From a virus, in IMG/VR virus record IMGVR_UViG_3300027973_000059, positions 1 to 64,000 of that record: 64,000 bases of DNA; one strand, written 5' to 3'. Under the pieces are notes generated by a model, which was not told where the DNA came from, made no database searches, and saw nothing but the letters and a program-made list of their open reading frames with translations. The translations under genes were made by a program, and so were the position numbers. Each line of letters starts with the position of its first letter. The stretch's first letter is position 1. Shown here piece by piece: positions 1 to 64,000 of this stretch.

Positions 1-1
1 G

Positions 2-460
2 TTATTTTTGCGTTGGTAGGCTAAGAACTTCTTCGTAGTCTTTGTAGGAAACTTCAATCCATCCTATTTCAAAATCAACCCATCTTTTAGAAAGCTCGTA
101 GTGTGCTAATTGTTTGTCTTCTGCAAGTAAACCATCTTCAAAAGCTTTTGTCAAATTATTTAAATCCGGAGTTGATTGGTGAAATCGTCCATGATGTAAT
201 TTCTTTTTTTTCTTTGACCAAGAGGGTGGAACTGGTATAAAGAAAGTTATGGAAGCACCTACCGGAGGCATCACAAAGTTTTTTATTTTTGCTTCTGCTG
301 ACAAATCAATTTTGTACTGATTATATTTTTCTAATCTAAGCAATCTTTTTAGTCCGGGTGGTCTTAGCCTTTCCCTTGGAATTCTAAAGAATATACGGTC
401 CCCTTGTGTTGCTCTTACATGGGTCTGGGGTGTTATGTTAAGAATTACTTTCTTTGACAT
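2..460 (-). CDS. RusA-like Holliday junction resolvase
   Basis: The 152-residue product resembles RusA-family endodeoxyribonucleases, which cut Holliday junctions and branched DNA during phage recombination and before packaging. The family core is visible: a hydrophobic strand ending in PVPPSW near residues 75-81, then PDLNNLTK (98-105) followed by an acidic pair (E114, D115) matching the D-x-D-N-x-x-K and DD motifs of E. coli RusA. The second Asp of the first motif is Asn (N101) here. The 70-residue N-terminal part is longer than in RusA and is not recognised. The start overlaps the upstream RHH gene by 23 bp, so the two are probably co-transcribed. Family assignment comes from motif recognition only. 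Confidence 0.75.
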   Translation of the reverse strand: MSKKVILNITPQTHVRATQGDRIFFRIPRERLRPPGLKRLLRLEKYNQYKIDLSAEAKIKNFVMPPVGASITFFIPVPPSWSKKKKKLHHGRFHQSTPDLNNLTKAFEDGLLAEDKQLAHYELSKRWVDFEIGWIEVSYKDYEEVLSLPTQK

Positions 461-590
461 TAGTTTTATCTTTTAAAGTTTTTAACAGAATAAATTCTAC
501 TGTCTTAGTTACCGACCATCTTTTTTTGTCTGCCAGTTTTATAAGTTTCTCATGAACTTCTGGAGTTAGATAAATTGTTGTACGTTTCAT
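438..590 (-). CDS. Small ribbon-helix-helix DNA-binding protein
   Basis: A 50-residue ORF starts at the ATG complementary to 588-590 and ends at TAA (438-440). Its sequence begins MKRTTIYLTPEVHEKL and continues through a Lys/Trp-rich turn into a hydrophobic helix, the pattern of an Arc/CopG-type RHH fold (beta strand, helix, helix). Such dimers bind short palindromes and often repress their own promoter. A perfect 12-bp palindrome, ATGTTATAACAT, lies 28 bp upstream (619-630), which fits autoregulation. It overlaps the RusA-like gene downstream. Confidence 0.6.
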   Translation of the reverse strand: MKRTTIYLTPEVHEKLIKLADKKRWSVTKTVEFILLKTLKDKTNVKESNS

Positions 591-618
591 AATGATTCAC
601 TTTGATGCAAGATACATT

Positions 619-637
619 ATGTTATAACATTGTACAA
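619..637. promoter_or_regulatory. Palindromic operator candidate upstream of RHH gene
   Basis: ATGTTATAACAT (619-630) is a perfect 12-bp palindrome and recurs exactly at 6520-6531, also in non-coding DNA. The adjoining AACATTGTACAA (626-637) recurs at 6662-6673. The site sits between the terminator of the small gene at 728-952 and the start of the RHH gene, close to a TATCTTG stretch that could be its -7 element. A role as operator is inference. Confidence 0.45.
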
Positions 638-650
638 CTTTATGTACATA

Positions 651-675
651 AAAAAACCTCCTTTTTTAAGGGAGG
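651..675 (-). terminator. Rho-independent terminator
   Basis: Read on the minus strand, CCTCC and GGAGG form a stem around an A-rich loop and are followed by seven T. It lies just downstream of the stop of the minus-strand gene 728-952. Confidence 0.7.
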
Positions 676-727
676 CTAAGTCAAACGAGAAAACATCAAC
701 CGAACCATCTTTGTTCCTATTGGATAA

Positions 728-952
728 TTATTTTTTCTTTTTCATTGCTTTTAAAGCATATCCGACTTTCTTTTCTTTTAAAGATGAAGCACCTCTGCTT
801 TTCAATTGCGTCTGCATTGCGGCTCTACTTTTCTTTTCAAAGGCATCTTGGTCAGCTTTCTTAACTAAGCGTCCCATTTCGGTTCTTACCATGCCTTTTG
901 GGGCTGGTTGTTCCATTACTTCCATGTCTGTTGTTATTTGCTCCAGTGCCAT
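728..952 (-). CDS. Small basic protein of unknown function
   Basis: A 74-residue basic protein starting MALEQITTDM and ending in a run of lysines (KAMKKKK). The reading frame is open further upstream to 1000, but the promoter core TATATTTG at 967-974 lies inside that extension, so the ATG at 952 is the more credible start, with a leader of about 10 nt. Flanked by its own promoter and a terminator at 651-675, it forms a monocistronic unit. No family recognised. Confidence 0.6.
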   Translation of the reverse strand: MALEQITTDMEVMEQPAPKGMVRTEMGRLVKKADQDAFEKKSRAAMQTQLKSRGASSLKEKKVGYALKAMKKKK

Positions 953-966
953 AATATAAATTTTAC

Positions 967-974
967 CAAATATA
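967..974 (-). promoter_or_regulatory. Promoter core (TATATTTG)
   Basis: Minus-strand TATATTTG matches the Bacteroidota -7 consensus TAnnTTTG and lies 14 bp upstream of the ATG at 952. No good TTTG was found at the usual spacing. Confidence 0.5.
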
Positions 975-1313
975 CGAAATATTTTTTCCACCATGACCAA
1001 AATATATTAAAAATAATTCCGAAATGTTCTACATCAACACTTCCTCAGGGGTCCGCTATATATAAATGACCGCGATTTTTTTTTGGGGCTTTGATTCTCC
1101 TGCACCGGGTAGGTCTTGTTTCTTGGTCCATGCATTGATTGATTGAGGTTGTTGATTTCAGTGAGTTTGAGGGGTATGGGCTATGGTCATGGTCATGGTA
1201 TTGGTGGTGGCGTGGGTGTGGGTTGGGTCATGCACTTTTCTATGCTGTATGGTATGGGTATATAGATAGGGTATACAGGGGTATTGGTTGTAGCTACATT
1301 GGTAAGTTTACCC
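975..1313. other. Divergent intergenic control region, G/T-rich on plus strand
   Basis: About 340 bp without a convincing gene separate the minus-strand unit ending at 728 from the plus-strand unit starting at 1340. Positions 1139-1290 are strongly G+T-rich, with the GGG(TGT)GGG(TT)GGG run near 1211-1230 preceded by GG-repeats that could form a G-quadruplex. A stretch of nine T follows a weak dyad (GGTC/GACC) near 1050-1085. A 61-residue frame at 1139-1324 is compositionally odd (Trp/Gly-rich) and overlaps the next promoter, so it is not taken as a gene. Confidence 0.5.
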
Positions 1314-1329
1314 TATCTTTGTAGCTACA
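1289..1329 (+). promoter_or_regulatory. Promoter flanked by two TGTAGCTACA operators
   Basis: The -7 element TATCTTTG (1314-1321) is bracketed by two copies of the perfect palindrome TGTAGCTACA at 1289-1298 and 1320-1329, 31 bp apart. The second copy overlaps the end of the -7 element and the predicted transcription start, a classic repressor position. A third copy is at 46864-46873, next to another promoter. The downstream gene encodes an RHH-like protein, so autoregulation is likely but inferred. Confidence 0.6.
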
Positions 1330-1339
1330 AAATATTTAT

Positions 1340-1681
1340 ATGGCAAAAAGCAAACCAATTGGAGTTAGATTTGACTTATATAAGTTGGATATGATTCAAA
1401 AAGAGCAGAATTTGACATCTGTTCAACAAGTAGTTAATTATTTCTTGGATGGGTACAAAAGCATTTCTGTTTCAGGGACTCTTCTTGAAATTATAAATAC
1501 AGATGGGGAACCTAATATTTTAGGCAAAAGTAAAGTTAAAAGAGGAGCGCCTTTTAAAAATATGCCCCCTTATCACACAGATGCCCCAAATTTGGAAGAA
1601 ATAGCTAATTTCTTACCAACACCCCCTGAAAATTTAAAAGGTCTAGATTTGGCTATATGGAAGTCTGAGAATTGGAAATAA
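1340..1681 (+). CDS. RHH/CopG-like regulator
   Basis: The first 45 of 113 residues (starting MAKSKPIGVRF) resemble the RHH-type proteins of Bacteroidota phages: a beta strand GVRFDLYKLDMI, then helices with TSVQQVVNYFLDGY. The remainder is Pro-rich and unlike known domains. It probably binds DNA as a dimer. The two TGTAGCTACA palindromes around its promoter are the obvious candidate targets. The ATG is 19 nt downstream of the -7 element. Confidence 0.55.
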   Translation: MAKSKPIGVRFDLYKLDMIQKEQNLTSVQQVVNYFLDGYKSISVSGTLLEIINTDGEPNILGKSKVKRGAPFKNMPPYHTDAPNLEEIANFLPTPPENLKGLDLAIWKSENWK

Positions 1682-1710
1682 TTCGTATCTTAGTGGTAAA
1701 TATTGAAGAT

Positions 1711-2634
1711 ATGCCACAAGATTTATTGAAATCAATGAAAAAAAATGCAAGTGATACCGTATCTGTAGGTAACGCTAGATTAAAAGCATACCAAGACAGT
1801 TTAAATATTTATAATAAAAGCAATAAATTACAAAAAGATTTAAAAGCAAGATTAACTTTACCTTGGAGTGAATTGAAAAAATATAATAGTCTAGACGATA
1901 TAGTAAAACGTAATGAGGAACTTAAAAAAAATAAAATAAAACCAATAGGCGAAACATCACCTTATTATGTAAAAGATGATGATGGTAAATACGCATCACA
2001 CCCAAAACATACAAATCAAACAATACCAGTTTATAAAAAACCTACAAAACCAGAAAATACACCAGAAGTTGTAACAAGTGAGTCAGACCCTAGATTAAAG
2101 AAGTATCAAGATAGCTTAACTGCATATAATAAATCCAATGATTTATATAAACAATTACTAAAACAGGGAAAAGAAGGTAATCAAGGAATTAGAGAGCAAG
2201 TAAGAGATAAGATGGCTCTTGAAGAAGTCAACTATCGTGGTAATGTAGGTATGCCATTTTCATATGAAGGAATTAAACCAGACTATGTATTAGGTACTAG
2301 AACTCCTAAAGAAAATAAAGGATATTTACCACATTATAAAAAACCTGTACAACCAATTAAATATCAAAAATCAGAAGATATTCAATCTACTCCATTGTCT
2401 TTAATGAAAAAACCAGAAGTAATTGTTAAAAAACAAAATAATTACGATGAAGGGGAATCTATAATGTTGCGTATGCCAGATAGACTAGGTGGTGGGGGTG
2501 GTGCGTTTATAGGTACTAAAAAGAAAGACGGAACTGTAGAATATGTTAAACCTGAAGATTTTAAAAGAATGGGAGTTCCTCCTTATGGTCAAGAATTTAT
2601 TTTAAACCAATTAGCTAAAAAAGATGAAAAGTAA
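1711..2634 (+). CDS. Unknown protein with internal duplication
   Basis: A 307-residue basic protein. The frame extends upstream to a TTG at 1672 inside the preceding gene, and the ATG at 1711 (MPQDLLKS) is preferred. It contains two copies of a unit: RLKAYQDSLNIYNKSNKL near residues 20-40 and RLKKYQDSLTAYNKSNDL near 130-150. Each is followed by a Tyr/Lys/Pro linker (PVYKKPTKP; PHYKKPVQP). A Gly-rich stretch (GGGGGAF) lies near residue 265. No catalytic motif is visible. Seven bases separate it from the zincin-like gene downstream, suggesting joint expression. Function unknown; a virion or ejected protein is possible. Confidence 0.55.
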   Translation: MPQDLLKSMKKNASDTVSVGNARLKAYQDSLNIYNKSNKLQKDLKARLTLPWSELKKYNSLDDIVKRNEELKKNKIKPIGETSPYYVKDDDGKYASHPKHTNQTIPVYKKPTKPENTPEVVTSESDPRLKKYQDSLTAYNKSNDLYKQLLKQGKEGNQGIREQVRDKMALEEVNYRGNVGMPFSYEGIKPDYVLGTRTPKENKGYLPHYKKPVQPIKYQKSEDIQSTPLSLMKKPEVIVKKQNNYDEGESIMLRMPDRLGGGGGAFIGTKKKDGTVEYVKPEDFKRMGVPPYGQEFILNQLAKKDEK

Positions 2635-2640
2635 ATTAAA

Positions 2641-4005
2641 ATGATTGATATAGAAAACTACTCAAATTATCCAATTAACGACCAAATACCTAGTAATCAG
2701 TCGCTAAAAAATAAAGCCTTAGCCCAAATGAAGGCTAGAACTGATAATTATTTATCTAATCGTCCGTCTTTATCTCAATATATTAAAGATGCAGAGGAAA
2801 GGCAAAGAACTAATACTGCTAAACAAGTTGCTTTATTAGAATCGCAAAAACTTTTAAATAAAGCAGCAAGTAGTAAGGTAGCAGCAAATGCTATGAAAAA
2901 TATAGTAGAACCGGGCTTTGATGTTGCAATGTTAATAGAAGGAGGTGGATTGGCTAAAAATGCAATTAAATCTGGATTAAAATCAATGAGTAAAAAAATA
3001 GCAGTAGATGAAGCCGCATCTACTATAACTTCAAAGGGTACTACTAGATATTTTAATAAAGCTAATAAAGAACTTCCATATACTACATCAATGAGAAGTA
3101 TGGAAGAAGTTAAAAATTATAATCAAGGGCTAAAAAAACAATTTAAAACTGGTTCAACAGAAACACCTTCTGAAGCATTAAAACCATATTTAACTGATGA
3201 TAAAAAATTAGGTATTAATGATATTGATTGGGAAGAAATATCAAAAATGTATGGCCCGGCGTCTCTTTTAAGAACAAATAAAATAAAAGAAGCAGACAAA
3301 GTACTTTTAGATTTTAGAAATAGAATTTCAACTCCAGAAGGGGAAAAAAGAATGAAATCTTTATTAGGTGATAGATATGAAAAGGTAAAAAATAATATAA
3401 AAAATTTAGAATTAAAAGAAGACCCATCGGATTATGCATATTATACATCTGGTGTAATGACCGAACCATATATAGGTTTACACCCAGAATTAGATAGAGA
3501 AATGATAAAGCCAATTGTTAGACATGAAATAGAGCATGCGGTGCAAAAGGGAGCTACTACCGAAGTTGATGATATATTATCAAATTTAGAATTAAAAAAA
3601 ACTCCTAATAAAGTAAATTGGGATGAAAGAAAATTAGACAAGCAAATAAATCCACAGAATTTAAAATACAAATTAAAGGATAGACAAGATGCTACAGATT
3701 ATTTTGATTCTGGTTCTAGCGGTAGAGAAAAAGGTGCATTTCTAGGAGAATTACAACAATATATGGTTGATAAAAAACTTATATCACATCCTTATGCTGT
3801 TAATGAAATAACCCCTTCAAAAATAAGAGATGTTTTTATAGACAATATTGGGCAAGATGAATATCCGTTAAGAATATTTAACATAATGAAACCTACTGAC
3901 AATAATTATAAAATTATAGCAGATGGTTTAAATAAAATGTTAATAGGTGGGGGCGCTGTATTTGGAGCAAATAAATTAAATTCAATGAAAAATAATGAAA
4001 AGTAA
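2641..4005 (+). CDS. Putative zincin-type metalloprotein
   Basis: The 454-residue product carries the zinc-metallopeptidase signature HEIEH at 295-299, within IVRHEIEHAVQKG. This is a typical zincin helix preceded by a hydrophobic strand. The N-terminal 100 residues are helical and Lys/Ala-rich, and a short hydrophobic segment (MLIGGGAVFGANKL) lies near the C-terminus, like phage polyvalent/ejected proteins. The third zinc ligand could not be placed. Proteolytic activity and target are unknown. It lies far from the virion genes but uses similar low-GC codons. Confidence 0.5.
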   Translation: MIDIENYSNYPINDQIPSNQSLKNKALAQMKARTDNYLSNRPSLSQYIKDAEERQRTNTAKQVALLESQKLLNKAASSKVAANAMKNIVEPGFDVAMLIEGGGLAKNAIKSGLKSMSKKIAVDEAASTITSKGTTRYFNKANKELPYTTSMRSMEEVKNYNQGLKKQFKTGSTETPSEALKPYLTDDKKLGINDIDWEEISKMYGPASLLRTNKIKEADKVLLDFRNRISTPEGEKRMKSLLGDRYEKVKNNIKNLELKEDPSDYAYYTSGVMTEPYIGLHPELDREMIKPIVRHEIEHAVQKGATTEVDDILSNLELKKTPNKVNWDERKLDKQINPQNLKYKLKDRQDATDYFDSGSSGREKGAFLGELQQYMVDKKLISHPYAVNEITPSKIRDVFIDNIGQDEYPLRIFNIMKPTDNNYKIIADGLNKMLIGGGAVFGANKLNSMKNNEK

Positions 4006-4012
4006 ATTAAAA

Positions 4013-4150
4013 ATGATGAAGCGAGCAGATGGCTCTTATTCTCCACGAGGATTATGGGATAATATTCGTAATGCTAAAGGAAGTGGCAAAAAACCAACTG
4101 CCGAAATGTTAAAGCAAGAAAAGAAAATTAAATCAGAAGAAAAGAAATAG
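4013..4150 (+). CDS. Small conserved phage protein (SYSPRGLWDN type)
   Basis: A 45-residue basic ORF beginning MMKRADGSYSPRGLWDN and ending in a Lys/Glu helix. I recognise the SPRGLWDNIR...GKKPT pattern as a short protein common in aquatic phage genomes, usually beside the protein encoded next (4153). No function is known. Start and stop are tightly spaced with both neighbours (8 and 2 bp). Confidence 0.6.
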   Translation: MMKRADGSYSPRGLWDNIRNAKGSGKKPTAEMLKQEKKIKSEEKK

Positions 4151-4152
4151 TT

Positions 4153-4437
4153 ATGGCTGGAGCTTGGCAACGTAAAGAAGGTAAAAATCCTGAAGGTGGA
4201 TTAAACGCTAAAGGTCGTGCGTCTTATAATGCAGAAACTGGTGGTAATCTAAAAGCTCCGGTTAAGTCTGGCGTTAATCCTCGTAGAGTTTCTTTTGCAG
4301 CTCGTTTTGCTGGTATGCTTGGAGCAATGAAGAAACCAAATGGCGAACCAACAAGGAAAGCCTTAGCATTAAAAGCTTGGGGATTTGGGAGCGTTGAAGC
4401 TGCTCGCAAGTTTGCTAATGCACATAAAAAATCTTAG
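4153..4437 (+). CDS. DUF6321-like small basic phage protein
   Basis: A 94-residue protein starting MAGAWQRKEGKNPEGGLNAKG, with RASYNAETGGNLKAP and KKPNGEPTRKALALKAW motifs. I recognise this as the widespread phage family DUF6321. It is strongly basic, which would suit nucleic-acid contact. Its function is not established. It ends the 1340-4437 plus-strand run and converges with the minus-strand gene at 4439 with one base between stops. Confidence 0.7.
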   Translation: MAGAWQRKEGKNPEGGLNAKGRASYNAETGGNLKAPVKSGVNPRRVSFAARFAGMLGAMKKPNGEPTRKALALKAWGFGSVEAARKFANAHKKS

Positions 4438-4438
4438 T

Positions 4439-4816
4439 TTATTTTAATAATGCTAAATCATTTAGCAATCTTATTAGTGGTATTAAAAATCCTTCGGAAG
4501 TATTGTTATCCCCTCCTTTCATTTTAAACTCATTGTTTTTATAATATACTCTACATACTTTTTTTAACGATTCGGTTGGTAATAAAATAGCAGCATCAAG
4601 CACATCCATTCTGTATATCCAATAGTTAGCCGTAGTGGTAGCCAATCCGCTTGGTTTATTTCTAGATTTATATTCAATATATAAATTACCAGTTTTATGA
4701 ATAAGCCTATCGCTTTTTACTTCAATAAGCTTACCATTATTAAATAAATTATTAAGCCAATCTTCTGCCTTTTCTCCAAAGTTTAAATCGTGACTAAAAC
4801 TTGAAGAGTATTTCAT
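4439..4816 (-). CDS. PD-(D/E)XK nuclease-like protein
   Basis: A 125-residue protein with a probable restriction-endonuclease-like core: conserved E15 (FGEKAEDW), then D36 in EVKSDR and E48-Y-K50 in GNLYIEYKSR, matching the D...ExK arrangement, followed by PSGLATTTANYW as in small phage resolvase/nuclease proteins. It sits at the end of a minus-strand recombination operon with a YqaJ-like exonuclease, which supports a role in DNA processing. Substrate unknown. Confidence 0.6.
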   Translation of the reverse strand: MKYSSSFSHDLNFGEKAEDWLNNLFNNGKLIEVKSDRLIHKTGNLYIEYKSRNKPSGLATTTANYWIYRMDVLDAAILLPTESLKKVCRVYYKNNEFKMKGGDNNTSEGFLIPLIRLLNDLALLK

Positions 4817-4819
4817 TCG

Positions 4820-5098
4820 TTAATTTTTAACTTCCTTTTGTTGATTTAGAATTTCTTTTCCTTTATCTGATAATGGTCTAGCATATATTCTTAATTTCTT
4901 TTGTGTAGTTGGGCATACAAAAGTTAAGCCTGCATCTAAATAAGCTTTGATTACTAATTCTAAAACTCCATCAGCATCTTCGCTTGCGCCAATTACATGA
5001 GGTTCGTCATAATCAAATTGCATACAGAAATCACATCCGTCTAGTGGTTGTGCATCTTGCGGAAGGTTTAATTGTTTTTCTTTTTTAGATTTTGCCAT
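4820..5098 (-). CDS. Unknown protein in recombination operon
   Basis: A 92-residue protein. The frame opens with TTG at 5125, but the ATG at 5098 (MAKSKKEK) is preferred. It has a CDFCMQFDYDEPH segment and two further Cys-free beta-like stretches. A CxxC pair alone does not prove zinc binding. The start overlaps the exonuclease gene by 14 bp, indicating translational coupling. No family recognised. Confidence 0.55.
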   Translation of the reverse strand: MAKSKKEKQLNLPQDAQPLDGCDFCMQFDYDEPHVIGASEDADGVLELVIKAYLDAGLTFVCPTTQKKLRIYARPLSDKGKEILNQQKEVKN

Positions 5099-5813
5099 TG
5101 TTAAAGTTTTTGTGGGTGTTTTCAATATCTTGTAAAAATTCTCTTGCTTTTTCTACTTTTTGCTCAATGCGTAAAATATCATCTTCGTTTCTACTAACGT
5201 CAAACATAAGTATTCTTTCTTCCATAGCTATATCATCAAACTTCATGTTTAATTCTAGCTTCATGGCTTCTCTTACAAACTCTGGGCTTTCTTCTGAAAT
5301 TACATCTAGCTTTTTAAGTAAATAATACTTCTCTTGTTGTATAATATTATCTGGTGTATTTACAAGGCAATAAGCAATGGTAGCTTTGGTTTTACCCGTA
5401 AGCCACATATATGACATCATTTGCCAATAGTATAAATTATCAAGTTTATCTGGGATATTACCTAAGAATGTCCATAGGTCATAGCTAGATTTAATATCAA
5501 TAATTCCATCATCAATAATATCTGGTAGCCCTGTTATGTATTTATTTGAAAATCTTTCCGTATTTTTAACAAAAGGTTTCTTTAAGTACATAGACAATAA
5601 ATCAATCGATTCTTGCTCTACTTCAATTCCTTTTTTCATTTGCTTTGTTTGAATATCTTTACTCCTATTATACTTATTAGAAATATAAACATCAAGCAAA
5701 TGTCTTTGTGCGGTCTTAGAAAGTAACCCAGCTTCTTTGTCCGCTTTTGTTACTGGCTCAGTCATTATATATCCTACAGAGCTTGCTCTAATTAGTGTTT
5801 CATTCCAATTCAT
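5085..5813 (-). CDS. YqaJ-like viral recombinase / exonuclease
   Basis: A 242-residue protein resembling lambda-exonuclease/YqaJ proteins, which resect double-stranded ends for phage recombination. Visible motifs are RASSVGYIM at the N-terminus, GIEVEQESI (62-70), GLPDIID (96-102) with catalytic-type D98, and IIDIKSS with D106-x-K108, followed by YYWQMMSYMWLTG, the conserved substrate-contact helix. A C-terminal coiled-coil tail follows. No partner single-strand annealing protein is recognised, although the gene immediately upstream (5816-6178) could serve. Confidence 0.75.
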   Translation of the reverse strand: MNWNETLIRASSVGYIMTEPVTKADKEAGLLSKTAQRHLLDVYISNKYNRSKDIQTKQMKKGIEVEQESIDLLSMYLKKPFVKNTERFSNKYITGLPDIIDDGIIDIKSSYDLWTFLGNIPDKLDNLYYWQMMSYMWLTGKTKATIAYCLVNTPDNIIQQEKYYLLKKLDVISEESPEFVREAMKLELNMKFDDIAMEERILMFDVSRNEDDILRIEQKVEKAREFLQDIENTHKNFNNGKI

Positions 5814-5815
5814 AG

Positions 5816-6178
5816 TTATAAAGATTTATGTTTAGCGTTATAAGATTCCAATACTTCTGGATTATTTTTAGCCATTAATTCCCAAGCTCTTAACTCATCT
5901 CTAGTCTTGCAAGCATTTATAAACTCTATTGTTTTTTCAGCTAAAGATTTTTTAGATTGGGTAGGAATAATTTCATCTGGGATTTCTTGGTAAAATTCAT
6001 TTAAATCTTTTAATTTAATTACATTTTGCTTGTGATACTCTTCCACAAGTTCTCTTGCATAGTCAAGAGCTTTGGTAGCAGATTCTCCCTCGTTAAGAGC
6101 AAATTCAACGCCAATTTTTTCAGAAGAATAATTTCCTAAGTTAAATGTTCTAGTGTAGTTAATGGTTTGTATGTGCAT
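5816..6178 (-). CDS. Unknown protein preceding the exonuclease
   Basis: A 120-residue protein, MHIQTINYTRTFNLG..., with a beta-rich N-terminus, an amphipathic helix (ALDYARELVEEYHKQN) and an acidic linker. Two bases separate its stop from the exonuclease start, so both are made from one transcript. It might be a recombination partner. I do not recognise a named family. Confidence 0.5.
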   Translation of the reverse strand: MHIQTINYTRTFNLGNYSSEKIGVEFALNEGESATKALDYARELVEEYHKQNVIKLKDLNEFYQEIPDEIIPTQSKKSLAEKTIEFINACKTRDELRAWELMAKNNPEVLESYNAKHKSL

Positions 6179-6184
6179 AGTGGT

Positions 6185-6382
6185 TTATTTTATTCTAGTT
6201 ACAGTAGTTACAGTGTCAGCAGCTTTTATTTTAAATAGTTTGTTTTTGTGAGCTTCTTTTTTCTTTAAATTAGAAACCATTACCATTACTGAAGTATATG
6301 GGTTGTCTAACCTAAGATGCTCTCCTAAAGTCAAATCGGCTACCTTACTGGAAACCGAATCGGGGGAAATGTTTCTTGCCAT
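6185..6382 (-). CDS. Small unknown protein, first gene of minus operon
   Basis: A 65-residue basic protein (MARNISPDSVSSKVADLTLGEH...) with the leader promoter TAATTTTG 17 bp upstream. It is the first gene of the 4439-6382 operon. No motif identifies a function. Confidence 0.5.
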   Translation of the reverse strand: MARNISPDSVSSKVADLTLGEHLRLDNPYTSVMVMVSNLKKKEAHKNKLFKIKAADTVTTVTRIK

Positions 6383-6398
6383 GTTATTTGTTTTGGCA

Positions 6399-6406
6399 CA
6401 AAATTA
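6399..6406 (-). promoter_or_regulatory. Promoter core (TAATTTTG) for 6382-4439 operon
   Basis: Minus-strand TAATTTTG matches TAnnTTTG. It lies in an A/T-rich TTAA-repeat tract 17 bp upstream of the first ATG. Confidence 0.5.
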
Positions 6407-6445
6407 ATTTAATTAATTTAATATAAAAAATTTAATTTAATTTAT

Positions 6446-6453
6446 TATATTTG
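6446..6453 (+). promoter_or_regulatory. Promoter core (TATATTTG) of candidate small RNA
   Basis: Plus-strand TATATTTG, with no plus-strand gene before 8224 but a terminator 35 bp downstream. Confidence 0.5.
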
Positions 6454-6459
6454 TATTTC

Positions 6460-6519
6460 ATACGCATAGAAGGTTTAACAAGTAATCCCCCTTCCGTTTC
6501 TACGGTGAGGGGCTTTTTT
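6460..6519 (+). ncRNA. Candidate small non-coding RNA
   Basis: About 60 nt lie between a good promoter core (6446-6453) and a rho-independent terminator: nested hairpins CCGT/ACGG and CCCC/GGGG at 6487-6512, then six T. There is no ATG, GTG or TTG frame of useful length. The simplest reading is a short phage RNA. The alternative is a terminator that insulates the divergent operon. Confidence 0.45.
6487..6519 (+). terminator. Rho-independent terminator
   Basis: CCCC(C)TT-CCGT-TTCT-ACGG-TGAGGGG folds into a hairpin with one internal mismatch, followed by CTTTTTT on the plus strand. Confidence 0.65.
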
Positions 6520-6883
6520 ATGTTATAACATTTGTCAAGTTATAACTTTACTTATTTGCGTAGTACTACTACTAACATTTAACATATTTTGTTACAAATA
6601 CCTATAAATCAGTAGCATATTTGCCCTAATTCCATTACAACATTTTACATATTGTACCTAAAACATTGTACAATGTTCACGAATACGTGAAAGTTTGCTT
6701 TTTGTGAACAATGAGTAGTATTACTACCAATTTATGTAACTTAATCACACTTTTTAGTACGAATAAATGTTCCCAATTTGGTTACAAAAGTTCGCTAATA
6801 GTAAACTTTATCAATCATAAAAGTTACCCAATAAGGCAACTTTGAGCCGTAAATGACCAATAATCGGCTCATGTTTGAGCGAT
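6520..6883. other. Dyad-rich non-coding region, origin or control-region candidate
   Basis: Non-coding stretch with many inverted repeats: ATGTTATAACAT (6520-6531, identical to 619-630), GTAGTACTAC near 6555, ACATTGTACAATGT (6663-6676), TTCACG-AATA-CGTGAA (6676-6691), GTAGTATTACTAC near 6715, and GAGCCG...CGGCTC (6844-6870). No ORF has coding character. It may be a replication origin or a multi-operator regulatory region. Confidence 0.5.
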
Positions 6884-6914
6884 AAAAAACCCCATGTCAT
6901 TCTAAAACATGGGG
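6884..6914 (-). terminator. Rho-independent terminator
   Basis: On the minus strand CCCCATGT and ACATGGGG form an 8-bp stem followed by six T, ending the 8099-6955 operon. Confidence 0.8.
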
Positions 6915-6954
6915 CTGAAACTACAAACTATGATAACCACCGTAAAAATATAAA

Positions 6955-7500
6955 TTATTTTTCAATAAATTTCTTTTTTACCAAGTTTAGCTTTGCCCTA
7001 TATTCTAGAATTAAGCCCTTTAGCTCATCTTTTGTAGGTTTTACTGTTTGCCTAGCTGTTTCTCTTAAATAATCAACTACAGCATTATTTTCTTCGTGTA
7101 ATTTGTATTCAAACTCTTCTATATTACCAGTTTTAAAGTAATTACATTCCATACATTGTGGTCTGCAATTTTGTTCTAACCATCTAGTGCTTAAATTTGA
7201 CCTACCCATAAAATGACCGCATTGTATTTCTGCAATAGTGTGTTTTTTACCACAAGTATAACATTCAACAATACCTGTTTTATCTGCATATCTATTTCTA
7301 ATGTACTGGCTAAATACATGGTCAAGGTCTTGGACAAGATTTTGAAAACTTTCTGTATCATCTTCAAATTCTTCTAATCTTTTTTGCGTAGAGTGTACGG
7401 TGGCGCATTGTTTACACATCTTTTTTGAAAACCAATAATCAATATTGCCACAATTAACACAACGCTTTTTCTTTGTTATTATTGTACTGTTATATGCCAT
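6955..7500 (-). CDS. ninG: NinG/Rap recombination protein
   Basis: A 181-residue protein with clear NinG-family features. NinG (Rap) of lambda is a Holliday-junction nuclease that promotes phage recombination. The N-terminal zinc-binding part has CVNCGNIDYW and MCKQC. The core carries LDHVFSQYIRNRYADKTG, then CYTCGKKHTIAEIQCGHFMGRSNLSTRW, NCRPQCMECNYFKTGN, the conserved HNH-like Cys/His cluster. It is last in its operon, before a terminator. Confidence 0.85.
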   Translation of the reverse strand: MAYNSTIITKKKRCVNCGNIDYWFSKKMCKQCATVHSTQKRLEEFEDDTESFQNLVQDLDHVFSQYIRNRYADKTGIVECYTCGKKHTIAEIQCGHFMGRSNLSTRWLEQNCRPQCMECNYFKTGNIEEFEYKLHEENNAVVDYLRETARQTVKPTKDELKGLILEYRAKLNLVKKKFIEK

Positions 7501-7780
7501 GTATTCTAAATTTTAAATGTATATTATCTTCATCCATCATGCTATTACAAACATCTATAGCCATTTTATAGTAAATCTCTTTTGGTATATTATTCTTTTT
7601 AGCCATTTCTTCAACTTTGCAAATATCTGGTCTATTATCATAAACGCTACACATATTATTTATAAGCATTTTACAAGCTCCGTCTTCATCAACATCAAAT
7701 GGAAACTCATCATATGTGAGAAATTTTTTTATTAATCCAACTCTTTTACAACAACATCCACAATTAGTGCAGGGGAACAT
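7490..7780 (-). CDS. YkgJ-like cysteine-cluster protein
   Basis: A 96-residue protein with the YkgJ-family pattern. CTNCGCCCKRVG occurs at the N-terminus (4-15), with further Cys in GACKML, NMCSVYDNRPDIC and DVCNSM. The cluster is thought to bind zinc or an Fe-S centre, and family members are of uncertain function. It overlaps ninG by 11 bp and the upstream gene by 49 bp, so it is part of the same transcript. A role in phage infection is unknown. Confidence 0.65.
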   Translation of the reverse strand: MFPCTNCGCCCKRVGLIKKFLTYDEFPFDVDEDGACKMLINNMCSVYDNRPDICKVEEMAKKNNIPKEIYYKMAIDVCNSMMDEDNIHLKFRIHGI

Positions 7781-7959
7781 TTTTTTATTTTATTTCTTTC
7801 TTGATTTTTAATTACTGTTTTATCTAATTTTTCTTGACCTTTTTTACTAGTGTATAACATTTGTATATCAAAGTAAAAATCTTTTTTATCATCTTTCGTT
7901 AAATCAGGATGATTTCTTATCCTGTGCATTATTTCATCTTCTGTTATCCATCTTTCCAT
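7732..7959 (-). CDS. Small unknown basic protein
   Basis: A 75-residue protein starting MERWITEDEIMHRIRNHPDLTKDDKKDFYF. The frame can be extended to a TTG at 8019, but that overlaps the upstream small gene. The ATG at 7959 follows its stop by 23 nt with an A-rich leader and is preferred. The sequence is mostly helical and basic, with no recognised family. Confidence 0.5.
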   Translation of the reverse strand: MERWITEDEIMHRIRNHPDLTKDDKKDFYFDIQMLYTSKKGQEKLDKTVIKNQERNKIKKCSPALIVDVVVKELD

Positions 7960-7982
7960 TATTTTATTTTTTTTGTTTATTT

Positions 7983-8099
7983 TTAATCCATCCATTTCCC
8001 GTGTTTTCTTAAATGCCAAAATCTATGCTTTATTACTTCAATAATAATACCCATTAAAGTATTAGCTTCATAAGTTCCTTCATTAATTATTAATTTCAT
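7983..8099 (-). CDS. Very small ORF, first in ninG operon
   Basis: A 38-residue frame (MKLIINEGTYEANTLMGIII...) starting 22 bp downstream of the TAGCTTTG promoter. It has a hydrophobic stretch and a basic end, HRFWHLRKHGKW. Position directly behind the promoter supports translation. Function unknown. Confidence 0.45.
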   Translation of the reverse strand: MKLIINEGTYEANTLMGIIIEVIKHRFWHLRKHGKWMD

Positions 8100-8120
8100 A
8101 AGTTATTTGTTTTAGTTAGG

Positions 8121-8128
8121 CAAAGCTA
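8121..8128 (-). promoter_or_regulatory. Promoter core (TAGCTTTG) for ninG operon
   Basis: Minus-strand TAGCTTTG matches TAnnTTTG, 22 bp upstream of the first minus-strand ATG at 8099. Confidence 0.55.
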
Positions 8129-8173
8129 ATTAATTAAATTAAATAAATAAAAAATATTTTTCAAAAAATAAAT

Positions 8174-8204
8174 TTTGTAATTAAAAATAAAGTTCATTAC
8201 TTTG
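8174..8204 (+). promoter_or_regulatory. Promoter for replication operon
   Basis: TTTG (8174-8177), 19 bp, then TTACTTTG (8197-8204), one mismatch to TAnnTTTG. The ATG at 8224 follows 20 bp later. It is divergent from the ninG-operon promoter at 8121-8128. Confidence 0.55.
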
Positions 8205-8223
8205 CTACTCAATCAAATTATTT

Positions 8224-8421
8224 ATGAAAAACTCAAATGTAAAAGACGAGATTCTTCTCTATCTTGAACAAGAAGAACGACCGCTAGCTTGGCTTTCAAG
8301 AAAAACAGAAATCCCATACCCTACGCTTTATTCAATTTTTATTCAGAGGATAATGAATCTGTCTGATACAAATTTAGCAAAGATAAATAGAGCAATGGAC
8401 ACTGATTTTATTAATGATTAA
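8224..8421 (+). CDS. Cro/CI-like helix-turn-helix protein
   Basis: A 65-residue protein in which RPLAWLSRKTEIPYPTLYSIF reads as a helix-turn-helix with recognition helix YPTLYSIF, followed by a short dimerisation-like helix. Size and fold fit a Cro/XRE-type repressor. It is the first gene of the replication operon and faces the divergent ninG operon, so it may regulate both promoters in the 8100-8223 gap. Confidence 0.6.
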   Translation: MKNSNVKDEILLYLEQEERPLAWLSRKTEIPYPTLYSIFIQRIMNLSDTNLAKINRAMDTDFIND

Positions 8422-8430
8422 TTTAAGAAA

Positions 8431-9174
8431 ATGGCTAAGAGATTTACTGATACTGAAAAGTGGAAAAAACCTTTTATAAGGGGCTTACAAGGGGCTTATA
8501 AGCTCCTTTGGCTATATATTTGTGATGATTGTGACCATGCAGGGGTATGGCAAGTTGATATTGATGTAGCGCAGATAAGAATAGGAGAAAAAATTGATTT
8601 AAAAGAGGCTATTAAAAGTTTTGATGAAAAGATTATAATTTTTGATAAGGGGAATAAATGGTTTATACCTTCTTTTATTGAATTTCAATACCCTTCTGGT
8701 TTAAATCCAGACAATAGAGCGCATAATAGTATAATCATATTGCTTGAAAAAAATAATTTGCTAGATAAACAAAATAAGCCCCTTACAAGGCCCTTACAAG
8801 GGCGTAAGGATATGGATATGGTTAAGGATATGGATATGGATATGGTTAAAGGGACAAAAAAAATTAAAATTTCATTTATTGGGGAAGAAATTATACAATA
8901 TTGGGATTTATGGAAAGATTACAAAAGCAAACAATTTAAATTTAATTATAAAACAGTTCAAAGCGAGCAAGCTGCATTTGATGATTTAGTTAGGCTGTCT
9001 GAAAAAAATTGTGAAAATGCTATTGAAATTATAAAACAATCTATGGCAAATGGGTGGAAAGGGCTATTTGAGCTTAAAATAAGCCAAAATAAGCCACTTT
9101 CTCGAAGAATTGATAATAAGTATCAAAACGAATTAGAAACCGCTAGAAACGCCTTTAAACCAATTTCTGAATAA
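8431..9174 (+). CDS. Replication initiator / helicase-loader-like protein
   Basis: A 247-residue protein whose N-terminus (MAKRFTDTEKWKKPFIRGL, KLLWLYICDDCDHAGVWQVD) is typical of a protein found at the start of replication modules in Bacteroidota phages and probably forms a winged helix. The C-terminus (AIEIIKQSMANGWKGLFELK) resembles DnaD/DnaT-type domains that contact helicase. The linker (near residues 115-145) is encoded by repeated DNA that may be an origin. It overlaps the primase-helicase gene by one base. Assignment rests on context and weak pattern similarity. Confidence 0.55.
   Translation: MAKRFTDTEKWKKPFIRGLQGAYKLLWLYICDDCDHAGVWQVDIDVAQIRIGEKIDLKEAIKSFDEKIIIFDKGNKWFIPSFIEFQYPSGLNPDNRAHNSIIILLEKNNLLDKQNKPLTRPLQGRKDMDMVKDMDMDMVKGTKKIKISFIGEEIIQYWDLWKDYKSKQFKFNYKTVQSEQAAFDDLVRLSEKNCENAIEIIKQSMANGWKGLFELKISQNKPLSRRIDNKYQNELETARNAFKPISE
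8478..8854 (+). repeat. Iteron-like repeats inside initiator gene, origin candidate
   Basis: CTTACAAGG occurs at 8484-8492, 8782-8790 and 8793-8801, close to related GGGGCTTA copies. From 8808 a purine-rich tract repeats GGATATGG several times with ATGGTTAA twice. Repeats within an initiator gene recall lambda-type origins. Function is inferred. Confidence 0.4.
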
Positions 9175-11033
9175 TGATAACAATTTTTAAAAACATTTTT
9201 TCTAAGGAACCAAATTACATTTCTGTTGAAGCCGCGTTAAAAAGAATACAAGAAGGTAAAAGTAAATCAACTGTATCTGAAATCAGAGGAACAATTGATA
9301 AAGAAAAAGCAAATAAGATTAAACTTAACCTTCCTTCGGTTTGTTTTAGTGGTAAATTTGGTCCCGATAGAACGGATGCTCAGTTAATTACGCATAGTGG
9401 TTACATAGTTTTGGATTTTGACAATGTATTTGAGCTTAGGGATAAGCAAAATGAGATTATATCAAATCAATTTGTTTATGCTTGCTGGATTAGCCCTTCT
9501 GGTAACGGATTAAAAGCTTTGGTAAAAGTAGCAAATGGGGTAAAACATAGAGAACATTTTCAAGCATTACAAGAAGTGTTTCCAGAGATTGACCGAAGCG
9601 GAATTAACCAAAGTAGAGTTTGTTATGAAAGCTATGACCCTGAAATTTACATAAATGACAAGGCTGAGGTTTTTAAGAAGATTAAAAAAACTGAAAAGGT
9701 TGTTATTTATGAGAAAAACGATGATGACCAAAAGATATTTAAGAATGTTTTGACTTGGTTATCTAATAAAAATGAGGCTTTTGTTACAGGAGAAAGGAAT
9801 AATTTTATATTTAAATTAGCTTCAGCTTGTTGTCGTTTTGGTATTAATGAAACCGCAGCAAATTCTATGATTCATATGGAGTTTATAACCAATTCGGAGT
9901 TCACAAAAAGCGAAGCAGATAGAGCAATACGCTCGGCATACAAGGCTAATTCAAAAAACTTTGGAAGTGCATCATTTGATAAAGAAATATTAGTTGATAA
10001 AGTTTCTAGAAAGGAAATTGAAGTTGAAAAAGCCGTATTTGATGAAGGGTTAAAGTTAAAAGATGTTATTTATGGTATTGATGTAAAAGAGCAAGCTTTG
10101 AGAATTTATGATGAAGGCTATGCAAAAGTAGATGGAATTGGCGTACCCGATTTAGATGATAAATTTAAACCAAAGAGAGGGGAGATTACAGTTCTTACTG
10201 GTATTGGTAACTATGGTAAATCTTCGTTTAAAAAGTGGTATCAAGCAATGCGTATAATGTTGTACGGAGAAAAGTTTGCTACATTTTCACCAGAAGATAA
10301 TCCACCTGAAGAATACTACCATGACTTTGTAGAGATTATTTTAGGATGTGATTGTAGTCCTGCAAATCCACATAGACCATCTAAGCAAGTTTATGAATAT
10401 GTTTACGATTTAGTGTGCAAGCATATATTTTATGTTTATCCTAAAGATGTATCGCCTACTCCACAATATGTGATGGAAGTGTTTTTAGAATTAATTGTAA
10501 AAGAGAATGTAGATGGCGTAGATATTGACCCATTCAATCAGTTAACAAATGAATATCAAAAGTTTTCAAGGAGTGATAAATATCTTGAGTGGGTATTGTC
10601 TGTATTCTCAAGATTTGCACAGATAAATAATATTTTCTTTTGGATAATTGCTCACCCTGTTAAAATGATTAAAGCTTCTGATGGTAACTATCCATGTCCA
10701 GATGTGTTTGATTTGACTGATGGCGCAATGTGGAACAATAAGTTAGATAATATTCTTGTATATCATAGACCTTTTGCACAAACAGACCCTAGCAATCCGT
10801 CTTGTGAATTTCATAGTAAAAAGATTAGAAGACAAAAGATTGTTGGTAAAAAAGGGTTTATTTTATTTCAAATGTATTTTCAAACAAGAAGATTTTTATT
10901 TAATGGATTAGATTCTTTGCAGAAAATAATTAATGATAAGAATATAGTTTTAAGACCTGATGCGTCAGTTCAAAAAACATTTGATAATTGGGTGCCTTAC
11001 AAAGATGATAATGGAACAGAAATTAATTTTTAA
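9174..11033 (+). CDS. BT4734-like primase fused to RecA-fold helicase
   Basis: A 619-residue protein. Residues about 15-165 resemble the BT4734/VirE N-terminal primase-like domain (SVCFSGKFGPDRTDAQLITHSGYIVLDFDN, then ACWISPSGNGLKALVKV). Residues about 185-265 look like a helical primase C-terminal region (ERNNFIFKLASACCRFG). The helicase part has Walker A GIGNYGKSS near 344-352, a Walker-B-like strand VDGVDIDPFNQL near 443-454, and IIAHP as a motif-3-like strand. It probably unwinds DNA and primes synthesis at the phage fork. Lies between initiator and SSB. Confidence 0.7.
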   Translation: MITIFKNIFSKEPNYISVEAALKRIQEGKSKSTVSEIRGTIDKEKANKIKLNLPSVCFSGKFGPDRTDAQLITHSGYIVLDFDNVFELRDKQNEIISNQFVYACWISPSGNGLKALVKVANGVKHREHFQALQEVFPEIDRSGINQSRVCYESYDPEIYINDKAEVFKKIKKTEKVVIYEKNDDDQKIFKNVLTWLSNKNEAFVTGERNNFIFKLASACCRFGINETAANSMIHMEFITNSEFTKSEADRAIRSAYKANSKNFGSASFDKEILVDKVSRKEIEVEKAVFDEGLKLKDVIYGIDVKEQALRIYDEGYAKVDGIGVPDLDDKFKPKRGEITVLTGIGNYGKSSFKKWYQAMRIMLYGEKFATFSPEDNPPEEYYHDFVEIILGCDCSPANPHRPSKQVYEYVYDLVCKHIFYVYPKDVSPTPQYVMEVFLELIVKENVDGVDIDPFNQLTNEYQKFSRSDKYLEWVLSVFSRFAQINNIFFWIIAHPVKMIKASDGNYPCPDVFDLTDGAMWNNKLDNILVYHRPFAQTDPSNPSCEFHSKKIRRQKIVGKKGFILFQMYFQTRRFLFNGLDSLQKIINDKNIVLRPDASVQKTFDNWVPYKDDNGTEINF

Positions 11034-11050
11034 TAATAAAACAAAACACA

Positions 11051-11389
11051 ATGATTAGAATTTCAGTAATCGGAAGATTAGGACAAGATGCAACAGTAAA
11101 CAATGTAAATGAAAAAACAGTAATTAATTTTTCAATGGCTTACAGCGAAAAGTTTAAAAACCAACAAGGACAAGAGGTAGATAAAACAACTTGGGTTTCT
11201 TGCGCTTACTGGACTGACAAAACCAACGTAGCCAACTATCTTAAAAAAGGTACTTTGATTTACATGGAAGGGAAGCCAGAGGCAAAAACATATTTGAATG
11301 ATAAGACCAAAGAAACAGTGGCTCAACTCCATGCTAGGGTTACAAGCTTGCAATTATTATCTAGCAAATTAGATGAAAACCAAATTTAA
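11051..11389 (+). CDS. ssb: Single-stranded DNA-binding protein
   Basis: A 112-residue OB-fold protein: MIRISVIGRLGQDATV, INFSMAYSEK, TTWVSCAYWTDKTNVANYLKKG, IYMEGKPEAKTY, VTSLQLLSS. These are the conserved SSB strands. The acidic DDIPF-type tail that recruits host partners is missing; the protein ends SSKLDENQI. It follows the primase-helicase by 17 bp and overlaps the next gene by one base. Confidence 0.9.
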   Translation: MIRISVIGRLGQDATVNNVNEKTVINFSMAYSEKFKNQQGQEVDKTTWVSCAYWTDKTNVANYLKKGTLIYMEGKPEAKTYLNDKTKETVAQLHARVTSLQLLSSKLDENQI

Positions 11390-11613
11390 TGTATATTCAC
11401 GAATTAAATAACCCAATAGATGTTGAAACACCACTTGGATACGGGAAAGCAATCGCATGGCTCGACTACGGAAGCGACACAAACACTGTTTGGAAAGTCA
11501 TACTATACCACAACGGCATGGTGCGGAACTTTTACGATGACGACATACTTGTTTACCCCAATAAAATGGACGGCGGGGAATTAGATAAAAATTATTTTAA
11601 AAACAAACAATAA
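11389..11613 (+). CDS. Small unknown acidic protein
   Basis: A 74-residue protein (MYIHELNNPIDVETPLGYGKAIAWLDYG) with a beta-rich pattern, resembling small phage proteins translated behind ssb. Its codons are more GC-rich than those of its neighbours. ATG and TAA overlaps couple it to both neighbours. Function unknown. Confidence 0.55.
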   Translation: MYIHELNNPIDVETPLGYGKAIAWLDYGSDTNTVWKVILYHNGMVRNFYDDDILVYPNKMDGGELDKNYFKNKQ

Positions 11614-11732
11614 TGGCAAAACTTACAAATTCATCCAAGGTTACATTTGGAACAAAAAAATCAGGAAGAGCAAAAAAATCTTATAACAAACATTCACCCC
11701 GTCCAAAACAATATAGAGGGCAGGGCAGATAA
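11613..11732 (+). CDS. Small basic phage protein (KKSYNKHSPRPKQYRGQGR type)
   Basis: A 39-residue, very basic ORF starting MAKLTNSSKVTFGTKKSGR and ending KQYRGQGR. I recognise it as a short conserved protein of Bacteroidota phages. The high positive charge suggests nucleic-acid binding. It starts within the stop of the preceding gene (TAATG). Confidence 0.55.
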   Translation: MAKLTNSSKVTFGTKKSGRAKKSYNKHSPRPKQYRGQGR

Positions 11733-11741
11733 AATAAATAT

Positions 11742-11876
11742 ATGAATAATAAAGCCGCAAAAAAACTAAGAAGATTAGCAATTGCTATTGCCGCAGCTAA
11801 TGGTAAAATTGAAGACTCTGAAAGAATCTACAAGAATTTAAAAACAGTGCATAAAGAAAATAAAAAAAGCCCCTAA
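11742..11876 (+). CDS. Small unknown protein
   Basis: A 44-residue basic, helical ORF (MNNKAAKKLRRLAIAIAAANG...). Its 3' end overlaps the terminator hairpin of the opposing gene at 11894. No family recognised. Confidence 0.45.
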   Translation: MNNKAAKKLRRLAIAIAAANGKIEDSERIYKNLKTVHKENKKSP

Positions 11877-11887
11877 TGAAAGGGGCT
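11862..11887 (-). terminator. Rho-independent terminator
   Basis: AGCCCCT and AGGGGCT make a 7-bp stem with a 6-nt loop, followed on the minus strand by a T run. It ends the lone minus-strand gene 11894-12139 and lies inside the end of the opposing gene. Confidence 0.75.
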
Positions 11888-11893
11888 AATTTA

Positions 11894-12139
11894 CTAAGCA
11901 TTTGCTGCTGTAAGAACTTGGTTAACTGTAGAAGTTACAATTAATTGTACACTTCTTTGGTTTAAACCAGTTGGAGGAAGAGTAATTACAGAGTTAGCAG
12001 TAGCTCCATTAACAGGGTTTGCGCCTGTGTAAGGAACAACTACAATACCTTGAGATGGGATAGCGCATACTACACCACCCGATGTTGCTGTTGCGTATTG
12101 GTTTCTTTGTAAAACCGTTACTGCGAAAATGTTTGCCAT
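11894..12139 (-). CDS. Monocistronic 81-residue protein, virion-like composition
   Basis: An 81-residue protein (MANIFAVTVLQRNQYATATSGG...) that is small, uncharged, Thr/Val/Ala/Asn-rich and probably all-beta, like a capsid decoration or cement protein. It is the only minus-strand gene between replication and packaging modules, with its own promoter (12183-12190) and terminator (11862-11887). This layout suggests separate, strong or differently timed expression. Function not recognised. Confidence 0.6.
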   Translation of the reverse strand: MANIFAVTVLQRNQYATATSGGVVCAIPSQGIVVVPYTGANPVNGATANSVITLPPTGLNQRSVQLIVTSTVNQVLTAANA

Positions 12140-12182
12140 TTTGTTTTTGTTTTAATTGTTATATAATATATAATTGGCTTAG

Positions 12183-12190
12183 CAAATATA
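12183..12190 (-). promoter_or_regulatory. Promoter core (TATATTTG) for 12139 gene
   Basis: Minus-strand TATATTTG 43 bp upstream of the ATG. It lies back-to-back with the plus-strand promoter at 12197-12226, so the two probably interfere. Confidence 0.5.
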
Positions 12191-12196
12191 ATAAAT

Positions 12197-12226
12197 TTTG
12201 CCAAGTTTATAAAATGTTTAACTTTG
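12197..12226 (+). promoter_or_regulatory. Promoter for packaging operon
   Basis: TTTG (12197-12200), 18 bp, TAACTTTG (12219-12226), then the ATG at 12245. Confidence 0.65.
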
Positions 12227-12244
12227 AATTAAATTAATTAAATT

Positions 12245-12925
12245 ATGAAATTGAAAGCTCCAAGTAATAGAGTAATCATTAAAGTTGACCTAGAAAGTAA
12301 GAATAGCCATACGTTTAAAGATGGTACAAAAATTAAACTAGAAAGAGTATATGATAATTTTAATATGCGTTATGTTAAACCTGTTAATGCTGAGGTTGTT
12401 GATGCTAAAGATATACCTACGGGAGCTGAAATTCTTATCCATCATAATGCTACTCATGATACTTATAAGATTTTTAATTATCAAAGACCTACTACTGAAG
12501 CTTCTTCAGATATTCAATATTTCTCAATACCAATCGAAGAATGTTTTATGTGGAGAGAAGGGAAAGGTTCCATATGGAACGCTTTAAATAATTTTGTTAC
12601 AGCTCTAAGAATATTCAAACCATATAAAGGTATGCTTGAGGGTATTGAACCAGAAGTAATGAATAATAAACTATACATAACTAGCGGTGAGTTGAAGGGT
12701 AAAGCAGTTAATACCGTAATTTCAAGTGATTATGAAATTATATATCAAAATGAAGATGGAACAGAAGGAAGAATTATTAGATTAAGATATTTTCCAGATG
12801 GTAATGATAGAAATGAGATTACAGCTATAAATGATAATTTGACAGAATTAGTTGAAAATGGCGATTTATGGGTAGGGTATAGCAAATCAGATGCAAAACA
12901 ATTAAAAGAAGTAGAATGTCTGTAG
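12245..12925 (+). CDS. Unknown beta-rich protein, first gene of packaging operon
   Basis: A 226-residue protein. Its first 85 residues (APSNRVIIKVDLESKN..., GAEILIHHNATHDTYKIF) resemble GroES-like or small beta-barrel proteins seen upstream of terminase in Bacteroidota phages. The rest contains RYFPDGNDRNEITAIND and a final GDLWVGY strand. It overlaps the next gene by 10 bp. A structural or packaging role is likely from position only. Confidence 0.5.
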   Translation: MKLKAPSNRVIIKVDLESKNSHTFKDGTKIKLERVYDNFNMRYVKPVNAEVVDAKDIPTGAEILIHHNATHDTYKIFNYQRPTTEASSDIQYFSIPIEECFMWREGKGSIWNALNNFVTALRIFKPYKGMLEGIEPEVMNNKLYITSGELKGKAVNTVISSDYEIIYQNEDGTEGRIIRLRYFPDGNDRNEITAINDNLTELVENGDLWVGYSKSDAKQLKEVECL

Positions 12926-13299
12926 AATTAGATAAAATAAAGGATTTAGAGAAACAAGTTGCTTATTTGCAAGGTAAAAACGCCTATTATGAGCAAGATG
13001 GTATTGGTAAGCTATATCATGCCTTGAATAGAAAGGCTAATGAGATGGCTGAGTTATTGAATAAAACTAGTCTTACAGCTATTGATATTGATGACCCTAA
13101 GATTAAGACTTTTGAAAGATTACAGAAAATATGGGCAGATGCTGGTACAATTTCGGCTTCAATTAAAACATTGGAAGTATTAGCCGGAATAAATCAAGAA
13201 GTAACTGACAAAAAAGAGGTCGTTCAAGTTAATAAAAAACCATTTTCACCAGAGAATATGGCTGATGCCGTTGGTGAATTAGCTGGCAAAAGAATATAA
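12916..13299 (+). CDS. Putative terminase small subunit
   Basis: A 127-residue protein with an N-terminal coiled coil (LDKIKDLEKQVAYLQGKN), a helical middle and a C-terminal tail ending in PENMADAVGELAGKRI. Its place just before the large terminase gene, interrupted only by a homing endonuclease, suggests a small terminase, though no helix-turn-helix is obvious. Assignment is by context. Confidence 0.45.
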   Translation: MSVELDKIKDLEKQVAYLQGKNAYYEQDGIGKLYHALNRKANEMAELLNKTSLTAIDIDDPKIKTFERLQKIWADAGTISASIKTLEVLAGINQEVTDKKEVVQVNKKPFSPENMADAVGELAGKRI

Positions 13300-13301
13300 T
13301 T

Positions 13302-13952
13302 ATGAAATGTATTAATTGTAAAATAGATAAAGATTCTTCTGAATTTTATTATAGAAATGATTCAGGCAAATATAGGGCTTCATGTAAGGTTTGTGAAAAA
13401 AACAGAGTAAATAAATATAGATTAGAAAAAATAGATATAATTAAGGAAAAGAAAAAAGAATATTGGAATAAAAATAAAAAAAAATTAAATGAAATTAATA
13501 AAGTAAAATCAGCTAATTATAGGCAAAATAATATTGAAAAAGTCAGAGAATCAGCTAAAAAATGGGCTAAAGAAAATAGACACAAACAGAGAGAATATAC
13601 TAATTATAGGTATAAAAATGACGTTAAATACAATTTAAATATAAAGTTAAGACGAAGGTTATTTATGTCATTAAAAAGGGCAAAAGCAAGTAAAAAGAAT
13701 TATACTATTAAATTATTGGGGTGCGATTTATTATTTTTTAAATCATATATAGAAAGTAAATTTACTGATAATATGAGTTGGGAGAATATATTAAATGGCA
13801 AAATTCATATAGACCATGTTATCCCATGTTCATCTTTTAATTTAGAAAAAAAAGAAGAACAAGAAAAGTGTTTTAATTATTCAAATTTACAGCCTTTATG
13901 GGCTTTGGATAATCTTATAAAAAGTAATAAAACATTATGTATAGAAAAATAG
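13302..13952 (+). CDS. HNH homing endonuclease
   Basis: A 216-residue, very basic protein. The N-terminus has a zinc-finger-like pair, CINCKIDKDSSEFYYR and CKVCEKN. A long Lys/Asn-rich helical linker follows. The C-terminus carries the HNH core HIDHVIPCSSFNL...CFNYSNLQPLWALDNLIKSNK. Free-standing endonucleases of this type spread by cutting alleles lacking them. It lies between the putative small terminase gene and terL and overlaps the terL start by 16 bp, so its insertion may have reshaped that start. Confidence 0.8.
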   Translation: MKCINCKIDKDSSEFYYRNDSGKYRASCKVCEKNRVNKYRLEKIDIIKEKKKEYWNKNKKKLNEINKVKSANYRQNNIEKVRESAKKWAKENRHKQREYTNYRYKNDVKYNLNIKLRRRLFMSLKRAKASKKNYTIKLLGCDLLFFKSYIESKFTDNMSWENILNGKIHIDHVIPCSSFNLEKKEEQEKCFNYSNLQPLWALDNLIKSNKTLCIEK

Positions 13953-15985
13953 ATGGAGGTTCAGAAATTGATATTCAATGGGTTAAGTGTCAATTACCAC
14001 CAGAAGGATATGTATATAATATTCTTACTAAAAAAATTGAGTTCAGAGGTATTTATAAAATATCAGACAAAAAAGAAGAGCAATATTGGAAAAGGATTCC
14101 TATGCCAAGCTGGTACAAAGATGTTACGAAAGCTTGGGATGATTATGATAAAAAAAAGAAAGATGATGATTCTGAATTTTATGATGAACAATTAGAAAAT
14201 TATAAAAAACAAGAATGGGACAGAAGGCTTAATGGATTTTGGTATTATAATAATGGCATTCCAACATATTTAACCGGAATGCATTATTTGTATTTACAAT
14301 TTTGGTCAATTGATATTGGTTATCCAAAGTTTAGGATACCAGATTTAGAGAAGTTCTATTTTATGGAATATTGTATTCAAGACCCGTTATGTATGGGTAT
14401 GCTTGAGGTAACTAAAAGAAGGTTTGGTAAGTCATTTGTGGCTGGTTTATTTGTAACCGAATACACTACAAGGACAAAGATGACAAACGGCGGTATTCAG
14501 TCTAAAACAGGCTCTGATGCTAAAAAATTCTTTGCCAAGACAGTGGTTAATCCATTTAGACGATTACCTAAGTTTTTTAGACCAGAATATGATATGTCTT
14601 TGGGGGTAAATCCAAAGTCTGAGATGAGATTCCAAAAGACAAACGTAAGAGGTAAGAAGGCAGAGGATAATGTAGATAAAGACGAATTAGGTTCAGTTAT
14701 TGACCATCAATCAGCAGATACTGTTGCCTATGATGGACAAAAGCTCCATAGATATGTAGCAGACGAGTGCGGTAAAACCACAGAGGTTAATGTGTATGAC
14801 AGACACGAGGTTGTGCGTTATTGTTTGCTAGATGATGAAGGACAAATTATTGGTAAAGCATTATATACCACTACAGTAGAGAAACTTACAACTGAAAAGG
14901 ATGGCGTTCAAGATGCCTTTAAATTATTATGGGAAGAAAGTAATCAAGAAAAACGACAAGATAATGGAACTACTTCTAGCGGTCTTTATCGATTCTTCAT
15001 GTCTGCAAAGCGTACAAGAAATTTTGACGATTTTGGGTTTCCAGATGAAGAAAAAACTTTGGCTCAAATTTCAGCCGACAGGGACACAGTAAAAAATAAT
15101 CAAAGAGCATTATCTGCTCGTATTAGAAAAGAGCCTCTTACAATAGACGAAGCTTTTAGTACAGATTCAGATAAGTGTATTTTTAATGTAATGAACATTG
15201 GAGCAAGAGAGTCTTATTTAAAAGAAAACCCTAAACTCAAGCGCCATATCATATTTTATAGAGATATTGACCAAATAGTTAGATGGAGAGAAATAAATGA
15301 TAAAGAAGAAGATTTTCATTGGGTTATAACTCAGTTCCCACAGGCGGGCGAAGAAAACAAACATACCTACGATGTAAAAACTAGAAAGCCAGCTAGGGTA
15401 TCTGATGGCGCAATAGCAATTGATGGTTATAGTAATAGTCAAGGTGGTAAGTATGGTTCAAAAGCTTCAGCTTGGATAGGGAGGAGATACGATTTATTAA
15501 AACCAGAAGATACTGGGAAAGCCATAGGTCATCTTTACGGCAGGCCTCAAATTAAAGAAACATTGCACGAGCAAGTACTTTTAGCAGCTGAATTTTATGG
15601 GTATCAAGCTTGGTATGAGCATAATAGTGATGATTATTTGTCATATTTTAGAGATAGGGGTAGGGTTGGCTATCTTGGTTCATACCCGCTTTCAACAATT
15701 GACCCAGCAAAAAGAGAAACAGCTGATAGACACAAAGGATTTCCTACTACACCGTTTAGCTTGACAAAACAAACCGATGTGGGTATTATGTATTTTGAAT
15801 CACATATTGATTCAATAGATTTTGAAAATTTGTTAGAAGATGCAAAAAAATTCGACCCAAACAATAGAACAGACTATGATATTACCGTATCTTTTTTGAT
15901 GTTAATTGTATGTTTAATGGAACCGGTCCAAAAACAAATCAAGAGAGAAGCGCTTGTAAAAAGTTATGTTCCTGTGTTTAATTAA
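13937..15985 (+). CDS. terL: Terminase large subunit
   Basis: A 682-residue packaging motor protein. The ATPase domain has a Walker-A-like TKRRFGKSF near 158-166 and a Walker B strand HRYVADEC with D276/E277. The nuclease domain begins near 490 with AIAIDGYSNSQGG (metal-binding Asp), a second acidic site in AWYEHNSDD and a last one in DYDITVSFLML. The size is larger than the usual 450-600 residues because of an N-terminal extension of about 130 residues. It probably cuts and pumps DNA through the portal encoded next. Confidence 0.85.
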   Translation: MYRKIDGGSEIDIQWVKCQLPPEGYVYNILTKKIEFRGIYKISDKKEEQYWKRIPMPSWYKDVTKAWDDYDKKKKDDDSEFYDEQLENYKKQEWDRRLNGFWYYNNGIPTYLTGMHYLYLQFWSIDIGYPKFRIPDLEKFYFMEYCIQDPLCMGMLEVTKRRFGKSFVAGLFVTEYTTRTKMTNGGIQSKTGSDAKKFFAKTVVNPFRRLPKFFRPEYDMSLGVNPKSEMRFQKTNVRGKKAEDNVDKDELGSVIDHQSADTVAYDGQKLHRYVADECGKTTEVNVYDRHEVVRYCLLDDEGQIIGKALYTTTVEKLTTEKDGVQDAFKLLWEESNQEKRQDNGTTSSGLYRFFMSAKRTRNFDDFGFPDEEKTLAQISADRDTVKNNQRALSARIRKEPLTIDEAFSTDSDKCIFNVMNIGARESYLKENPKLKRHIIFYRDIDQIVRWREINDKEEDFHWVITQFPQAGEENKHTYDVKTRKPARVSDGAIAIDGYSNSQGGKYGSKASAWIGRRYDLLKPEDTGKAIGHLYGRPQIKETLHEQVLLAAEFYGYQAWYEHNSDDYLSYFRDRGRVGYLGSYPLSTIDPAKRETADRHKGFPTTPFSLTKQTDVGIMYFESHIDSIDFENLLEDAKKFDPNNRTDYDITVSFLMLIVCLMEPVQKQIKREALVKSYVPVFN

Positions 15986-16015
15986 TTAAAATTTTACTAA
16001 ATTCTTAATATTTAG

Positions 16016-16023
16016 TATATTTG
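16016..16023 (+). promoter_or_regulatory. Promoter core (TATATTTG) for portal operon
   Basis: TATATTTG ending 17 bp before the TTG start at 16041. The short leader supports that start. Confidence 0.55.
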
Positions 16024-16040
16024 ACACAAAATACACTCAA

Positions 16041-18434
16041 TTGGCAGATAGTCCTTTATCAATATCAGCAGCAAATAGTAATGGAGAAGCTTTAAAAAAG
16101 TTTCAAATTACTACCGATGTATCTTCTAAGAAAGATTACATGTACGGTAAAAATGTTGCGCAAAGCATCTACTCTACAATATACGGTAACCAAACTTATT
16201 TTTGGTTAAGAAATAATAGATTTAGAAAAAATAGACAAATTGCAAATGGTAAAATAGACATGAGTGTGTTTATGGACCGTTTAGAAATGAACAGCAAAGC
16301 TAACTTTGTAAATATAAATTGGAAATCAATTATTATAGGTAATACAATTGTTGCAAGGTTAGTTGGCTCATGGATGAGTAGAAGAGAGAAAGTTACAGTT
16401 GTTGCAACAGATAGTGCATCAGCAATGTTAAAAAAAGATGCAGCTGATGAAGCAGAATTTGTTTATCAAAATAAAGAAGTGCTTTCTCAATTACAGCAAG
16501 AGTCTGGTGTACAAATTATTCCACAAGACCAATTTGTAGCTGAAGATAAAGATGAATTAGACCAATGGATTTCAGAATTTAATCATTTACCGGAAGAGAT
16601 ACAATATAGTATAGGATGTAATAATGTACTTGAAGCCAATGGTTGGAATGATGTTTTAAAACAAAGACTATTACATGATTCAGCAGAAGTTGGGTTAGTG
16701 TGTACATATACTTGGATGGATGAAGAAGGGGAAGTTCATGTTCAATGGATTCGTCCTGAAAACGCAATTTATTCATATTCTGATTTCCCAGATTTTAGAG
16801 ATACAACATATCGTGGACATATCTTGTCTATGAAAATAAGTGAAATAAGAGCTAGATATGGTAAAGCTAGTGGTGGAACATTATCTGAAGAAGATATATT
16901 TATGTTAGCTCAGTCATGTAAGGAATACCAATTAACGGATAAGATTAAGTGGATGCAAGATTGGAATGTTTCTTGGCTAAGACCTTATGATGAGTGGAAT
17001 ATTGATTTAATGAATTTTGAAATTAGAACATTAGATTCTGATGGATATACTGTTACCAAAACTAAAAAAAATGGTAGCACAATTATAAGAAAAGGCAAAC
17101 CAGAAAAACTTGATGAGAATCAAGAATATTTAGAAGAGAAAAAATGGAATATATACGAAGGTGTGTATTGTCCTGTTACTCAAAAGATGATTAAGTGGGG
17201 AATTAAGAAGAATATGATTCGCCCTCAAGACCCTAAAGAAATTGGTAATGCTGAATTTTCATATAGTTTATATATGTACGACCCATACGATATGCGTAAT
17301 GTGGCTGTACCTGAAAAAATAGAAGAACCTATTGAGCAAATGATTTTGGCTAGATTGAAGATACAACAAATGGTAGCTAAGATGGTGCCAGCAGGTGCTT
17401 CTATTGATGTTGACGCATTACAAGAGCTTGATTTAGGTTTAGGTGATTCAGTTAAACCATTAGACGTACAAAAGATTTGGGAACAAACTGGTAAACTTTA
17501 TTATCGTGGTAGAGATGCCGAAGGTAATAGAATACCGGTGCCAATCACAGAATTAGCTAATACAGGATTTGCTCCTCAATTACAAGCTTTAATTCAATTA
17601 TACCAATTCCATTATCAAGTATTAAAAGATGAGCTAGGAGAAGACCCTAACTTAATGAATCAAGCTGCACAGCCAAGAGTTGCTGCGTCAAATATAGAGG
17701 CTTCAAGAGTTTTAGCTAATAATGCAACCGAATATATGTATGATGCATATATTTATGTAATGGAAGAAAGCTGTAAAAAAATAGCTTGTTTATTGAATAA
17801 AAGCGTAACATACGGAGCTAAGAAATATAGAGATTTGTTAAAACAAGAAGATGTAAAAGATAGGAATTTTGTTGCAACGGTAAAAATGTTACCAACAGAA
17901 GTAGAGATAGCAAATTTGCAAGCAATGATGAATAATGCTATTGCATCAAATCCTCAATTAATAATATATTTAGACCCTTTTAAAGCAATGAGAATTGCAA
18001 AAGAGAATGTGTCATTAGCTGAACTATATTTTAGACAAGCTCAAAAAAGATATATAAAAACAGAGCAAGAAAAAGCTCAAGCCAATAGTGAACAAAATGC
18101 ACAGATTCAACAATCTAGCATGCAAGCTAAGGCTCAAGGGGATGCTGCTTTGTTAGATAAGCAAACGCAAGCTAAACAAAGAGAAATTATAATTCAAGGT
18201 ATGTTTGATTTAGCTAAAGCTAGTATACCAATGCCAGTAGAATTAAAACCTTTAATAGCTGAAATGTTACAAAATGTTGAAATGCCATTAATGATGGATA
18301 ATCAACAAATGGAACAAGCTATCCAACAACAAGAAATGGAAGCTCAGCAACAAATGATGCAACAACAAGGTCAACAAGGTTCTCCTGAAGAACAACAAAT
18401 GATGATGGAACAACAACAAATGCAACAACAATAA
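16041..18434 (+). CDS. Portal protein
   Basis: A 797-residue protein whose size, position after terL and composition fit a phage portal, the dodecameric DNA gate at the head vertex. The first codon is TTG; the next ATG is 100 bp further and would lose conserved-looking sequence. A stem-like segment near residues 430-480 is rich in Met and Gln. A long helix near 510-590 includes DELGEDPNLMNQAAQPRVAASNIEASRVL. The last 60 residues are a Gln/Met-rich tail (QQQMMQQQGQQG). Such tails are common in large portal proteins of Bacteroidota phages. Confidence 0.8.
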   Translation: MADSPLSISAANSNGEALKKFQITTDVSSKKDYMYGKNVAQSIYSTIYGNQTYFWLRNNRFRKNRQIANGKIDMSVFMDRLEMNSKANFVNINWKSIIIGNTIVARLVGSWMSRREKVTVVATDSASAMLKKDAADEAEFVYQNKEVLSQLQQESGVQIIPQDQFVAEDKDELDQWISEFNHLPEEIQYSIGCNNVLEANGWNDVLKQRLLHDSAEVGLVCTYTWMDEEGEVHVQWIRPENAIYSYSDFPDFRDTTYRGHILSMKISEIRARYGKASGGTLSEEDIFMLAQSCKEYQLTDKIKWMQDWNVSWLRPYDEWNIDLMNFEIRTLDSDGYTVTKTKKNGSTIIRKGKPEKLDENQEYLEEKKWNIYEGVYCPVTQKMIKWGIKKNMIRPQDPKEIGNAEFSYSLYMYDPYDMRNVAVPEKIEEPIEQMILARLKIQQMVAKMVPAGASIDVDALQELDLGLGDSVKPLDVQKIWEQTGKLYYRGRDAEGNRIPVPITELANTGFAPQLQALIQLYQFHYQVLKDELGEDPNLMNQAAQPRVAASNIEASRVLANNATEYMYDAYIYVMEESCKKIACLLNKSVTYGAKKYRDLLKQEDVKDRNFVATVKMLPTEVEIANLQAMMNNAIASNPQLIIYLDPFKAMRIAKENVSLAELYFRQAQKRYIKTEQEKAQANSEQNAQIQQSSMQAKAQGDAALLDKQTQAKQREIIIQGMFDLAKASIPMPVELKPLIAEMLQNVEMPLMMDNQQMEQAIQQQEMEAQQQMMQQQGQQGSPEEQQMMMEQQQMQQQ

Positions 18435-18456
18435 AATAACATAAAAAATAAATAAA

Positions 18457-19095
18457 ATGGCAACATCAATAAGTAAGCTATTAATTAGACTTCAAAAATT
18501 TAGTTCAAAAATAAGCAAAGTAGTAGATGCTACAAATGAATTTAATAAAGGTGGATTTTATATCCAAGATTTATCTGGATGGGATTCAGCGGTAGTTCAG
18601 TTTGGTACAATATCAGCTGAAGGTACAATTACTTTTTATACTACCAATGATGACGGAAGCGTAAACGCAGGTCAGTTATTACCAGCTCCAGAAGTTCCAG
18701 ATAATTTTATACCAGTAAAAGGAGTTGATTTGGCAACAAAAGGTGATGTATTAGTTGCTAGCAATGATTCTATGGTTGAATTTGGGATTATTGGTAAATA
18801 TTTATCATTATCAGGAGATACTATAGTTTACCCATTAAGTTATGCTTATGTGTTATCAAAAAATACATATCCAACACCGCAAGAAGCTTATAATGTAGGT
18901 GTTTTACAAGGAACTGAAATAGTATATACAACAACTTCTACACTATCAAATTCAAATATACTTTTTGCTGATAGTAGATTAACTCAACCAATTTATGGTG
19001 ACGGAACTAGTTGGTATGGTATTTCTTTACTTACAAATGATAGCGTAAAATATGCTATAACTATTGATGGCGAAGCTGCTATAGTTATAGATTAA
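18457..19095 (+). CDS. Putative virion protein (head decoration or fibre)
   Basis: A 212-residue beta-rich protein (MATSISKLLIRLQKFSSK...). A short basic helix at the N-terminus is followed by Thr/Ser/Gly-rich strands such as GTISAEGTITFYTTNDDGS. Located between portal and scaffold. I do not recognise a family; a capsid accessory role is inferred. Confidence 0.5.
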   Translation: MATSISKLLIRLQKFSSKISKVVDATNEFNKGGFYIQDLSGWDSAVVQFGTISAEGTITFYTTNDDGSVNAGQLLPAPEVPDNFIPVKGVDLATKGDVLVASNDSMVEFGIIGKYLSLSGDTIVYPLSYAYVLSKNTYPTPQEAYNVGVLQGTEIVYTTTSTLSNSNILFADSRLTQPIYGDGTSWYGISLLTNDSVKYAITIDGEAAIVID

Positions 19096-19118
19096 AAATA
19101 GAAACCAAATAAGCATTT

Positions 19119-20276
19119 ATGCCAGAGAATACCCCAGCAGCTCCAATAGAGCTTGCAGAAGGCTTCAATCCGTTTTCGGATGATAATGCACCACAAGTGC
19201 AAACTAAGATAGAAGAAGCCCCTATCTTAACAAATGAGTCAGCGCAAGCGGCTCCTCCTCAACAAGAGGAAACAAAAGTAGAGGAACAAACGCCTGCTCA
19301 ATCATTTGACTCAAATCAATTTGTTAAAGAAAGATTTGGTTATGATACCGTAGAGCAAGCTGAACAAGAGTTTAAAAAACTCAAAGAGCAACCAAGTTTT
19401 GAATTTAAAGATGATGTTAGTAGAACATTATTTGATGCCATTAAAGAAGGCAAAGCAGACGATGTTTACGAAATTTTAAACCAACAAAAAAGGTTAGAAA
19501 AACTAATAACTTCAGATTTAACGCCAGACTTGGCTGCTGAAATTGTTAAAACAAATATTAAAAATAAATATAAAGATTTGACATCTGAAGATGTTGACCT
19601 TTTGTTTTATGACCAATATTTCGTACCTTCAAAGCCTGAACAAGCTTATGATGAATCCGATGAGGATTATGCTGGGAAAATAAAAACATGGCAGTCGCAA
19701 GTAGATTACGCTGATAGGAAGTTGATGATTGAAGCGAAAGTGATTAGACCAGAGCTGGAAAAATTAAAAAGTGAAATAAAATTACCTGATATTTATAATG
19801 AGGCTGGAAGAGAAGCTGAATCTCAAGAGGAATTTGAGATTATGCAACAAGCAAGGTCGATTTATGAAAAAACACTTGATTCTGATTTCCAATCATTTAG
19901 TGGATTTAATGTTTCGGTAAAAGACGAGGATGTCGAAATACCGATTTCATTTAATGTAGCTGAAGACGAAAGATTGGCAATGAAGAATGATTTGACGGAT
20001 TTTGATAGTGACTCATATTTTGAGAAAAGATGGTTCGCCGAGGATGGTAAACCAAAAGTTCAACAAATAATGGCAGATAAATATCTGCTAGAGAATCGTG
20101 AAAAAATCTTTTCAAAAATAGCAAATGAAGCAGCATCTCAAAGATTGTTGGCTCATTTAAAGAAAAACGGGAATATAAATATCAACCAAAGCCCCACTCC
20201 TCAAGGAGCGAAACCAGACCTAAATGGCACCGAAGCTGAAAGGCTAAGGATGGCAGAATGGGCTTTTAGTTCGTAA
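19119..20276 (+). CDS. Putative scaffolding protein
   Basis: A 385-residue acidic, largely helical protein directly upstream of the major capsid gene. The first 70 residues are Pro/Glu/Gln-rich and disordered, followed by coiled-coil stretches (EQAEQEFKKLKEQ; RKLMIEAKVIRPELEKLKSEIK) and a basic C-terminal region (ASQRLLAHLKKNGN). These are the general features of phage scaffolds, which template the procapsid and leave before packaging. Confidence 0.65.
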   Translation: MPENTPAAPIELAEGFNPFSDDNAPQVQTKIEEAPILTNESAQAAPPQQEETKVEEQTPAQSFDSNQFVKERFGYDTVEQAEQEFKKLKEQPSFEFKDDVSRTLFDAIKEGKADDVYEILNQQKRLEKLITSDLTPDLAAEIVKTNIKNKYKDLTSEDVDLLFYDQYFVPSKPEQAYDESDEDYAGKIKTWQSQVDYADRKLMIEAKVIRPELEKLKSEIKLPDIYNEAGREAESQEEFEIMQQARSIYEKTLDSDFQSFSGFNVSVKDEDVEIPISFNVAEDERLAMKNDLTDFDSDSYFEKRWFAEDGKPKVQQIMADKYLLENREKIFSKIANEAASQRLLAHLKKNGNININQSPTPQGAKPDLNGTEAERLRMAEWAFSS

Positions 20277-20324
20277 CTTGATATTTGCCTTTGGAGGAGG
20301 CGCAAAAAATAAAAAATAAATATC

Positions 20325-21737
20325 ATGGCAGGAATACCTACCTCAAATATTTTGCAGCCGGGTTCAATCTCGTTGCAAACCCAGAATAGGCAACTTATGG
20401 TTGACCTACAATTATTAACTCCACAGTACTACAAGCAATACACTCAAAAGTATGGCAATGAAGATTTTACATGGTGGTTAGCTGCTCATAGCGGCATGGA
20501 AGAAGTTAAAAACTTAAACTACTTCTGGTTTGAAAACCGCGGTAAATTAATGCCGGGTGTTACAAACGAATCTACAGTTGTTGCGGCAGCTGGTGCTTCT
20601 ATTACATTAACTTTAGGACAAGAAGCTTACTACAACAGTGGTACTCAAACTCCTTTAAGAGTTAATGAAACTTTGCGTGTTGCATCTTCAAACATTGAGG
20701 GTGTTATCGTAAGTATTGATGATTCTGTTCCTTACGCTTGGACTTTTGTAGTTGCTCCTAAGCAAACTTCTCAAGGTTTCCAATCAGCTGGTTCTGGTTC
20801 ATTATTAGCTGGTGAGGTTTTATTATTCGGTGGTGACGCAGATGCTGGTGAAGCTTCTCAACAAATCAATCCTTTAATCCAATTGGACCAAAGATATGAT
20901 AACTATGTAACAGAAATTCGTGATGGTTGGTCTAACACTGACTTAGCGCAAATGGCTGAAACATATTATGAGTTCCCTGTATCTCCAGATATGGCTCAAA
21001 ATGGCGTTACTGCATTTACTTACAAAGGAATGTACAAGACTCTTGTTCGTTTCAAGAATAACGTAGAGAATAAATTAATGCGTGGTAATTTACAAAATAA
21101 CACTGCAATTGATTCTAACTCACAAGGTTCAGTAGGTATCATTCCTAAAGTTGTTGCTGACGGTGAAACTGTTGGTTACACTCCGGGTACATTAGATATC
21201 GCTAAATTACATGAGATTACTCGTATCATGGACGTTAATGGTTGTGCTAAGCAATCTGCTTGGTTAACTGACATTTTCCAAAGACAAGATTTCTCTGATG
21301 GTATCTTCGCTGCTTACCCAGCTGGTGCTTTCGTTTATGGACAAGGTGAGAAGTCAAAAGAGGCTTCTGTTGCTTATGGTTTCCAAGAAATCTTTATCGA
21401 TGGATATTTATTATCTGTAAAGAAGTACGCTCAATTCAACACTGAGGTTACTACTGGTTTAACTCCAAATGTAGATTACTTCCGTAATTTCGGATTAATC
21501 TATCCAATGGGTGAAACTAAGGATGCGAAAACCGCTCAAGTTTACAAGAATATCACTATTATGTATCAACAACCTCCTCAAGGTGGTACTGTTGGTAACG
21601 GTATTCGCGTATGGCAATATGGTGGTGGTTCTCCAAACCCTACAGATGGTACAATGACTAATCAAATCGCGATGATTACCTACAGAGGTACTCGTGTTTG
21701 TGCAGCAAACCAATTTATCATCGTTCAAGGTAACTAA
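20325..21737 (+). CDS. Major capsid protein
   Basis: A 470-residue protein in the position of the major head protein, downstream of a scaffold-like gene and followed by a strong terminator. Codon use differs from neighbours: AAC, TTC, TAC, CGT, GGT and GCT are frequent, as expected of the most abundant virion protein. Sequence features fitting an HK97 fold include a long helix-rich N-arm (QYTQKYGNEDFTWWLAAHSG) and a domain with KGMYKTLVRFKNNVENKLM. The leader contains a GCCT/AGGC mini-hairpin with GGAGGAGG 24 nt before the ATG. Confidence 0.75.
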   Translation: MAGIPTSNILQPGSISLQTQNRQLMVDLQLLTPQYYKQYTQKYGNEDFTWWLAAHSGMEEVKNLNYFWFENRGKLMPGVTNESTVVAAAGASITLTLGQEAYYNSGTQTPLRVNETLRVASSNIEGVIVSIDDSVPYAWTFVVAPKQTSQGFQSAGSGSLLAGEVLLFGGDADAGEASQQINPLIQLDQRYDNYVTEIRDGWSNTDLAQMAETYYEFPVSPDMAQNGVTAFTYKGMYKTLVRFKNNVENKLMRGNLQNNTAIDSNSQGSVGIIPKVVADGETVGYTPGTLDIAKLHEITRIMDVNGCAKQSAWLTDIFQRQDFSDGIFAAYPAGAFVYGQGEKSKEASVAYGFQEIFIDGYLLSVKKYAQFNTEVTTGLTPNVDYFRNFGLIYPMGETKDAKTAQVYKNITIMYQQPPQGGTVGNGIRVWQYGGGSPNPTDGTMTNQIAMITYRGTRVCAANQFIIVQGN

Positions 21738-21755
21738 TTTGTTACCAAAATAATC

Positions 21756-21793
21756 GGGTAGGGGCAACTTTATTGATTGCTCCTACCTTTTTT
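21756..21793 (+). terminator. Rho-independent terminator after major capsid gene
   Basis: GGTAGGGGCAA and TTGCTCCTACC pair with one bulge each, followed by six T. It probably attenuates transcription so that capsid mRNA exceeds downstream mRNA. Confidence 0.8.
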
Positions 21794-21815
21794 AAACATT
21801 AAAAAATAACCATTT

Positions 21816-22709
21816 ATGGCTCGTTTAAAGGCAGTAGGGTTAGCAGAAGCTAACTTCTCACAACAAGGTGAAGTAAAAGTACAAAGACAAAATGATGAGG
21901 CTGCACAAGCTATGCAGGAATCCTTTTCATCTAATACAGCAACAACTTTCAAGATTTTCAAATTATCAGATACCAAGAAAAATGGCAAATACCATATGGA
22001 AGGTATTGATGATGTATGGAATGAAAAGAAAGGTAGAATGGAAAGAATAAGACTTTTGAGAGGTTATCCAAGTATTTGGGTAGAAGACCAGAAAGGACTA
22101 GAAAAATCATTTGTTGAACAAAACAGAAGAAGCTTAATTTTTGATAGAAGAGTATTAAGAATAGCTGATTATGACGTAGAAGCTTTAGAGTTTTTAAGTC
22201 TATGCAACGCTAATCTAGACAATCCTAACAAAAAAGGTACTAGAAAAATTACATTCTTTCAATGGAATCCACAAAGAACAGCAGAGCTTGAAAGAGCTAA
22301 AAGAGTCGCTAAAGTTGAAGCAATTAAATATGCTTCATTGGCAAGCGAGGAAGAAATGCGTAAGCACTGCAATTTCTTGGGAATTACATTTACAGATGAA
22401 TTAGGAATGCCTAAATCAATGGATGCATTAAGAAACGACTACGAACTTTACGCTGAAGCTCAACCTAATAAGTTTATGCAAAGTGCTGGTTCTAAAGAAG
22501 TTGAAATAGCATTTATAGTTAAAAAAGCTTTAATTGATAACAAAATTGACACTACTACAAAAAGAGGTTCAGCTTATTGGTCAAATAATGGAGGTTATAT
22601 TTGTAAGATACCATCTGACAAAAAACCGCAAAATTATTTAGTCGAATTTGCAATGTATCCTCAAGATGAAAGTAAAGCATTTTTAGAGCAATTGAAGAAA
22701 TTAATGTAA
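21816..22709 (+). CDS. Unknown protein after major capsid gene
   Basis: A 297-residue basic protein (MARLKAVGLAEANFSQQGE...) with an internal WVEDQKGLEKSFVEQNRRSLIFDRRVLRI segment and a Lys-rich C-terminus. It lies between two terminators and thus depends on read-through. A virion or assembly role is suggested by position. No family recognised. Confidence 0.5.
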   Translation: MARLKAVGLAEANFSQQGEVKVQRQNDEAAQAMQESFSSNTATTFKIFKLSDTKKNGKYHMEGIDDVWNEKKGRMERIRLLRGYPSIWVEDQKGLEKSFVEQNRRSLIFDRRVLRIADYDVEALEFLSLCNANLDNPNKKGTRKITFFQWNPQRTAELERAKRVAKVEAIKYASLASEEEMRKHCNFLGITFTDELGMPKSMDALRNDYELYAEAQPNKFMQSAGSKEVEIAFIVKKALIDNKIDTTTKRGSAYWSNNGGYICKIPSDKKPQNYLVEFAMYPQDESKAFLEQLKKLM

Positions 22710-22732
22710 TCTTTCCCCCTCTAAATAAAAGA

Positions 22733-22765
22733 AGCCCTGTAGCCTAAAAATTACGGGGCTTTTTT
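22733..22765 (+). terminator. Rho-independent terminator
   Basis: GCCCTGTA and TACGGGGC (one G-T pair) around an A-rich loop, followed by six T. It closes the portal-capsid transcription unit. Confidence 0.8.
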
Positions 22766-22777
22766 GTATCTTTTTCG

Positions 22778-22785
22778 TATATTTG
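22778..22785 (+). promoter_or_regulatory. Promoter core (TATATTTG) for tail operon
   Basis: TATATTTG 13 bp after the terminator T run and 18 bp before the ATG at 22803. Confidence 0.65.
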
Positions 22786-22802
22786 TTGTACAACTTATTT
22801 CA

Positions 22803-23495
22803 ATGAATGTTAATGATATGTATCAGATATGCCAATTTGCAATTAACAAAGCGCAAAATGGTTATTTAACTCCATCAGAATTTAATCTGACTATAAATCA
22901 AGCACAGGTTTCATATCAAGATTATTTATTAGGAGAGTTTCAACAATACCAACCCGGAAGACCACAAGCTAGAATTAATTATAGTCAAAATGAAAATATA
23001 AGACAAAGGCTTACTCCATTACTTGCAACCGCAGCACTTGCAGTCAATGCTGGTACTGGTGCTGTAGTGTATCCGGGCGACTATGTTCAAGCGGATAGCT
23101 TATTGACTTCTACATTACAAAGAGTTAGATATACTCAACAAGATAGCTTATATTCTTATTACAATAGCACAATAGACCCGGTAGCTACTAATCCTATTTA
23201 TATGATTACTAGTACTGGATTCCAATTTTATCCAATAACAATTGGTACTGTTACCTTGAACTATATCAAGGAAGCTCCATCAATTGTTTGGGGTTACACA
23301 TTAGTATCTGGACGACCTGTATATAATCCATCTGCATATAATCCGGGTCCACCAGCTTCTGGTAGCCAACAACCAGTATGGGCTGATGTAGATTTATTAG
23401 AAATAATAGCTAGAGCATTGAAATTAGTTGGCGTAAGTTTACAAATTGGTCAAGTAGAACAATATGCTAATCAAGTAACTCAACAAGGACAATAA
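22803..23495 (+). CDS. Putative head-tail connector protein
   Basis: A 230-residue protein (MNVNDMYQICQFAINKAQNG...). The open frame reaches 22764, but that lies upstream of the promoter, so the ATG at 22803 is taken. A helical N-terminus (PSEFNLTINQAQVSYQDYLLGEF) precedes a beta-rich part and a C-terminal helix (LLEIIARALKLVGVSL). First of four consecutive genes of similar size that probably build the connector and tail. It overlaps the next gene by one base. Confidence 0.5.
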   Translation: MNVNDMYQICQFAINKAQNGYLTPSEFNLTINQAQVSYQDYLLGEFQQYQPGRPQARINYSQNENIRQRLTPLLATAALAVNAGTGAVVYPGDYVQADSLLTSTLQRVRYTQQDSLYSYYNSTIDPVATNPIYMITSTGFQFYPITIGTVTLNYIKEAPSIVWGYTLVSGRPVYNPSAYNPGPPASGSQQPVWADVDLLEIIARALKLVGVSLQIGQVEQYANQVTQQGQ

Positions 23496-24124
23496 TGACA
23501 AGAAATATATTTATAGAAAGAATATTAAGACAGATTTATAATGGGCAGCCATCTGATGATAGCAGCATTACTTATAATCTAGTTAATCAATGGCTTAATG
23601 ATGCTATTGGTTTGGCTGTTAAAAAGAATTATACAGATAGTATTCAAATGGATGGTGTTGCTTATGTAAACAATTCATTTTATACTAGCTATTCTAGTTT
23701 GACAATAACACAAGTAGATAATACTACTTTTAAATTTACTTTACCACAAATACCAGTAGCACTAGGCAAAAATGAAGGTATAGCTACATTACAATTTAGT
23801 AATAGCAAGACCCCAACATCTTTTGGCGCAGTGCCATTAAGTATGAATCAAGTAGGTTACCAAGATACATTAAGACCAATTCAAAATAAAGTAGTTTATT
23901 GGCCACAAGGTCAAGAGGTTTATATGAGTACAGGAATACCATTAACTGCCTATAAAGCTAATGTAAGAATGGTTAGTGGTGGTGATTCAACTGATTTAAA
24001 TTCAACATTAATTATACCAGATGATTATGTGCCTATTATGGTTGAGTATATCAAAGCTCAATTAGCCTTTGAAAGGTCAAGACCAATAGACGCAAGTAAC
24101 GATGGCGTAGATAACAACAACTAA
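23495..24124 (+). CDS. Putative head-tail connector or tail protein
   Basis: A 209-residue protein with helical ends (MTRNIFIERILRQIYNGQPSDD; DDYVPIMVEYIKAQLAFERSR) and a beta-sandwich-like middle, a pattern seen in phage adaptor proteins. No specific family recognised. Confidence 0.45.
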   Translation: MTRNIFIERILRQIYNGQPSDDSSITYNLVNQWLNDAIGLAVKKNYTDSIQMDGVAYVNNSFYTSYSSLTITQVDNTTFKFTLPQIPVALGKNEGIATLQFSNSKTPTSFGAVPLSMNQVGYQDTLRPIQNKVVYWPQGQEVYMSTGIPLTAYKANVRMVSGGDSTDLNSTLIIPDDYVPIMVEYIKAQLAFERSRPIDASNDGVDNNN

Positions 24125-24128
24125 TAAT

Positions 24129-24401
24129 ATGAAACCAATTAGAGATTTAGTTTTAGTAAAGCCATTTATGGCGGAAGGTGTTACAGAGGGAGGGTTATTT
24201 TTGCCTGAAAACTATATTGAAAGAAGCTGTAAGGCTAAAGTAGTTTCTACCGGAAGAGGCACAGCTAAAATAAAAATGGAGGCAAAAAAAGATGATATTA
24301 TTTTTCATATCAAAGGAGCAGGGGAAGCAATTTTATTAAACGATGAATTGCATTTTTTGATTCGTCACAATGATATATTAGCTTACGTTTCAAATAATTA
24401 A
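24129..24401 (+). CDS. GroES-like co-chaperonin
   Basis: A 90-residue protein with the GroES/Cpn10 layout: KPIRDLVLVKPFMAEGVTEGGLFLPENYIE (first strand, then mobile-loop-like EGVTEGGLFLP), a central KAKVVSTGRGTAK strand and the final DILAYVSN strand. Phage GroES-like proteins such as T4 Gp31 let host GroEL fold the major capsid protein. Its place within the virion cassette fits such a role, although activity is inferred. Confidence 0.8.
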   Translation: MKPIRDLVLVKPFMAEGVTEGGLFLPENYIERSCKAKVVSTGRGTAKIKMEAKKDDIIFHIKGAGEAILLNDELHFLIRHNDILAYVSNN

Positions 24402-24403
24402 AA

Positions 24404-25174
24404 ATGTCACAAGCAAGAAATTATATAACAATAGATTCAGTAATCAATGATTACATTGATGAAAGTGAACAATCAGTCCACAAATACGCTAAATTATATA
24501 ATATAGCAGTTAGGGGAATGGAAAAACTTGGCCTAGATTTTTTCTATAAAATTAGAACGGTTAAGATACCAATTGATACAACAAACTATACTGCTCAACT
24601 GCCTAATGATTACATTAGTTATACTAAGATAGGTGTATTAAACTCGGTAGGTGAAATTATTCCTTTGAAGTTTAATAACAAAATGACTTATTATGCAGAC
24701 CAACAGCCAGATAGACTTGCTTTAACGCAAGATAATACATTAGCAACATGGTATCAATCTGATTTGCCTTTATGGTTTAATTATTGGGATGGATATGGGT
24801 TTAATAATATTTATGGCTTACCAAGTGGCTCACCATTTGTAGGCTCGTTTAATATAGACGATTCTAATGGGGTGGTTCTTTTAAATCAATATTTTTATTA
24901 TTCTTATTTGATGATAGAATATTTATCTAGCGGAAACCCAGATGAGCCATTTAGAATACCTATTCAATTTAGAGAGGCATTATTATCATTCTTAGCTTGG
25001 AGAGATATAGCATCTATGCCAAGTACGAGAAAAGGTAATCTAGGCGATAAAAGAGATAGAAAGCAAGAATTTTACAATCAAAGAAGAATTGCTAACGCTC
25101 AATTTAAGCCATTGTACTTAATGCAAGCTTACGAACAAAATTTAGACACACAAAGAATGACTGTAAAAGCTTAG
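24404..25174 (+). CDS. Putative tail/connector protein
   Basis: A 256-residue protein (MSQARNYITIDSVINDYIDESEQSVHKYAKLYNIAVRGMEK shows a helical N-terminus) with a beta-rich centre containing many aromatic residues and a basic helical end (RDRKQEFYNQRRIANAQFKP). The pattern of helical ends around a beta core resembles tail-tubular A/adaptor proteins of short-tailed phages. Directly precedes the tail-stabilisation gene. Confidence 0.5.
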   Translation: MSQARNYITIDSVINDYIDESEQSVHKYAKLYNIAVRGMEKLGLDFFYKIRTVKIPIDTTNYTAQLPNDYISYTKIGVLNSVGEIIPLKFNNKMTYYADQQPDRLALTQDNTLATWYQSDLPLWFNYWDGYGFNNIYGLPSGSPFVGSFNIDDSNGVVLLNQYFYYSYLMIEYLSSGNPDEPFRIPIQFREALLSFLAWRDIASMPSTRKGNLGDKRDRKQEFYNQRRIANAQFKPLYLMQAYEQNLDTQRMTVKA

Positions 25175-25180
25175 AAATAA

Positions 25181-28100
25181 ATGCCAATTATAAATAACCC
25201 TTTTAATGGTAAGCTTAATTTAGATGTTGCGGAATATAGAATATCCAATGGCGATTATATTGATGCTTTAAATATAACCAAAGACGCACAAGGAATTAGT
25301 CAAGATATGGTTATTTCGAATATAATTGGGAATACGTTAATTCCTTATACTTTACCAGAAGGAACTAATAAAGTAATTGGATTTTATTCAGATAAAATAA
25401 GGAATAGAGCATATTATTTTCTTTGGAATAGTGAAGGGTATAATAGTATAATCTATTATGATTTGAGTAATGATTCTATTACAACAGTATTAGAAAGTAG
25501 AACAGATAGCGATGATATTGATATTTTAAATTTTAATCCTTCATATAAAGTTCTTTCAGTTAATATATTTTATAGAGATGATGAGGGTGATTTGCTATTC
25601 TTTAATGATGGTTTAAATCCTCCAAAAAATATTAATGTAAATGATAATTATGGGACATCTTGGAAATATGAGTATTTATTAATAGCTAAAGCTCCACCAA
25701 TAATGCCTCCCAAGGTAGTTTATGAAAATGATACTACAGTAACAATTAATAATTTAAGAAATAAGTTATTTCAATTTACATATAGATATGTGTATGTGAA
25801 TAATGAAAAATCTGTATGGAGTTCTAAAAGCATAGTTCCACTTCCTCAACAAGATACTTTATTGTTAACTGATGATGTAATATTTACAAACAATTCAAGG
25901 ATTTCTGTATCAGTATCTACTGGTGGTTTAGATGTAAAGGGGGTAGAAATTTCATTTAGAGAAACATCTAATGGTTTTACAAGCGATTGGTATTTTATTA
26001 AATTATTTAATAAATCCGATTTGGGTATAGATGATAATGTTATATATACATATAATTTTTATAACGATAGCCTATATACGCAAATTGATGTTTTAGAAAC
26101 ATCTCAATTGCAAGATTTTGTTCCACAAAAAGCAAATGCAGCTGAATTAGCTAATGGAAATGTTTTATTATATTCTGGTATAACGGAAAGTTATAATAAA
26201 ACAAATATGAATTTAGTTGGAAATTCTTTTTCTGATTTAGATGGGTATTATTTTGATTATTGTGGATTATTATTTTTTGCAACTAGCAATGGGTTAAATA
26301 GTGGCGTATATGGTACAATACTAAAAATTTATTTATTTGGTACTGGTGCAAATACTACAAATATTGTAAGCATTTTAAATAATGCAAATACGGAATTTGT
26401 TATTAACGCTGTTGATGATACTGGTGCAGATATAGGAATGACATATACCAATGCTTCTGCAACAGGTAATGTAAGCGCTATTTTAACTGCAATATCTAAT
26501 GCTTTGATTGCAAACGGCTGGTCTAATTCAAGCATTGAAAATAATATATTAACAATAAGTTTTAGTGCAGGATTTTTATTGCAATCAAGTGGAAATAAAT
26601 TTATAGAAACAGCTGACAATACAGTATTTGCAAATACATGGAATGCCGGGTATGCTTATGCTTTGCAATATTTTGATGCAGAAGGTAGAACTATAGGCGC
26701 TCAAACTAGCTTAACAGCCACAATTAATACTCCAAATTCAGGATATAATTGGTATAGTCAACCTTTTCTTGAGATATTAAATAGACCACCATTAGAAGCT
26801 ACTTACTATCAAGTATTAAGGTCTAATAACACAACTTATAATAAAAGATTATTTTGGATAAGCAGAGGGGCTTATGCTAGTACATCTCAAGATACAACAG
26901 TTCAAAGATTTGCTTATTTAGATATAAGTAATATAGAAGATTATAATTTACAAATAACATCTACTCAAGGAGTAGTTTCATATAATTTTGTTCAAGGGGA
27001 TAGAGTTACATTTTTAGCTAGATACAATGCAAATAATGATGTTATTCCAATTTACGAGCAATATGATTTTGAAATTTTAGGTACTGAATCTACTATTGTT
27101 TTAGAAAATGGCACTAGAAAATTAGGAAATTTTATTAAATTTTTATATCCAGAAGCTGCTAATAATAACTTTAATTTTAGTTTTGGTGCATTACCATTGC
27201 CTTTTGGCACAACTGCGGAAGATTTCTTGCATTATCAAATATTTTTATATAATTATAGGAGTAATGCTAGCGCTACAGAAAGATTATATTACGAATTTGG
27301 TAAATGTTATGGAATAGGCAATCCGGGTACAAGTCTTGCATATCATATGGGAGATGAAACACAATCAGCTACAAACCCATCAACAAGTCCTGCAATTGTA
27401 AGTATGGCTAATGGAGATTTATTTTTTAGAAAAAGAAAAGTTCCATATAATGATAATTATATATTTACATCAGGTGCTACTAGTCAAGATATTAATTCAA
27501 TAATGCAAATTAATGTAATACCTACAAGTCCAATTTCAAATTCAAGTTATATTGTTAAAACACAAGATTTTAATAATAATCTACCTGCTAATTTTCCAAC
27601 ATTTTCTAGTTCAAATTATTTCTTTTGGAATATATTAGCAACAAAAGCGTTAGTATTAAAATTAAAAGCTGATTTTTCTGTATATCAATCACAAGATAAT
27701 AATAATACTAATTTCAATTTTAGGGCGCTTATAATATCATCTACTTCTTCAAGTTTAATTGACTTATTCCCAACTAAAATTGTTCAATCTCAGGTACAAA
27801 CATCTTTTGTACTTGATAATGTAATTTCTATTCCACCTAATTCAAAGCTTTGGTTACTTTGTTATACAGAAAACATTTTAGCTGGTGAAACATTTACCAT
27901 CAATCCATTTAATTTAAATTTTCAAGTATTAAAAAATAGTATAATAAATATTATTGAGTCTAGTTTTATTGATACATATAATTTAGTTACTAATAGTAAT
28001 GGAAGGGCTTCGGTAATTGATGAGAATGCGAAACAAACATATTTCCCAACTTTAATTAGATTTGGTGGGGCATACCAAGTAAACACAAATATTAATAAAA

Positions 28101-29299
28101 TTAATAATTTTGTATATGAAAATTTTGATGAGTATGATAGAAGTTTTGGTGATGTACTAAGATTGCATGTTAGAGATAGATATTTAAAAGTTTACCAAAA
28201 GTTTAAGGTAGGCAATGTGCCTATTTTGACTCAAATAGTTAAGGATAGCGCCAATAATCCATTACAAGCAAATACCGATACCTTAATTAATAAGATTCAG
28301 TATTACGCTGGTGATTATGGGATTGGAGATGCAGCAACAAGTCTAGCTTGGAATAATTTTGCCGATTACTTTGTAGATAATTATAGAGGTGTAGTTTGTA
28401 GATTAAGTCAAGATGGTATTACTCCAATAAGTATTACCAATAGAGTGAATGCATTCTTTGTAGCTAACCTTACCGCTTACAGACAAGAATTAAACAATGG
28501 AGTATCTGCTGAAGCGGGTTTGCCATATGGTGGTAACCCTTGTATCTATGGTGTATTTGATGCTTATACTAATAAGTATATCCTTGGAATGGAGGAAATC
28601 AATAGATATGAACCAGATTGTAATTATAACGGAGGAACAGCTACTACTATTATTTTAGATTGTACATTTAACGGAGGGACAGCTACTTTGCCGCCAATTG
28701 ATTGCGCATTAGTTGGAGGTACATTTGTTGCTATTCCGGGTCCAAATACATATGCTTTAGGCATTAGTGGTCCTGCGGGAGGCACATTTGCTTGTGCTAA
28801 TTATTATAATGATACCACAATACTTTATACAGCGTCAGGAGTTACAGTTTTAGCTAATGGGGTTCATTTATATTCAGTTTATAATACAGTAGATGCCCCA
28901 GCAGGATTTTATTCTGATAGTATAAATTCTTGGGAAATTGTAGCTGGTGGTATATTAGCTAATCAAACAGCTTGTCCTATGCCGGGTTCTCTTGCAGTTA
29001 CTCAAGTGATAGGTGGTATTACGTCACAGCAGCCAACACCGGGAAATTACGAATGGTATCCAAATGCAACAGTTAGCATAAATATGCCATATATATCAGA
29101 TATTACATTTGTAGTTGAAGTAGATTATGATGCATATTTAAGTACTCAATTTATATCTGTAACAATACTAGCGGGTAATACTACTGGTTTTGGAGAAAAT
29201 GGGCCATTCACAGGTCTTGTAACCACTCCTAATGTAGTTTCAGAATGTATATTTTCATGTGATACACCAAGTGTAGATTTAACTGGATATTCGTGTTAA
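25181..29299 (+). CDS. Tail stabilisation / tail hub protein
   Basis: A 1372-residue, beta-rich protein. The N-terminal 600 residues (MPIINNPFNGKLNLDVAEYRISNGDYIDALNIT; KVIGFYSDKIRNRAYYFLWNSEG) resemble the propeller-like stabilisation proteins that plug and extend short tails (P22 gp10-like). The C-terminal 250 residues hold Cys/Gly-rich repeats (CNYNGGTAT; CTFNGGTAT; CALVGGTF) followed by beta sandwiches, perhaps receptor-facing. Two small proteins with a similar style follow. Function is inferred from pattern and position. Confidence 0.65.
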   Translation: MPIINNPFNGKLNLDVAEYRISNGDYIDALNITKDAQGISQDMVISNIIGNTLIPYTLPEGTNKVIGFYSDKIRNRAYYFLWNSEGYNSIIYYDLSNDSITTVLESRTDSDDIDILNFNPSYKVLSVNIFYRDDEGDLLFFNDGLNPPKNINVNDNYGTSWKYEYLLIAKAPPIMPPKVVYENDTTVTINNLRNKLFQFTYRYVYVNNEKSVWSSKSIVPLPQQDTLLLTDDVIFTNNSRISVSVSTGGLDVKGVEISFRETSNGFTSDWYFIKLFNKSDLGIDDNVIYTYNFYNDSLYTQIDVLETSQLQDFVPQKANAAELANGNVLLYSGITESYNKTNMNLVGNSFSDLDGYYFDYCGLLFFATSNGLNSGVYGTILKIYLFGTGANTTNIVSILNNANTEFVINAVDDTGADIGMTYTNASATGNVSAILTAISNALIANGWSNSSIENNILTISFSAGFLLQSSGNKFIETADNTVFANTWNAGYAYALQYFDAEGRTIGAQTSLTATINTPNSGYNWYSQPFLEILNRPPLEATYYQVLRSNNTTYNKRLFWISRGAYASTSQDTTVQRFAYLDISNIEDYNLQITSTQGVVSYNFVQGDRVTFLARYNANNDVIPIYEQYDFEILGTESTIVLENGTRKLGNFIKFLYPEAANNNFNFSFGALPLPFGTTAEDFLHYQIFLYNYRSNASATERLYYEFGKCYGIGNPGTSLAYHMGDETQSATNPSTSPAIVSMANGDLFFRKRKVPYNDNYIFTSGATSQDINSIMQINVIPTSPISNSSYIVKTQDFNNNLPANFPTFSSSNYFFWNILATKALVLKLKADFSVYQSQDNNNTNFNFRALIISSTSSSLIDLFPTKIVQSQVQTSFVLDNVISIPPNSKLWLLCYTENILAGETFTINPFNLNFQVLKNSIINIIESSFIDTYNLVTNSNGRASVIDENAKQTYFPTLIRFGGAYQVNTNINKINNFVYENFDEYDRSFGDVLRLHVRDRYLKVYQKFKVGNVPILTQIVKDSANNPLQANTDTLINKIQYYAGDYGIGDAATSLAWNNFADYFVDNYRGVVCRLSQDGITPISITNRVNAFFVANLTAYRQELNNGVSAEAGLPYGGNPCIYGVFDAYTNKYILGMEEINRYEPDCNYNGGTATTIILDCTFNGGTATLPPIDCALVGGTFVAIPGPNTYALGISGPAGGTFACANYYNDTTILYTASGVTVLANGVHLYSVYNTVDAPAGFYSDSINSWEIVAGGILANQTACPMPGSLAVTQVIGGITSQQPTPGNYEWYPNATVSINMPYISDITFVVEVDYDAYLSTQFISVTILAGNTTGFGENGPFTGLVTTPNVVSECIFSCDTPSVDLTGYSC

Positions 29300-29317
29300 A
29301 AATAAAAATAATATAAT

Positions 29318-29542
29318 ATGTCATTTTCAGCAACAATAAGTTTAGTAAGTGGGGGTGTAAATACTGGACCATTTGACCTTTATTCTAATACTGATTCATA
29401 TACAAGCGCTTTTGCTAGTGGTATAAGTTTAGCATCAATGATAACAGGGTATATAGCACTTACTGTTCCAACTTCAACAACAACTTGCAGAGTAAAATCT
29501 GCTGGCGAATGTGTCAACTATGTAGATATTCTAATTTCTTAA
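29318..29542 (+). CDS. Small virion-type protein, paralogue 1
   Basis: A 74-residue protein (MSFSATISLVSGGVNTGPFDLYSN...) with two Cys near the end in TTTCRVKSAGECVNY. It shares a pattern with the next gene: GPFDLYS/GPVFNLT, a hydrophobic middle, then a Ser-rich turn with xGxCxN and a final strand. Probably a small beta-sandwich tail accessory. Confidence 0.5.
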   Translation: MSFSATISLVSGGVNTGPFDLYSNTDSYTSAFASGISLASMITGYIALTVPTSTTTCRVKSAGECVNYVDILIS

Positions 29543-29561
29543 TATATATAAAAAATTAAAA

Positions 29562-29780
29562 ATGATTGTAACGTTAACATTAAATGGAGGTCAAGGAGTT
29601 TCTTTAGGACCAGTTTTTAATCTTACAGCAGATGTGGGGGTAGTAAGTCCTCATACAGTAACTTTGACGCAATTATTGGCAGGATTAGAAATAAATGTAG
29701 ATATTATTGCTACGGAGGTAATTGTGCAATCTACTGGAAATTGCACTAATTCATTAACCATTCCAATAGTACCAGCATAA
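29562..29780 (+). CDS. Small virion-type protein, paralogue 2
   Basis: A 72-residue protein (MIVTLTLNGGQGVSLGPVFNL...) aligning with the preceding gene product along its length and ending STGNCTNSLTIPI. The tandem arrangement indicates duplication. It overlaps the next gene by one base. Confidence 0.5.
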   Translation: MIVTLTLNGGQGVSLGPVFNLTADVGVVSPHTVTLTQLLAGLEINVDIIATEVIVQSTGNCTNSLTIPIVPA

Positions 29781-30337
29781 TGCCAAATACTTTATTATTT
29801 CATCAAGACCCATATACCATCTCATTTGATGAGGTAGGTAATAATTTTGAGTCATTTTATTCGTATTACCCAGAGTATTATGGATGTCTTAATACTAAGC
29901 TATTTTCATTTAAAGATGGTGAAATATGGGCGCATAATAATACAAGTACATATTGTAATTTTTATGGTGTTCAAGGGGATGCATCTATAACTACCGTATT
30001 TAATTCTGGGTCATTGGATAAAAAGACTTGGGTTTCCATTATGGAAACAGGCAATATCGCATGGGCTTGCCCAATAATATATACCCAAATGGACACAGGG
30101 GGAACAAGTAATAATAAGCAAGAAAGCGAACTTTTGGCATCAGATTTTACTATTTTGGAATCTGAGTACCAAGCATCATTTTTAAGGGATTCTAACAGCC
30201 CCGGAGGGCTTGTAGAAGGGGATAGTTTAAAAGGTGGTTACATGGTCGTAAAATTTGAGAAAACAAGTGCCAATTCTTTCGTATATTTGAACAGCGCAAC
30301 AACTAAATTCATCAATTCAGCATTAAATAATAGATAA
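29780..30337 (+). CDS. Unknown tail-cassette protein
   Basis: A 185-residue beta-rich protein (MPNTLLFHQDPYTISFDEVGNNFESFYSYYPEYYG) with many aromatic residues. Ends two bases before the next start. It resembles the terminal part of tail stabilisation proteins in related phages and may be a split C-terminal module. Function not established. Confidence 0.45.
   Translation: MPNTLLFHQDPYTISFDEVGNNFESFYSYYPEYYGCLNTKLFSFKDGEIWAHNNTSTYCNFYGVQGDASITTVFNSGSLDKKTWVSIMETGNIAWACPIIYTQMDTGGTSNNKQESELLASDFTILESEYQASFLRDSNSPGGLVEGDSLKGGYMVVKFEKTSANSFVYLNSATTKFINSALNNR
30282..30289 (+). promoter_or_regulatory. Possible internal promoter core (TATATTTG)
   Basis: TATATTTG inside the end of the 29780 gene, 50 bp upstream of the next ATG. 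A chance match is possible. Confidence 0.3.
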
Positions 30338-30339
30338 TT

Positions 30340-31155
30340 ATGGACCCATTTACAATTGCCGCTATCGCAGGAGGCGCACAAGCATTAGGCGGTGCTGCAC
30401 AAAGCATTTTTAGCGGTAGAAAAAAAGCCGAAAGAGAATTAAATGCATTTGCAAAACAAAGTCCATTATATCAAGGTAGTAAATCAATTAATGATTATTA
30501 CCAACAAGCAATGAATAGATATAATGAAAATCCTTATCAATCTCAACAATATCAACTAGGTTCTATGAATGCTCAAAGAGCAACAGCTCAAGGCATTGGC
30601 GCATTACAAGATAGACGTTCTGCTATTGGAGGTATTGGTAGATTAGCGGCAGGGCAACAAAATGCTATGCAAAATTTAGGCGCACAAGCAGAAGCTCAAA
30701 GAAATCAAAGATTTGGTCAATACGGTCAAGCATCGCAAGCAAAAGCTTCTGAAGATTATAAAATGTTTGATATTAACCAAATGACTCCATATAACAGACA
30801 ATTACAATTAAAACAATTGGCAGCTCAAGCAGCAAACGAAAGAAATAATGCGGGGCTTCAAATGGTGGGTAGTGCATTAGGCGGTGTAGCTCAAGCAGGA
30901 ATAATGTCTGGGTATAATAAATTGCCTGTTGATAAATTGCCTCTTGATAAAGTAGCAAATCTTCCATCTCCTTCTTTTGGCAATCCAAATGCTGGAAAGT
31001 TTGCTTCATTAAGTAAATTAGGGACTTTAGGTGCAAATTTTGGAACATATAAATCTATATTTGGTAATAAATATTCATTACCAAATATTGGCGGGATATC
31101 TCAAGCAAATAATTATCCACAAATTCAAGGTGAATCTTTCTATCCAGAATATTAA
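30340..31155 (+). CDS. Putative internal virion / ejection protein
   Basis: A 271-residue protein with a hydrophobic Gly/Ala N-terminus (MDPFTIAAIAGGAQALGGAAQSIFSG) then a Gln/Ala-rich helical body (QQNAMQNLGAQAEAQRNQRFG). This profile fits small ejection proteins of short-tailed phages (T7 gp14-like), which insert into the host envelope. Followed by two larger candidates for internal proteins. Confidence 0.6.
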   Translation: MDPFTIAAIAGGAQALGGAAQSIFSGRKKAERELNAFAKQSPLYQGSKSINDYYQQAMNRYNENPYQSQQYQLGSMNAQRATAQGIGALQDRRSAIGGIGRLAAGQQNAMQNLGAQAEAQRNQRFGQYGQASQAKASEDYKMFDINQMTPYNRQLQLKQLAAQAANERNNAGLQMVGSALGGVAQAGIMSGYNKLPVDKLPLDKVANLPSPSFGNPNAGKFASLSKLGTLGANFGTYKSIFGNKYSLPNIGGISQANNYPQIQGESFYPEY

Positions 31156-31173
31156 TTATTAAAATAATAAAAA

Positions 31174-32445
31174 GTGGCAGCAACAGGATTATTAGGAATA
31201 AACCCATATCAAAAAGGAGTAGCTATAGATATATCATCTAAGCCAATTAATTTAGCTATTCAATTAGAACAAAAAGAAGCAGCTAAAAGAGATGCCTTAG
31301 ATAAGTATTTCATGGATTACGAAAAGACTTTAAGTCAAAATGGAATGCGTCCTCAAGACCAAAATTTATTTTTAAGCAAATTAGGGGAAGCTAAACAATA
31401 TTATTTTAAAAATAGAGATAAGATATTAAATCCAGCTAAATACGGAGCAGAAGCTCAATCAACCTATAGTTCTTTATTAAGAGAAGGTCAAAGTTTAATA
31501 GGAGAATCAAAAGCTCAATTAGAAGATGACAAATTGGTAGCTCGAAATATTTATAATGCTACTCAACAAGGTAAAACAATACATGATGGCTTAATACCAA
31601 TGATAGATGCTTCTCATCGTAATATAAGGGACAAAGAATTTAAAAGAGTTGACCCTTATGCTTTACAATTTGATGACCCTTTTAAATTAGACCAATTTGA
31701 AAAATCTATATTTGCAGGAATTGAACCTAACAAAGTAAATTCTGGGTATAGAACTAATTCTGCTGGCCAAGTAATTAATTTATATAAAAATGAATATGAC
31801 CCACAAAGCTTAAAAGTATTTGGTAATAGGGCTAAATCATTATATGAAACAAATCCCGCTGTGGCAAGAGAAACTAATAGATTAATTAAGACAGGAGATT
31901 ATTTAGACCTTCAACCATATTATGAAAAATTAAATCCTAAAAAAAATATACAAAATGCAGAGCCATCTGATGTAGCTGCCGCTTTTGCATTAAGTTTAAA
32001 GCAACTTGGTAAAACTATTGAAACAGCACCTGCATTTAGACCAAGTGGACCACAACAAGAACAATATAGTCCAGAGGAACACTTAGATAGAATAATAACA
32101 GAAAGTCCACAAGAATTAGATTTTACTATAAATGGTAAAAAAATGAATGGTAATCAAATTGATTTACCAGAAGTATTGAAAAATAAATATGGTAAAAAAA
32201 TTGGTGATGCAACGTATAGACCTAGTTATTTTATAATTTCAAAAAATAAAGGTACACTTTACCCTATTTATGTTGAAGGTAAAACAAAATCAGGTAATGA
32301 TGAAATAACAACTGGCGACCCTATATCGGTAGTAAACGATTTATTACCTGCTATGGGTGAGCAATATGCAGGGAAAGCGTTTTTAAGAAAAAGTCCTATA
32401 ACTGGTTTAAGTACCAGTGGAAGTAAGAAAAAGAAAGTTTGGTAA
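31174..32445 (+). CDS. Putative internal virion protein
   Basis: A 423-residue helical protein starting at GTG (MAATGLLGINPYQKGVAIDISSK), with helix-rich AAKRDALDKYFMDYEKTL and a basic end (GSKKKKVW). Located between two likely ejection proteins. No enzyme motif seen. Confidence 0.45.
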   Translation: MAATGLLGINPYQKGVAIDISSKPINLAIQLEQKEAAKRDALDKYFMDYEKTLSQNGMRPQDQNLFLSKLGEAKQYYFKNRDKILNPAKYGAEAQSTYSSLLREGQSLIGESKAQLEDDKLVARNIYNATQQGKTIHDGLIPMIDASHRNIRDKEFKRVDPYALQFDDPFKLDQFEKSIFAGIEPNKVNSGYRTNSAGQVINLYKNEYDPQSLKVFGNRAKSLYETNPAVARETNRLIKTGDYLDLQPYYEKLNPKKNIQNAEPSDVAAAFALSLKQLGKTIETAPAFRPSGPQQEQYSPEEHLDRIITESPQELDFTINGKKMNGNQIDLPEVLKNKYGKKIGDATYRPSYFIISKNKGTLYPIYVEGKTKSGNDEITTGDPISVVNDLLPAMGEQYAGKAFLRKSPITGLSTSGSKKKKVW

Positions 32446-32469
32446 GATTTAAATTAACAATACAGCAAA

Positions 32470-35400
32470 ATGGCAGAAGAATTAAATATAGGACAGCAAG
32501 TTGAAAATCCAAATGATAAAATAAAGATACTCTATAATACAGTATCTAAAGATTATGATTTGGGTGATTTTAATGAGTTTTCTAAAAAACTTCAAAATCC
32601 AGACAGTAGAAAAAAATTCTATGATGTTGTTGGTAAAGAATTTGATTTAGGGGGCTATAACGATTTTATTGAAAGAATAACAATTACCCCTGAAAAAAAA
32701 AATCTTGGATTTCAAGATGTTTCGACAAATTTCCCTATTACATCAGTATCACCATCACAAAAAAGCGCTAAAGAAGCTTTACAAGAAGGTGCAGGGATGG
32801 CTGACAACAGTTTCCTTAGACAAATAAATGCATATAATCCATTAATAGGGGTACTCCCTAAAGATGAAGGTATACTGCCATCAAAATATAAAGGTTTAGA
32901 AGAACCTTCTTTAAAAGAAATTCGTGAAGGAAGAAAAGAACCTAAACAATACTATAATGCTCCACTTGAAAAAGGAGTAATTTTTACAGGTGATACAGAG
33001 ATGATGGCCTCCGGTTCAAAAATAACTGAAGAGGATGCTAAAAAGTTACCTTTAGACGTAACTATAAAAAATAAATTTGCACAAGATTATATTGAAAAAA
33101 TAAGAAAAGAACCGACAAATTATGAAGTTGAAGGTTCTTATTTTGACCTATCTATGGACCCTATGGGTGGTATTCATCTTACTATAGCTCAAAATGCAAT
33201 AGACCAATTTGTATCAAAAGCAGCTGAAATAGGCGCTGGTGCTGCGACATGGTTAAGAGATAATATTGAATCCACAGAAGGATTAGAGGAATCAAACATA
33301 AAAGATTTATATGCAAAAGGTGGTGAGCTAACACAAGCTGGTAAATCAGCAACATGGTTTAATGACCCATTAGGTAAGGTTGTATTAGGTTTGAATGGAA
33401 TTAAATCAGATTTTAGAGGAGATTTACAATATAATGGTAAATTACCAGACACTATGTTTGGCAAATTAGTTAGTGGTGGTATTGGCATATTGCCAGATAT
33501 AGCTGCTGTAACATTATTACCTGAAGTTGAATTATTTGAAGGTGCTGGGTTACTTGCTAAAGCAGGTAAATTTTTTACAAAAAAATTCCCATTATATTTA
33601 GGAGGTTCAAGGGCGATAGGTGAATATGGAGAAGCAAGAGAAGCAGGGGAAACCTCGGCAGAAGCTGTTGGTTCAGCATTGGAAGGAGGAGTTAAAGGAT
33701 ATGGCGAAGGTTTAGCTATGGAACTAGCAGGCATCCTTAGTGGGAAAGCAACTAGAGCAGCAATGAAACCATTAGAAAAAATGGGAATAACAGGAGCAAA
33801 AGGTCAAATTACAAAAGAAGGGATTAATACAATTACTGATGCAATAGGCTATGGTGCTTTGGTATCGCTTGCATCTGCTGGAATGGAAGGAAGAACTCCA
33901 ACAGCAGATGAATATATACAAGGAGTAGGTCTTTCATTGCCATTTAGTGCAATGAGAATATTTAAAAATGCAAGAACAAATGCTCAGTTAAATGATGCTG
34001 TAGATAAAATTGAAGCATTACAAGCTGGAATTAGTTTAGCTAATTTTGTTGACGCGACTACTCCTAGTATTGTAGATGTTTTTAATGGTAAAGAAACCGC
34101 TGCTGAATTAAATTTAAAATCTTTAGAATTTGCTAAAAAAGCTAGAGAAACTACTGATTTAAAGTTAAAGCAAGATTATATTATACAATCAACAATTGCT
34201 AAAAAAGCAGCTAATGTTAAACAAATAGCTGAAACAGTAATTAATGATAAAAATGGTTTTAAAGAATTTAGAGAAAGCAATTTGCCAGATGATATTAAAC
34301 AAGCATTCTTAGACAAGGCAGCAGAAGTATATAAAGAATTAAATCCTACTGAACAACAAAAAACAGATTTAGGTAAAAGAATAATACAAGCTCAAACATT
34401 TGTTGATGATATGACAAAGCAAATGGAGGCAGAAACAGACCCTGTTAAAAAAGCTGAGTTAAAATACCAAATAGACGAAACTAATAAATTATTAGAAAAA
34501 CAAAATACTGATTTAACTGATATAATTGCTAAACAAGCAAAAGAAAGAGAAGAATATAATAAACCAGAACCTGAAGAAACAGAAAAGCCAACTAAAAAAA
34601 TCAGAAAACCATCTCAAAAGAAAATACAAAAAGATATTGATAATGGTAATATTGTATCATTTACTTATGCTAATGAATCAGAAGTGCCTGAACCATTCAA
34701 GAATAATATAACGTCTACAGGGGAAACTAATGGAGTAAAATTCGTAAGAGTTTCAGTGCCAAAATCTGTTGCTGATTATGAATTAAGTAAAATTAAAGAA
34801 CTAACAGATGTACCGTTGGTAACAGAACCTACTGAAATTAAAGGTTTTAAAGTAATTAAAAGAGCGCAAGATGGACCTAATGGAGAACCTGTATATGAAG
34901 TAGAAGGAGGAAAATTTTTGACAGCAGATGGAAAAGAATTAAAAGGGGCTAAAGTTAAATTACCAAAAGAAGAAGTTACACCAACTGAAGATATATATTT
35001 TAATCAATTACATAGAACTGAAAAGTTTGATGATAATGCTTCTGTTTCTACTTATTTAGGTCATAATAAGAATGAAAAAAATATATTTTACACATTACCA
35101 AATAAGGGCATAATTTCTTATGATGAAGTAATACCTAATACAAATCGTTTTACTATAACAGCTAATGCTAAAAATGACACGCCTGCTGATATAAAAAATG
35201 CTTTTGAAAGGGTTGAAAAATATTTACCTGCAAACCACGAATTATTAGAAAATAAATCTATATCTGTTGATGGATTAAAAGTATGGGATAAATTTATTAA
35301 AGATAAAAAATATATAAAAACAGGTGAAATAAATGAGGTTCAAATAACACCGATAGATAAAGCAAATATATTTAAAGATATAAAATATACTACTGAAAAT

Positions 35401-38286
35401 AAATGGAGTGGAGCAAAATTTGAAAATAAAGGGGGAGCCGAAGCTTTAGCAAGAGTAGAGAAATATATAAAAGATAATAATCTTGATTTTAAAGTTAAAT
35501 TAGATGGTGATGTTATTAAAGTAGAAGTTCCTGTATTAAGATATAAGCCAACTGAACAAGTGAAACCAACTGAAGTAAAGGTAGAAGTAGAAGAAAAAAT
35601 TGAACCAGTTGTTACACAAAAAGAAATTAAATCAACTGCTAATAAAATTAGAAGTTTAAAAATAAAGCTTGATAAGAACGTATTGCAATCAAATGTTGCA
35701 GGGGTCCCTATAGCTGTTTATAATGTGGCTATTGAATCTATAGCTAGAGCTGTAGAAGCAGGAGAAACTATAGCTAAAGCTGTAAAAGATGCTATTAAAA
35801 AATATAAATTAGATGAAAATAAAGGGTTTAATTTAGATGAATTTACTAATGGCATTACATCAAAATTGCCAACATCAAAATATAAGAAAGGCGATGTATT
35901 AGATATTGAAGAAGGTGATTATAAAACAGCTGCTAAAGTAATTAAGCAAAATAAAGATAATTTTAAAAAGAATCCAGAAGCTGTAACACCAGAACCTCAG
36001 TTAGATAAGAATGGCAAACCAAAAATAGAAGTAACAGTAGGTGATGATGGGAAAAGAAGTGTACAAATAATTTACAAAAGTGTTCCATATAATTTAGAGA
36101 ATGGGGCATTAAAGTTTGTATCTAAAGATAGAAAAAAAGCAATAGATGTATTATCTAATAAATTAGTAGAAGATTATAATGAAAATAAAGATAAGCCAGA
36201 AATAAGCGCAGCTATTGGCTGGTATGGTAATATGAGAAATTGGTTCCAAAAAAACTTTGGCGCTAATATAGAAATGTTTGGGCAGCTTTTAGCGGCTACG
36301 TCAGCAAGAACAGAAGTAGTAGATAACTTCAAGCAAGCTGTTGAGGCAATGAGAAATTTATCTAAAGGCAAATATGATGAATTATTAAAAGATTATGATA
36401 ATCATATAAAAAGTATTAAAGAATTATCTGATAGTGAATTATTAAAAAAATGGCAAGAAAAAAATCCCAATAAAAGATTGTCAGAATTTGTTCCTAATGA
36501 TTATAGAAGATTTTTGATAAATCAATATGAAAAAGTTCCATTAAGAAGTAACGGTAAAAAATTTAATGCAAATAGCAAAAAGGTATTACAAGCCTTGCAT
36601 GGTAACTGGATTGAACAAACAGAAGGTCCAAAAACAAAAAACTTTGCAGGTAATTTGACTGGACGTTCATTTGAAGCCACAATTGATGTTTGGGCAGCTA
36701 GGTATTTAAGAAGAAAAATATTTGAAGGCAAAACTAAAGAATGGAGAATTTTACCACAATCAGAAGGTGGCGTACAATATGGTAAATTAAAATCAGGCGG
36801 AATGTCTGGTGATTACCCATTTGCTGAAGAAGTAATGAAAAAAGCTGCTGATAAATTAGGTGTAAAAGCAGACGATTTACAAGCATTTTTATGGTATTTA
36901 GAAAAAGATGTATGGGATAAAAACAATTGGACAAATGTAATAGGTAAGAAAAAAGCTTCTTTTGAAGAGGCTGCAAAAGGTGTTGCATCTGATAGATACC
37001 AAGCTGCCGTAACTACATTTAGAACTCCAGAAACATTTGACCCAGTAAAATTTGAACAAGAAAGAAAAAGTCTTGAAAATGAAATAGGAAAAATACCGGG
37101 AATTATTATATCTAGAGTTAATGCTTCAGAAGGTGAGTTTAGAAGTGCCACAGATATATTTTTAGAACCAACATATGATGTTGAATTTACCGTAGACAAA
37201 AATGCTGATATTTCAAATGTAATAAGAAAAGTAAATGAAATACAAGCTAAATACGACCAAGATGCTACCATAATAAGCAGATTTGTAGATGCAAATCATC
37301 CAAATGCTAGACCAATTATAGAAATTGGCTTAGCTGAACCAGTAGAAAAATCAGATATAATTGAAGATATCAAAAAGACACTATCAGATTTGGATGTAAG
37401 AGGCTTTACAATAGCTAGAGATAGACAAGGCAAAATATTGGGAGTAAGGTCACAATTTGTGCCGGAATTTGAGGGTGATGTCAAAATGGAGGATGGATTA
37501 AATAGATTTGCAACTGCTTTTGAGAAAATTAACGAAAAATATGGGGATAATAAGAAAATTTCATACCTTTCCACCGATTTTGTAGACTCAAAAGTTAAAT
37601 TTAAAGAAAATGGAACAACCGAAAATGAACAAAATGGCGGAAATCGTCCTAAAGAACAAGGCATTCAGGGAGAACTACCAAAGCAAGAAACAAGACCCTC
37701 AGAAGGTATCAGTGACGCTTCTAAAGAACAAGGAAAACAAAATGGGGGACAACGAAATAGAGCAGGTGATGGAGTGGTTCCAGAATCAGAGATTCCCGGG
37801 ATAGGCGAACAAAAAACAACCTCTAAGGAAAAAGTACAAGGAATTGTTGCAAATGTAAGAAAAGCAAAAATTGACTTATCCAAACTAAGTGATGGAGGTC
37901 CTCAATCAAATATTTTAGGTTTACCAGTAGCTGTTTACAATGCAGCTTTAGAAACTATTGCAGTTGCTATAGAATCTGGAGCCACATTGGCGGATGCTAT
38001 TGCATATGCTATTGAAAAACATAAATTAGAAAGAAAAGAAAAATTCAATAAGCAAGAATTAATTAAACAATTAGAAGAACTTACTGGTGAAAAAGTAGAA
38101 TCTGATAAAGAAATTACTGAAAAATTAAAAAATAAACCAAGAACTTTAGCTGATGAATTTGCTGATGCTGAAAAACGCAAGAGCGAAAAATCAATTCAAA
38201 ATGCAAAAAATAAAATAATAAAAGATAACTTTGGTAAAATAGTAGATGAACTTTTAAATAATAAAAAAATAGATAGGATATGTTAA
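32470..38286 (+). CDS. Giant polyvalent (probably ejected) virion protein
   Basis: A 1938-residue protein. Residues 15-60 hold two copies of a short Asp/Gly/Phe repeat (VSKDYDLGDFNEFSKKL; VGKEFDLGGYNDFIERI). Residues about 330-500 are hydrophobic Gly/Ala segments that could insert into membranes. Lys/Glu-rich linkers follow. A globular region near 1240-1450 (AAIGWYGNMRNWFQKNFGA..., GRSFEATIDVWAARY) resembles a phage domain I recall as DUF7178. Two related helical modules lie near 1055-1130 and 1790-1865 (GVPIAVYNVAIESIARAVEAG; GLPVAVYNAALETIAVAIESG). Mosaic proteins of this kind are thought to be packaged and injected with DNA. Confidence 0.6.
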   Translation: MAEELNIGQQVENPNDKIKILYNTVSKDYDLGDFNEFSKKLQNPDSRKKFYDVVGKEFDLGGYNDFIERITITPEKKNLGFQDVSTNFPITSVSPSQKSAKEALQEGAGMADNSFLRQINAYNPLIGVLPKDEGILPSKYKGLEEPSLKEIREGRKEPKQYYNAPLEKGVIFTGDTEMMASGSKITEEDAKKLPLDVTIKNKFAQDYIEKIRKEPTNYEVEGSYFDLSMDPMGGIHLTIAQNAIDQFVSKAAEIGAGAATWLRDNIESTEGLEESNIKDLYAKGGELTQAGKSATWFNDPLGKVVLGLNGIKSDFRGDLQYNGKLPDTMFGKLVSGGIGILPDIAAVTLLPEVELFEGAGLLAKAGKFFTKKFPLYLGGSRAIGEYGEAREAGETSAEAVGSALEGGVKGYGEGLAMELAGILSGKATRAAMKPLEKMGITGAKGQITKEGINTITDAIGYGALVSLASAGMEGRTPTADEYIQGVGLSLPFSAMRIFKNARTNAQLNDAVDKIEALQAGISLANFVDATTPSIVDVFNGKETAAELNLKSLEFAKKARETTDLKLKQDYIIQSTIAKKAANVKQIAETVINDKNGFKEFRESNLPDDIKQAFLDKAAEVYKELNPTEQQKTDLGKRIIQAQTFVDDMTKQMEAETDPVKKAELKYQIDETNKLLEKQNTDLTDIIAKQAKEREEYNKPEPEETEKPTKKIRKPSQKKIQKDIDNGNIVSFTYANESEVPEPFKNNITSTGETNGVKFVRVSVPKSVADYELSKIKELTDVPLVTEPTEIKGFKVIKRAQDGPNGEPVYEVEGGKFLTADGKELKGAKVKLPKEEVTPTEDIYFNQLHRTEKFDDNASVSTYLGHNKNEKNIFYTLPNKGIISYDEVIPNTNRFTITANAKNDTPADIKNAFERVEKYLPANHELLENKSISVDGLKVWDKFIKDKKYIKTGEINEVQITPIDKANIFKDIKYTTENKWSGAKFENKGGAEALARVEKYIKDNNLDFKVKLDGDVIKVEVPVLRYKPTEQVKPTEVKVEVEEKIEPVVTQKEIKSTANKIRSLKIKLDKNVLQSNVAGVPIAVYNVAIESIARAVEAGETIAKAVKDAIKKYKLDENKGFNLDEFTNGITSKLPTSKYKKGDVLDIEEGDYKTAAKVIKQNKDNFKKNPEAVTPEPQLDKNGKPKIEVTVGDDGKRSVQIIYKSVPYNLENGALKFVSKDRKKAIDVLSNKLVEDYNENKDKPEISAAIGWYGNMRNWFQKNFGANIEMFGQLLAATSARTEVVDNFKQAVEAMRNLSKGKYDELLKDYDNHIKSIKELSDSELLKKWQEKNPNKRLSEFVPNDYRRFLINQYEKVPLRSNGKKFNANSKKVLQALHGNWIEQTEGPKTKNFAGNLTGRSFEATIDVWAARYLRRKIFEGKTKEWRILPQSEGGVQYGKLKSGGMSGDYPFAEEVMKKAADKLGVKADDLQAFLWYLEKDVWDKNNWTNVIGKKKASFEEAAKGVASDRYQAAVTTFRTPETFDPVKFEQERKSLENEIGKIPGIIISRVNASEGEFRSATDIFLEPTYDVEFTVDKNADISNVIRKVNEIQAKYDQDATIISRFVDANHPNARPIIEIGLAEPVEKSDIIEDIKKTLSDLDVRGFTIARDRQGKILGVRSQFVPEFEGDVKMEDGLNRFATAFEKINEKYGDNKKISYLSTDFVDSKVKFKENGTTENEQNGGNRPKEQGIQGELPKQETRPSEGISDASKEQGKQNGGQRNRAGDGVVPESEIPGIGEQKTTSKEKVQGIVANVRKAKIDLSKLSDGGPQSNILGLPVAVYNAALETIAVAIESGATLADAIAYAIEKHKLERKEKFNKQELIKQLEELTGEKVESDKEITEKLKNKPRTLADEFADAEKRKSEKSIQNAKNKIIKDNFGKIVDELLNNKKIDRIC

Positions 38287-38771
38287 AATCATTATTGTCT
38301 AAGGACATGAAAGAAGGTATGCAAGATGCAGTTCAAGTAGAACTGCAACAATCAAGTTTATGGAAAAGTCTAGCAAATCAAATGCAAAGATTAGGTTACT
38401 TTGGTAGTCAAAAGTATTTCTTAGCAGAAAGTGCTGAGGAATTAACTCATTATCAGATGCATGTAGAGTTTATGAATGATATGGGGGATTGCGCAGATTT
38501 GCCAAAAATAGATGCAATTAACGATAAAGTAAAAACTATTGGTGATGCATTAGAAATTGGTTATGAAATTGAAACAGATGTATATAATCAATACAAAGAA
38601 TTTTATGAAAAAGCAGTATCTGAAGATGCTGTTGTTGCACAATATTTATTGCAATTTTTACAAATTCAGCGTGAAGCAGTAGGTCAATATGGTGATTTAT
38701 TAGCTAAATATAAAGTGGCTGAAGAAACTAAAGAAATTTTATTTTTTGATAAATCAATGGGCAAAATATAA
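38280..38771 (+). CDS. Ferritin-like protein
   Basis: A 163-residue four-helix protein. Helix A carries E21 (VELQQSSLWKSLANQM); helix B has E54-x-x-H57 in ESAEELTHYQMHVEFMNDMG; helix C has E98 in YEIETDVYNQY; helix D has Q130 in FLQIQREAVGQYGDLL. These align with ferroxidase ligands E17, E50/H53, E94 and Q127 of bacterial ferritin, while E130 is replaced by Ala. The start overlaps the giant gene (ATGTTAA) and the stop touches the next virion gene, so it is expressed with them. Iron storage or oxidation is inferred from ligands. Confidence 0.75.
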   Translation: MLKSLLSKDMKEGMQDAVQVELQQSSLWKSLANQMQRLGYFGSQKYFLAESAEELTHYQMHVEFMNDMGDCADLPKIDAINDKVKTIGDALEIGYEIETDVYNQYKEFYEKAVSEDAVVAQYLLQFLQIQREAVGQYGDLLAKYKVAEETKEILFFDKSMGKI

Positions 38772-41725
38772 TGGCAAATCCTTGCAAATATTACATAGGT
38801 AAAAAAGAATATACTGAAGATGAATTTAAAAAGTACCTTAAAGAAGGTGGCTTAGATAAGTTTATTGAAGAAGGTTTGGATATATCTAAAATTAATATTG
38901 GCAAAGAAGCTGCGCCAGTATCTGGGATTAAAAATGCTATTTCTGAAGAAACAAGAACTCAATTAGGGTTGCCATCTTTGAGAATACCAAATTTAGGGTT
39001 GAAAACAAATAATTTACTAGAAGGTAAAAGATTAGTTGATTCTGGAGAAATTAATCCAGAAACAGTAGTTGATAGAATACTTAATACAACAGATAAAGCT
39101 GTCAATACACAAGAAGCGCAGGTAATGCAATACTATACACGCCAATTAAATACAGTTAGGAATGATGTAATTAATGAATTGGCTAATGAAAAATTAACAG
39201 CAACCGAAAGATTAGATTTAATAGGTAAATTAGGTCAATATGGTGACAGACTAGACCAAGTTACTGAAGCAAATATATTATCTGGTGGTGATTGGGGTAA
39301 TGTAGGTAATATAAGACAAGATGTATATGATGAGGGGTATAATCCTGTCAAAGATAAAGCAGCTATTAAAGAAATATATGGTGGACAAATACCAGCAGAA
39401 ATTAAAGCACAAATAGATAAAGCAAATAAAGAAAGAGATGAAGCCCTTATTGAAATGGCTAAAAGAGAAGAAATAATAAGACAACAAGAGGCGCAATTAA
39501 AAATACAAGAAGTTGCCAAAACAAAAGTTGGAGAAAAAGTTGACCATAAAAAAGTAAGAGCTGATTTACTTTCAGAATTAAAAGAAGCCAAAGAAGAACA
39601 TCTTAAAGATTTAAAGGATAAAGGTATTCAACAAATGGGGGGTATAGATGGGGTAATATTGACTCCAAAAATGATTAAAATTATTGGTAAAATTGCCGCT
39701 GATTATGTAAAAGAAGGGTATGAAAATTTAGAAGATGTTATTTCTAAAGTATACGATGAAGTAAAAGGGATTGTGCCAAATATAACTAAAAAGGATGTTA
39801 GGGATACTTTAGTATTAAATGAATCTGGTAAGTTAGAAGAAAAAGCTACTAGAATTGAAAAAGAAGCTGAAAAATATAAAAAAGAAGGAGTTCCTGCAAA
39901 ATCCACATCAAGGAAATTAAAAGAAAAATTTGAATCAGATGATGCTTGGGTAAAAGCTAGGCAAAGACTTAGTAATGCTAATAAGAAAATTCAACAAATT
40001 AAATCCGTTGCATATAATTCAAAGAAAAATATGTACGAAAAGGCTTTGTTATGGATTACAAAAACATTTAGAGGATTTGTATTAAGTAGTGCCGGTGTAA
40101 CGGTAAAGTTAGCTAGTGCTATATTTACGGGGGGTATTATAAAAAGAATACCAGAACAAGCAATTGGAGTAGTATATTCAAAAATATATAAAGGTATTGC
40201 TGAAAAAGCTCCTATAGAAGGATTTGTTTATGCTAAATCAGAATTAATATTTGTTAAAGAATTTTTTAACCCTAAAAAGCTTGCTCAAAATACAATACAA
40301 ATATTAAAAGAAGGGCAAAGTGATTTAAGCAAAAGAGTCGGCGATATGGTTCATGAAGACTTGACTGAAATAACAATGCCGGGTGAACAAAAAACAAAAG
40401 TATTAAAAATATTAAAAGCAACACTAAAAGGATATGATATGATTATATCATTGCCCGGTAATTCTCACATGATGATTAAAGACCCATTAAAAAGAGCAAC
40501 ATACTATGCATCATATGAAAATGCGCTTATATGGGCTGAAAAAAATGGATTGGATATAAATGACCCATTAGTTATAAATACTATAGAAAATGCTGCATAT
40601 AAAAGAGCTAATTATGAAATATTCTTAGAAGACAATGCATTAAATAAAAAATTTAAGGAATGGAAAGCTGAATTAGAGGCAATGGGACCATCAGGAGCTA
40701 CATTAAAGGCTTTAGTAGATTTTGCAATACCGATTTCTACAGTCCCTACAAATATTGTTAGAAGGGTGTTCTCAACGTCTCCGCTTGGCTTGGCAAAGGG
40801 CATTTATCAAGCAGAAGTAGCTAAAAAAGCTTTAAAAAAGAGTATTGATAATTTAGAAACAGAGCAAGCAGATGCAATTATGCGTCAATTAAAACAAGGC
40901 ACATTAGGTACTGCTTTATGGTTGTTGGGCTGGTTTGGGTATGCTAGTTACGGAGGTCTTTATACTAAATTTGACCCAAATAAAAAAAGAGAAGAAGGCA
41001 GTTTATTGTCAGATGATATGGATATAAATGGCATTAAAATACCAAAACCTGTACAGCATGCGGTTCCATTAGAAGTTATTCAAATGGCAGCTACTTCAAG
41101 ACGTATTTATGAAAATTATGTAGATAATAAAGGTGTTTCTAGTACTAGCGCTTTAACAGCAGCTGCATTGGGTTCTATTGGTTCTATGATTGAACAAATA
41201 CCTGTAGTTTCAACACCTATTTTACTTGCAGAATCAATACAAGACCCAACTAAATTTGAAAAATTAAAAGAGGATTACAAAAATAGATTACAGCCAAGAA
41301 TTTTACAACAATTGGGAGTAGTAGGGGATTCAGATGAAGAAAAATTTATTAAAAAGCATAGCTCATCTGATAATATATATAAAAATGAGCTAAAAGCTTA
41401 TGATAAAAATGGCAAAGAGCTAGTAGTTACAAATGATTTATTCTTCAAATATAGAGAGGAAATAGCTAAGGAAGAGGCTAAAAGATTAAAATACATGTAT
41501 GACAAAGGAGCAATTGCATCAAACGGGAAACTAAAAGCATTTGATGATTTAACAGATGAAGAGAAAAAGACCGAGATAGCAAGATTAAAAAGATTAGCTA
41601 CTGATAAAATTAAAGAAAAAGTGTTAGGTCAAAAAACAATGACCATGAAAGAAGCTGTTTTAAAATCAAATTTACAGCAAGCTAGAGAATTCTTTGAAAT
41701 CAAATATCAGAGAGTAAACAAATAA
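38771..41725 (+). CDS. Large internal virion / ejection protein
   Basis: A 984-residue, Lys/Glu-rich helical protein. A coiled-coil region near residues 205-270 is followed by a module (GKIAADYVKEGYENLEDVISKVYDEVK) similar in layout to the paired helical modules of the 1938-residue protein. A hydrophobic region near 430-470 (GFVLSSAGVTVKLASAIFTGG) and another near 715-735 (LGTALWLLGWFGYASYGG) could interact with membrane. Probably injected. No catalytic motif seen. Confidence 0.55.
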   Translation: MANPCKYYIGKKEYTEDEFKKYLKEGGLDKFIEEGLDISKINIGKEAAPVSGIKNAISEETRTQLGLPSLRIPNLGLKTNNLLEGKRLVDSGEINPETVVDRILNTTDKAVNTQEAQVMQYYTRQLNTVRNDVINELANEKLTATERLDLIGKLGQYGDRLDQVTEANILSGGDWGNVGNIRQDVYDEGYNPVKDKAAIKEIYGGQIPAEIKAQIDKANKERDEALIEMAKREEIIRQQEAQLKIQEVAKTKVGEKVDHKKVRADLLSELKEAKEEHLKDLKDKGIQQMGGIDGVILTPKMIKIIGKIAADYVKEGYENLEDVISKVYDEVKGIVPNITKKDVRDTLVLNESGKLEEKATRIEKEAEKYKKEGVPAKSTSRKLKEKFESDDAWVKARQRLSNANKKIQQIKSVAYNSKKNMYEKALLWITKTFRGFVLSSAGVTVKLASAIFTGGIIKRIPEQAIGVVYSKIYKGIAEKAPIEGFVYAKSELIFVKEFFNPKKLAQNTIQILKEGQSDLSKRVGDMVHEDLTEITMPGEQKTKVLKILKATLKGYDMIISLPGNSHMMIKDPLKRATYYASYENALIWAEKNGLDINDPLVINTIENAAYKRANYEIFLEDNALNKKFKEWKAELEAMGPSGATLKALVDFAIPISTVPTNIVRRVFSTSPLGLAKGIYQAEVAKKALKKSIDNLETEQADAIMRQLKQGTLGTALWLLGWFGYASYGGLYTKFDPNKKREEGSLLSDDMDINGIKIPKPVQHAVPLEVIQMAATSRRIYENYVDNKGVSSTSALTAAALGSIGSMIEQIPVVSTPILLAESIQDPTKFEKLKEDYKNRLQPRILQQLGVVGDSDEEKFIKKHSSSDNIYKNELKAYDKNGKELVVTNDLFFKYREEIAKEEAKRLKYMYDKGAIASNGKLKAFDDLTDEEKKTEIARLKRLATDKIKEKVLGQKTMTMKEAVLKSNLQQAREFFEIKYQRVNK

Positions 41726-41737
41726 ATTAAGTTAATT

Positions 41738-41902
41738 ATGCCATATAAATCAAAAGCTCAAGAAGCATACTTTAATATCCATAAAAAGGAGCTAGAAAGA
41801 CAAGGGGTAAATGTTAACGAATGGAACAAAGCTAGCAAGGGCAAAAAGCTTCCTGAAAGAGTTACCAAGCTTCAGGCTATGAAGAAAAGAAAAATGGGCT
41901 AA
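41738..41902 (+). CDS. Small basic phage protein
   Basis: A 54-residue, very basic ORF (MPYKSKAQEAYFNIHKKELERQG...KLQAMKKRKMG). The MPYKSKAQ start is typical of short conserved proteins in aquatic phages. Last gene of the 22803-41902 transcription unit. Confidence 0.5.
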   Translation: MPYKSKAQEAYFNIHKKELERQGVNVNEWNKASKGKKLPERVTKLQAMKKRKMG

Positions 41903-41919
41903 TATAGCCATAAATTTCT

Positions 41920-41927
41920 TATATTTG
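41920..41927 (+). promoter_or_regulatory. Promoter core (TATATTTG) for fibre operon
   Basis: TATATTTG 17 bp upstream of the ATG at 41945. Confidence 0.6.
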
Positions 41928-41944
41928 GGTAAAATTTTAGTACA

Positions 41945-42463
41945 ATGCCTATTTCCCCAAGTTTTACCGCGTCACAAAACAGCGGCACGCCTAATTTAAT
42001 TTTTTTAACTGACACCTCAACGGGTTCAGATGTAACTATAACTAAGCGTAGAATTTATTTGTTACAATCAAATGGTACTTATTTGGTACCAGCAGGAACT
42101 AATACCGATTATATTGAGTGGGCATTGGTGGATACAACCACTAGTTTAAATGTACTAATTCAAGATACGGCATTAAGTATTACTGTCCAGTGGTTAACAG
42201 CTGGCAATGTAGAAGTCGCTAGTGTAACCACATCCTTTGCCTTTACAGCATACAATGAAACTTTTTATTATGGTTTAACTGAAAGCCAAGTAGCAAATGC
42301 AAATCTAACAGCAAGCACTAACTGGTATCAAACTAAAATGATACTTAGAGTAGAATTAGATTCTGCATACCAAGCTATATCTTTTGCATCTGATATATTC
42401 AGTGCGCAAGCAGCTTTAAACAGAGCGACATTCATTAGTACAAACCAAAGTTATTTCTTCTAA
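41945..42463 (+). CDS. Putative tail/fibre-associated protein
   Basis: A 172-residue, Thr/Ser/Ala-rich, beta-type protein (MPISPSFTASQNSGTPNLIFLTDTSTGS) with low charge. A pattern with DTSTGSDVTITKRRIYL is common in phage proteins near fibres. Position before the fibre gene suggests an attachment role. Confidence 0.5.
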   Translation: MPISPSFTASQNSGTPNLIFLTDTSTGSDVTITKRRIYLLQSNGTYLVPAGTNTDYIEWALVDTTTSLNVLIQDTALSITVQWLTAGNVEVASVTTSFAFTAYNETFYYGLTESQVANANLTASTNWYQTKMILRVELDSAYQAISFASDIFSAQAALNRATFISTNQSYFF

Positions 42464-42473
42464 ATAAATAATA

Positions 42474-43001
42474 ATGCCAACACCAGCACAAGTATTATCA
42501 ATAGCTAAAATATCTGAATACTTATGGAATGATGCAATTCCAAAGGAGAAAGGATTTTTCAATGGCACCATAGACCCAAGAAAAGCAGTTCAATTATATA
42601 TGGAATGGAAAGCTTTGAATTATGGTCTTGACCAAAATATAAGCACTATACCCGGCGTAAGTAATTACGTCTTTGCTCTTTGTGGGGCTAAAGTAGCAAT
42701 AGCACAAGAAATATTAGCTAATGGTAGCTCTGGTGGTAGTGTAGTACCGGGCGGTGGTGGACAAGGCGTTCGTGAATACTCTAAGTTCGCAGTAGAAGGA
42801 ACAGCTAGCATCACATTCTCTGAAGCAGTAAATACAACTTTACTTTACGCATCAAGAGGTGGTTTGGATGTTGGAACCATTATTACTTCAGGCACACCAT
42901 CGGGGAACCAAGTTTTATGGACATCTTCCACCGGCACACTTACGGTTGCATCTACTGTACCTTTCTACTTAAATGAATTTGTTAGAATACTAGTTAAATA
43001 A
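42474..43001 (+). CDS. Putative fibre-cassette structural protein
   Basis: A 175-residue protein. The first 85 residues are helical (AKISEYLWNDAIPKEKGFFNG; PRKAVQLYMEWKALNYGLDQN), then a Gly/Ser linker (GSSGGSVVPGGGGQG) leads to a 70-residue beta domain. The two-part layout suits a baseplate or fibre adaptor. The next gene is a homing endonuclease, so this gene and the fibre gene were probably adjacent originally. Confidence 0.5.
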   Translation: MPTPAQVLSIAKISEYLWNDAIPKEKGFFNGTIDPRKAVQLYMEWKALNYGLDQNISTIPGVSNYVFALCGAKVAIAQEILANGSSGGSVVPGGGGQGVREYSKFAVEGTASITFSEAVNTTLLYASRGGLDVGTIITSGTPSGNQVLWTSSTGTLTVASTVPFYLNEFVRILVK

Positions 43002-43006
43002 AAACT

Positions 43007-43549
43007 ATGCGCCAAATAAAAGATTATTCAGATTATTTAGTTACCGTAGATGGTAAAATATTTTCGCTTAAAAGTATGAGATTTTTAAGCCAAAATAATA
43101 AAACAAAAGCTGGGTATCCTCGTGTGCAAATGTTTAATGAGTATGGCTTTAAATGGCAAACAATACATAGACTAGTCGCAGAAACATATTTACCAAACCC
43201 TGAAAATAAAGCTCAGGTAAACCATATGGATGGAAATAAGGCTAATAACTTATTATGTAATTTAGAATGGGCAACGCCTTCTGAAAATCAAAAACACGCT
43301 TGTGATACTGGATTAAGAGTTGTGAATGAAAAAATGTTGAAAGCATTAAGTGATGGAGGAAAGAAGAACGGAGCAGCAAATGGAAAAAAAGCTAGGTTAA
43401 AAACATCCAAAATTATTTTAGACGACTCAACAGGTATTTATTATACTGGTGTTAAAGAAGCTGCTGTTGCATTAGGTTTAAAACCAACTACATTAAGGGC
43501 TAGGTTGAGTGGACAAAATCAAAATTTAACAACATTTAAATACGTATAA
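43007..43549 (+). CDS. NUMOD4/HNH homing endonuclease
   Basis: A 180-residue protein with NUMOD4-like start (MRQIKDYSDYLVTVDGKIFS), then an HNH-type core (HRLVAETYLPNPENKAQVNHMDGNKANNLLCNLEWATPSENQKHA). A C-terminal DNA-binding NUMOD1-like helix-turn-helix follows (GVKEAAVALGLKPTTLRARL). It sits between two virion genes and ends one base before the TTG start of the fibre gene. Group members are mobile and normally have no function for the phage. Confidence 0.85.
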   Translation: MRQIKDYSDYLVTVDGKIFSLKSMRFLSQNNKTKAGYPRVQMFNEYGFKWQTIHRLVAETYLPNPENKAQVNHMDGNKANNLLCNLEWATPSENQKHACDTGLRVVNEKMLKALSDGGKKNGAANGKKARLKTSKIILDDSTGIYYTGVKEAAVALGLKPTTLRARLSGQNQNLTTFKYV

Positions 43550-43550
43550 A

Positions 43551-46500
43551 TTGGCAATTCAAGGATTAATTTCAGGCGATTTAAAGGTAAGAGCGCTAAA
43601 TGGCGTACTTATAGCAACGGACGGAATTGTAACTGCTACGAGCTTCTCATCAGGTTCTAGTGGGACTGCTGGTTCGAGTGGAAGTAGTGGTACCAGTGCA
43701 ACTTCAGGTACTAGTGGTACAAGCGCTACTAGTGGTACAAGCGGTACGACTGGAACGAGTGGAAGTAGTGGCACAAGCGGTAGCAGTGGAACGAGTGGAA
43801 CGACTGGAACAAGTGGTAGCAGCGGTTCTAGTGCAACTAGTGGTACAAGTGGAACGAGTGGCTCAACTGGAACAAGTGGTTCTAGTGGAAGTAGTGCAAC
43901 ATCTGGAACAAGTGCTACAGCAGGTACAAGTGGTACAAGTGCTACTAGTGGAACGAGTGGAACAGATGGTACAAGTGGGACTAGTGGCAGCAGTGGCTCT
44001 AGTGGTACAAGCGCGACAAGTGGGACTAGTGGAACAGATGGTTCTGGAGGAACAAGTGGTACGAGTGGAACCAGTGCGACAAGTGGTACGAGTGGAACGA
44101 CTGGGACCAGTGGCAGCAGTGGAACAAGTGGTTCGTCTGCTACAAGTGGTACGAGCGGTTCTAGTGGAACCAGTGCGACAAGTGGCACAAGCGGCACAAG
44201 CGGTTTACAAGGCGATAGATATGCCACAACTTCATCGACAACATTTACATTGGGTAATGCAGGGACTTTAACTGTAGGTACTCAATTAGCATATACGGTA
44301 GCTCAATCTATTATTGTGGTTTATGACGCAACCAACTTCCAAGAGTGTGAGGTTACAGCTTATAATCCAGCAACAGGTTCTTTATCATTTGCAGCTCCAA
44401 CAAGAACAGTAGGTAGCGGAACTTATTCTGCTTGGTCTGTAAACTTAGATGGTGCGAGTGGAGGAGATGGTAGCTCAGGTACAAGTGGTTCTAGTGGCTC
44501 TAGTGCAACGGCGGGTACAAGTGGTACAACCGGAACAAGTGGTAGCAGTGGTTCAGCTGGTACGAGTGGAAGCACTGGCACGAGCGGTAGCAGTGGTACG
44601 GCGGGTTCAAGTGGCACAACTGGGACTAGTGGAAGCAGTGGAAGTAGTGGCAGCAGTGGCTCTAGTGGCTCTAGTGGAACGGCTGGTACCGCAGGAACGA
44701 GTGGTCGTAATGGTATAGATGGTTCATCAGGAGCTTCAATTGCTAACTGGTATGGTGCGTTTACAAGTACAGCTACTCAAGTGGTTACAGCGGCAAATAC
44801 ACCAACAGCAATTACATATACCAATGATGAATTAAGTAATGGTATGGCTTATAGTGGTTCACAACTTACTGTTCAACATACTGGTATCTATGAGATTGCT
44901 TATTCATTACAAATAGAACATACAGGAGGAGGAGGAGCAGATGTTGACATTTGGTTAAAGAAAAATGGCACTAACGTTGTTAGAACTGACTCTATCTTAG
45001 GTTTAAGAAGCCAAAGTGCAAAGCAATTGCCATTTGTTTCTATTATTGATAGTGCAAATGCTAATGATTATTATGAAGTTTATTTTCAAGCAAATGCATC
45101 TGATGTTCAAGTAACAGCAGTCGCAGCAACAGGTACAATACCAGCAGCACCATCAATAATTACCAACATAAAACAAATTGGTATAGCTGTAGGTACAACT
45201 TCAGGAACTAGTGGTAGCAGTGGTTCTAGTGGAGTAAATGGTTCAAGCGGAAATACGGGTTCAAGTGGTTCGGCAGGTTCTAGTGGAACGAGTGGTTCAA
45301 GCGGTAGCAGTGGAACGAGTGGTGGCACAGGTTCTAGTGGTTCAGCAGGTTCAAGTGGGACGACTGGAACGAGTGGTAGTTCTGGTACAAGTGGTAGCAG
45401 TGGGACAAGTGCAACAAGTGGGACAAGCGGCTCTAGTGGGACAAGTGGCAGCAGTGGAACGACTGGTACTTCTGGTACGAGTGCGACAAGTGGCATTGGT
45501 GGTAGTGGAACAGCTACTCAAGTGGCTTATTTTACTTCTTCAGCAGCTATAAGTAGTTCATCTAATCTTTATTGGGATAATACTAATAATAGATTGGGTA
45601 TTGGTACTTCATCTCCAAGTGCATCAGTTACTGCTTCTGCAACTACGGCTTCAACTCAATTTAAAGCATTTGGTACAGGACCGGGGATGACATTTAGTGA
45701 TGCGGTAGCTTCAGTAACTTATGGAGGTGCAATAGGTGTAGCAACAGTATCAAATAATTATATTACAGGAGCAGTAGCAGGAGATATGGCAATTACAAAC
45801 CAATCTGCTTCAACAGGCGCAATAGTATTCGGATTAGGAACTGCCGAAAAGATGAGAATGACCTCTACAGGAAAATTATCAATTGGTAATACTAATGATA
45901 CTTATAACTTAGATGTTAGTGGTACAGGAAGATTTACTTCTACATTATTGGTTAGTGGCTTATTAACTGCTTCAGGGTTTGGTTCAAATAGTTTTTCTTC
46001 AGGAGGTACAGGGTATAATAAAATAACAATTAGAAATACTACGGCTGGTGCGGCTAATGGTGCTCAATTAAGCGTAGGAACTGATGCCGACCCCGACCAA
46101 TTTTATGTTCAATCATTTGCAACAACATTTACAACAAGTGGAATGAATATAGCTGGTGGTGCCGTTGTTAATGGAGAAGGGCCAGGTGGTTTAAGTATAG
46201 CAGCAACTCAATCAAATATTGGATTTTATACTAATGGTTCAGGTGCTGCAAACGAAAGAATGCGTATTACAAGTGGGGGTTTAGTTGCAATTGGTGCAGT
46301 ACAAACTTCTCCATCTGCTGTTGTAGATTTAACATTAGGATTGAATAGATATATAATGTGGGGTACAAGTGGAAGTGGAGCAGGTACAGTTAGGTCTTAT
46401 GGTATTTCAAACAATGAATTAGCAGCAGGAGATTTTGTAATTAAATCTTCAAGTACAAATAATAATACACTTGATACTGTTAAAATGCAAATTTTAAGTA

Positions 46501-46868
46501 GTGGAAATATATATAATTATAATAATACAACTACTTGGAATACAACTTCAGACATTAGAGTAAAAGAAAATATTAATACAATAGAAAATTCTTTAGATGT
46601 TATATTAAAATTAAACCCTGTTTCATTTGATTATAAAGATGAATTTGCAAATAAAAAGAGATGGGATAATAAACAAAAATTAAATAATATTGGATTTATT
46701 GCACAAGAATTTGAAACAATATTTCCTAAATATGTTACATATTCAGATGATATAATTAATAATGAAGAAGTAAATGATTTTAGAAGTATTGATACAGGGC
46801 ATTTGGTTGCATATTTAGTAAAAGCTATTCAAGAATTAAATGAAAGATTAAACAAAGCAGGGTTGTAG
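43551..46868 (+). CDS. Tail fibre with Gly-Ser/Thr repeats and S74 chaperone
   Basis: A 1105-residue protein starting at TTG just behind the HNH gene (MAIQGLISGDLKVRALNG). Three repeat blocks of collagen-like triplets (GTS, GSS, ATS; almost no Pro or charge) cover residues about 37-220, 302-390 and 552-655, separated by globular domains. The last 105 residues form a peptidase-S74 endosialidase-type chaperone, with S1000-D1001 in TTSDIRVKENI the likely self-cleavage residues, and end with a coiled coil (VKAIQELNERL). The chaperone drives trimer assembly and is then cleaved off. The Ser/Thr density makes it a candidate O-glycosylation substrate. Confidence 0.85.
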   Translation: MAIQGLISGDLKVRALNGVLIATDGIVTATSFSSGSSGTAGSSGSSGTSATSGTSGTSATSGTSGTTGTSGSSGTSGSSGTSGTTGTSGSSGSSATSGTSGTSGSTGTSGSSGSSATSGTSATAGTSGTSATSGTSGTDGTSGTSGSSGSSGTSATSGTSGTDGSGGTSGTSGTSATSGTSGTTGTSGSSGTSGSSATSGTSGSSGTSATSGTSGTSGLQGDRYATTSSTTFTLGNAGTLTVGTQLAYTVAQSIIVVYDATNFQECEVTAYNPATGSLSFAAPTRTVGSGTYSAWSVNLDGASGGDGSSGTSGSSGSSATAGTSGTTGTSGSSGSAGTSGSTGTSGSSGTAGSSGTTGTSGSSGSSGSSGSSGSSGTAGTAGTSGRNGIDGSSGASIANWYGAFTSTATQVVTAANTPTAITYTNDELSNGMAYSGSQLTVQHTGIYEIAYSLQIEHTGGGGADVDIWLKKNGTNVVRTDSILGLRSQSAKQLPFVSIIDSANANDYYEVYFQANASDVQVTAVAATGTIPAAPSIITNIKQIGIAVGTTSGTSGSSGSSGVNGSSGNTGSSGSAGSSGTSGSSGSSGTSGGTGSSGSAGSSGTTGTSGSSGTSGSSGTSATSGTSGSSGTSGSSGTTGTSGTSATSGIGGSGTATQVAYFTSSAAISSSSNLYWDNTNNRLGIGTSSPSASVTASATTASTQFKAFGTGPGMTFSDAVASVTYGGAIGVATVSNNYITGAVAGDMAITNQSASTGAIVFGLGTAEKMRMTSTGKLSIGNTNDTYNLDVSGTGRFTSTLLVSGLLTASGFGSNSFSSGGTGYNKITIRNTTAGAANGAQLSVGTDADPDQFYVQSFATTFTTSGMNIAGGAVVNGEGPGGLSIAATQSNIGFYTNGSGAANERMRITSGGLVAIGAVQTSPSAVVDLTLGLNRYIMWGTSGSGAGTVRSYGISNNELAAGDFVIKSSSTNNNTLDTVKMQILSSGNIYNYNNTTTWNTTSDIRVKENINTIENSLDVILKLNPVSFDYKDEFANKKRWDNKQKLNNIGFIAQEFETIFPKYVTYSDDIINNEEVNDFRSIDTGHLVAYLVKAIQELNERLNKAGL
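43660..44205 (+). repeat. Fibre repeat block 1 (GTS/GSS/ATS triplets)
   Basis: Nine-base units encoding Gly-Thr-Ser, Gly-Ser-Ser or Ala-Thr-Ser recur about 60 times with many synonymous variants (AGT/AGC; ACA/ACG/ACT), so the block is old rather than a recent slippage expansion. Confidence 0.85.
44455..44720 (+). repeat. Fibre repeat block 2
   Basis: Same triplet repeat as block 1, with GSS triplets in a row near 44630-44670. Confidence 0.85.
45205..45510 (+). repeat. Fibre repeat block 3
   Basis: Same triplet repeat, beginning after a TNF/C1q-like beta domain and ending before the C-terminal shaft. Confidence 0.85.
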
Positions 46869-46904
46869 CTACATTTGGATAATTAAATTAATTAAGTATC
46901 TTTG
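46864..46904 (+). promoter_or_regulatory. Promoter with adjacent TGTAGCTACA operator
   Basis: TGTAGCTACA (46864-46873) directly abuts TTTG (46874-46877); 19 bp later TATCTTTG (46897-46904). The ATG is at 46920. Same palindrome as at 1289-1298 and 1320-1329. Confidence 0.65.
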
Positions 46905-46919
46905 CAAAAATAAAAATAT

Positions 46920-47099
46920 ATGAACCAAGAAACTAAACAATTACCAGTACCATCATTAACAGCAGAACAAGTTCAAGTATTAATGAACTATGCTAACGAG
47001 CAATTACCCACTAAGTATGGTAAAGAAATCCTAGGATTCATTGAGAAAGTAGCCATAGAACTAGACAAAGCTCAAGTTACAGAGGCAGTCACAGAATAA
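46920..47099 (+). CDS. Small acidic protein behind operator-controlled promoter
   Basis: A 59-residue protein (MNQETKQLPVPSLTAEQVQVLMNYANEQLPTKY...) with a helical body. Its promoter carries the palindrome seen near the RHH-like gene at 1340, implying shared control. No family recognised. Confidence 0.5.
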   Translation: MNQETKQLPVPSLTAEQVQVLMNYANEQLPTKYGKEILGFIEKVAIELDKAQVTEAVTE

Positions 47100-47106
47100 A
47101 AAAACC

Positions 47107-47114
47107 GTAAATTT
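47107..47114 (+). promoter_or_regulatory. Promoter core (TAAATTTG)
   Basis: TAAATTTG matches TAnnTTTG, 16 bp upstream of the ATG at 47131. Confidence 0.5.
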
Positions 47115-47130
47115 GTAAAAAATAATAAAA

Positions 47131-47475
47131 ATGGCAATTTATAACTGGGTTGTATCCAAAATGGATGAAATACCTCAAGAAGGTTCATTATTAGACGTAG
47201 TAGTAACTGTTCATTGGCGTAGAAATGCAACTACTGAAGTAGATGGCAAAGTATATGTAGCTGATGTATATGGAACAATGGGTTGTACTACACCTAGTCC
47301 AACAGACTTTACAGCTTATCCAGACCTTACTTTTGAACAAGTATGTGGGTGGTTAGATGCGGGCTTAGATGTAGGTGCATTAGATATTAATTTAGATAGT
47401 CAATTAGAGAAATTAATTAATCCTCCAATAATAAGTTTGCCTTTGCCTTGGGCTACACCAGACGCCATAGCTTAA
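47131..47475 (+). CDS. Small conserved phage protein (MAIYNW type)
   Basis: A 114-residue protein starting MAIYNWVVSKMDEIPQEGSLLDVVVTVHWRRNAT, a pattern I recall from phage proteins usually located near tail fibres (DUF7936-like). Its C-terminal half contains DLTFEQVCGWLDAGLDV. Convergent with the glycosyltransferase gene, two bases between stops. Function unknown. Confidence 0.55.
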   Translation: MAIYNWVVSKMDEIPQEGSLLDVVVTVHWRRNATTEVDGKVYVADVYGTMGCTTPSPTDFTAYPDLTFEQVCGWLDAGLDVGALDINLDSQLEKLINPPIISLPLPWATPDAIA

Positions 47476-47477
47476 AT

Positions 47478-49508
47478 TTACAAAATTTTTTGCATTTGTG
47501 CAATAACCATTTCTGCCGTTATTGATGTATGGCAAATAAAATTTTGGTTTCGCGGACACCAATTCCAGTTTGCAGAATCTAGCTTATGCTCTGACCAACA
47601 ATCATGGCATACTTTCGTATTTACAATCCTTGTACATTTTGTAGTAAATTCATAGTCTGATGCTGTAAAATTTGCTATTAAAAATACATAGGTTCCAATA
47701 GCAAAGGCTAGCCAACTCAAACCACTACTAAGTGATATCTGGAATTCAGCCCCTGCAATTACTTGCATAGTATATTCAATTGAAGTATCAGCTATAGGCT
47801 CACAATTATCAAATGGGTTAGCTTCTTTGGAAACATTGATTACCCTATACCCTTTAGAATGGAGGTAATTTATAACGGTTTGCCATCCGCTCCTTGTCCA
47901 AAACTTGCATTGTGCTGTAGAATTAGTCGCTATTGTCACATATCTGCCCAAATCCAGCCTTTCTCTGTTCACCCTTACTCTTGGTACCAACTCCTCAAAA
48001 TCTAGCCCTAAAACGTTCGAGGCGCATTGTTGTAGTGGAACTTTGTTCGCAGGCACTGGTTCTTTATCAGAATCATGGAAATAACCCAACATGTACATAG
48101 CGTAACAATTTACCATCGTCCCCGGCTCAACAAACTCTAAATCAGGGTAGTCCAGTATTTTATTCCAAAAAGTGGACACTATAACCTCACAATTATGCTT
48201 TACTCTAAAAGCCTCACAATAAGGAATAAATGCAAGCGTATCACCTAAACTACGGCTATCAATCGCTATAAAAACTTTTTTACCTTCTAAGTCCATAGTG
48301 CTATTGTAAATCAAATCTTTGCCCTCGAAAACTTTTGTCCTCCATTTTGTGTACCACTGCCTATTTAATCGTACCCAATGGTTTGCTTTTATCGTATTTT
48401 GGTAATATATACTACCTTTTTCGTCTAAAAATTGAACCAAAAAATCACTTTCACTATTGCCTTTAATCTCTAAAAATGGCTGATTGACAAAGTGTTGTGT
48501 AATGGATACTTGCTGTTTTCTAATTGGCACCTTCATAAGTTCCTTATAAGCTCTTTCATGCTTTAAGGCAAATGCTCTTGAATTTTTATCGTTAGAAGTT
48601 TTATATTTCCTCGTAATGGTTCTTAAATCTGTATCAATAGGGTCTAGGTATTTGGTAAACATATCGCCATATTGTGGTAAGTTTCTAGCCACTATCGGTA
48701 GCGTATGTGCCATAGCCTCACGCAAAACTAATGGGTTACATTCCCAAGTAGAATTAAACATAAAAACATCCGCCGCAGTCATAAACAATTCCACATCAGC
48801 TCTCTCACCCCATATCTTAACATTAGGTGGGACATCTTTCATAAGTGTCTGCCAATAATCTGCAAAATTGCCTGCTTGATTACCAACTGAATGAAACATC
48901 ATTTCTGGATATTTTTTAGCTATCTCAAGCATCTCACCTTGGTTTTTACCTTTAGTCCATAAACCAACATTAAGAATATGCTTTTTATTCAAGTCCATTC
49001 CTAACTGCATCTTGGCTTTAATCTTTTCTTTATTACCAATAACTTTAAAATCAACAGGGTATTCTATTGTTTCATATAAGCTTTCTAAATCAGCGAATGT
49101 GTCTTCATGGTAAGGACTACAGAACATAAATAAATCTGGATGAAAAACCTTTGTACTTGTGTCAAATGCAATATCATGGCATGTTTCAATGATATACCAT
49201 TTTCTATCATTTTTATATAAAGCTTTCATCAAATGTTGGTCTAATCTTTCAGACATCTCATCAATATGAATGATATCGGGATTGATACGATTAATAATTT
49301 CTATTTTATTATCACCCGCATAGAATTTCTCACCCAATAAATCTATAATCGCATTTCTTTGCACTACATACGCATCCCCATGAAAGCTATGTTCTATAAC
49401 ATAAACCTCAATGCCTTCGGTATGCGTAAGCAAACTTTGTATGCGTTTTAAAATAAATTGTGGACAACCCCCCGTTGATAAGTGAGGAGCTAAATAAACT
49501 ATCTTCAT
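47478..49508 (-). CDS. GT4 glycosyltransferase fused to BAHT-type O-heptosyltransferase
   Basis: A 676-residue fusion. Residues 1-330 read as a GT-B, GT4-type transferase (MKIVYLAPHLSTGGCPQF; NVGLWTKGKNQGEMLEIAKKYP; FNSTWECNPLVLREAMAH). From about 408 on it matches the autotransporter strand-loop-strand O-heptosyltransferase family: KVFIAIDSRSLGDTLAFIPY, CKFWTRSGWQTVINYL, ISLSSGLSWLAFAIGT, and the Cys cluster CHDCWSEH...WNWCPR...C that binds iron in TibC-like enzymes. Those enzymes add heptose to Ser residues of repeat proteins. Encoded opposite the fibre, it may glycosylate that fibre; this is inference. Confidence 0.75.
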   Translation of the reverse strand: MKIVYLAPHLSTGGCPQFILKRIQSLLTHTEGIEVYVIEHSFHGDAYVVQRNAIIDLLGEKFYAGDNKIEIINRINPDIIHIDEMSERLDQHLMKALYKNDRKWYIIETCHDIAFDTSTKVFHPDLFMFCSPYHEDTFADLESLYETIEYPVDFKVIGNKEKIKAKMQLGMDLNKKHILNVGLWTKGKNQGEMLEIAKKYPEMMFHSVGNQAGNFADYWQTLMKDVPPNVKIWGERADVELFMTAADVFMFNSTWECNPLVLREAMAHTLPIVARNLPQYGDMFTKYLDPIDTDLRTITRKYKTSNDKNSRAFALKHERAYKELMKVPIRKQQVSITQHFVNQPFLEIKGNSESDFLVQFLDEKGSIYYQNTIKANHWVRLNRQWYTKWRTKVFEGKDLIYNSTMDLEGKKVFIAIDSRSLGDTLAFIPYCEAFRVKHNCEVIVSTFWNKILDYPDLEFVEPGTMVNCYAMYMLGYFHDSDKEPVPANKVPLQQCASNVLGLDFEELVPRVRVNRERLDLGRYVTIATNSTAQCKFWTRSGWQTVINYLHSKGYRVINVSKEANPFDNCEPIADTSIEYTMQVIAGAEFQISLSSGLSWLAFAIGTYVFLIANFTASDYEFTTKCTRIVNTKVCHDCWSEHKLDSANWNWCPRNQNFICHTSITAEMVIAQMQKIL

Positions 49509-50869
49509 AACTTTAAATATTCTATAAATTCATTAATCTTATTTATATCTTTTTCTCCATGGTAAAAAAGTAAATCATCTTTTTGTGCTGGCACTTTAAA
49601 CCATTCACCCATAAAGTATTCATAACCTTTAAACTCAAGACCCTTGCGTAATCCATTAACATAAACTAATGGCAATCCTCTGTATGCTTTAAAATCATAT
49701 AATAATGTTTGCAGAACGCTTTCTTCGTTGTACGGAGCATATCTTGCATTGTCTTTTAATATCATTGGGTGTTGACATCTATGACCCCAAATATCTAAGA
49801 AATCAATAGAATTTTGTCCTGCAACAAAATAACCCGTTTGTCTATAGCCAGTGTATTTTCTTTTTGATTGGTCTGATTTAAACAATTCGCAGAGTGGAGC
49901 TTCTAGTGTATCACTTAAATCATCATAACTACTCGCACCACCTTTACCATTAATTATTAAGAAATCATATATCCCTTTCGTAAAGTATGGGTAATCTGAT
50001 TCTACATTAAAGTAATCAAAGATGCTATCTACATATGGACTTGCTATACTATCTGTATCCACATAAGCCACTACTTCAGCATATTTCAAAGCATCTTTTA
50101 CTATCTTAGGTCTTTCGATTAGTAACTTATATATCTGTTTATCTTCTCTAACTATGTAGTCATTTCTTTTCTTTAAATGGATTACATCACAATCCCATCT
50201 TTTAGTAATGGTATTTTCTACTTGTACTTTATTGTTCGAGTTAAGCATATAAACATAAATAGGATAAGTGCTAAAATTTCTAATGGAACGACAACAAGCA
50301 TCCACAAGGTCATAATAGGAATCATCAGCATAAAGGACGTAAGCTTTCTCATGTTTTTGTTTTTTATTTGTGTAATAACCATAGAAATTATTGCCATAAA
50401 GCAGTTCCAAATCTGGGTATCTTTCTAGCATTATTTCAGGCGTAAGGTCAGGCTGTAAATGGGTTTCATGGACATTGCCTTCATACTCACCTTGCTCCAT
50501 AACATAGGGAACAGCTACAAGATATTTTTTACCTCTTACTTTCAAAAAATTCATAAGCCATTGAGCATCTTCCACAGACAAATGTTCCAAAACATCACCC
50601 AATATATAAAAATCATAGGCTCCAAGTACATCAAAGGGCATTTTAAGGATATTCTCTTCATAAACCCACCCATACTTATTCTTTAACCCATATTGGTTTA
50701 TGTATGGTTCCCATATTTCTACTGCATCCATTTTATAACCATAACCACGAATTAAATCACTATAAGTACCACATCCTGCTCCAATATCTAATATAGTAGT
50801 ATCTAAGGGGACATTTTGCAGAAACCAATTTCGGACAGAATCTTTGTAGAGAGGGTAGCTTGTAGGCAT
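49505..50869 (-). CDS. SAM methyltransferase fused to GT8-like glycosyltransferase
   Basis: A 454-residue fusion. Residues 1-150 hold a class-I methyltransferase: LDIGAGCGTYSDLI (27-40) for S-adenosylmethionine and DFYILGDVLEHL (86-97). Residues about 175-454 look like a GT-A fold with AYVDTDS (269-274; D271-x-D273) as the metal-sugar-nucleotide site and YNEESVLQTLLYD downstream. It starts an operon that continues into the BAHT-like gene with a 4-bp overlap, so both enzymes probably act on one glycan. Confidence 0.7.
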   Translation of the reverse strand: MPTSYPLYKDSVRNWFLQNVPLDTTILDIGAGCGTYSDLIRGYGYKMDAVEIWEPYINQYGLKNKYGWVYEENILKMPFDVLGAYDFYILGDVLEHLSVEDAQWLMNFLKVRGKKYLVAVPYVMEQGEYEGNVHETHLQPDLTPEIMLERYPDLELLYGNNFYGYYTNKKQKHEKAYVLYADDSYYDLVDACCRSIRNFSTYPIYVYMLNSNNKVQVENTITKRWDCDVIHLKKRNDYIVREDKQIYKLLIERPKIVKDALKYAEVVAYVDTDSIASPYVDSIFDYFNVESDYPYFTKGIYDFLIINGKGGASSYDDLSDTLEAPLCELFKSDQSKRKYTGYRQTGYFVAGQNSIDFLDIWGHRCQHPMILKDNARYAPYNEESVLQTLLYDFKAYRGLPLVYVNGLRKGLEFKGYEYFMGEWFKVPAQKDDLLFYHGEKDINKINEFIEYLKL

Positions 50870-50885
50870 AGTTGTATGTTTTGTA

Positions 50886-50893
50886 CAAAAGTA
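50886..50893 (-). promoter_or_regulatory. Promoter core (TACTTTTG) for glycosyltransferase operon
   Basis: Minus-strand TACTTTTG matches TAnnTTTG, 16 bp upstream of the ATG at 50869, inside a TTAA-rich divergent spacer. Confidence 0.5.
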
Positions 50894-50934
50894 GGAATTA
50901 ATTTAATTAAATTAATGATTAATGGTAAAAATCT

Positions 50935-50942
50935 TATCTTTA
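50935..50942 (+). promoter_or_regulatory. Possible promoter core (TATCTTTA)
   Basis: One mismatch to TAnnTTTG, only 4 bp before the ATG at 50947, so the message would be nearly leaderless. Confidence 0.35.
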
Positions 50943-50946
50943 GCCC

Positions 50947-51324
50947 ATGAAAATAGAAGTCAGCATAGGTGAAGTGGTGGACAAATATACCATCCTAACC
51001 ATAAAAAAGCTTTTAATACACGATACAGAGAAGCTTATAAACATAGATAAAGAATGGAAGGTGGTAAAAAACGCCCTCAACAGAAAGCACTCAGTCATTT
51101 TAATAGACCCCTTAGTCCAAGAGCTGTATTCCATAAACAAAAAACTATGGACAGTAGAAGACCATCTAAGAGAACACGAACACAAAAAAGATTTTGGAGA
51201 AACTTTTGTAGAACTAGCTAGAGAGGTTTACCAATTAAATGATGTCAGAGCCATCATGAAAAAACAAATCAACGCCAAATACGGCTCAGAACTAACCGAA
51301 GAAAAATCATACAAAGAATATTAG
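50947..51324 (+). CDS. DUF6165-like protein
   Basis: A 125-residue helical protein (MKIEVSIGEVVDKYTILTIKKLLIHDTEKLINIDKEW). The start and the pattern of helices match DUF6165, a family often encoded beside LPS-type glycosyltransferases. It is divergent from the glycosyltransferase operon, which strengthens the reading of this locus as a glycan module. Biochemical role unknown. Confidence 0.65.
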   Translation: MKIEVSIGEVVDKYTILTIKKLLIHDTEKLINIDKEWKVVKNALNRKHSVILIDPLVQELYSINKKLWTVEDHLREHEHKKDFGETFVELAREVYQLNDVRAIMKKQINAKYGSELTEEKSYKEY

Positions 51325-51343
51325 GTTTATTAATTTAATTAAA

Positions 51344-51351
51344 TAACTTTG
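51344..51351 (+). promoter_or_regulatory. Promoter core (TAACTTTG)
   Basis: TAACTTTG, 27 bp upstream of the ATG at 51379, preceded by a TTAA-rich tract. Confidence 0.55.
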
Positions 51352-51378
51352 CCAAGATTGTAACAATTATAATAACTT

Positions 51379-51603
51379 ATGAATAAAGTAAAAGAAATAT
51401 TGCTGTCTTATATGACTGCTATGAATCCAACAGAAAAACAAAAAGAAGTAGCTGAAAAAAGACTTGAAATATGTATGGATTGCGAGGAATGGGCAAAAGA
51501 TGCCATAGTACAACATTGCAAAGCTTGCGGGTGCGCTACAAAAATTAAAGTGTTTACCCCTGTAGGTTCTGGGGCTTGCCCAAGGTCTAAATGGACAATA
51601 TAA
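51379..51603 (+). CDS. Small Cys-rich, probably zinc-binding protein
   Basis: A 74-residue protein with CMDCEEWAKDAIVQHCKACGCATKIKVFTPVGSGACPRSKW. Six Cys arranged as CxxC, CxxCxC and a last Cys indicate one or two zinc sites. This type is frequent in phages. Function unknown. Its stop overlaps the next start (TAATG). Confidence 0.6.
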   Translation: MNKVKEILLSYMTAMNPTEKQKEVAEKRLEICMDCEEWAKDAIVQHCKACGCATKIKVFTPVGSGACPRSKWTI

Positions 51604-52499
51604 TGGCAATAGTTTACATACATAGAAGAAATGATATACAAGATGCATTCTTAAATGTATTTTATGTTGGTATTGGTAAAAATACCCAAAGGGCTTATGA
51701 TAAAAGAAAAAATGATAGGTCTGATTTTTGGCATAAAATAGTTGCTAAAAGTGGCTATGCAATAGAAATTACACATGTTAATTTATGTTGGGAAGAAGCT
51801 TGTGCAATAGAAAAATATTTAATATGTTTTTATGGCAGAAGAAATTTGAATTTAGGTAATTTGTGCAATTTAACTGATGGCGGAGAAGGTGTAATAGGTC
51901 ATATAGATACGCCTGAACAATTAGAAAAAAGAATACAAGCAGCAATAATCGTTAATAATAGAGATGGGGCTAGAGAAAAAATGAGCATAGCTTTAAAAAA
52001 AGCAACTTCTAGTCTAGAACATAGAAAAAAAATGAGTCAATTAGGCAAAGAAGCAAGTAATAGACCTGAAGTAAAACAAAAAAGATTAGAAAAATATAAA
52101 ATATTATTACAAAATCCTGAATTTAAAGAAAAGCATAGATTAGCAACAAAAATGGCATTAAACAACCCTGAAATTAGAAAAAAAATTAGTGAAGGTGGGA
52201 GGATAGCACAAAATAAACCAGAGGTAAAAGAAAAAAATTTAATACATCTTAAAAAATTACATGAGAATAAAAAACTTTTAGAAAAAAGGAATAATTCTAT
52301 TAAAAAGGCTTGGGAAGAGAAAAATAAACTAAATATAACATTATCAATAAAAAGATGTGAGAACCCTAGATGCAATAAGGATTTTGAGCAAAAAAGGTCA
52401 TTTCAGAAATATTGTTGTTATAATTGTGGGGGAAGCGTTTACAAGCAAAAAAAACGAACAATGGCAAAAAAAGTGGACAATATAAGTAAATTTATTTAA
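51603..52499 (+). CDS. GIY-YIG-type homing endonuclease with NUMOD3 repeats
   Basis: A 298-residue protein from ATG 51603 (MAIVYIHRRNDIQDAFLNVFYVGIGKN), a GIY-YIG-like core continuing with RSDFWHKIVAKSGYAIEI, EEACAIEKYLICFYG and CNLTDGGEG. The middle has several NUMOD3-like DNA-binding repeats (HRKKMSQLGKEASNRPEVKQK and variants). The C-terminus is a zinc finger (CENPRCNKDF...YCCYNCG). Mobile gene placed between a small Cys-rich protein and the lysis cassette. Confidence 0.75.
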   Translation: MAIVYIHRRNDIQDAFLNVFYVGIGKNTQRAYDKRKNDRSDFWHKIVAKSGYAIEITHVNLCWEEACAIEKYLICFYGRRNLNLGNLCNLTDGGEGVIGHIDTPEQLEKRIQAAIIVNNRDGAREKMSIALKKATSSLEHRKKMSQLGKEASNRPEVKQKRLEKYKILLQNPEFKEKHRLATKMALNNPEIRKKISEGGRIAQNKPEVKEKNLIHLKKLHENKKLLEKRNNSIKKAWEEKNKLNITLSIKRCENPRCNKDFEQKRSFQKYCCYNCGGSVYKQKKRTMAKKVDNISKFI

Positions 52500-52507
52500 T
52501 TATTGGC

Positions 52508-52515
52508 TATATTTG
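52508..52515 (+). promoter_or_regulatory. Promoter core (TATATTTG) for lysis operon
   Basis: TATATTTG, 13 bp upstream of the ATG at 52529. Confidence 0.6.
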
Positions 52516-52528
52516 GTAAAAATTTGAC

Positions 52529-52714
52529 ATGGGAAATAACACATTAGCTGACGTATCTGCATCTGTAAGTTTATTAAGTGCTGCTGTATCTATGACTACA
52601 ATTCAGCCATATATTAGCTTAGTTGCTAGTTTAATTGGTATTTGTTCTGGTTCGTTTGCAATAAGGTATTATTATTTTAAGTTTAAGGAGATAAAAAAAC
52701 GTGGCAACAATTAA
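52529..52714 (+). CDS. Small membrane protein, holin candidate
   Basis: A 61-residue protein with two predicted hydrophobic segments (SVSLLSAAVSMTTI; ISLVASLIGICSGSFAIRYYY) and a basic tail (KFKEIKKRGNN), fitting a small holin. First gene of the lysis cassette. A second holin-like gene is at 54303. Confidence 0.5.
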   Translation: MGNNTLADVSASVSLLSAAVSMTTIQPYISLVASLIGICSGSFAIRYYYFKFKEIKKRGNN

Positions 52715-53252
52715 AAACATATTAATATTAGCACTTATTGTTGTGGTGCTATTTTTTGTTTTAGCCCCTAATAATGGAGGAGGTGGCACTAAAGTTATCA
52801 CCAAGATAGACACAATAATAAAGCACGATACAATAAAAAAATATAAGAAAGGGAATAACATCCCTTTTGTCGTTTTAGATACTCTTTATCAAATTGACGA
52901 AGTTCATGACACTACTTACATTGTCAATGACTACAATACAATCAAGGCTTATTCGGATACTTTACAGATAAATGCGGATAATAGCGTATATATTAAAGAT
53001 ACCATTACTCAAAACAGAATCATAGGAAGGTCATATAAGGCTAATCTAAGTGAAAAAACAATTACAATTACCAACGACATATACCATAAGCCCAAGAACG
53101 AGCTTTATATAGGTCTATTAGGCGATATTAGACGCTTTGATAACAAGATAGGAGTAGGAGTTGGTTTAAATTACAAGAAGCAAAACGAGGCTTATACCAT
53201 TAGTTTTACCACTAACCAAATAAGTCTAGGCTTATATAAAAAATTATTCTAA
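52701..53252 (+). CDS. Membrane-anchored protein of lysis cassette
   Basis: A 183-residue protein starting at GTG. It is preceded by AAGGAG (52686-52691), one of the few Shine-Dalgarno-like sites in the window. The N-terminal segment NILILALIVVVLFFVLAP is a signal anchor; the rest, with DTxIxKHDTI and TDTLQ patterns and a beta-rich C-terminus (ELYIGLLGDIRRF...), would lie in the periplasm. Bacteroidota phages carry similar proteins beside endolysins. A spanin-like role is possible. Confidence 0.45.
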   Translation: MATIKNILILALIVVVLFFVLAPNNGGGGTKVITKIDTIIKHDTIKKYKKGNNIPFVVLDTLYQIDEVHDTTYIVNDYNTIKAYSDTLQINADNSVYIKDTITQNRIIGRSYKANLSEKTITITNDIYHKPKNELYIGLLGDIRRFDNKIGVGVGLNYKKQNEAYTISFTTNQISLGLYKKLF

Positions 53253-53554
53253 TGGCTACAAGTAAAAAAGTAAACATAGGGGCTAACCCATTACCAATAA
53301 GTTTTAAAGACTTTGCCAAAAATCCTGTAGTGGGAACTTTGTTTATTGTCTTAATAGCTATTGGGTATTTATATGTAGATATAAGAAGCACATTCCAATC
53401 ACAAGCCAAGTCCCAAGATTTTAGAATTGAAAAAGTAGAAAACAGATTAGATTTAGTTCAAGAAGCTTTAAGAAGAAGCGACTCAGCTAAAGCAGTATCT
53501 ACTACTCAATTAAGAACATTGCAGGAACTAGGCGCAATTAAATCCATCAAATAA
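53252..53554 (+). CDS. Small transmembrane coiled-coil protein
   Basis: A 100-residue protein with one membrane helix (PVVGTLFIVLIAIGYLYVDI) and a C-terminal coiled coil (FRIEKVENRLDLVQEALRR). Overlaps both neighbours by one base. Possibly an inner-membrane spanin or holin partner. Confidence 0.5.
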   Translation: MATSKKVNIGANPLPISFKDFAKNPVVGTLFIVLIAIGYLYVDIRSTFQSQAKSQDFRIEKVENRLDLVQEALRRSDSAKAVSTTQLRTLQELGAIKSIK

Positions 53555-53673
53555 TGAGAGATTTATTAAACGATTACGGGTTCCATATCCAATTATTATT
53601 AGTTGGCGTATGCTGGGCATTTATGGCGGTTTATGTATATGAAAGAATAAAAGAGAAAAAAAATAAAAAGTGA
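53554..53673 (+). CDS. Very small membrane protein
   Basis: A 39-residue ORF (MRDLLNDYGFHIQLLLVGVCWAFMAVYVYERIKEKKNKK) with a single membrane helix and a basic end. Start and stop overlap the flanking genes, so it is probably translated as part of the lysis operon. Confidence 0.5.
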   Translation: MRDLLNDYGFHIQLLLVGVCWAFMAVYVYERIKEKKNKK

Positions 53674-53996
53674 GATATTTTTTATTAATATTTTTGTTTG
53701 GATGTCAAGCTACTGCACAGAACGAAAGTGAAACTGCAAAAAAAGATAGAGAGTTTCAAAACCTTTTATCAAAAGTAGAAGAAAACACACAAGCAAGTGC
53801 TAAAGTTCAAAAAGAGGCTAGTAAAAAACAATCACAAATAGTAACGGAAGCCGTTAATACAATAGTAACATTAAAAGAAGAAAACAAAGATTTAAAAACA
53901 GAGTTAAATGAAGTTAAAGTTAAGCTTGATAGTGCTAATGCTGATACTATCATACCATTTGTCTTACTCCCAATACCCCGTAAAAAGGTTATTTAG
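53670..53996 (+). CDS. Lipoprotein with coiled coil, outer spanin candidate
   Basis: A 108-residue protein from GTG (MRYFLLIFLFGCQATAQ). LFLFGC is a lipobox, with Cys12 as the lipidation site. A coiled coil follows (REFQNLLSKVEENTQ; TLKEENKDLKTELNEVKVKL). The gene contains the start of the next gene in another frame (89-bp overlap), like nested Rz/Rz1 pairs. Outer-membrane spanin function is inferred. Confidence 0.55.
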   Translation: MRYFLLIFLFGCQATAQNESETAKKDREFQNLLSKVEENTQASAKVQKEASKKQSQIVTEAVNTIVTLKEENKDLKTELNEVKVKLDSANADTIIPFVLLPIPRKKVI

Positions 53997-54303
53997 AGGT
54001 GATTCAGTGGTTATGATGAAAGTTTCGCAAGCTGATACAATAAATTTATTATTTAGTTCATATAACAACACAATAAGTACATTAAAAGATTCGTTAACAA
54101 TTAAAAAAGAAAAATATGATAGCCTTTATCAAACAATATATCAAACAAAAGATAGCTTCTATAATTGGAAGTGGAAATATGAAGCAAATAGAAACATCTA
54201 TATTGCCAGAGAAACCGAAAAAGAAAAAGACAAAAAGTACGACTTTGCCCAAAAAGTAATCCTTATAGGAATAATATTTTTACAATTTCAAAGTATAAAA
54301 TAA
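53908..54303 (+). CDS. Signal-peptide coiled-coil protein, spanin-like
   Basis: A 131-residue protein with a signal sequence (MKLKLSLIVLMLILSYHLSYSQ), a Lys/Asp/Tyr-rich coiled coil and a C-terminal hydrophobic segment (VILIGIIFLQF). It overlaps the lipoprotein gene upstream and ends in the start codon of the holin-like gene. May be the partner of the lipoprotein in envelope disruption. Confidence 0.5.
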   Translation: MKLKLSLIVLMLILSYHLSYSQYPVKRLFRGDSVVMMKVSQADTINLLFSSYNNTISTLKDSLTIKKEKYDSLYQTIYQTKDSFYNWKWKYEANRNIYIARETEKEKDKKYDFAQKVILIGIIFLQFQSIK

Positions 54304-54527
54304 TGAAACAATTTTTTCAAGATGAAACGGGACAATTAAGTATGAAGCGCATATGTGGATTGCTTTGTACCACAGCCTTGTGCGTTACCATGTACCACAA
54401 TAGTTTTAGTGATGAGCATACAGCACCATCGCCGGTATTAGTAGAATCGGTAGCGTTATTGGCTTTTGGATGTCTAGGATTAACAGCAGTAGAAAAAATA
54501 TTTAAAAAAGATAAAACACAAGACTAA
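54303..54527 (+). CDS. Holin-like membrane protein
   Basis: A 74-residue protein (MKQFFQDETGQLSMKRICGLL...) with two hydrophobic segments (GLLCTTALCVTMYH; VESVALLAFGCLGLTAV) and a charged tail. The start QDETGQLSMKR is typical of holins encoded next to Bacteroidota phage endolysins. It overlaps the endolysin start by one base. Confidence 0.65.
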   Translation: MKQFFQDETGQLSMKRICGLLCTTALCVTMYHNSFSDEHTAPSPVLVESVALLAFGCLGLTAVEKIFKKDKTQD

Positions 54528-54997
54528 TGAAATTATCTGAACACTTAGACTTAGCCGAAGTAATTCGTAGCGAAACTGCCAAGCGTCATGGTATATCAAA
54601 TATGCCAACAGAAGAACATATTGCTAACTTTAAATTGTTAGCAGAAAATGTATTTGAAAAAGTAAGGAACAATTTTCGTTGTCCTATCCACATTAGTTCA
54701 GGATACAGGTCAAAAGAACTTAATGCTTGTACGCCGGGCGCTTCGGCTACATCACAGCATAGTACAGGTGAAGCGATTGATATTGATATGGATGGTAGTG
54801 CAAATGGGGTTACCAACAAAATGGTATTTAATTACATCAAGGATAGTCTAGAATTTGACCAATTAATTTGGGAATTTGGTACCAATGAAAACCCTGATTG
54901 GGTTCATGTTTCTTATGAAAGTACCGGTAAGCAAAGAAAACAAATTTTAAAGGCGACAAGAGTTGATGGAAAACCACACTATTCTCCATACAAATAA
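54527..54997 (+). CDS. Endolysin, M15-family peptidase
   Basis: A 156-residue enzyme of the M15 (D-Ala-D-Ala carboxypeptidase/endopeptidase) type that cuts peptidoglycan cross-links. Zinc ligands are H78 and D85 in SQHSTGEAIDID and H127 in PDWVHVSY. SSGYRS (57-62) and QLIWEFG are also conserved. No signal peptide, so it needs the holin to reach the wall. Confidence 0.85.
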   Translation: MKLSEHLDLAEVIRSETAKRHGISNMPTEEHIANFKLLAENVFEKVRNNFRCPIHISSGYRSKELNACTPGASATSQHSTGEAIDIDMDGSANGVTNKMVFNYIKDSLEFDQLIWEFGTNENPDWVHVSYESTGKQRKQILKATRVDGKPHYSPYK

Positions 54998-55002
54998 AAC
55001 AT

Positions 55003-56007
55003 ATGTCTGCAAGCAATGGCAACCACCTAATCTCAAAAGAATACCGAACCAAACATCCTGATATGCCTACTAAGAAATTAGCTAGGATAATGTATTCTGA
55101 AAATAATTTGAATTTTAAAAGCGTGGATTCTGCAATGAGTTCTTTGCGTTATATTGAAGGCAAATATGGGTCTATAGCTAGAACTAGAGTAAAAAATAGT
55201 GAGTTTTTAAAAACAGAAGCTAGACCATACAATCCTTACAACCTTCCCAAGTCAGATGAAACAGTTTTTGAGCCATATGAAATAACAGGGCATAAAAGAG
55301 TTTTAGTATTATCTGATATCCATGCTCCTTACCATAACATAGAATCCATTACCCTAGCTTTACAACACGCCAAGAAAAGTAAACCTGACGCTTTACTTTT
55401 AAACGGCGATACAATAGACTGCCATAGGCTAAGTAGGTTCATCAAAGACCCGAAAAAGCGTAATTTTAAATTAGAATTAGATACATTCAAATCGTTATTT
55501 GACATATTTGAAAAAGAATTAAAATGTAAAATCTATTTTAAAATAGGCAATCATGAGGAAAGGTATGAGCATTTTCTTTATGAAAAAGCTGGCGAACTTG
55601 TGGGAATAGAAGAATTTGAATTTTCTAATATTATTAAAGCAAGAGCAAGAGGGATTGAAATTATTGGTGGTAAAAAACCAATGAAATTAAATAATCTTTG
55701 GGGTGTGCATGGGCATGAGTATGTTGGGGGTATTTCAGCTCCCGTAAACCCCGCAAGAGGATTATTTTTGCGCTCTAAAGTTAGCTCGTTTCAAGGACAT
55801 TGTCACCAAACTTCCTCCCACGTTGAATCAAGACTTTCGGGAGAATCAATAGCCACTTATTCAATAGGCTGTTTATCAGAATTGTATCCGGATTATATGC
55901 CATTCAATAAATGGAATCATGGATTTGCAGAGATTGATTTAGATGAAAATGGACAAGACTACGAATTCAGAAATTATAGAATTAAAAATGGTAAGGTTTC
56001 ATTATAA
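55003..56007 (+). CDS. Calcineurin-like metallophosphoesterase with N-terminal helical domain
   Basis: A 334-residue protein. Residues about 10-65 form a small helical, HTH-like domain (TKHPDMPTKKLARIMYSENNLNF). From 100 on the phosphoesterase signature is complete: LSDIHAPYHN, LLNGDTIDCHR, IGNHEERYEHF, GVHGHEYVG and QGHCHQ, a two-metal site. Substrate could be nucleotides, nucleic acid ends or protein phosphate. Downstream of the endolysin, same operon. Confidence 0.75.
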   Translation: MSASNGNHLISKEYRTKHPDMPTKKLARIMYSENNLNFKSVDSAMSSLRYIEGKYGSIARTRVKNSEFLKTEARPYNPYNLPKSDETVFEPYEITGHKRVLVLSDIHAPYHNIESITLALQHAKKSKPDALLLNGDTIDCHRLSRFIKDPKKRNFKLELDTFKSLFDIFEKELKCKIYFKIGNHEERYEHFLYEKAGELVGIEEFEFSNIIKARARGIEIIGGKKPMKLNNLWGVHGHEYVGGISAPVNPARGLFLRSKVSSFQGHCHQTSSHVESRLSGESIATYSIGCLSELYPDYMPFNKWNHGFAEIDLDENGQDYEFRNYRIKNGKVSL

Positions 56008-56282
56008 TGGCAAAGATTAAAATAATATATCGTAAACTAGGGAAGGAACAAGCCTACGGCATAGCCTCAAGTGATGGTATAATAGAAATTGATAGCCGAC
56101 TAAAATCAAAGAAGCACCTTGAAGTTTTAATTCATGAGCTTTTGCATCTCTTAAATCCAAAGGACACAGAGGAAATGGTTATTAAAAAGTCTGTTACATT
56201 AACCAAGATATTATGGCAAGAAGGATATAGAAGGATTGACCAATCTACTGACCACGAACCACTTCAAGACGGCAGTAAATGA
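56007..56282 (+). CDS. Small HExxH metallopeptidase-like protein
   Basis: A 91-residue protein with HELLH at 43-47 in EVLIHELLHLLNPKDTEEM, a gluzincin-like zinc helix. It lacks a signal peptide. The rest is short for a full protease, so it may need a partner or be a minimal zincin seen in phages. Stop overlaps the next start (ATGA). Confidence 0.6.
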   Translation: MAKIKIIYRKLGKEQAYGIASSDGIIEIDSRLKSKKHLEVLIHELLHLLNPKDTEEMVIKKSVTLTKILWQEGYRRIDQSTDHEPLQDGSK

Positions 56283-56449
56283 GAGCGTATCGAGTATATT
56301 TCAAAAAAAACGGCATAAACCTAACTAAATTGGTCTATGCCGAGTCTTTGCTTGAGGTTCTCAATCAATTTAAAAACATGGAAGTAGTAATGATAAAAGA
56401 ATTAGACTTGCTTCCGGAAGGCGATATAGATGTTATTAGTCTAAATTAG
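56279..56449 (+). CDS. Small unknown protein, end of lysis operon
   Basis: A 56-residue protein (MRAYRVYFKKNGINLTKLVYAESLLEVLNQF) with an alpha/beta pattern. Its stop overlaps the convergent minus-strand gene by 14 bp. No family recognised. Confidence 0.5.
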   Translation: MRAYRVYFKKNGINLTKLVYAESLLEVLNQFKNMEVVMIKELDLLPEGDIDVISLN

Positions 56450-56630
56450 GTTTAATAATTAAATAATATTCATCAATTCCATTAGGCTTAATTTCAGCTT
56501 TCCATATTCGTAATATTCTTCTACGATTATAAGAATCAAAAAAATTATATTGTCTTATCAAGACTTCTCCCTTAAATAACTGCATCTTCCCTTTTGTCTT
56601 GTACCATAGGTATTCTTTCTTTGGATTCAT
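56436..56630 (-). CDS. Small unknown protein
   Basis: A 64-residue basic protein rich in Tyr, Trp and Lys (MNPKKEYLWYKTKGKMQLFKGE). Last gene of the long minus-strand cluster, converging with the lysis operon. No terminator hairpin is obvious between them. Confidence 0.5.
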   Translation of the reverse strand: MNPKKEYLWYKTKGKMQLFKGEVLIRQYNFFDSYNRRRILRIWKAEIKPNGIDEYYLIIKPNLD

Positions 56631-56742
56631 ATTTCTTTTTTAATTCATTGAACTGAGCGACTAATTCCTTTATTCTTTCTCTTAACTGCTCATTTTCTAA
56701 GTTAAGAATATAGTTCTGTCCTATCTCATATTTATTTTTCAT
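56572..56742 (-). CDS. Small coiled-coil protein
   Basis: A 56-residue protein (MKNKYEIGQNYILNLENEQLRERIKELVAQFNELKKKY) that is almost entirely coiled coil. Three consecutive in-frame ATGs (56748, 56745, 56742) make the exact start uncertain. It overlaps both neighbours. Confidence 0.5.
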   Translation of the reverse strand: MKNKYEIGQNYILNLENEQLRERIKELVAQFNELKKKYESKERIPMVQDKREDAVI

Positions 56743-56962
56743 CATCATTATTTTCGGGGATTATAAATTTACATTCCTTAACAGGGTTATTAGCCCATTT
56801 ATTATACAGGTCATACATCTCCTCAAATCTTTCTTGGTCATACCAAGCATTATGATATAGTTCAGCAATAATCATTTGCCTTTCAAAAGGAGTGAAGTCA
56901 GCAAATGTAGTAAAATTAGCAAGCTCTATTGGTTTGCCTAAAACATCTTCAGTATTTATCAT
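56732..56962 (-). CDS. Small acidic helical protein
   Basis: A 76-residue acidic protein (MINTEDVLGKPIELANFTTFADFTPFERQMIIAELYHNAWYDQERFEEMYDLYNKW). The ATG follows the recurring leader TTAAACAAAATG. No family recognised. Confidence 0.55.
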   Translation of the reverse strand: MINTEDVLGKPIELANFTTFADFTPFERQMIIAELYHNAWYDQERFEEMYDLYNKWANNPVKECKFIIPENNDDEK

Positions 56963-56972
56963 TTTGTTTAAT

Positions 56973-57176
56973 TTAAAAGTTTACATCTACGGTTAAAACA
57001 TGCACCTTGCCTACTTTATTATATTTTAATACTTCCGGCAAATGCATGTTATGATTCAATCTATATTTAATTGCCTGCTGTGATAATTGTGCATTAGGAT
57101 TTTTTCTATTTGCTCTAAAATGATTTGGGTCAATTTTAGATGCATATTCTGATACACTAATTTGTTTTGTCTTCAT
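56973..57176 (-). CDS. Small basic protein, possible HTH
   Basis: A 67-residue protein with SVSEYASKIDPNHFRANRKNPNAQLSQQAIKYRLNHNMHLP, which may form a helix-turn-helix, and a final beta hairpin (KVGKVHVLTVDVNF). Overlaps the upstream gene by one base. Confidence 0.5.
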   Translation of the reverse strand: MKTKQISVSEYASKIDPNHFRANRKNPNAQLSQQAIKYRLNHNMHLPEVLKYNKVGKVHVLTVDVNF

Positions 57177-57394
57177 TATATTATTTCTTTTAATAAAATT
57201 TTAGTAATAGATGGATTTGCAATTGACCATTTTACTTCTTCAAATGCTTCTAAAGCCTCTTGTTTAGCTTTTTCTTTTGTTTCTACTGAATCATTTGTAT
57301 AATACAATACACATTTTTCTTGTTTGCCATCCAAATATACTCTATACCAATTTTCTTTGAATCCTTCTGTAAGGGTTAATGTTACTTCTTTCAT
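57176..57394 (-). CDS. Small unknown protein
   Basis: A 72-residue protein (MKEVTLTLTEGFKENWYRVYLDGKQEKC) with an alpha/beta pattern. No motif. ATG preceded by TTAAACA. Confidence 0.5.
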   Translation of the reverse strand: MKEVTLTLTEGFKENWYRVYLDGKQEKCVLYYTNDSVETKEKAKQEALEAFEEVKWSIANPSITKILLKEII

Positions 57395-57397
57395 TGT

Positions 57398-57634
57398 TTA
57401 ATTTTTAATTTGTTTAAAATCTTCTTCAAATACAATTACCAAAATATTTGCATAATCATCTTGCACTAATAATCTATAATCTACTACTAGATGCACATTA
57501 TTTCCATTTTCATCAGTATGGATATATTTATCACCTACATTTAAAGGGATTGTGCATTTTATATCTAATAATAAGTTTTCAAATGATGGATTTCTTTTAA
57601 TCCATCTAAATTGTAATTGTGTTTCTTTTTCCAT
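57398..57634 (-). CDS. Small unknown protein, paralogue of 57813 gene
   Basis: A 78-residue beta-rich protein starting MEKETQLQF. It shares with the gene at 57813-58019 the MEKET start, a VGD-Y-I segment, DE-G and a final LVI strand, indicating duplication. Function unknown. Confidence 0.5.
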   Translation of the reverse strand: MEKETQLQFRWIKRNPSFENLLLDIKCTIPLNVGDKYIHTDENGNNVHLVVDYRLLVQDDYANILVIVFEEDFKQIKN

Positions 57635-57640
57635 TGTTTT

Positions 57641-57811
57641 TTAGTTTAATTTATTAATTTTAATTTCTTCAATTTGTCCCTCTGCTTGTTCGTCCTTTTC
57701 TCTTTCTTCAATATCTTCTTCGGATTCCCAATCGCAATGGTCAAGACAATCAGGACAAATATCCATTTCGGTCATTGTGGTATATGCTCCACAGCAAGTT
57801 GAATAAGGCAT
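57641..57811 (-). CDS. Small Cys-rich protein (zinc-ribbon-like)
   Basis: A 56-residue ORF starting MPYSTCCGAYTTMTEMDICPDCLDHCDWE, ending in a Glu/Lys helix. CC...CxxCxxxC suggests one zinc site. Similar short proteins are common in aquatic phages. It sits between the two paralogues. Confidence 0.55.
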   Translation of the reverse strand: MPYSTCCGAYTTMTEMDICPDCLDHCDWESEEDIEEREKDEQAEGQIEEIKINKLN

Positions 57812-57812
57812 A

Positions 57813-58019
57813 TTAAATATATTTTAATGTTATTACTAAATTGTTTGTTACTGAATTAAATAATCTTTTACTTGTCATTAAAAATTGAGTTTGACCTTGT
57901 TCATCAAGGTAGCTAATATAATCTCCTACATTAGGAGAAATAGTAAAAGGTAGTTTAAGTGTAATATATTGCCCATCTTCTTGCATGTGCAAATAATGGA
58001 TTGATGTTTCTTTTTCCAT
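57813..58019 (-). CDS. Small unknown protein, paralogue of 57398 gene
   Basis: A 68-residue protein starting MEKETSIHYLHMQEDGQY, with PNVGDYISYLDEQGQ aligned to the PLNVGDKYIHTDENG of the 57398 gene product. Function unknown. Confidence 0.5.
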   Translation of the reverse strand: MEKETSIHYLHMQEDGQYITLKLPFTISPNVGDYISYLDEQGQTQFLMTSKRLFNSVTNNLVITLKYI

Positions 58020-58022
58020 AAT

Positions 58023-58259
58023 TTAATTGTTAAAATGTTTATCAAAAATTTCGTTAAAATAGTTTTCTCTGTTGGATGCTACGCAGTTTACTTCTTCTGC
58101 AAATTCATCCCATTCTTTATCGGATTTAATTACGCCCCATTTATCGGCTAATGCTTGCCACATAGTTATAAAGTCTTCCATATCTAAATTGGGTAAAGCT
58201 TCGCTCTTAAACATCTTAAAGAATGTTTCGCATAGTAGTTTCTTAGCTGTTTTTTCCAT
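58023..58259 (-). CDS. Small acidic helical protein
   Basis: A 78-residue protein beginning MEKTAKKLLCETFFKMFKSEALPN. The open frame reaches 58316, but the ATG at 58259 overlaps the end of a small membrane ORF and is preferred. Probably co-translated with it. Confidence 0.5.
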   Translation of the reverse strand: MEKTAKKLLCETFFKMFKSEALPNLDMEDFITMWQALADKWGVIKSDKEWDEFAEEVNCVASNRENYFNEIFDKHFNN

Positions 58260-58389
58260 GGCGTAATCTTTTAAGTTCAAAATAAAGGTGAGCCGTAAAA
58301 TACACGCAACAAGCAAGCGGGACGCTAATGAAAAAGAATTTCAACATTTCAAATACAAAAATTAAAGTTTCTTTAATTAATAGTTTCAT
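58243..58389 (-). CDS. Small membrane protein behind consensus promoter
   Basis: A 48-residue ORF starting MKLLIKETLIFVFEMLKFFF. One hydrophobic segment (IFVFEMLKFFFISVPLACCVYFTA) is followed by a basic end (LKRLRHGKNS), predicting a single membrane helix. It starts 22 bp behind a textbook promoter and overlaps the next gene by 17 bp. Confidence 0.5.
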   Translation of the reverse strand: MKLLIKETLIFVFEMLKFFFISVPLACCVYFTAHLYFELKRLRHGKNS

Positions 58390-58411
58390 AGTTATTTTTT
58401 TAGTTTGAGGA

Positions 58412-58442
58412 CAAATATATGTATCATTTTGGTTATAGCAAA
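58412..58442 (-). promoter_or_regulatory. Consensus promoter (TTTG-19-TATATTTG)
   Basis: On the minus strand TTTG (58442-58439), 19 bp, then TATATTTG (58419-58412), the best full match to the Bacteroidota consensus in the small-gene cluster. It drives 58389 down to 56436. Confidence 0.7.
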
Positions 58443-58461
58443 ATAAATTAATTTAATTAAT

Positions 58462-58629
58462 TTACTCTGAAAGATATGTTTCCCAATTGTGGTTGTCTAT
58501 TTCTATCTGTAATTGTTCCTTTAATTTTTTAATCTTCCCCATTACAGCATAAACATTTTTAGCTTGGTTTAGCTCTAATTTTTTGTTAAGAGCTTTAATT
58601 TGATTTTGTAGTTTTTTAATAGTTTTCAT
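58462..58629 (-). CDS. Small coiled-coil protein
   Basis: A 55-residue protein starting MKTIKKLQNQIKALNKKLELNQAKN, mostly coiled coil and basic. The frame extends to 58677 but the ATG at 58629 is a better start. Function unknown. Confidence 0.5.
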   Translation of the reverse strand: MKTIKKLQNQIKALNKKLELNQAKNVYAVMGKIKKLKEQLQIEIDNHNWETYLSE

Positions 58630-58768
58630 TTTAGATAATTTAATAATTATAGAATTAGTATATTTTATATTAAGCAAATTAGAAAAAAATAAATTTAAAA
58701 TATGCCTAAGTGGATGCTTTTTTTGTTGCCTACCACTTATAGAGAATTACGGAATTGTAAATTTTTAC

Positions 58769-58797
58769 AAAAAAATGTGCGTTTTACGAATGCGCAC
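58769..58797 (-). terminator. Rho-independent terminator after 58809 gene
   Basis: On the minus strand GTGCG and CGCAC form a stem with an 11-nt loop, followed after one base by seven T. A second dyad, TAAGTGG/CCACTTA (about 58700-58740), lies further downstream. Confidence 0.6.
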
Positions 58798-58808
58798 CCC
58801 TCGTTAAC

Positions 58809-59345
58809 CTAACTAGGTAAGTATTGTTTTGGTATATTAGTATTCAGTAATCTGTAGCCATTCTGTGCATACTGAGTAAGTTTTTCTGTCAATACCTGCT
58901 TGAAGTAATCCGGGTGGTTCTGCCAAACCTCTTTTAATGGCATTTTAAAGCCTATTTCTCGGTACTTCTCTTCGTTACCTATCAAGATGGCTTTCTGCAT
59001 TTTTTTAGTCAATGTTTTGGCGTGTAAATCATCATCTCTTTTCTTTACCAATTTTTCAACCGCCTCATCAATGTAACGCGTTAAATTCATGTCTAATTCC
59101 AATGTTCTACCAATGAGCTGTGCATCCCATGTAATGGGTGGTAATGTCAGACAATAGGTTTCTGCTAGCTTAATCAATTGCCTGCTAGCATCGGTCCCAT
59201 CATGGCAGTAATCAGTTTCACCACCAATACCTCTATTCTCTGTGGTCCCACATTTAACACCATCAACCCAAATATTTGCTTGGAAGCAATAAGTTTCCTC
59301 GCTTAATTTGTCATAGAATTTAAAGTTTTTAAGTTCAATTTTCAT
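58809..59345 (-). CDS. Unknown protein, conserved-looking, behind a ribozyme
   Basis: A 178-residue protein (MKIELKNFKFYDKLSEETYCFQANIWVDGVKCGTTENRGIGGETDYC) with a beta-rich N-terminus and helical C-terminus (AVEKLVKKRDDDLHAKTLTKKMQKAILIG). I recall this pattern from hypothetical proteins of many phages. Its start lies 19 nt beyond the predicted cleavage site of a hammerhead ribozyme. A terminator follows its stop. Confidence 0.55.
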   Translation of the reverse strand: MKIELKNFKFYDKLSEETYCFQANIWVDGVKCGTTENRGIGGETDYCHDGTDASRQLIKLAETYCLTLPPITWDAQLIGRTLELDMNLTRYIDEAVEKLVKKRDDDLHAKTLTKKMQKAILIGNEEKYREIGFKMPLKEVWQNHPDYFKQVLTEKLTQYAQNGYRLLNTNIPKQYLPS

Positions 59346-59358
59346 GTTATAATTTTTT

Positions 59359-59414
59359 GGTTAATACGGGCTATAAATAACCCGTTTCAAGGATTCACCT
59401 ATCATCAGTTAACC
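59359..59414 (-). ncRNA. Hammerhead ribozyme (type I), variant core
   Basis: On the minus strand: GGUUAA, CUGAUGA, stem II AGG/CCU with a U-U first pair, GAAA, stem III A-CGGGUUA/UAGCCCG-U, cleavage base A, then UUAACC pairing perfectly with GGUUAA. All conserved core bases are present except the first stem-II pair. The 5' strand overlaps the UAG stop of the upstream gene; the cut would leave a 19-nt leader before the ATG at 59345. Confidence 0.75.
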
Positions 59415-59617
59415 TAATCTAAAATGAATCTAATAATTAATGTGTCATTGTTAAATACATTAATATTCAACATTCGTTCAAATCTTCTAATGTCAATTGG
59501 TTTTATTTCTTGCCTAATAGATTCTGCTATAAAGTCTTCATCACTGCAAGTTAAACAATTGAAATTATCATCCATTTTATCAACGTCTATTGAATAGACT
59601 TTAATTGAATTTATCAT
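59414..59617 (-). CDS. Small unknown protein upstream of ribozyme
   Basis: A 67-residue protein (MINSIKVYSIDVDKMDDNFNCLTCSDEDF) with an alpha/beta pattern. Its UAG stop provides the first base of the downstream ribozyme stem. No family recognised. Confidence 0.5.
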   Translation of the reverse strand: MINSIKVYSIDVDKMDDNFNCLTCSDEDFIAESIRQEIKPIDIRRFERMLNINVFNNDTLIIRFILD

Positions 59618-59618
59618 T

Positions 59619-60002
59619 TTATCTAATTTTAAAATTTGTAAATTGTTTATCTAATTCAAATGCATTCATCCATGGGACATTGATAGGTTCCACTCCAAAG
59701 TAATTTATAGGATTACCTAGAATCTCACATTCATCAATACCATCTATTTGTTGGGTGCAATATTCTCTGACATCATCTTTACCCCAAGTAAGCAAATATC
59801 CAATACCCCATATCTCGCAATAGGGTTCATCATTTGCACTTTCTTGATGAAAGTTAACATCTAGTTTAGTTCCATCTTTAAGTTCAAATCCATGCCAAAA
59901 ATCACCTGTGTCACCGGCATTTAAATCAAACATAAAGATATGGTCTTGATAATGCAAAGTCAATACTTTGTTATCATAATCAACTACGAATTTGTTTTCC
60001 AT
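59619..60002 (-). CDS. Unknown acidic protein
   Basis: A 127-residue acidic, beta-rich protein (MENKFVVDYDNKVLTLHYQDHIFMFDLNAGDTGDFWHGFELKDGT) with many Trp and Asp. It ends one base before the next start. No motif recognised; acidic small proteins in early clusters may act on host DNA-binding proteins, but this is speculation. Confidence 0.5.
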   Translation of the reverse strand: MENKFVVDYDNKVLTLHYQDHIFMFDLNAGDTGDFWHGFELKDGTKLDVNFHQESANDEPYCEIWGIGYLLTWGKDDVREYCTQQIDGIDECEILGNPINYFGVEPINVPWMNAFELDKQFTNFKIR

Positions 60003-60013
60003 GATTTTTAATT

Positions 60014-60277
60014 TTAAAATATTAAAGATTGTTCGTTATAAAATGGTTTGTAATCATCCATAAAAGCCTCAAATTTTAGCTTATCATTTAAGGTGGTACA
60101 TTCTATTACATACTTATCATGTAGCCTTAATTCGTCTTTAATTGCATCATGCAAATATGCTGTTTGTTTTTTATCACATTCATTTGCTAGCATCTTAAAT
60201 AATTCATCTGCATCAAATTCTTCTAGAATTCTAGCAATCCAATTTTCTAATACTTCAGTAGGTATTTTGTTTTTCAT
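60014..60277 (-). CDS. Small acidic helical protein
   Basis: An 87-residue protein (MKNKIPTEVLENWIARILEEFDADELFKMLANECDKKQ) preceded by the leader TTAAACAAAATG. No family recognised. Confidence 0.5.
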   Translation of the reverse strand: MKNKIPTEVLENWIARILEEFDADELFKMLANECDKKQTAYLHDAIKDELRLHDKYVIECTTLNDKLKFEAFMDDYKPFYNEQSLIF

Positions 60278-60287
60278 TTTGTTTAAT

Positions 60288-60560
60288 TTAAAATCGTTTA
60301 TAATATTTATTGAATCTTTTTTTTGTTTGCATATACCAAGTTTTATCCTCGGTAGATTTTATAATTACCCAATATAAAAATTTACAATAGCATTCACCAT
60401 CACCTTCATGATAATCAGATGCAGTGAATCTACCTTTATGTCCATCGTAATGAAGACCACAATAAGGTGCAGTTTCGTAATCGTAATTTTTAATATAATC
60501 TAGTCTATTATCTAGGTAATAAAATAGATTGTAAAGAGAGCGTAATAAATAATTTTTCAT
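60288..60560 (-). CDS. Small aromatic-rich protein
   Basis: A 90-residue protein very rich in Tyr (MKNYLLRSLYNLFYYLDNRLDYIKNYDYETAPYCGLHYDGH), with a CYCKF motif near the end. Leader TTTAAACAAAATG. No family recognised. Confidence 0.5.
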   Translation of the reverse strand: MKNYLLRSLYNLFYYLDNRLDYIKNYDYETAPYCGLHYDGHKGRFTASDYHEGDGECYCKFLYWVIIKSTEDKTWYMQTKKRFNKYYKRF

Positions 60561-60565
60561 TTTGT

Positions 60566-60763
60566 TTAAATTTTATTAAGTTCAAAAATTAAATCACAAG
60601 CGGATAACTTTGGCAAATTGTGAAGCTCACAATAAGCTAAATAAAGAACATTTGCCCCATCTATCCAATCATCATTTTTAAATGTTTCACTTGCTTTATA
60701 CCATGCCTCCATAAATCCTTTTAAGAATGCTAAATGCTCGCTTTGTGTTTGTGCGTTTTTCAT
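60566..60763 (-). CDS. Small helical protein
   Basis: A 65-residue protein (MKNAQTQSEHLAFLKGFMEAWYKASETFKNDDW). Helical; no motif recognised. Confidence 0.5.
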   Translation of the reverse strand: MKNAQTQSEHLAFLKGFMEAWYKASETFKNDDWIDGANVLYLAYCELHNLPKLSACDLIFELNKI

Positions 60764-60796
60764 TGTGTGTTTGTTTAAAGGTTATTTGTTTAATAA

Positions 60797-61054
60797 TTAT
60801 ACTGCGATAGTCCAATCAGTAACTTCAAAACTTACATTTGAACTAACCGAATATCCTTTTGCTCTTAATCTACTTGCCACCACAGGCATATAGGTAAATT
60901 CTTCTACCGACCACCCAAAGGCGGGCGCTCTATAACAAGTTTCAAATCGGGTGTGCAACCTATCCCCTAATTGCTTGATAATTCGGTTTTCTAATTCAGT
61001 TAAAAAAAGTTCTTTCTTTTCTTGTGGTGTCATTGTTTGTGTTAATGTTTGCAT
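60797..61054 (-). CDS. Small unknown protein
   Basis: An 85-residue protein (MQTLTQTMTPQEKKELFLTELENRIIKQLG). A helical N-terminus is followed by a beta-rich end (GYSVSSNVSFEVTDWTIAV). Leader TTAAACAAAATG. Confidence 0.5.
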   Translation of the reverse strand: MQTLTQTMTPQEKKELFLTELENRIIKQLGDRLHTRFETCYRAPAFGWSVEEFTYMPVVASRLRAKGYSVSSNVSFEVTDWTIAV

Positions 61055-61071
61055 TTTGTTTAATTTATTAT

Positions 61072-61323
61072 TTAAAAATTTGTTTCATTTAATACAGCAA
61101 TTCTTTCAACTTGAATATTCCAAGTTTCTAAATAAGCAAATAAATATTCATCACTTTTTTGAATTTCGTTTTTAGAATAATCATTTGCCAATTCATCTAT
61201 ATCATACCACCTATCCCACATACTGGTTAGAATATAATTTCTCAATCCTTTTAAGGTAAAAAACTTTGGAGGTTCAGCCAATTCATCTTTGTCAGTAATT
61301 TTGTAAACGATAATTTTTTTCAT
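61072..61323 (-). CDS. Small unknown protein
   Basis: An 83-residue protein from ATG 61323 (MKKIIVYKITDKDELAEPPKFFTLKG), chosen over the longer frame (to 61398) because it directly follows the TTAAACAAAATG leader. Acidic with an alpha/beta pattern. Confidence 0.5.
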   Translation of the reverse strand: MKKIIVYKITDKDELAEPPKFFTLKGLRNYILTSMWDRWYDIDELANDYSKNEIQKSDEYLFAYLETWNIQVERIAVLNETNF

Positions 61324-61333
61324 TTTGTTTAAT

Positions 61334-61750
61334 TTAAAATTTGATAAATTGATAATCGTATTCACCTTCATATGCTCCAATAAAAATTGAATCATCACCT
61401 AAATTTATTTCATCAAGTTCTTCGGGGTCTGATAATGTAATTGCGCCACAGATACGACTATGCCATTCCTTTTTGTTTAGGATTGGATGTACTTCATTTA
61501 CATTGCAAAAAATCATTACACCATAAAGTTTTTCAGCATTACGAATAAAAGTGAATGAACCTTGGTCTTCACCTTTCTCATAACTGATGCATCCTAAACT
61601 TGATTCAATATTCTCAGCACCCGTTTGAATTTGCACTAATGATTCTAAATAATTTTGTGCTTCTAAATCATTCTTAAATTTTCTTATGTAAGCTAGGTTT
61701 TCAGATGAATAACCTTCGCCATTCCATGTTTCTACAATTGCGTATTTCAT
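61334..61750 (-). CDS. Unknown protein
   Basis: A 138-residue acidic protein from ATG 61750 (MKYAIVETWNGEGYSSENLAYIRKF), again picked because of the TTAAACAAAATG leader; the frame runs on to 61792 inside the upstream gene. Contains a SYEKGEDQGSFTFIRN segment. No family recognised. Confidence 0.5.
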   Translation of the reverse strand: MKYAIVETWNGEGYSSENLAYIRKFKNDLEAQNYLESLVQIQTGAENIESSLGCISYEKGEDQGSFTFIRNAEKLYGVMIFCNVNEVHPILNKKEWHSRICGAITLSDPEELDEINLGDDSIFIGAYEGEYDYQFIKF

Positions 61751-61760
61751 TTTGTTTAAT

Positions 61761-61949
61761 TTAATTGTGACTAAATGCGATGCTTTGTACATAAATGCCT
61801 TTGCCCCAAAACTTTTCGTAAATTTTTTTAATTTTAAATTTGTCTTGGTTTGAATTTTTAAAAATTGGATTGTTTAACAAATCAATTTTTTCAGTTCTAA
61901 AAATTTCTCCGTTTGTTGATGTGATTTTTGCGAATCTGTAAGTTTTCAT
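61761..61949 (-). CDS. Small basic protein behind ribozyme and hairpin
   Basis: A 62-residue basic protein (MKTYRFAKITSTNGEIFRTEKIDLLNNP). Its message would begin at a predicted hammerhead cut 44 nt upstream, and the leader contains the hairpin at 61970-61984. No family recognised. Confidence 0.5.
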   Translation of the reverse strand: MKTYRFAKITSTNGEIFRTEKIDLLNNPIFKNSNQDKFKIKKIYEKFWGKGIYVQSIAFSHN

Positions 61950-61969
61950 TTTGTTTTTTCAGTTTTTAA

Positions 61970-61984
61970 TGTGGTGCCTCCACA
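61970..61984 (-). other. Conserved leader hairpin TGTGGAGGCACCACA
   Basis: On the minus strand TGTGG and CCACA pair around AGGCA, between the ribozyme and the start codon. The same hairpin with AGTCA in the loop is at 62966-62982. Confidence 0.5.
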
Positions 61985-61987
61985 ATT

Positions 61988-62038
61988 GATTAAGACCACC
62001 CGAAGGTGGTTTCGTCCATTAGGACTCGTCAGTTAACC
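61988..62038 (-). ncRNA. Hammerhead ribozyme (type I)
   Basis: On the minus strand: stem I GGUUAA/UUAAUC (one G-U pair), CUGACGA, stem II GUCC-UAAU-GGAC, GAAA, stem III CCACC-UUCG-GGUGG closed by the A-U pair, cleavage base C (GUC). All core nucleotides match the hammerhead consensus. It lies between the UAG stop of the DUF932-like gene, whose G it shares, and the gene at 61949. Confidence 0.9.
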
Positions 62039-62946
62039 TAGATAACATTAGCGTATACTGATTCAAATAACTTCTCATCTAGTGTACGTTGTTGGTCAAA
62101 AGTTTTTTTCAATTTGCCATGGATTAATTCATTGAATGCATTGTATACTATCCATTGGTTTGGATTAGTATTAAGCAATCTAGTTTCACGCTCAACTACA
62201 TCAAAGATGAAACGAGCATTTGCACTAGGCTCCGGATTCTTATCAGATGCCTCATATTTAAAAATACCTAGGTTCTTCGCAGTTACCTTAACATAATCCT
62301 CAAGATTGTAAACCGGACGCTCAGCAAGTACTTCAAATTTGCGCTTCAATGTAAAGAATTCGTTGTCCATAAATTGACTAACAATCGTATCCAATTTAGG
62401 CATAACAATATCAGCAATGGCACCCGAATGCTTAACAGAAAAACCAATGTGAGTCTGTGCAACATGTAAGCCATTGTCACATACCTTGCGCCAAAAACCA
62501 AAGGAACCACTAGTCTTGCATGAACCATCATAAGAATTAACAAAGCGCAACATAGGACGCAGGATATCCTTATCACCTTTAACCTCTACTTTATAGCGGT
62601 CATCAGCTAGGATATAATCCACTACAAAAGAACGATTGTCGCGGTTAATACTACGCTGTTGGTAGTAGATGTCAGCGTCAATCAACTTTTCTTCCACGCC
62701 TAAAAAGAACTTCTCATTAGGCAGGTGGCCATAAGAATTAGAAACCACATTCACGATTTGATTCTCGCAAATGATTGCATTCTCTAAACCTCTTCTAGAG
62801 CTTAATCCGGTCAATTCTTGCAATGGGACTACCTTGGACTCAACCAAGACATTATCTTGTCTAGAATTGGCTAAAATGTGGCTTAGTTTTGATTCTGCTG
62901 AATCAATAGAATGCGCTGAGAAATTGTCGTTAAAAATACTTTTCAT
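62038..62946 (-). CDS. DUF932-like protein
   Basis: A 302-residue protein from ATG 62946 (MKSIFNDNFSAHSIDSAESKL). The longer frame to 62982 runs into the leader hairpin and is rejected. It shows the DUF932 pattern: LRPMLRFVNSYDGSCKTSGSFGFWRKVCDNGLHV, with beta-rich N-terminal half. DUF932 proteins are common in phages and plasmids with no settled function. It is the largest gene of the small-gene cluster, has more GC-rich codons and is flanked by ribozymes on both sides. Confidence 0.7.
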   Translation of the reverse strand: MKSIFNDNFSAHSIDSAESKLSHILANSRQDNVLVESKVVPLQELTGLSSRRGLENAIICENQIVNVVSNSYGHLPNEKFFLGVEEKLIDADIYYQQRSINRDNRSFVVDYILADDRYKVEVKGDKDILRPMLRFVNSYDGSCKTSGSFGFWRKVCDNGLHVAQTHIGFSVKHSGAIADIVMPKLDTIVSQFMDNEFFTLKRKFEVLAERPVYNLEDYVKVTAKNLGIFKYEASDKNPEPSANARFIFDVVERETRLLNTNPNQWIVYNAFNELIHGKLKKTFDQQRTLDEKLFESVYANVI

Positions 62947-62965
62947 GATAATAGTGCAGTTTTTT

Positions 62966-62982
62966 ATGTGGTGACTCCACAT
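62966..62982 (-). other. Conserved leader hairpin ATGTGGAGTCACCACAT
   Basis: On the minus strand ATGTGG and CCACAT pair around AGTCA, 20 nt before the DUF932-like ATG, and downstream of a ribozyme as in the copy at 61970-61984. Confidence 0.5.
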
Positions 62983-62985
62983 TAT

Positions 62986-63051
62986 GGTTAAGACGGGTAA
63001 GTGGGGGAACTTACTCCGTTTCGGCTATATCTAAGCCATCCTCAGTTAACC
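62986..63051 (-). ncRNA. Hammerhead ribozyme (type I), variant stem II junction
   Basis: On the minus strand: stem I GGUUAA/UUAACC, CUGAGGA, one extra U, stem II GGCU/AGCC, GAAA, stem III CGG(A)GUAAG/CUUACCCG with a bulged A, cleavage base C (GUC). The extra U after the core may lower activity. The cut would leave a 45-nt leader before the DUF932-like ATG at 62946. Confidence 0.8.
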
Positions 63052-63054
63052 TCG

Positions 63055-63306
63055 TTACATCAATTCATATCCGTATACAATCTTACCATCTATAAACAAT
63101 GGTGTGTATTCGCCATGACTAGCAACCATATCATCTAATTCATAGAAAGTGGTTGATTTTGCTATACCTAATTCATGACAAACGGCAATCACAGTTCCAT
63201 CTCCTCCAAAAATTGGATGCTCATAAAATTCAATCAATTGCTTTTGATTGTTGACGATTTCACCATATTTAAATGGATTTAGGCTCATTAATTTTGAATA
63301 ATTCAT
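63055..63306 (-). CDS. Small unknown protein upstream of ribozyme
   Basis: An 83-residue protein (MNYSKLMSLNPFKYGEIVNNQKQLIEFYEHP) with an alpha/beta pattern; leader TAAACAAAATG. Its stop is 3 bases before the ribozyme. Confidence 0.5.
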   Translation of the reverse strand: MNYSKLMSLNPFKYGEIVNNQKQLIEFYEHPIFGGDGTVIAVCHELGIAKSTTFYELDDMVASHGEYTPLFIDGKIVYGYELM

Positions 63307-63324
63307 TTTGTTTAGTTTAATATA

Positions 63325-63567
63325 TTATTTAATGGTAATAGGTTCAGAATAAAAGGCAAAAATCTCTCTAGAATAAGATGCGTAAGGGGTTTGCAATGCC
63401 TCTCCATTTTCTAGCATTTGTTCTATCTTTTTTTTCTTATAAAAGTTACTTAAAACTTTAATACCTTTTTCAATAGATAAGATTTCTAAATCTTTGGTAA
63501 TGTTATCCTCTCTCATAATAACATAAATGGGCTTCGACATTTCTTTTTTGTTTTGTGTGTTTTTCAT
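63325..63567 (-). CDS. Small unknown protein
   Basis: An 80-residue basic protein (MKNTQNKKEMSKPIYVIMREDNITKDLEILS). The first ATG (63567) follows TAAACAAAATG; a second at 63540 is possible. The sequence SKPIYVIMRE...ALQTPYASYSREIFAFYSEP is alpha/beta. No family recognised. Confidence 0.5.
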   Translation of the reverse strand: MKNTQNKKEMSKPIYVIMREDNITKDLEILSIEKGIKVLSNFYKKKKIEQMLENGEALQTPYASYSREIFAFYSEPITIK

Positions 63568-63572
63568 TTTGT

Positions 63573-63743
63573 TTAGTTTTGAAGGTTAAGTGAATTGATT
63601 TGAATACGAGCATTTAATAGCTTCCATTCATTGTAAGCAGATTTGAAATCTTTGCCTAATTGAATGTGAGCATTAATAAATTTCTCATAGCTAGATGGGG
63701 AACGTTTAATGCGTCTACCACTAGTAGTAAATACTTTTTGCAT
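63573..63743 (-). CDS. Small basic protein behind ribozyme
   Basis: A 56-residue basic protein (MQKVFTTSGRRIKRSPSSYEKFINAHIQLGKDFKSAYNEWK). Its ATG is 20 nt beyond the predicted cut of the ribozyme at 63758-63806. No family recognised. Confidence 0.5.
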   Translation of the reverse strand: MQKVFTTSGRRIKRSPSSYEKFINAHIQLGKDFKSAYNEWKLLNARIQINSLNLQN

Positions 63744-63757
63744 AATAGTTTTTTTTT

Positions 63758-63806
63758 GGTTAAGACGCCCGCAGGCGTTTCGTCCATTAGGACTCGTCAG
63801 TTAACC
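63758..63806 (-). ncRNA. Hammerhead ribozyme (type I), minimal 49-nt form
   Basis: On the minus strand: stem I GGUUAA/UUAACC perfect, CUGACGA, stem II GUCC-UAAU-GGAC, GAAA, stem III CGCC-UGCG-GGCG closed by A-U, cleavage base C (GUC). Every core base fits. The first G belongs to the UAG stop of the upstream gene. Confidence 0.92.
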
Positions 63807-64000
63807 TACTTACATAATGTAATATTTATACCTTCCGCTTCACCTTCAAGCCATCCTCTGCCATTGTGAAATACTAGAGGTACATTCAATTTGTTAGCTA
63901 CCTCAATTGAATCGGAGCTAATTTTTCCTTGAAGCATAATCCTACCGCCAAACGCTGTTTCAATGCTTACTGCATAAAATAAATCTAAATCGATTTTTAA
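63806..64000 (-). CDS. Partial gene, 5' end outside window
   Basis: An open minus-strand frame from the window edge to UAG at 63806-63808 gives 64 residues ending LEGEAEGINITLCK. It has an alpha/beta pattern (VSIETAFGGRIMLQGK; SSDSIEVANKLNVPLVFHNG). The start lies beyond 64000, so the family cannot be judged. The stop is part of a ribozyme. Confidence 0.5.
   Translation of the reverse strand, partial: LKIDLDLFYAVSIETAFGGRIMLQGKISSDSIEVANKLNVPLVFHNGRGWLEGEAEGINITLCK

Follow-up and report, generated by a model that had tools for sequence, protein, structure and literature searches.

Hammerhead ribozymes as probable self-cleaving gene-border cassettes in an operon of a tailed phage

The early genes of phage T7 are separated by RNase III sites, at which the polycistronic transcript is cut into mRNAs of one gene each. 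In T7 the cut is made by a host protein, whereas in the phage operon described here the RNA is predicted to cut itself, so that the products would have a 5'-OH end and a 2',3'-cyclic phosphate end. Perreault et al. (2011) reported multiple hammerheads that flank genes in prophages and proposed that they process RNA into gene-length mRNAs; tandem arrays cleave in vitro, and a triple array from A. tumefaciens cleaves in E. coli (PMC3088659). An initial sequence-only reading of the present DNA had held serial intercistronic hammerheads to be not well described, a view that this account of clusters, processing and cleavage does not support. The function of hammerheads in bacteria and phages has been a standing question since 2011.

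The present locus resembles these arrays in that several hammerheads lie in one phage operon around single genes or gene blocks (PMC3088659), but differs in that the operon carries five type I copies with a near-common stem I and, in its leader, one copy of type III. It is also set apart by ribozymes that contain the stop codon, by a fixed spacing from the cut to the ATG and by an exchange with a terminator-like hairpin, this geometry having been measured in the loci of our analysis alone. In the open literature (subscription journals were outside the scope) we found nothing on hammerheads of Bacteroidota phages or on an overlap with stop codons. What is new here is the geometry of the cassette, the near-invariant stem I, the leader copy of type III and the occurrence of such elements in cultured Flavobacterium and Cellulophaga phages. 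Taken as a whole, the elements are likely to be self-cleaving hammerheads that serve as gene-border cassettes in an operon on the minus strand of a tailed dsDNA phage, the closest named relatives of which are phages of Bacteroidota.

The window, i.e. the whole stretch of DNA analysed, comprises 64,000 bases (bases 1-64000 of a virus record of 66,344 bases). The four minus-strand hammerheads that had been read from it were exact in letters and positions, and a structural scan and a covariance model agree on them; as an array of four, however, the set is complete for the window only, since one further copy of type I and one of type III lie just outside. The elements and their neighbouring genes, from the head of the operon onwards, are:

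Record 64356-64413, beyond the window edge: type III leader copy, just upstream of the operon's first small gene
Record 64048-64107, beyond the window edge: E5, fifth type I copy
63806..64000, minus strand: small ORF that precedes E1 and begins beyond the window, directly behind E5
63758..63806, minus strand: E1, type I hammerhead, predicted cut between 63764/63763, overlapping the UAG that ends the preceding gene
63573..63743, minus strand: 56-aa ORF, beginning 20 nt past the predicted cut of E1
63325..63567, minus strand: 80-aa ORF of the operon
63055..63306, minus strand: 83-aa ORF, phrog_11770, ending 3 nt before E3
62986..63051, minus strand: E3, type I hammerhead upstream of DUF932, predicted cut between 62992/62991
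62967..62981, minus strand: leader hairpin UGUGG-AGUCA-CCACA, behind E3 and before DUF932
62038..62946, minus strand: DUF932 protein gene, between E3 and E2 (PF06067, E 3.5e-15)
61988..62038, minus strand: E2, type I hammerhead downstream of DUF932, overlapping the DUF932 UAG, predicted cut between 61994/61993
61970..61984, minus strand: leader hairpin UGUGG-AGGCA-CCACA, behind E2
61761..61949, minus strand: 62-aa ORF, after E2
59414..59617, minus strand: 67-aa ORF, its UAG stop overlapping E4
59359..59414, minus strand: E4, type I hammerhead with a GUA cleavage site, predicted cut between 59365/59364
58809..59345, minus strand: 178-aa ORF, starting 19 nt past the predicted cut of E4; its orthologue in the related locus L127 likewise lies behind a hammerhead

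Each window copy has the layout GGUUAA-CUGANGA-(stem II)-GAA-A(stem III)U-H/UUAACC, the slash marking the predicted cut, with a stem I of 6 bp, closed stems II and III and an open stem I; in E2 the 3' strand reads UUAAUC, so that the common stem I with its two variants is borne out. The core CUGANGA ... GAAA is present in E1-E4 as well as in E5, and A15.1-U16.1 and an H17 other than G are found throughout the window (GUC in three copies, GUA in E4). Stem II is the same in E1 and E2. In E3 an additional U sits at the stem II base and stem III is longer, and E4 has a U.U at the stem II base. For E1 the MFE structure is the hammerhead fold, for E2 the MFE fold leaves stem I open, and for isolated E3 a competing fold is favoured.

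The motif that includes both strands of stem I occurs five times in the window against 0.46 expected. The fifth match, at 3194 on the plus strand, is taken to be chance and was rejected both by the structural scan and by the covariance model; the scan, covering all three hammerhead types, returned exactly E1-E4 within the window. The window together with 13 DUF932-related loci contains 39 hammerheads, and each of 10 dinucleotide shuffles contains none. In 120 viral-contig stretches, picked by the stem I and core pattern among the matches listed, at least 83 hammerheads were counted against 0 in each of 3 shuffles, all counts from viral contigs being at-least values among the matches listed.

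The covariance model was built from 13 sequences of other phages, none from the window, and scored E2, E1, E4 and E3 at 64.6, 56.2, 49.0 and 35.9 bits, respectively; the corresponding E-values, 8e-16 to 1e-7, reflect sequence as well as structure since the training sequences share stem I. The next-best match in the window reached 11.8 bits (E 0.9). The sequence-only reading had staked its claim on a covariance-model hit above threshold, and with the Rfam models taken literally this expectation failed, whereas the model from other phages finds all four copies. No window copy passes the Rfam gathering value, which is a curated score cut-off and not a structural feature: the best, E1, obtains 31.5 bits (E 8e-5) against the 34 of RF00163, and E2 obtains 20.3. 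Likewise, no hammerhead passes in eight related or ribozyme-rich contigs. As the hammerheads of these eight contigs fail too, and as all defining features of sequence and structure are present, the failure is one of the breadth of the Rfam model and not a lack of hammerheads. Core, topology and cleavage site are like those of RF00163 Hammerhead_1 and RF00008 Hammerhead_3, although the scanned copies score below gathering, and because none of them reaches the cut-off standard annotation overlooks these elements. By sequence and structure they are complete type I hammerheads.

The same architecture is found across a larger collection. With a strict pattern that prescribes the core letters and the two strands of stem I but leaves stems II and III unconstrained, 153 of 173 distinct matches (among the matches listed) form stems II and III and have a UH site, the remaining ones mostly having a bulged stem; after shuffling of the inner segments this structure arises in 0.36%. 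In an alignment of 16 members 99.6% of the cells pair, 10 of the 16 pairs have changed at both positions, and covariation scores 0.561 as compared to 0.135 for shuffled and at most 0.098 for slid alignments; RNAalifold, unprompted, returned the hammerhead fold. Position H17 is C in 133 and A in 61 copies among the matches listed, G having been excluded by the scan itself. Outside the search pattern, an A flanks the element at -1 in 97% and at +1 in 99%, and a UNAAU loop II is conserved, which is consistent with a tertiary contact between stem I and stem II. The search pattern skews the collection to the GGTTAA stem I, while the statistics on stops, starts and flanks are unaffected by it.

The elements are placed precisely with respect to the genes. 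As had been claimed, three of the four window copies share a base with a UAG, namely the last base of the upstream stop codon, and E3 lies 3 nt past a UAA. The distances from cleavage site to ATG are 19, 20, 44 and 45 nt, i.e. the previously given range of 19-45 nt to the next start holds when counted from the cleavage site, but not from the end of the element (about 13-39 nt). Among 194 distinct type I copies (among the matches listed), the upstream stop is the UAA of GGUUAA in 51, the UGA of the core in 29, an overlapping UAG in 25, and a codon at most 5 nt before the element in 51. In the 179 type I copies with enough flank among the matches listed, with random nearby positions as control and with mechanical ORF calls that make the percentages noisy in both directions, a stop codon is located at -11 to +5 in 85% (control 6.5%), an ATG 18-24 nt past the cut in 71% (3.4%), and both a stop and an ATG (at 9-50 nt) in 81% (2.1%). 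The leader between cut and ATG consists of 59% A and 4% G. None of the compact type III copies has a stop codon in the -11 to +5 zone typical of type I, and in locus L006 no terminator-like site (GC-rich hairpin plus T-run) was found at any hammerhead border. The best-supported conclusion from these arrangements is that ribozyme, upstream gene end and next gene start appear to be fused in one standard cassette recurring in many phages.

As 85% of the copies have the stop codon within or next to stem I or the core, a ribosome terminating there should sit on the 5' portion of the ribozyme. The cut might be conditional, gated either by a ribosome that ends translation within stem I and masks the core or by binding of a ligand to an expanded stem III, so that each border would be a switch instead of a constitutive cut. 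Some relatives indeed have a conserved three-way-junction domain in stem III, with a covariation of 0.546 versus 0.236 when shuffled and without a match to any Rfam family. The overlap with the stop is, however, expected from compact packing as well, since GGUUAACUGA contains stops in two frames, and in the window copies stem III is a short hairpin of the ordinary kind. We therefore regard conditional ribozymes as unlikely, and the version in which the stop lies inside the ribozyme so that the finishing ribosome keeps it unfolded, with ligand control via stem III added in some relatives, is no more probable; if true, it would mean that natural gated hammerhead switches exist across a large phage group.

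Relatives of the locus were found by the DUF932 protein and not by the ribozyme (13 loci, 67-97% identity, among the matches listed), and in all 13 a hammerhead or an altered copy is located immediately 5' of DUF932. In L130 and L131 pair 15.1-16.1 of this copy is inverted and stem II is disturbed, implying that cleavage is not required at every border. The orthologue of the 56-aa gene is preceded by a hammerhead in L127, L128, L129 and L139. After DUF932 a hammerhead starting at the stop codon is found in the window and in L127, L132, L133 and L134, whereas an intrinsic-terminator-like hairpin occupies the same border in L128-L131 and L135 (confirmed by a terminator scan for L128). This replacement, at one border in few related genomes, suggests that the selected function may be end formation or the uncoupling of neighbours. 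Hammerheads differ from intrinsic terminators in having no T-run and would let transcription continue.

The same relatives bear on the idea that the elements are selfish or neutral sequence, i.e. small ribozyme units copied between borders and retained because they do little harm. Such copying would accord with the shared stem II of E1 and E2, with a stem I of GGTTAA/TTAACC in 29 of the 32 type I copies of the DUF932 relatives, with a copy number that differs among relatives, with the existence of a decayed copy, and with the diversity of the downstream genes, 104 proteins forming 80 groups. It is, however, at odds with the strict placement at gene borders, the presence of a hammerhead or altered copy before DUF932 in every relative, and the compensatory divergence of stems II and III, which implies selection on function, and we hold it to be distinctly unlikely. 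In two further copies of the relatives stem I is GTGTAA/TTACAC, a change that is fully compensated. A single linked downstream gene family was considered and rejected, as 60 downstream proteins match few families (RadC, GP88, DUF932) and most match none.

A shared stem I would also make 5' and 3' products interchangeable, so that religation into circular or rearranged mRNAs can be envisaged, given the GGUUAA/UUAACC arms common to the copies and a copy on each side of DUF932. Yet genes for RNA ligase (PF09414) and RtcB (PF01139) are absent from the record, and Perreault et al. (2011) sought spliced or circular products and found none (PMC3088659), which makes RNA joining very improbable. That the elements are chance hairpins or degenerate, inactive hammerheads, as the failure of every copy at Rfam gathering could suggest, is hardly credible in view of the empty shuffles, the covariation and the matches to an independent model, and a chance origin is already contradicted by these results.

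In favour of self-cleaving border cassettes, the organisation of the operon head fits into the same scheme. The leader type III copy scores 35.8 bits with RF00008 (E 2e-5, below the gathering value of 48.5), and its MFE structure is that of type III, in which stem III is open and the other two stems are closed; 11 of 13 mixed loci have their type III copy ahead of those of type I. The promoter motif TTTG-N19-TAnnTTTG, which is of the Bacteroidota type, is located 341 nt upstream of the leader copy, and from the order of the genes the minus-strand genes are presumably carried on one transcript. Transcription of the operon would start at the promoter bearing TTTG-N19-TATATTTG. At the operon head the type III copy would remove a leader of ~340 nt, and its stem I hairpin would then form the 5' end of the first mRNA. 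The type I copies, which begin at or next to the stop of one gene, are each predicted to cut 19-45 nt before the next start codon, and by this self-cleavage the polycistronic RNA would yield shorter mRNAs with set ends. The upstream product would retain stems II and III and end in a 2',3'-cyclic phosphate, whereas the downstream product would have a 5'-OH and, typically, a short G-poor leader. The likely purpose would be to set mRNA ends and to uncouple neighbouring genes, in the manner of RNase III sites or intrinsic terminators. Thus, the earlier proposal that the mRNA processes itself at the borders fits the hammerheads, their positions and the geometry, whereas the effects on mRNA stability or translation that it also foresaw are inferred. 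A cassette of stop, ribozyme and leader that is swappable with a terminator-like hairpin at one border leads to the hypothesis that mRNA ends may be defined by RNA only. A role in tRNA processing was set aside, as there is no tRNA within the window.

A link of the phage to Bacteroidota is suggested by the relatives of its terminase and by the promoter motif. The window terminase is nearest to those of the elemo and phi19:3 groups, at under 30% identity. Hosts named in MAG labels (Taylorbacteria, a beta proteobacterium, Streptomycetaceae) were set aside, the short contigs concerned probably being misbinned phage. No hammerhead was found in the 24.8 kb covered of F. psychrophilum phage 1H, the carrier of the nearest named DUF932, nor in two stretches of the circular record MW202828. 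The covariance model matches Flavobacterium elemo phages at 44.8 bits and Cellulophaga phage phi19:3 at 40.6 bits; a type II call in the elemo phages was taken as chance, as it has a low score and lies inside an annotated coding sequence. Isolated phages with cultured hosts, such as the elemo phages with Flavobacterium sp. BAL314, carry the same elements, which makes their function testable in infected cells. In the elemo record NC_055854 the cuts are predicted at about 18146 and 16310 on the minus strand. In elemoE a type III copy at 18098-18152 precedes the first gene of the leftward operon by 14 nt, and a type I copy is located at 16304-16361; gp65, a small ORF annotated on the opposite strand and overlapping this type I copy, is probably spurious.

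In relatives of this phage, some hammerheads carry a three-way-junction domain within stem III, as in the following copies, named by the handles of their viral contig stretches:

L133:3512-3617, hammerhead with stem III junction domain
L134:1962-2067, the same
L021:1661-1762, the same
L235:2759-2862, the same
L236:2212-2315, the same

The domain runs in the order AGCUA, a 6-bp hairpin with an ARA triloop, G, a second hairpin and GG; its covariation is clear, the motif is present in at least eight stretches, and an Rfam search with the domain gave no match. We regard it as a candidate ligand-binding domain. Further classes of long stem III inserts were seen in L227, L233, L230, L232, L231, L238, L222 and L240, some of them in pairs of related phages.

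The type III hammerhead at the operon head is preceded by a long stretch of non-coding sequence:

record 64414-64782, just past the window (about 7915-8283 in L006, this record's own operon stretch), minus strand, leader between the promoter and the type III hammerhead

At its 5' side stands the promoter motif TTTG-N19-TATATTTG. The leader is conserved at 77% over 484 nt in L206 and partially in L132 and L212, the conserved blocks including AAGCGAT..TTCACCGC..GACAACGGCAATG, and comparison with Rfam gave nothing convincing. Possibly, it is an undescribed structured RNA that is freed by the type III ribozyme.

Around DUF932 two further elements were found:

window 62967-62981, hairpin with loop AGKCA, after one DUF932-flanking hammerhead
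window 61970-61984, the same, after the other
L130:5893-5951, altered hammerhead 5' of DUF932 in a relative
L131:2152-2210, the same

The AGKCA loop is conserved, and the same hairpin recurs in relatives with an altered stem, e.g. AAGGTG-AGGCA-CACCTT in L130; it may be a translational operator or a 5' end stabiliser. In the altered hammerheads pair 15.1-16.1 is inverted from A-U to U-A and stem II is disturbed; these natural variants could serve as a control.

Among 60 proteins encoded directly 3' of type I hammerheads, RadC-like, GP88 and DUF932 families recur at several loci, which, together with the ardA noted by Perreault et al. (2011; PMC3088659), is a hint of early genes with an accessory or counter-defence role. 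Where no hammerhead precedes a gene, a repeated start region resembling AAATTAAACAAAATG does so in most cases (minus strand, about 60270-63570 of the window).

Elsewhere in the window, three proteins resemble, as judged by eye from their sequences, homing-type endonucleases (GIY-YIG and HNH):

window 51591-52499, endonuclease-like protein
window 43007-43549, the same
window 13302-13952, the same

A 1105-aa protein (window 43551-46868) contains long GTSGSSGTSATSG-type repeats and in its C-terminal part resembles a tail fibre domain of the self-processing kind.
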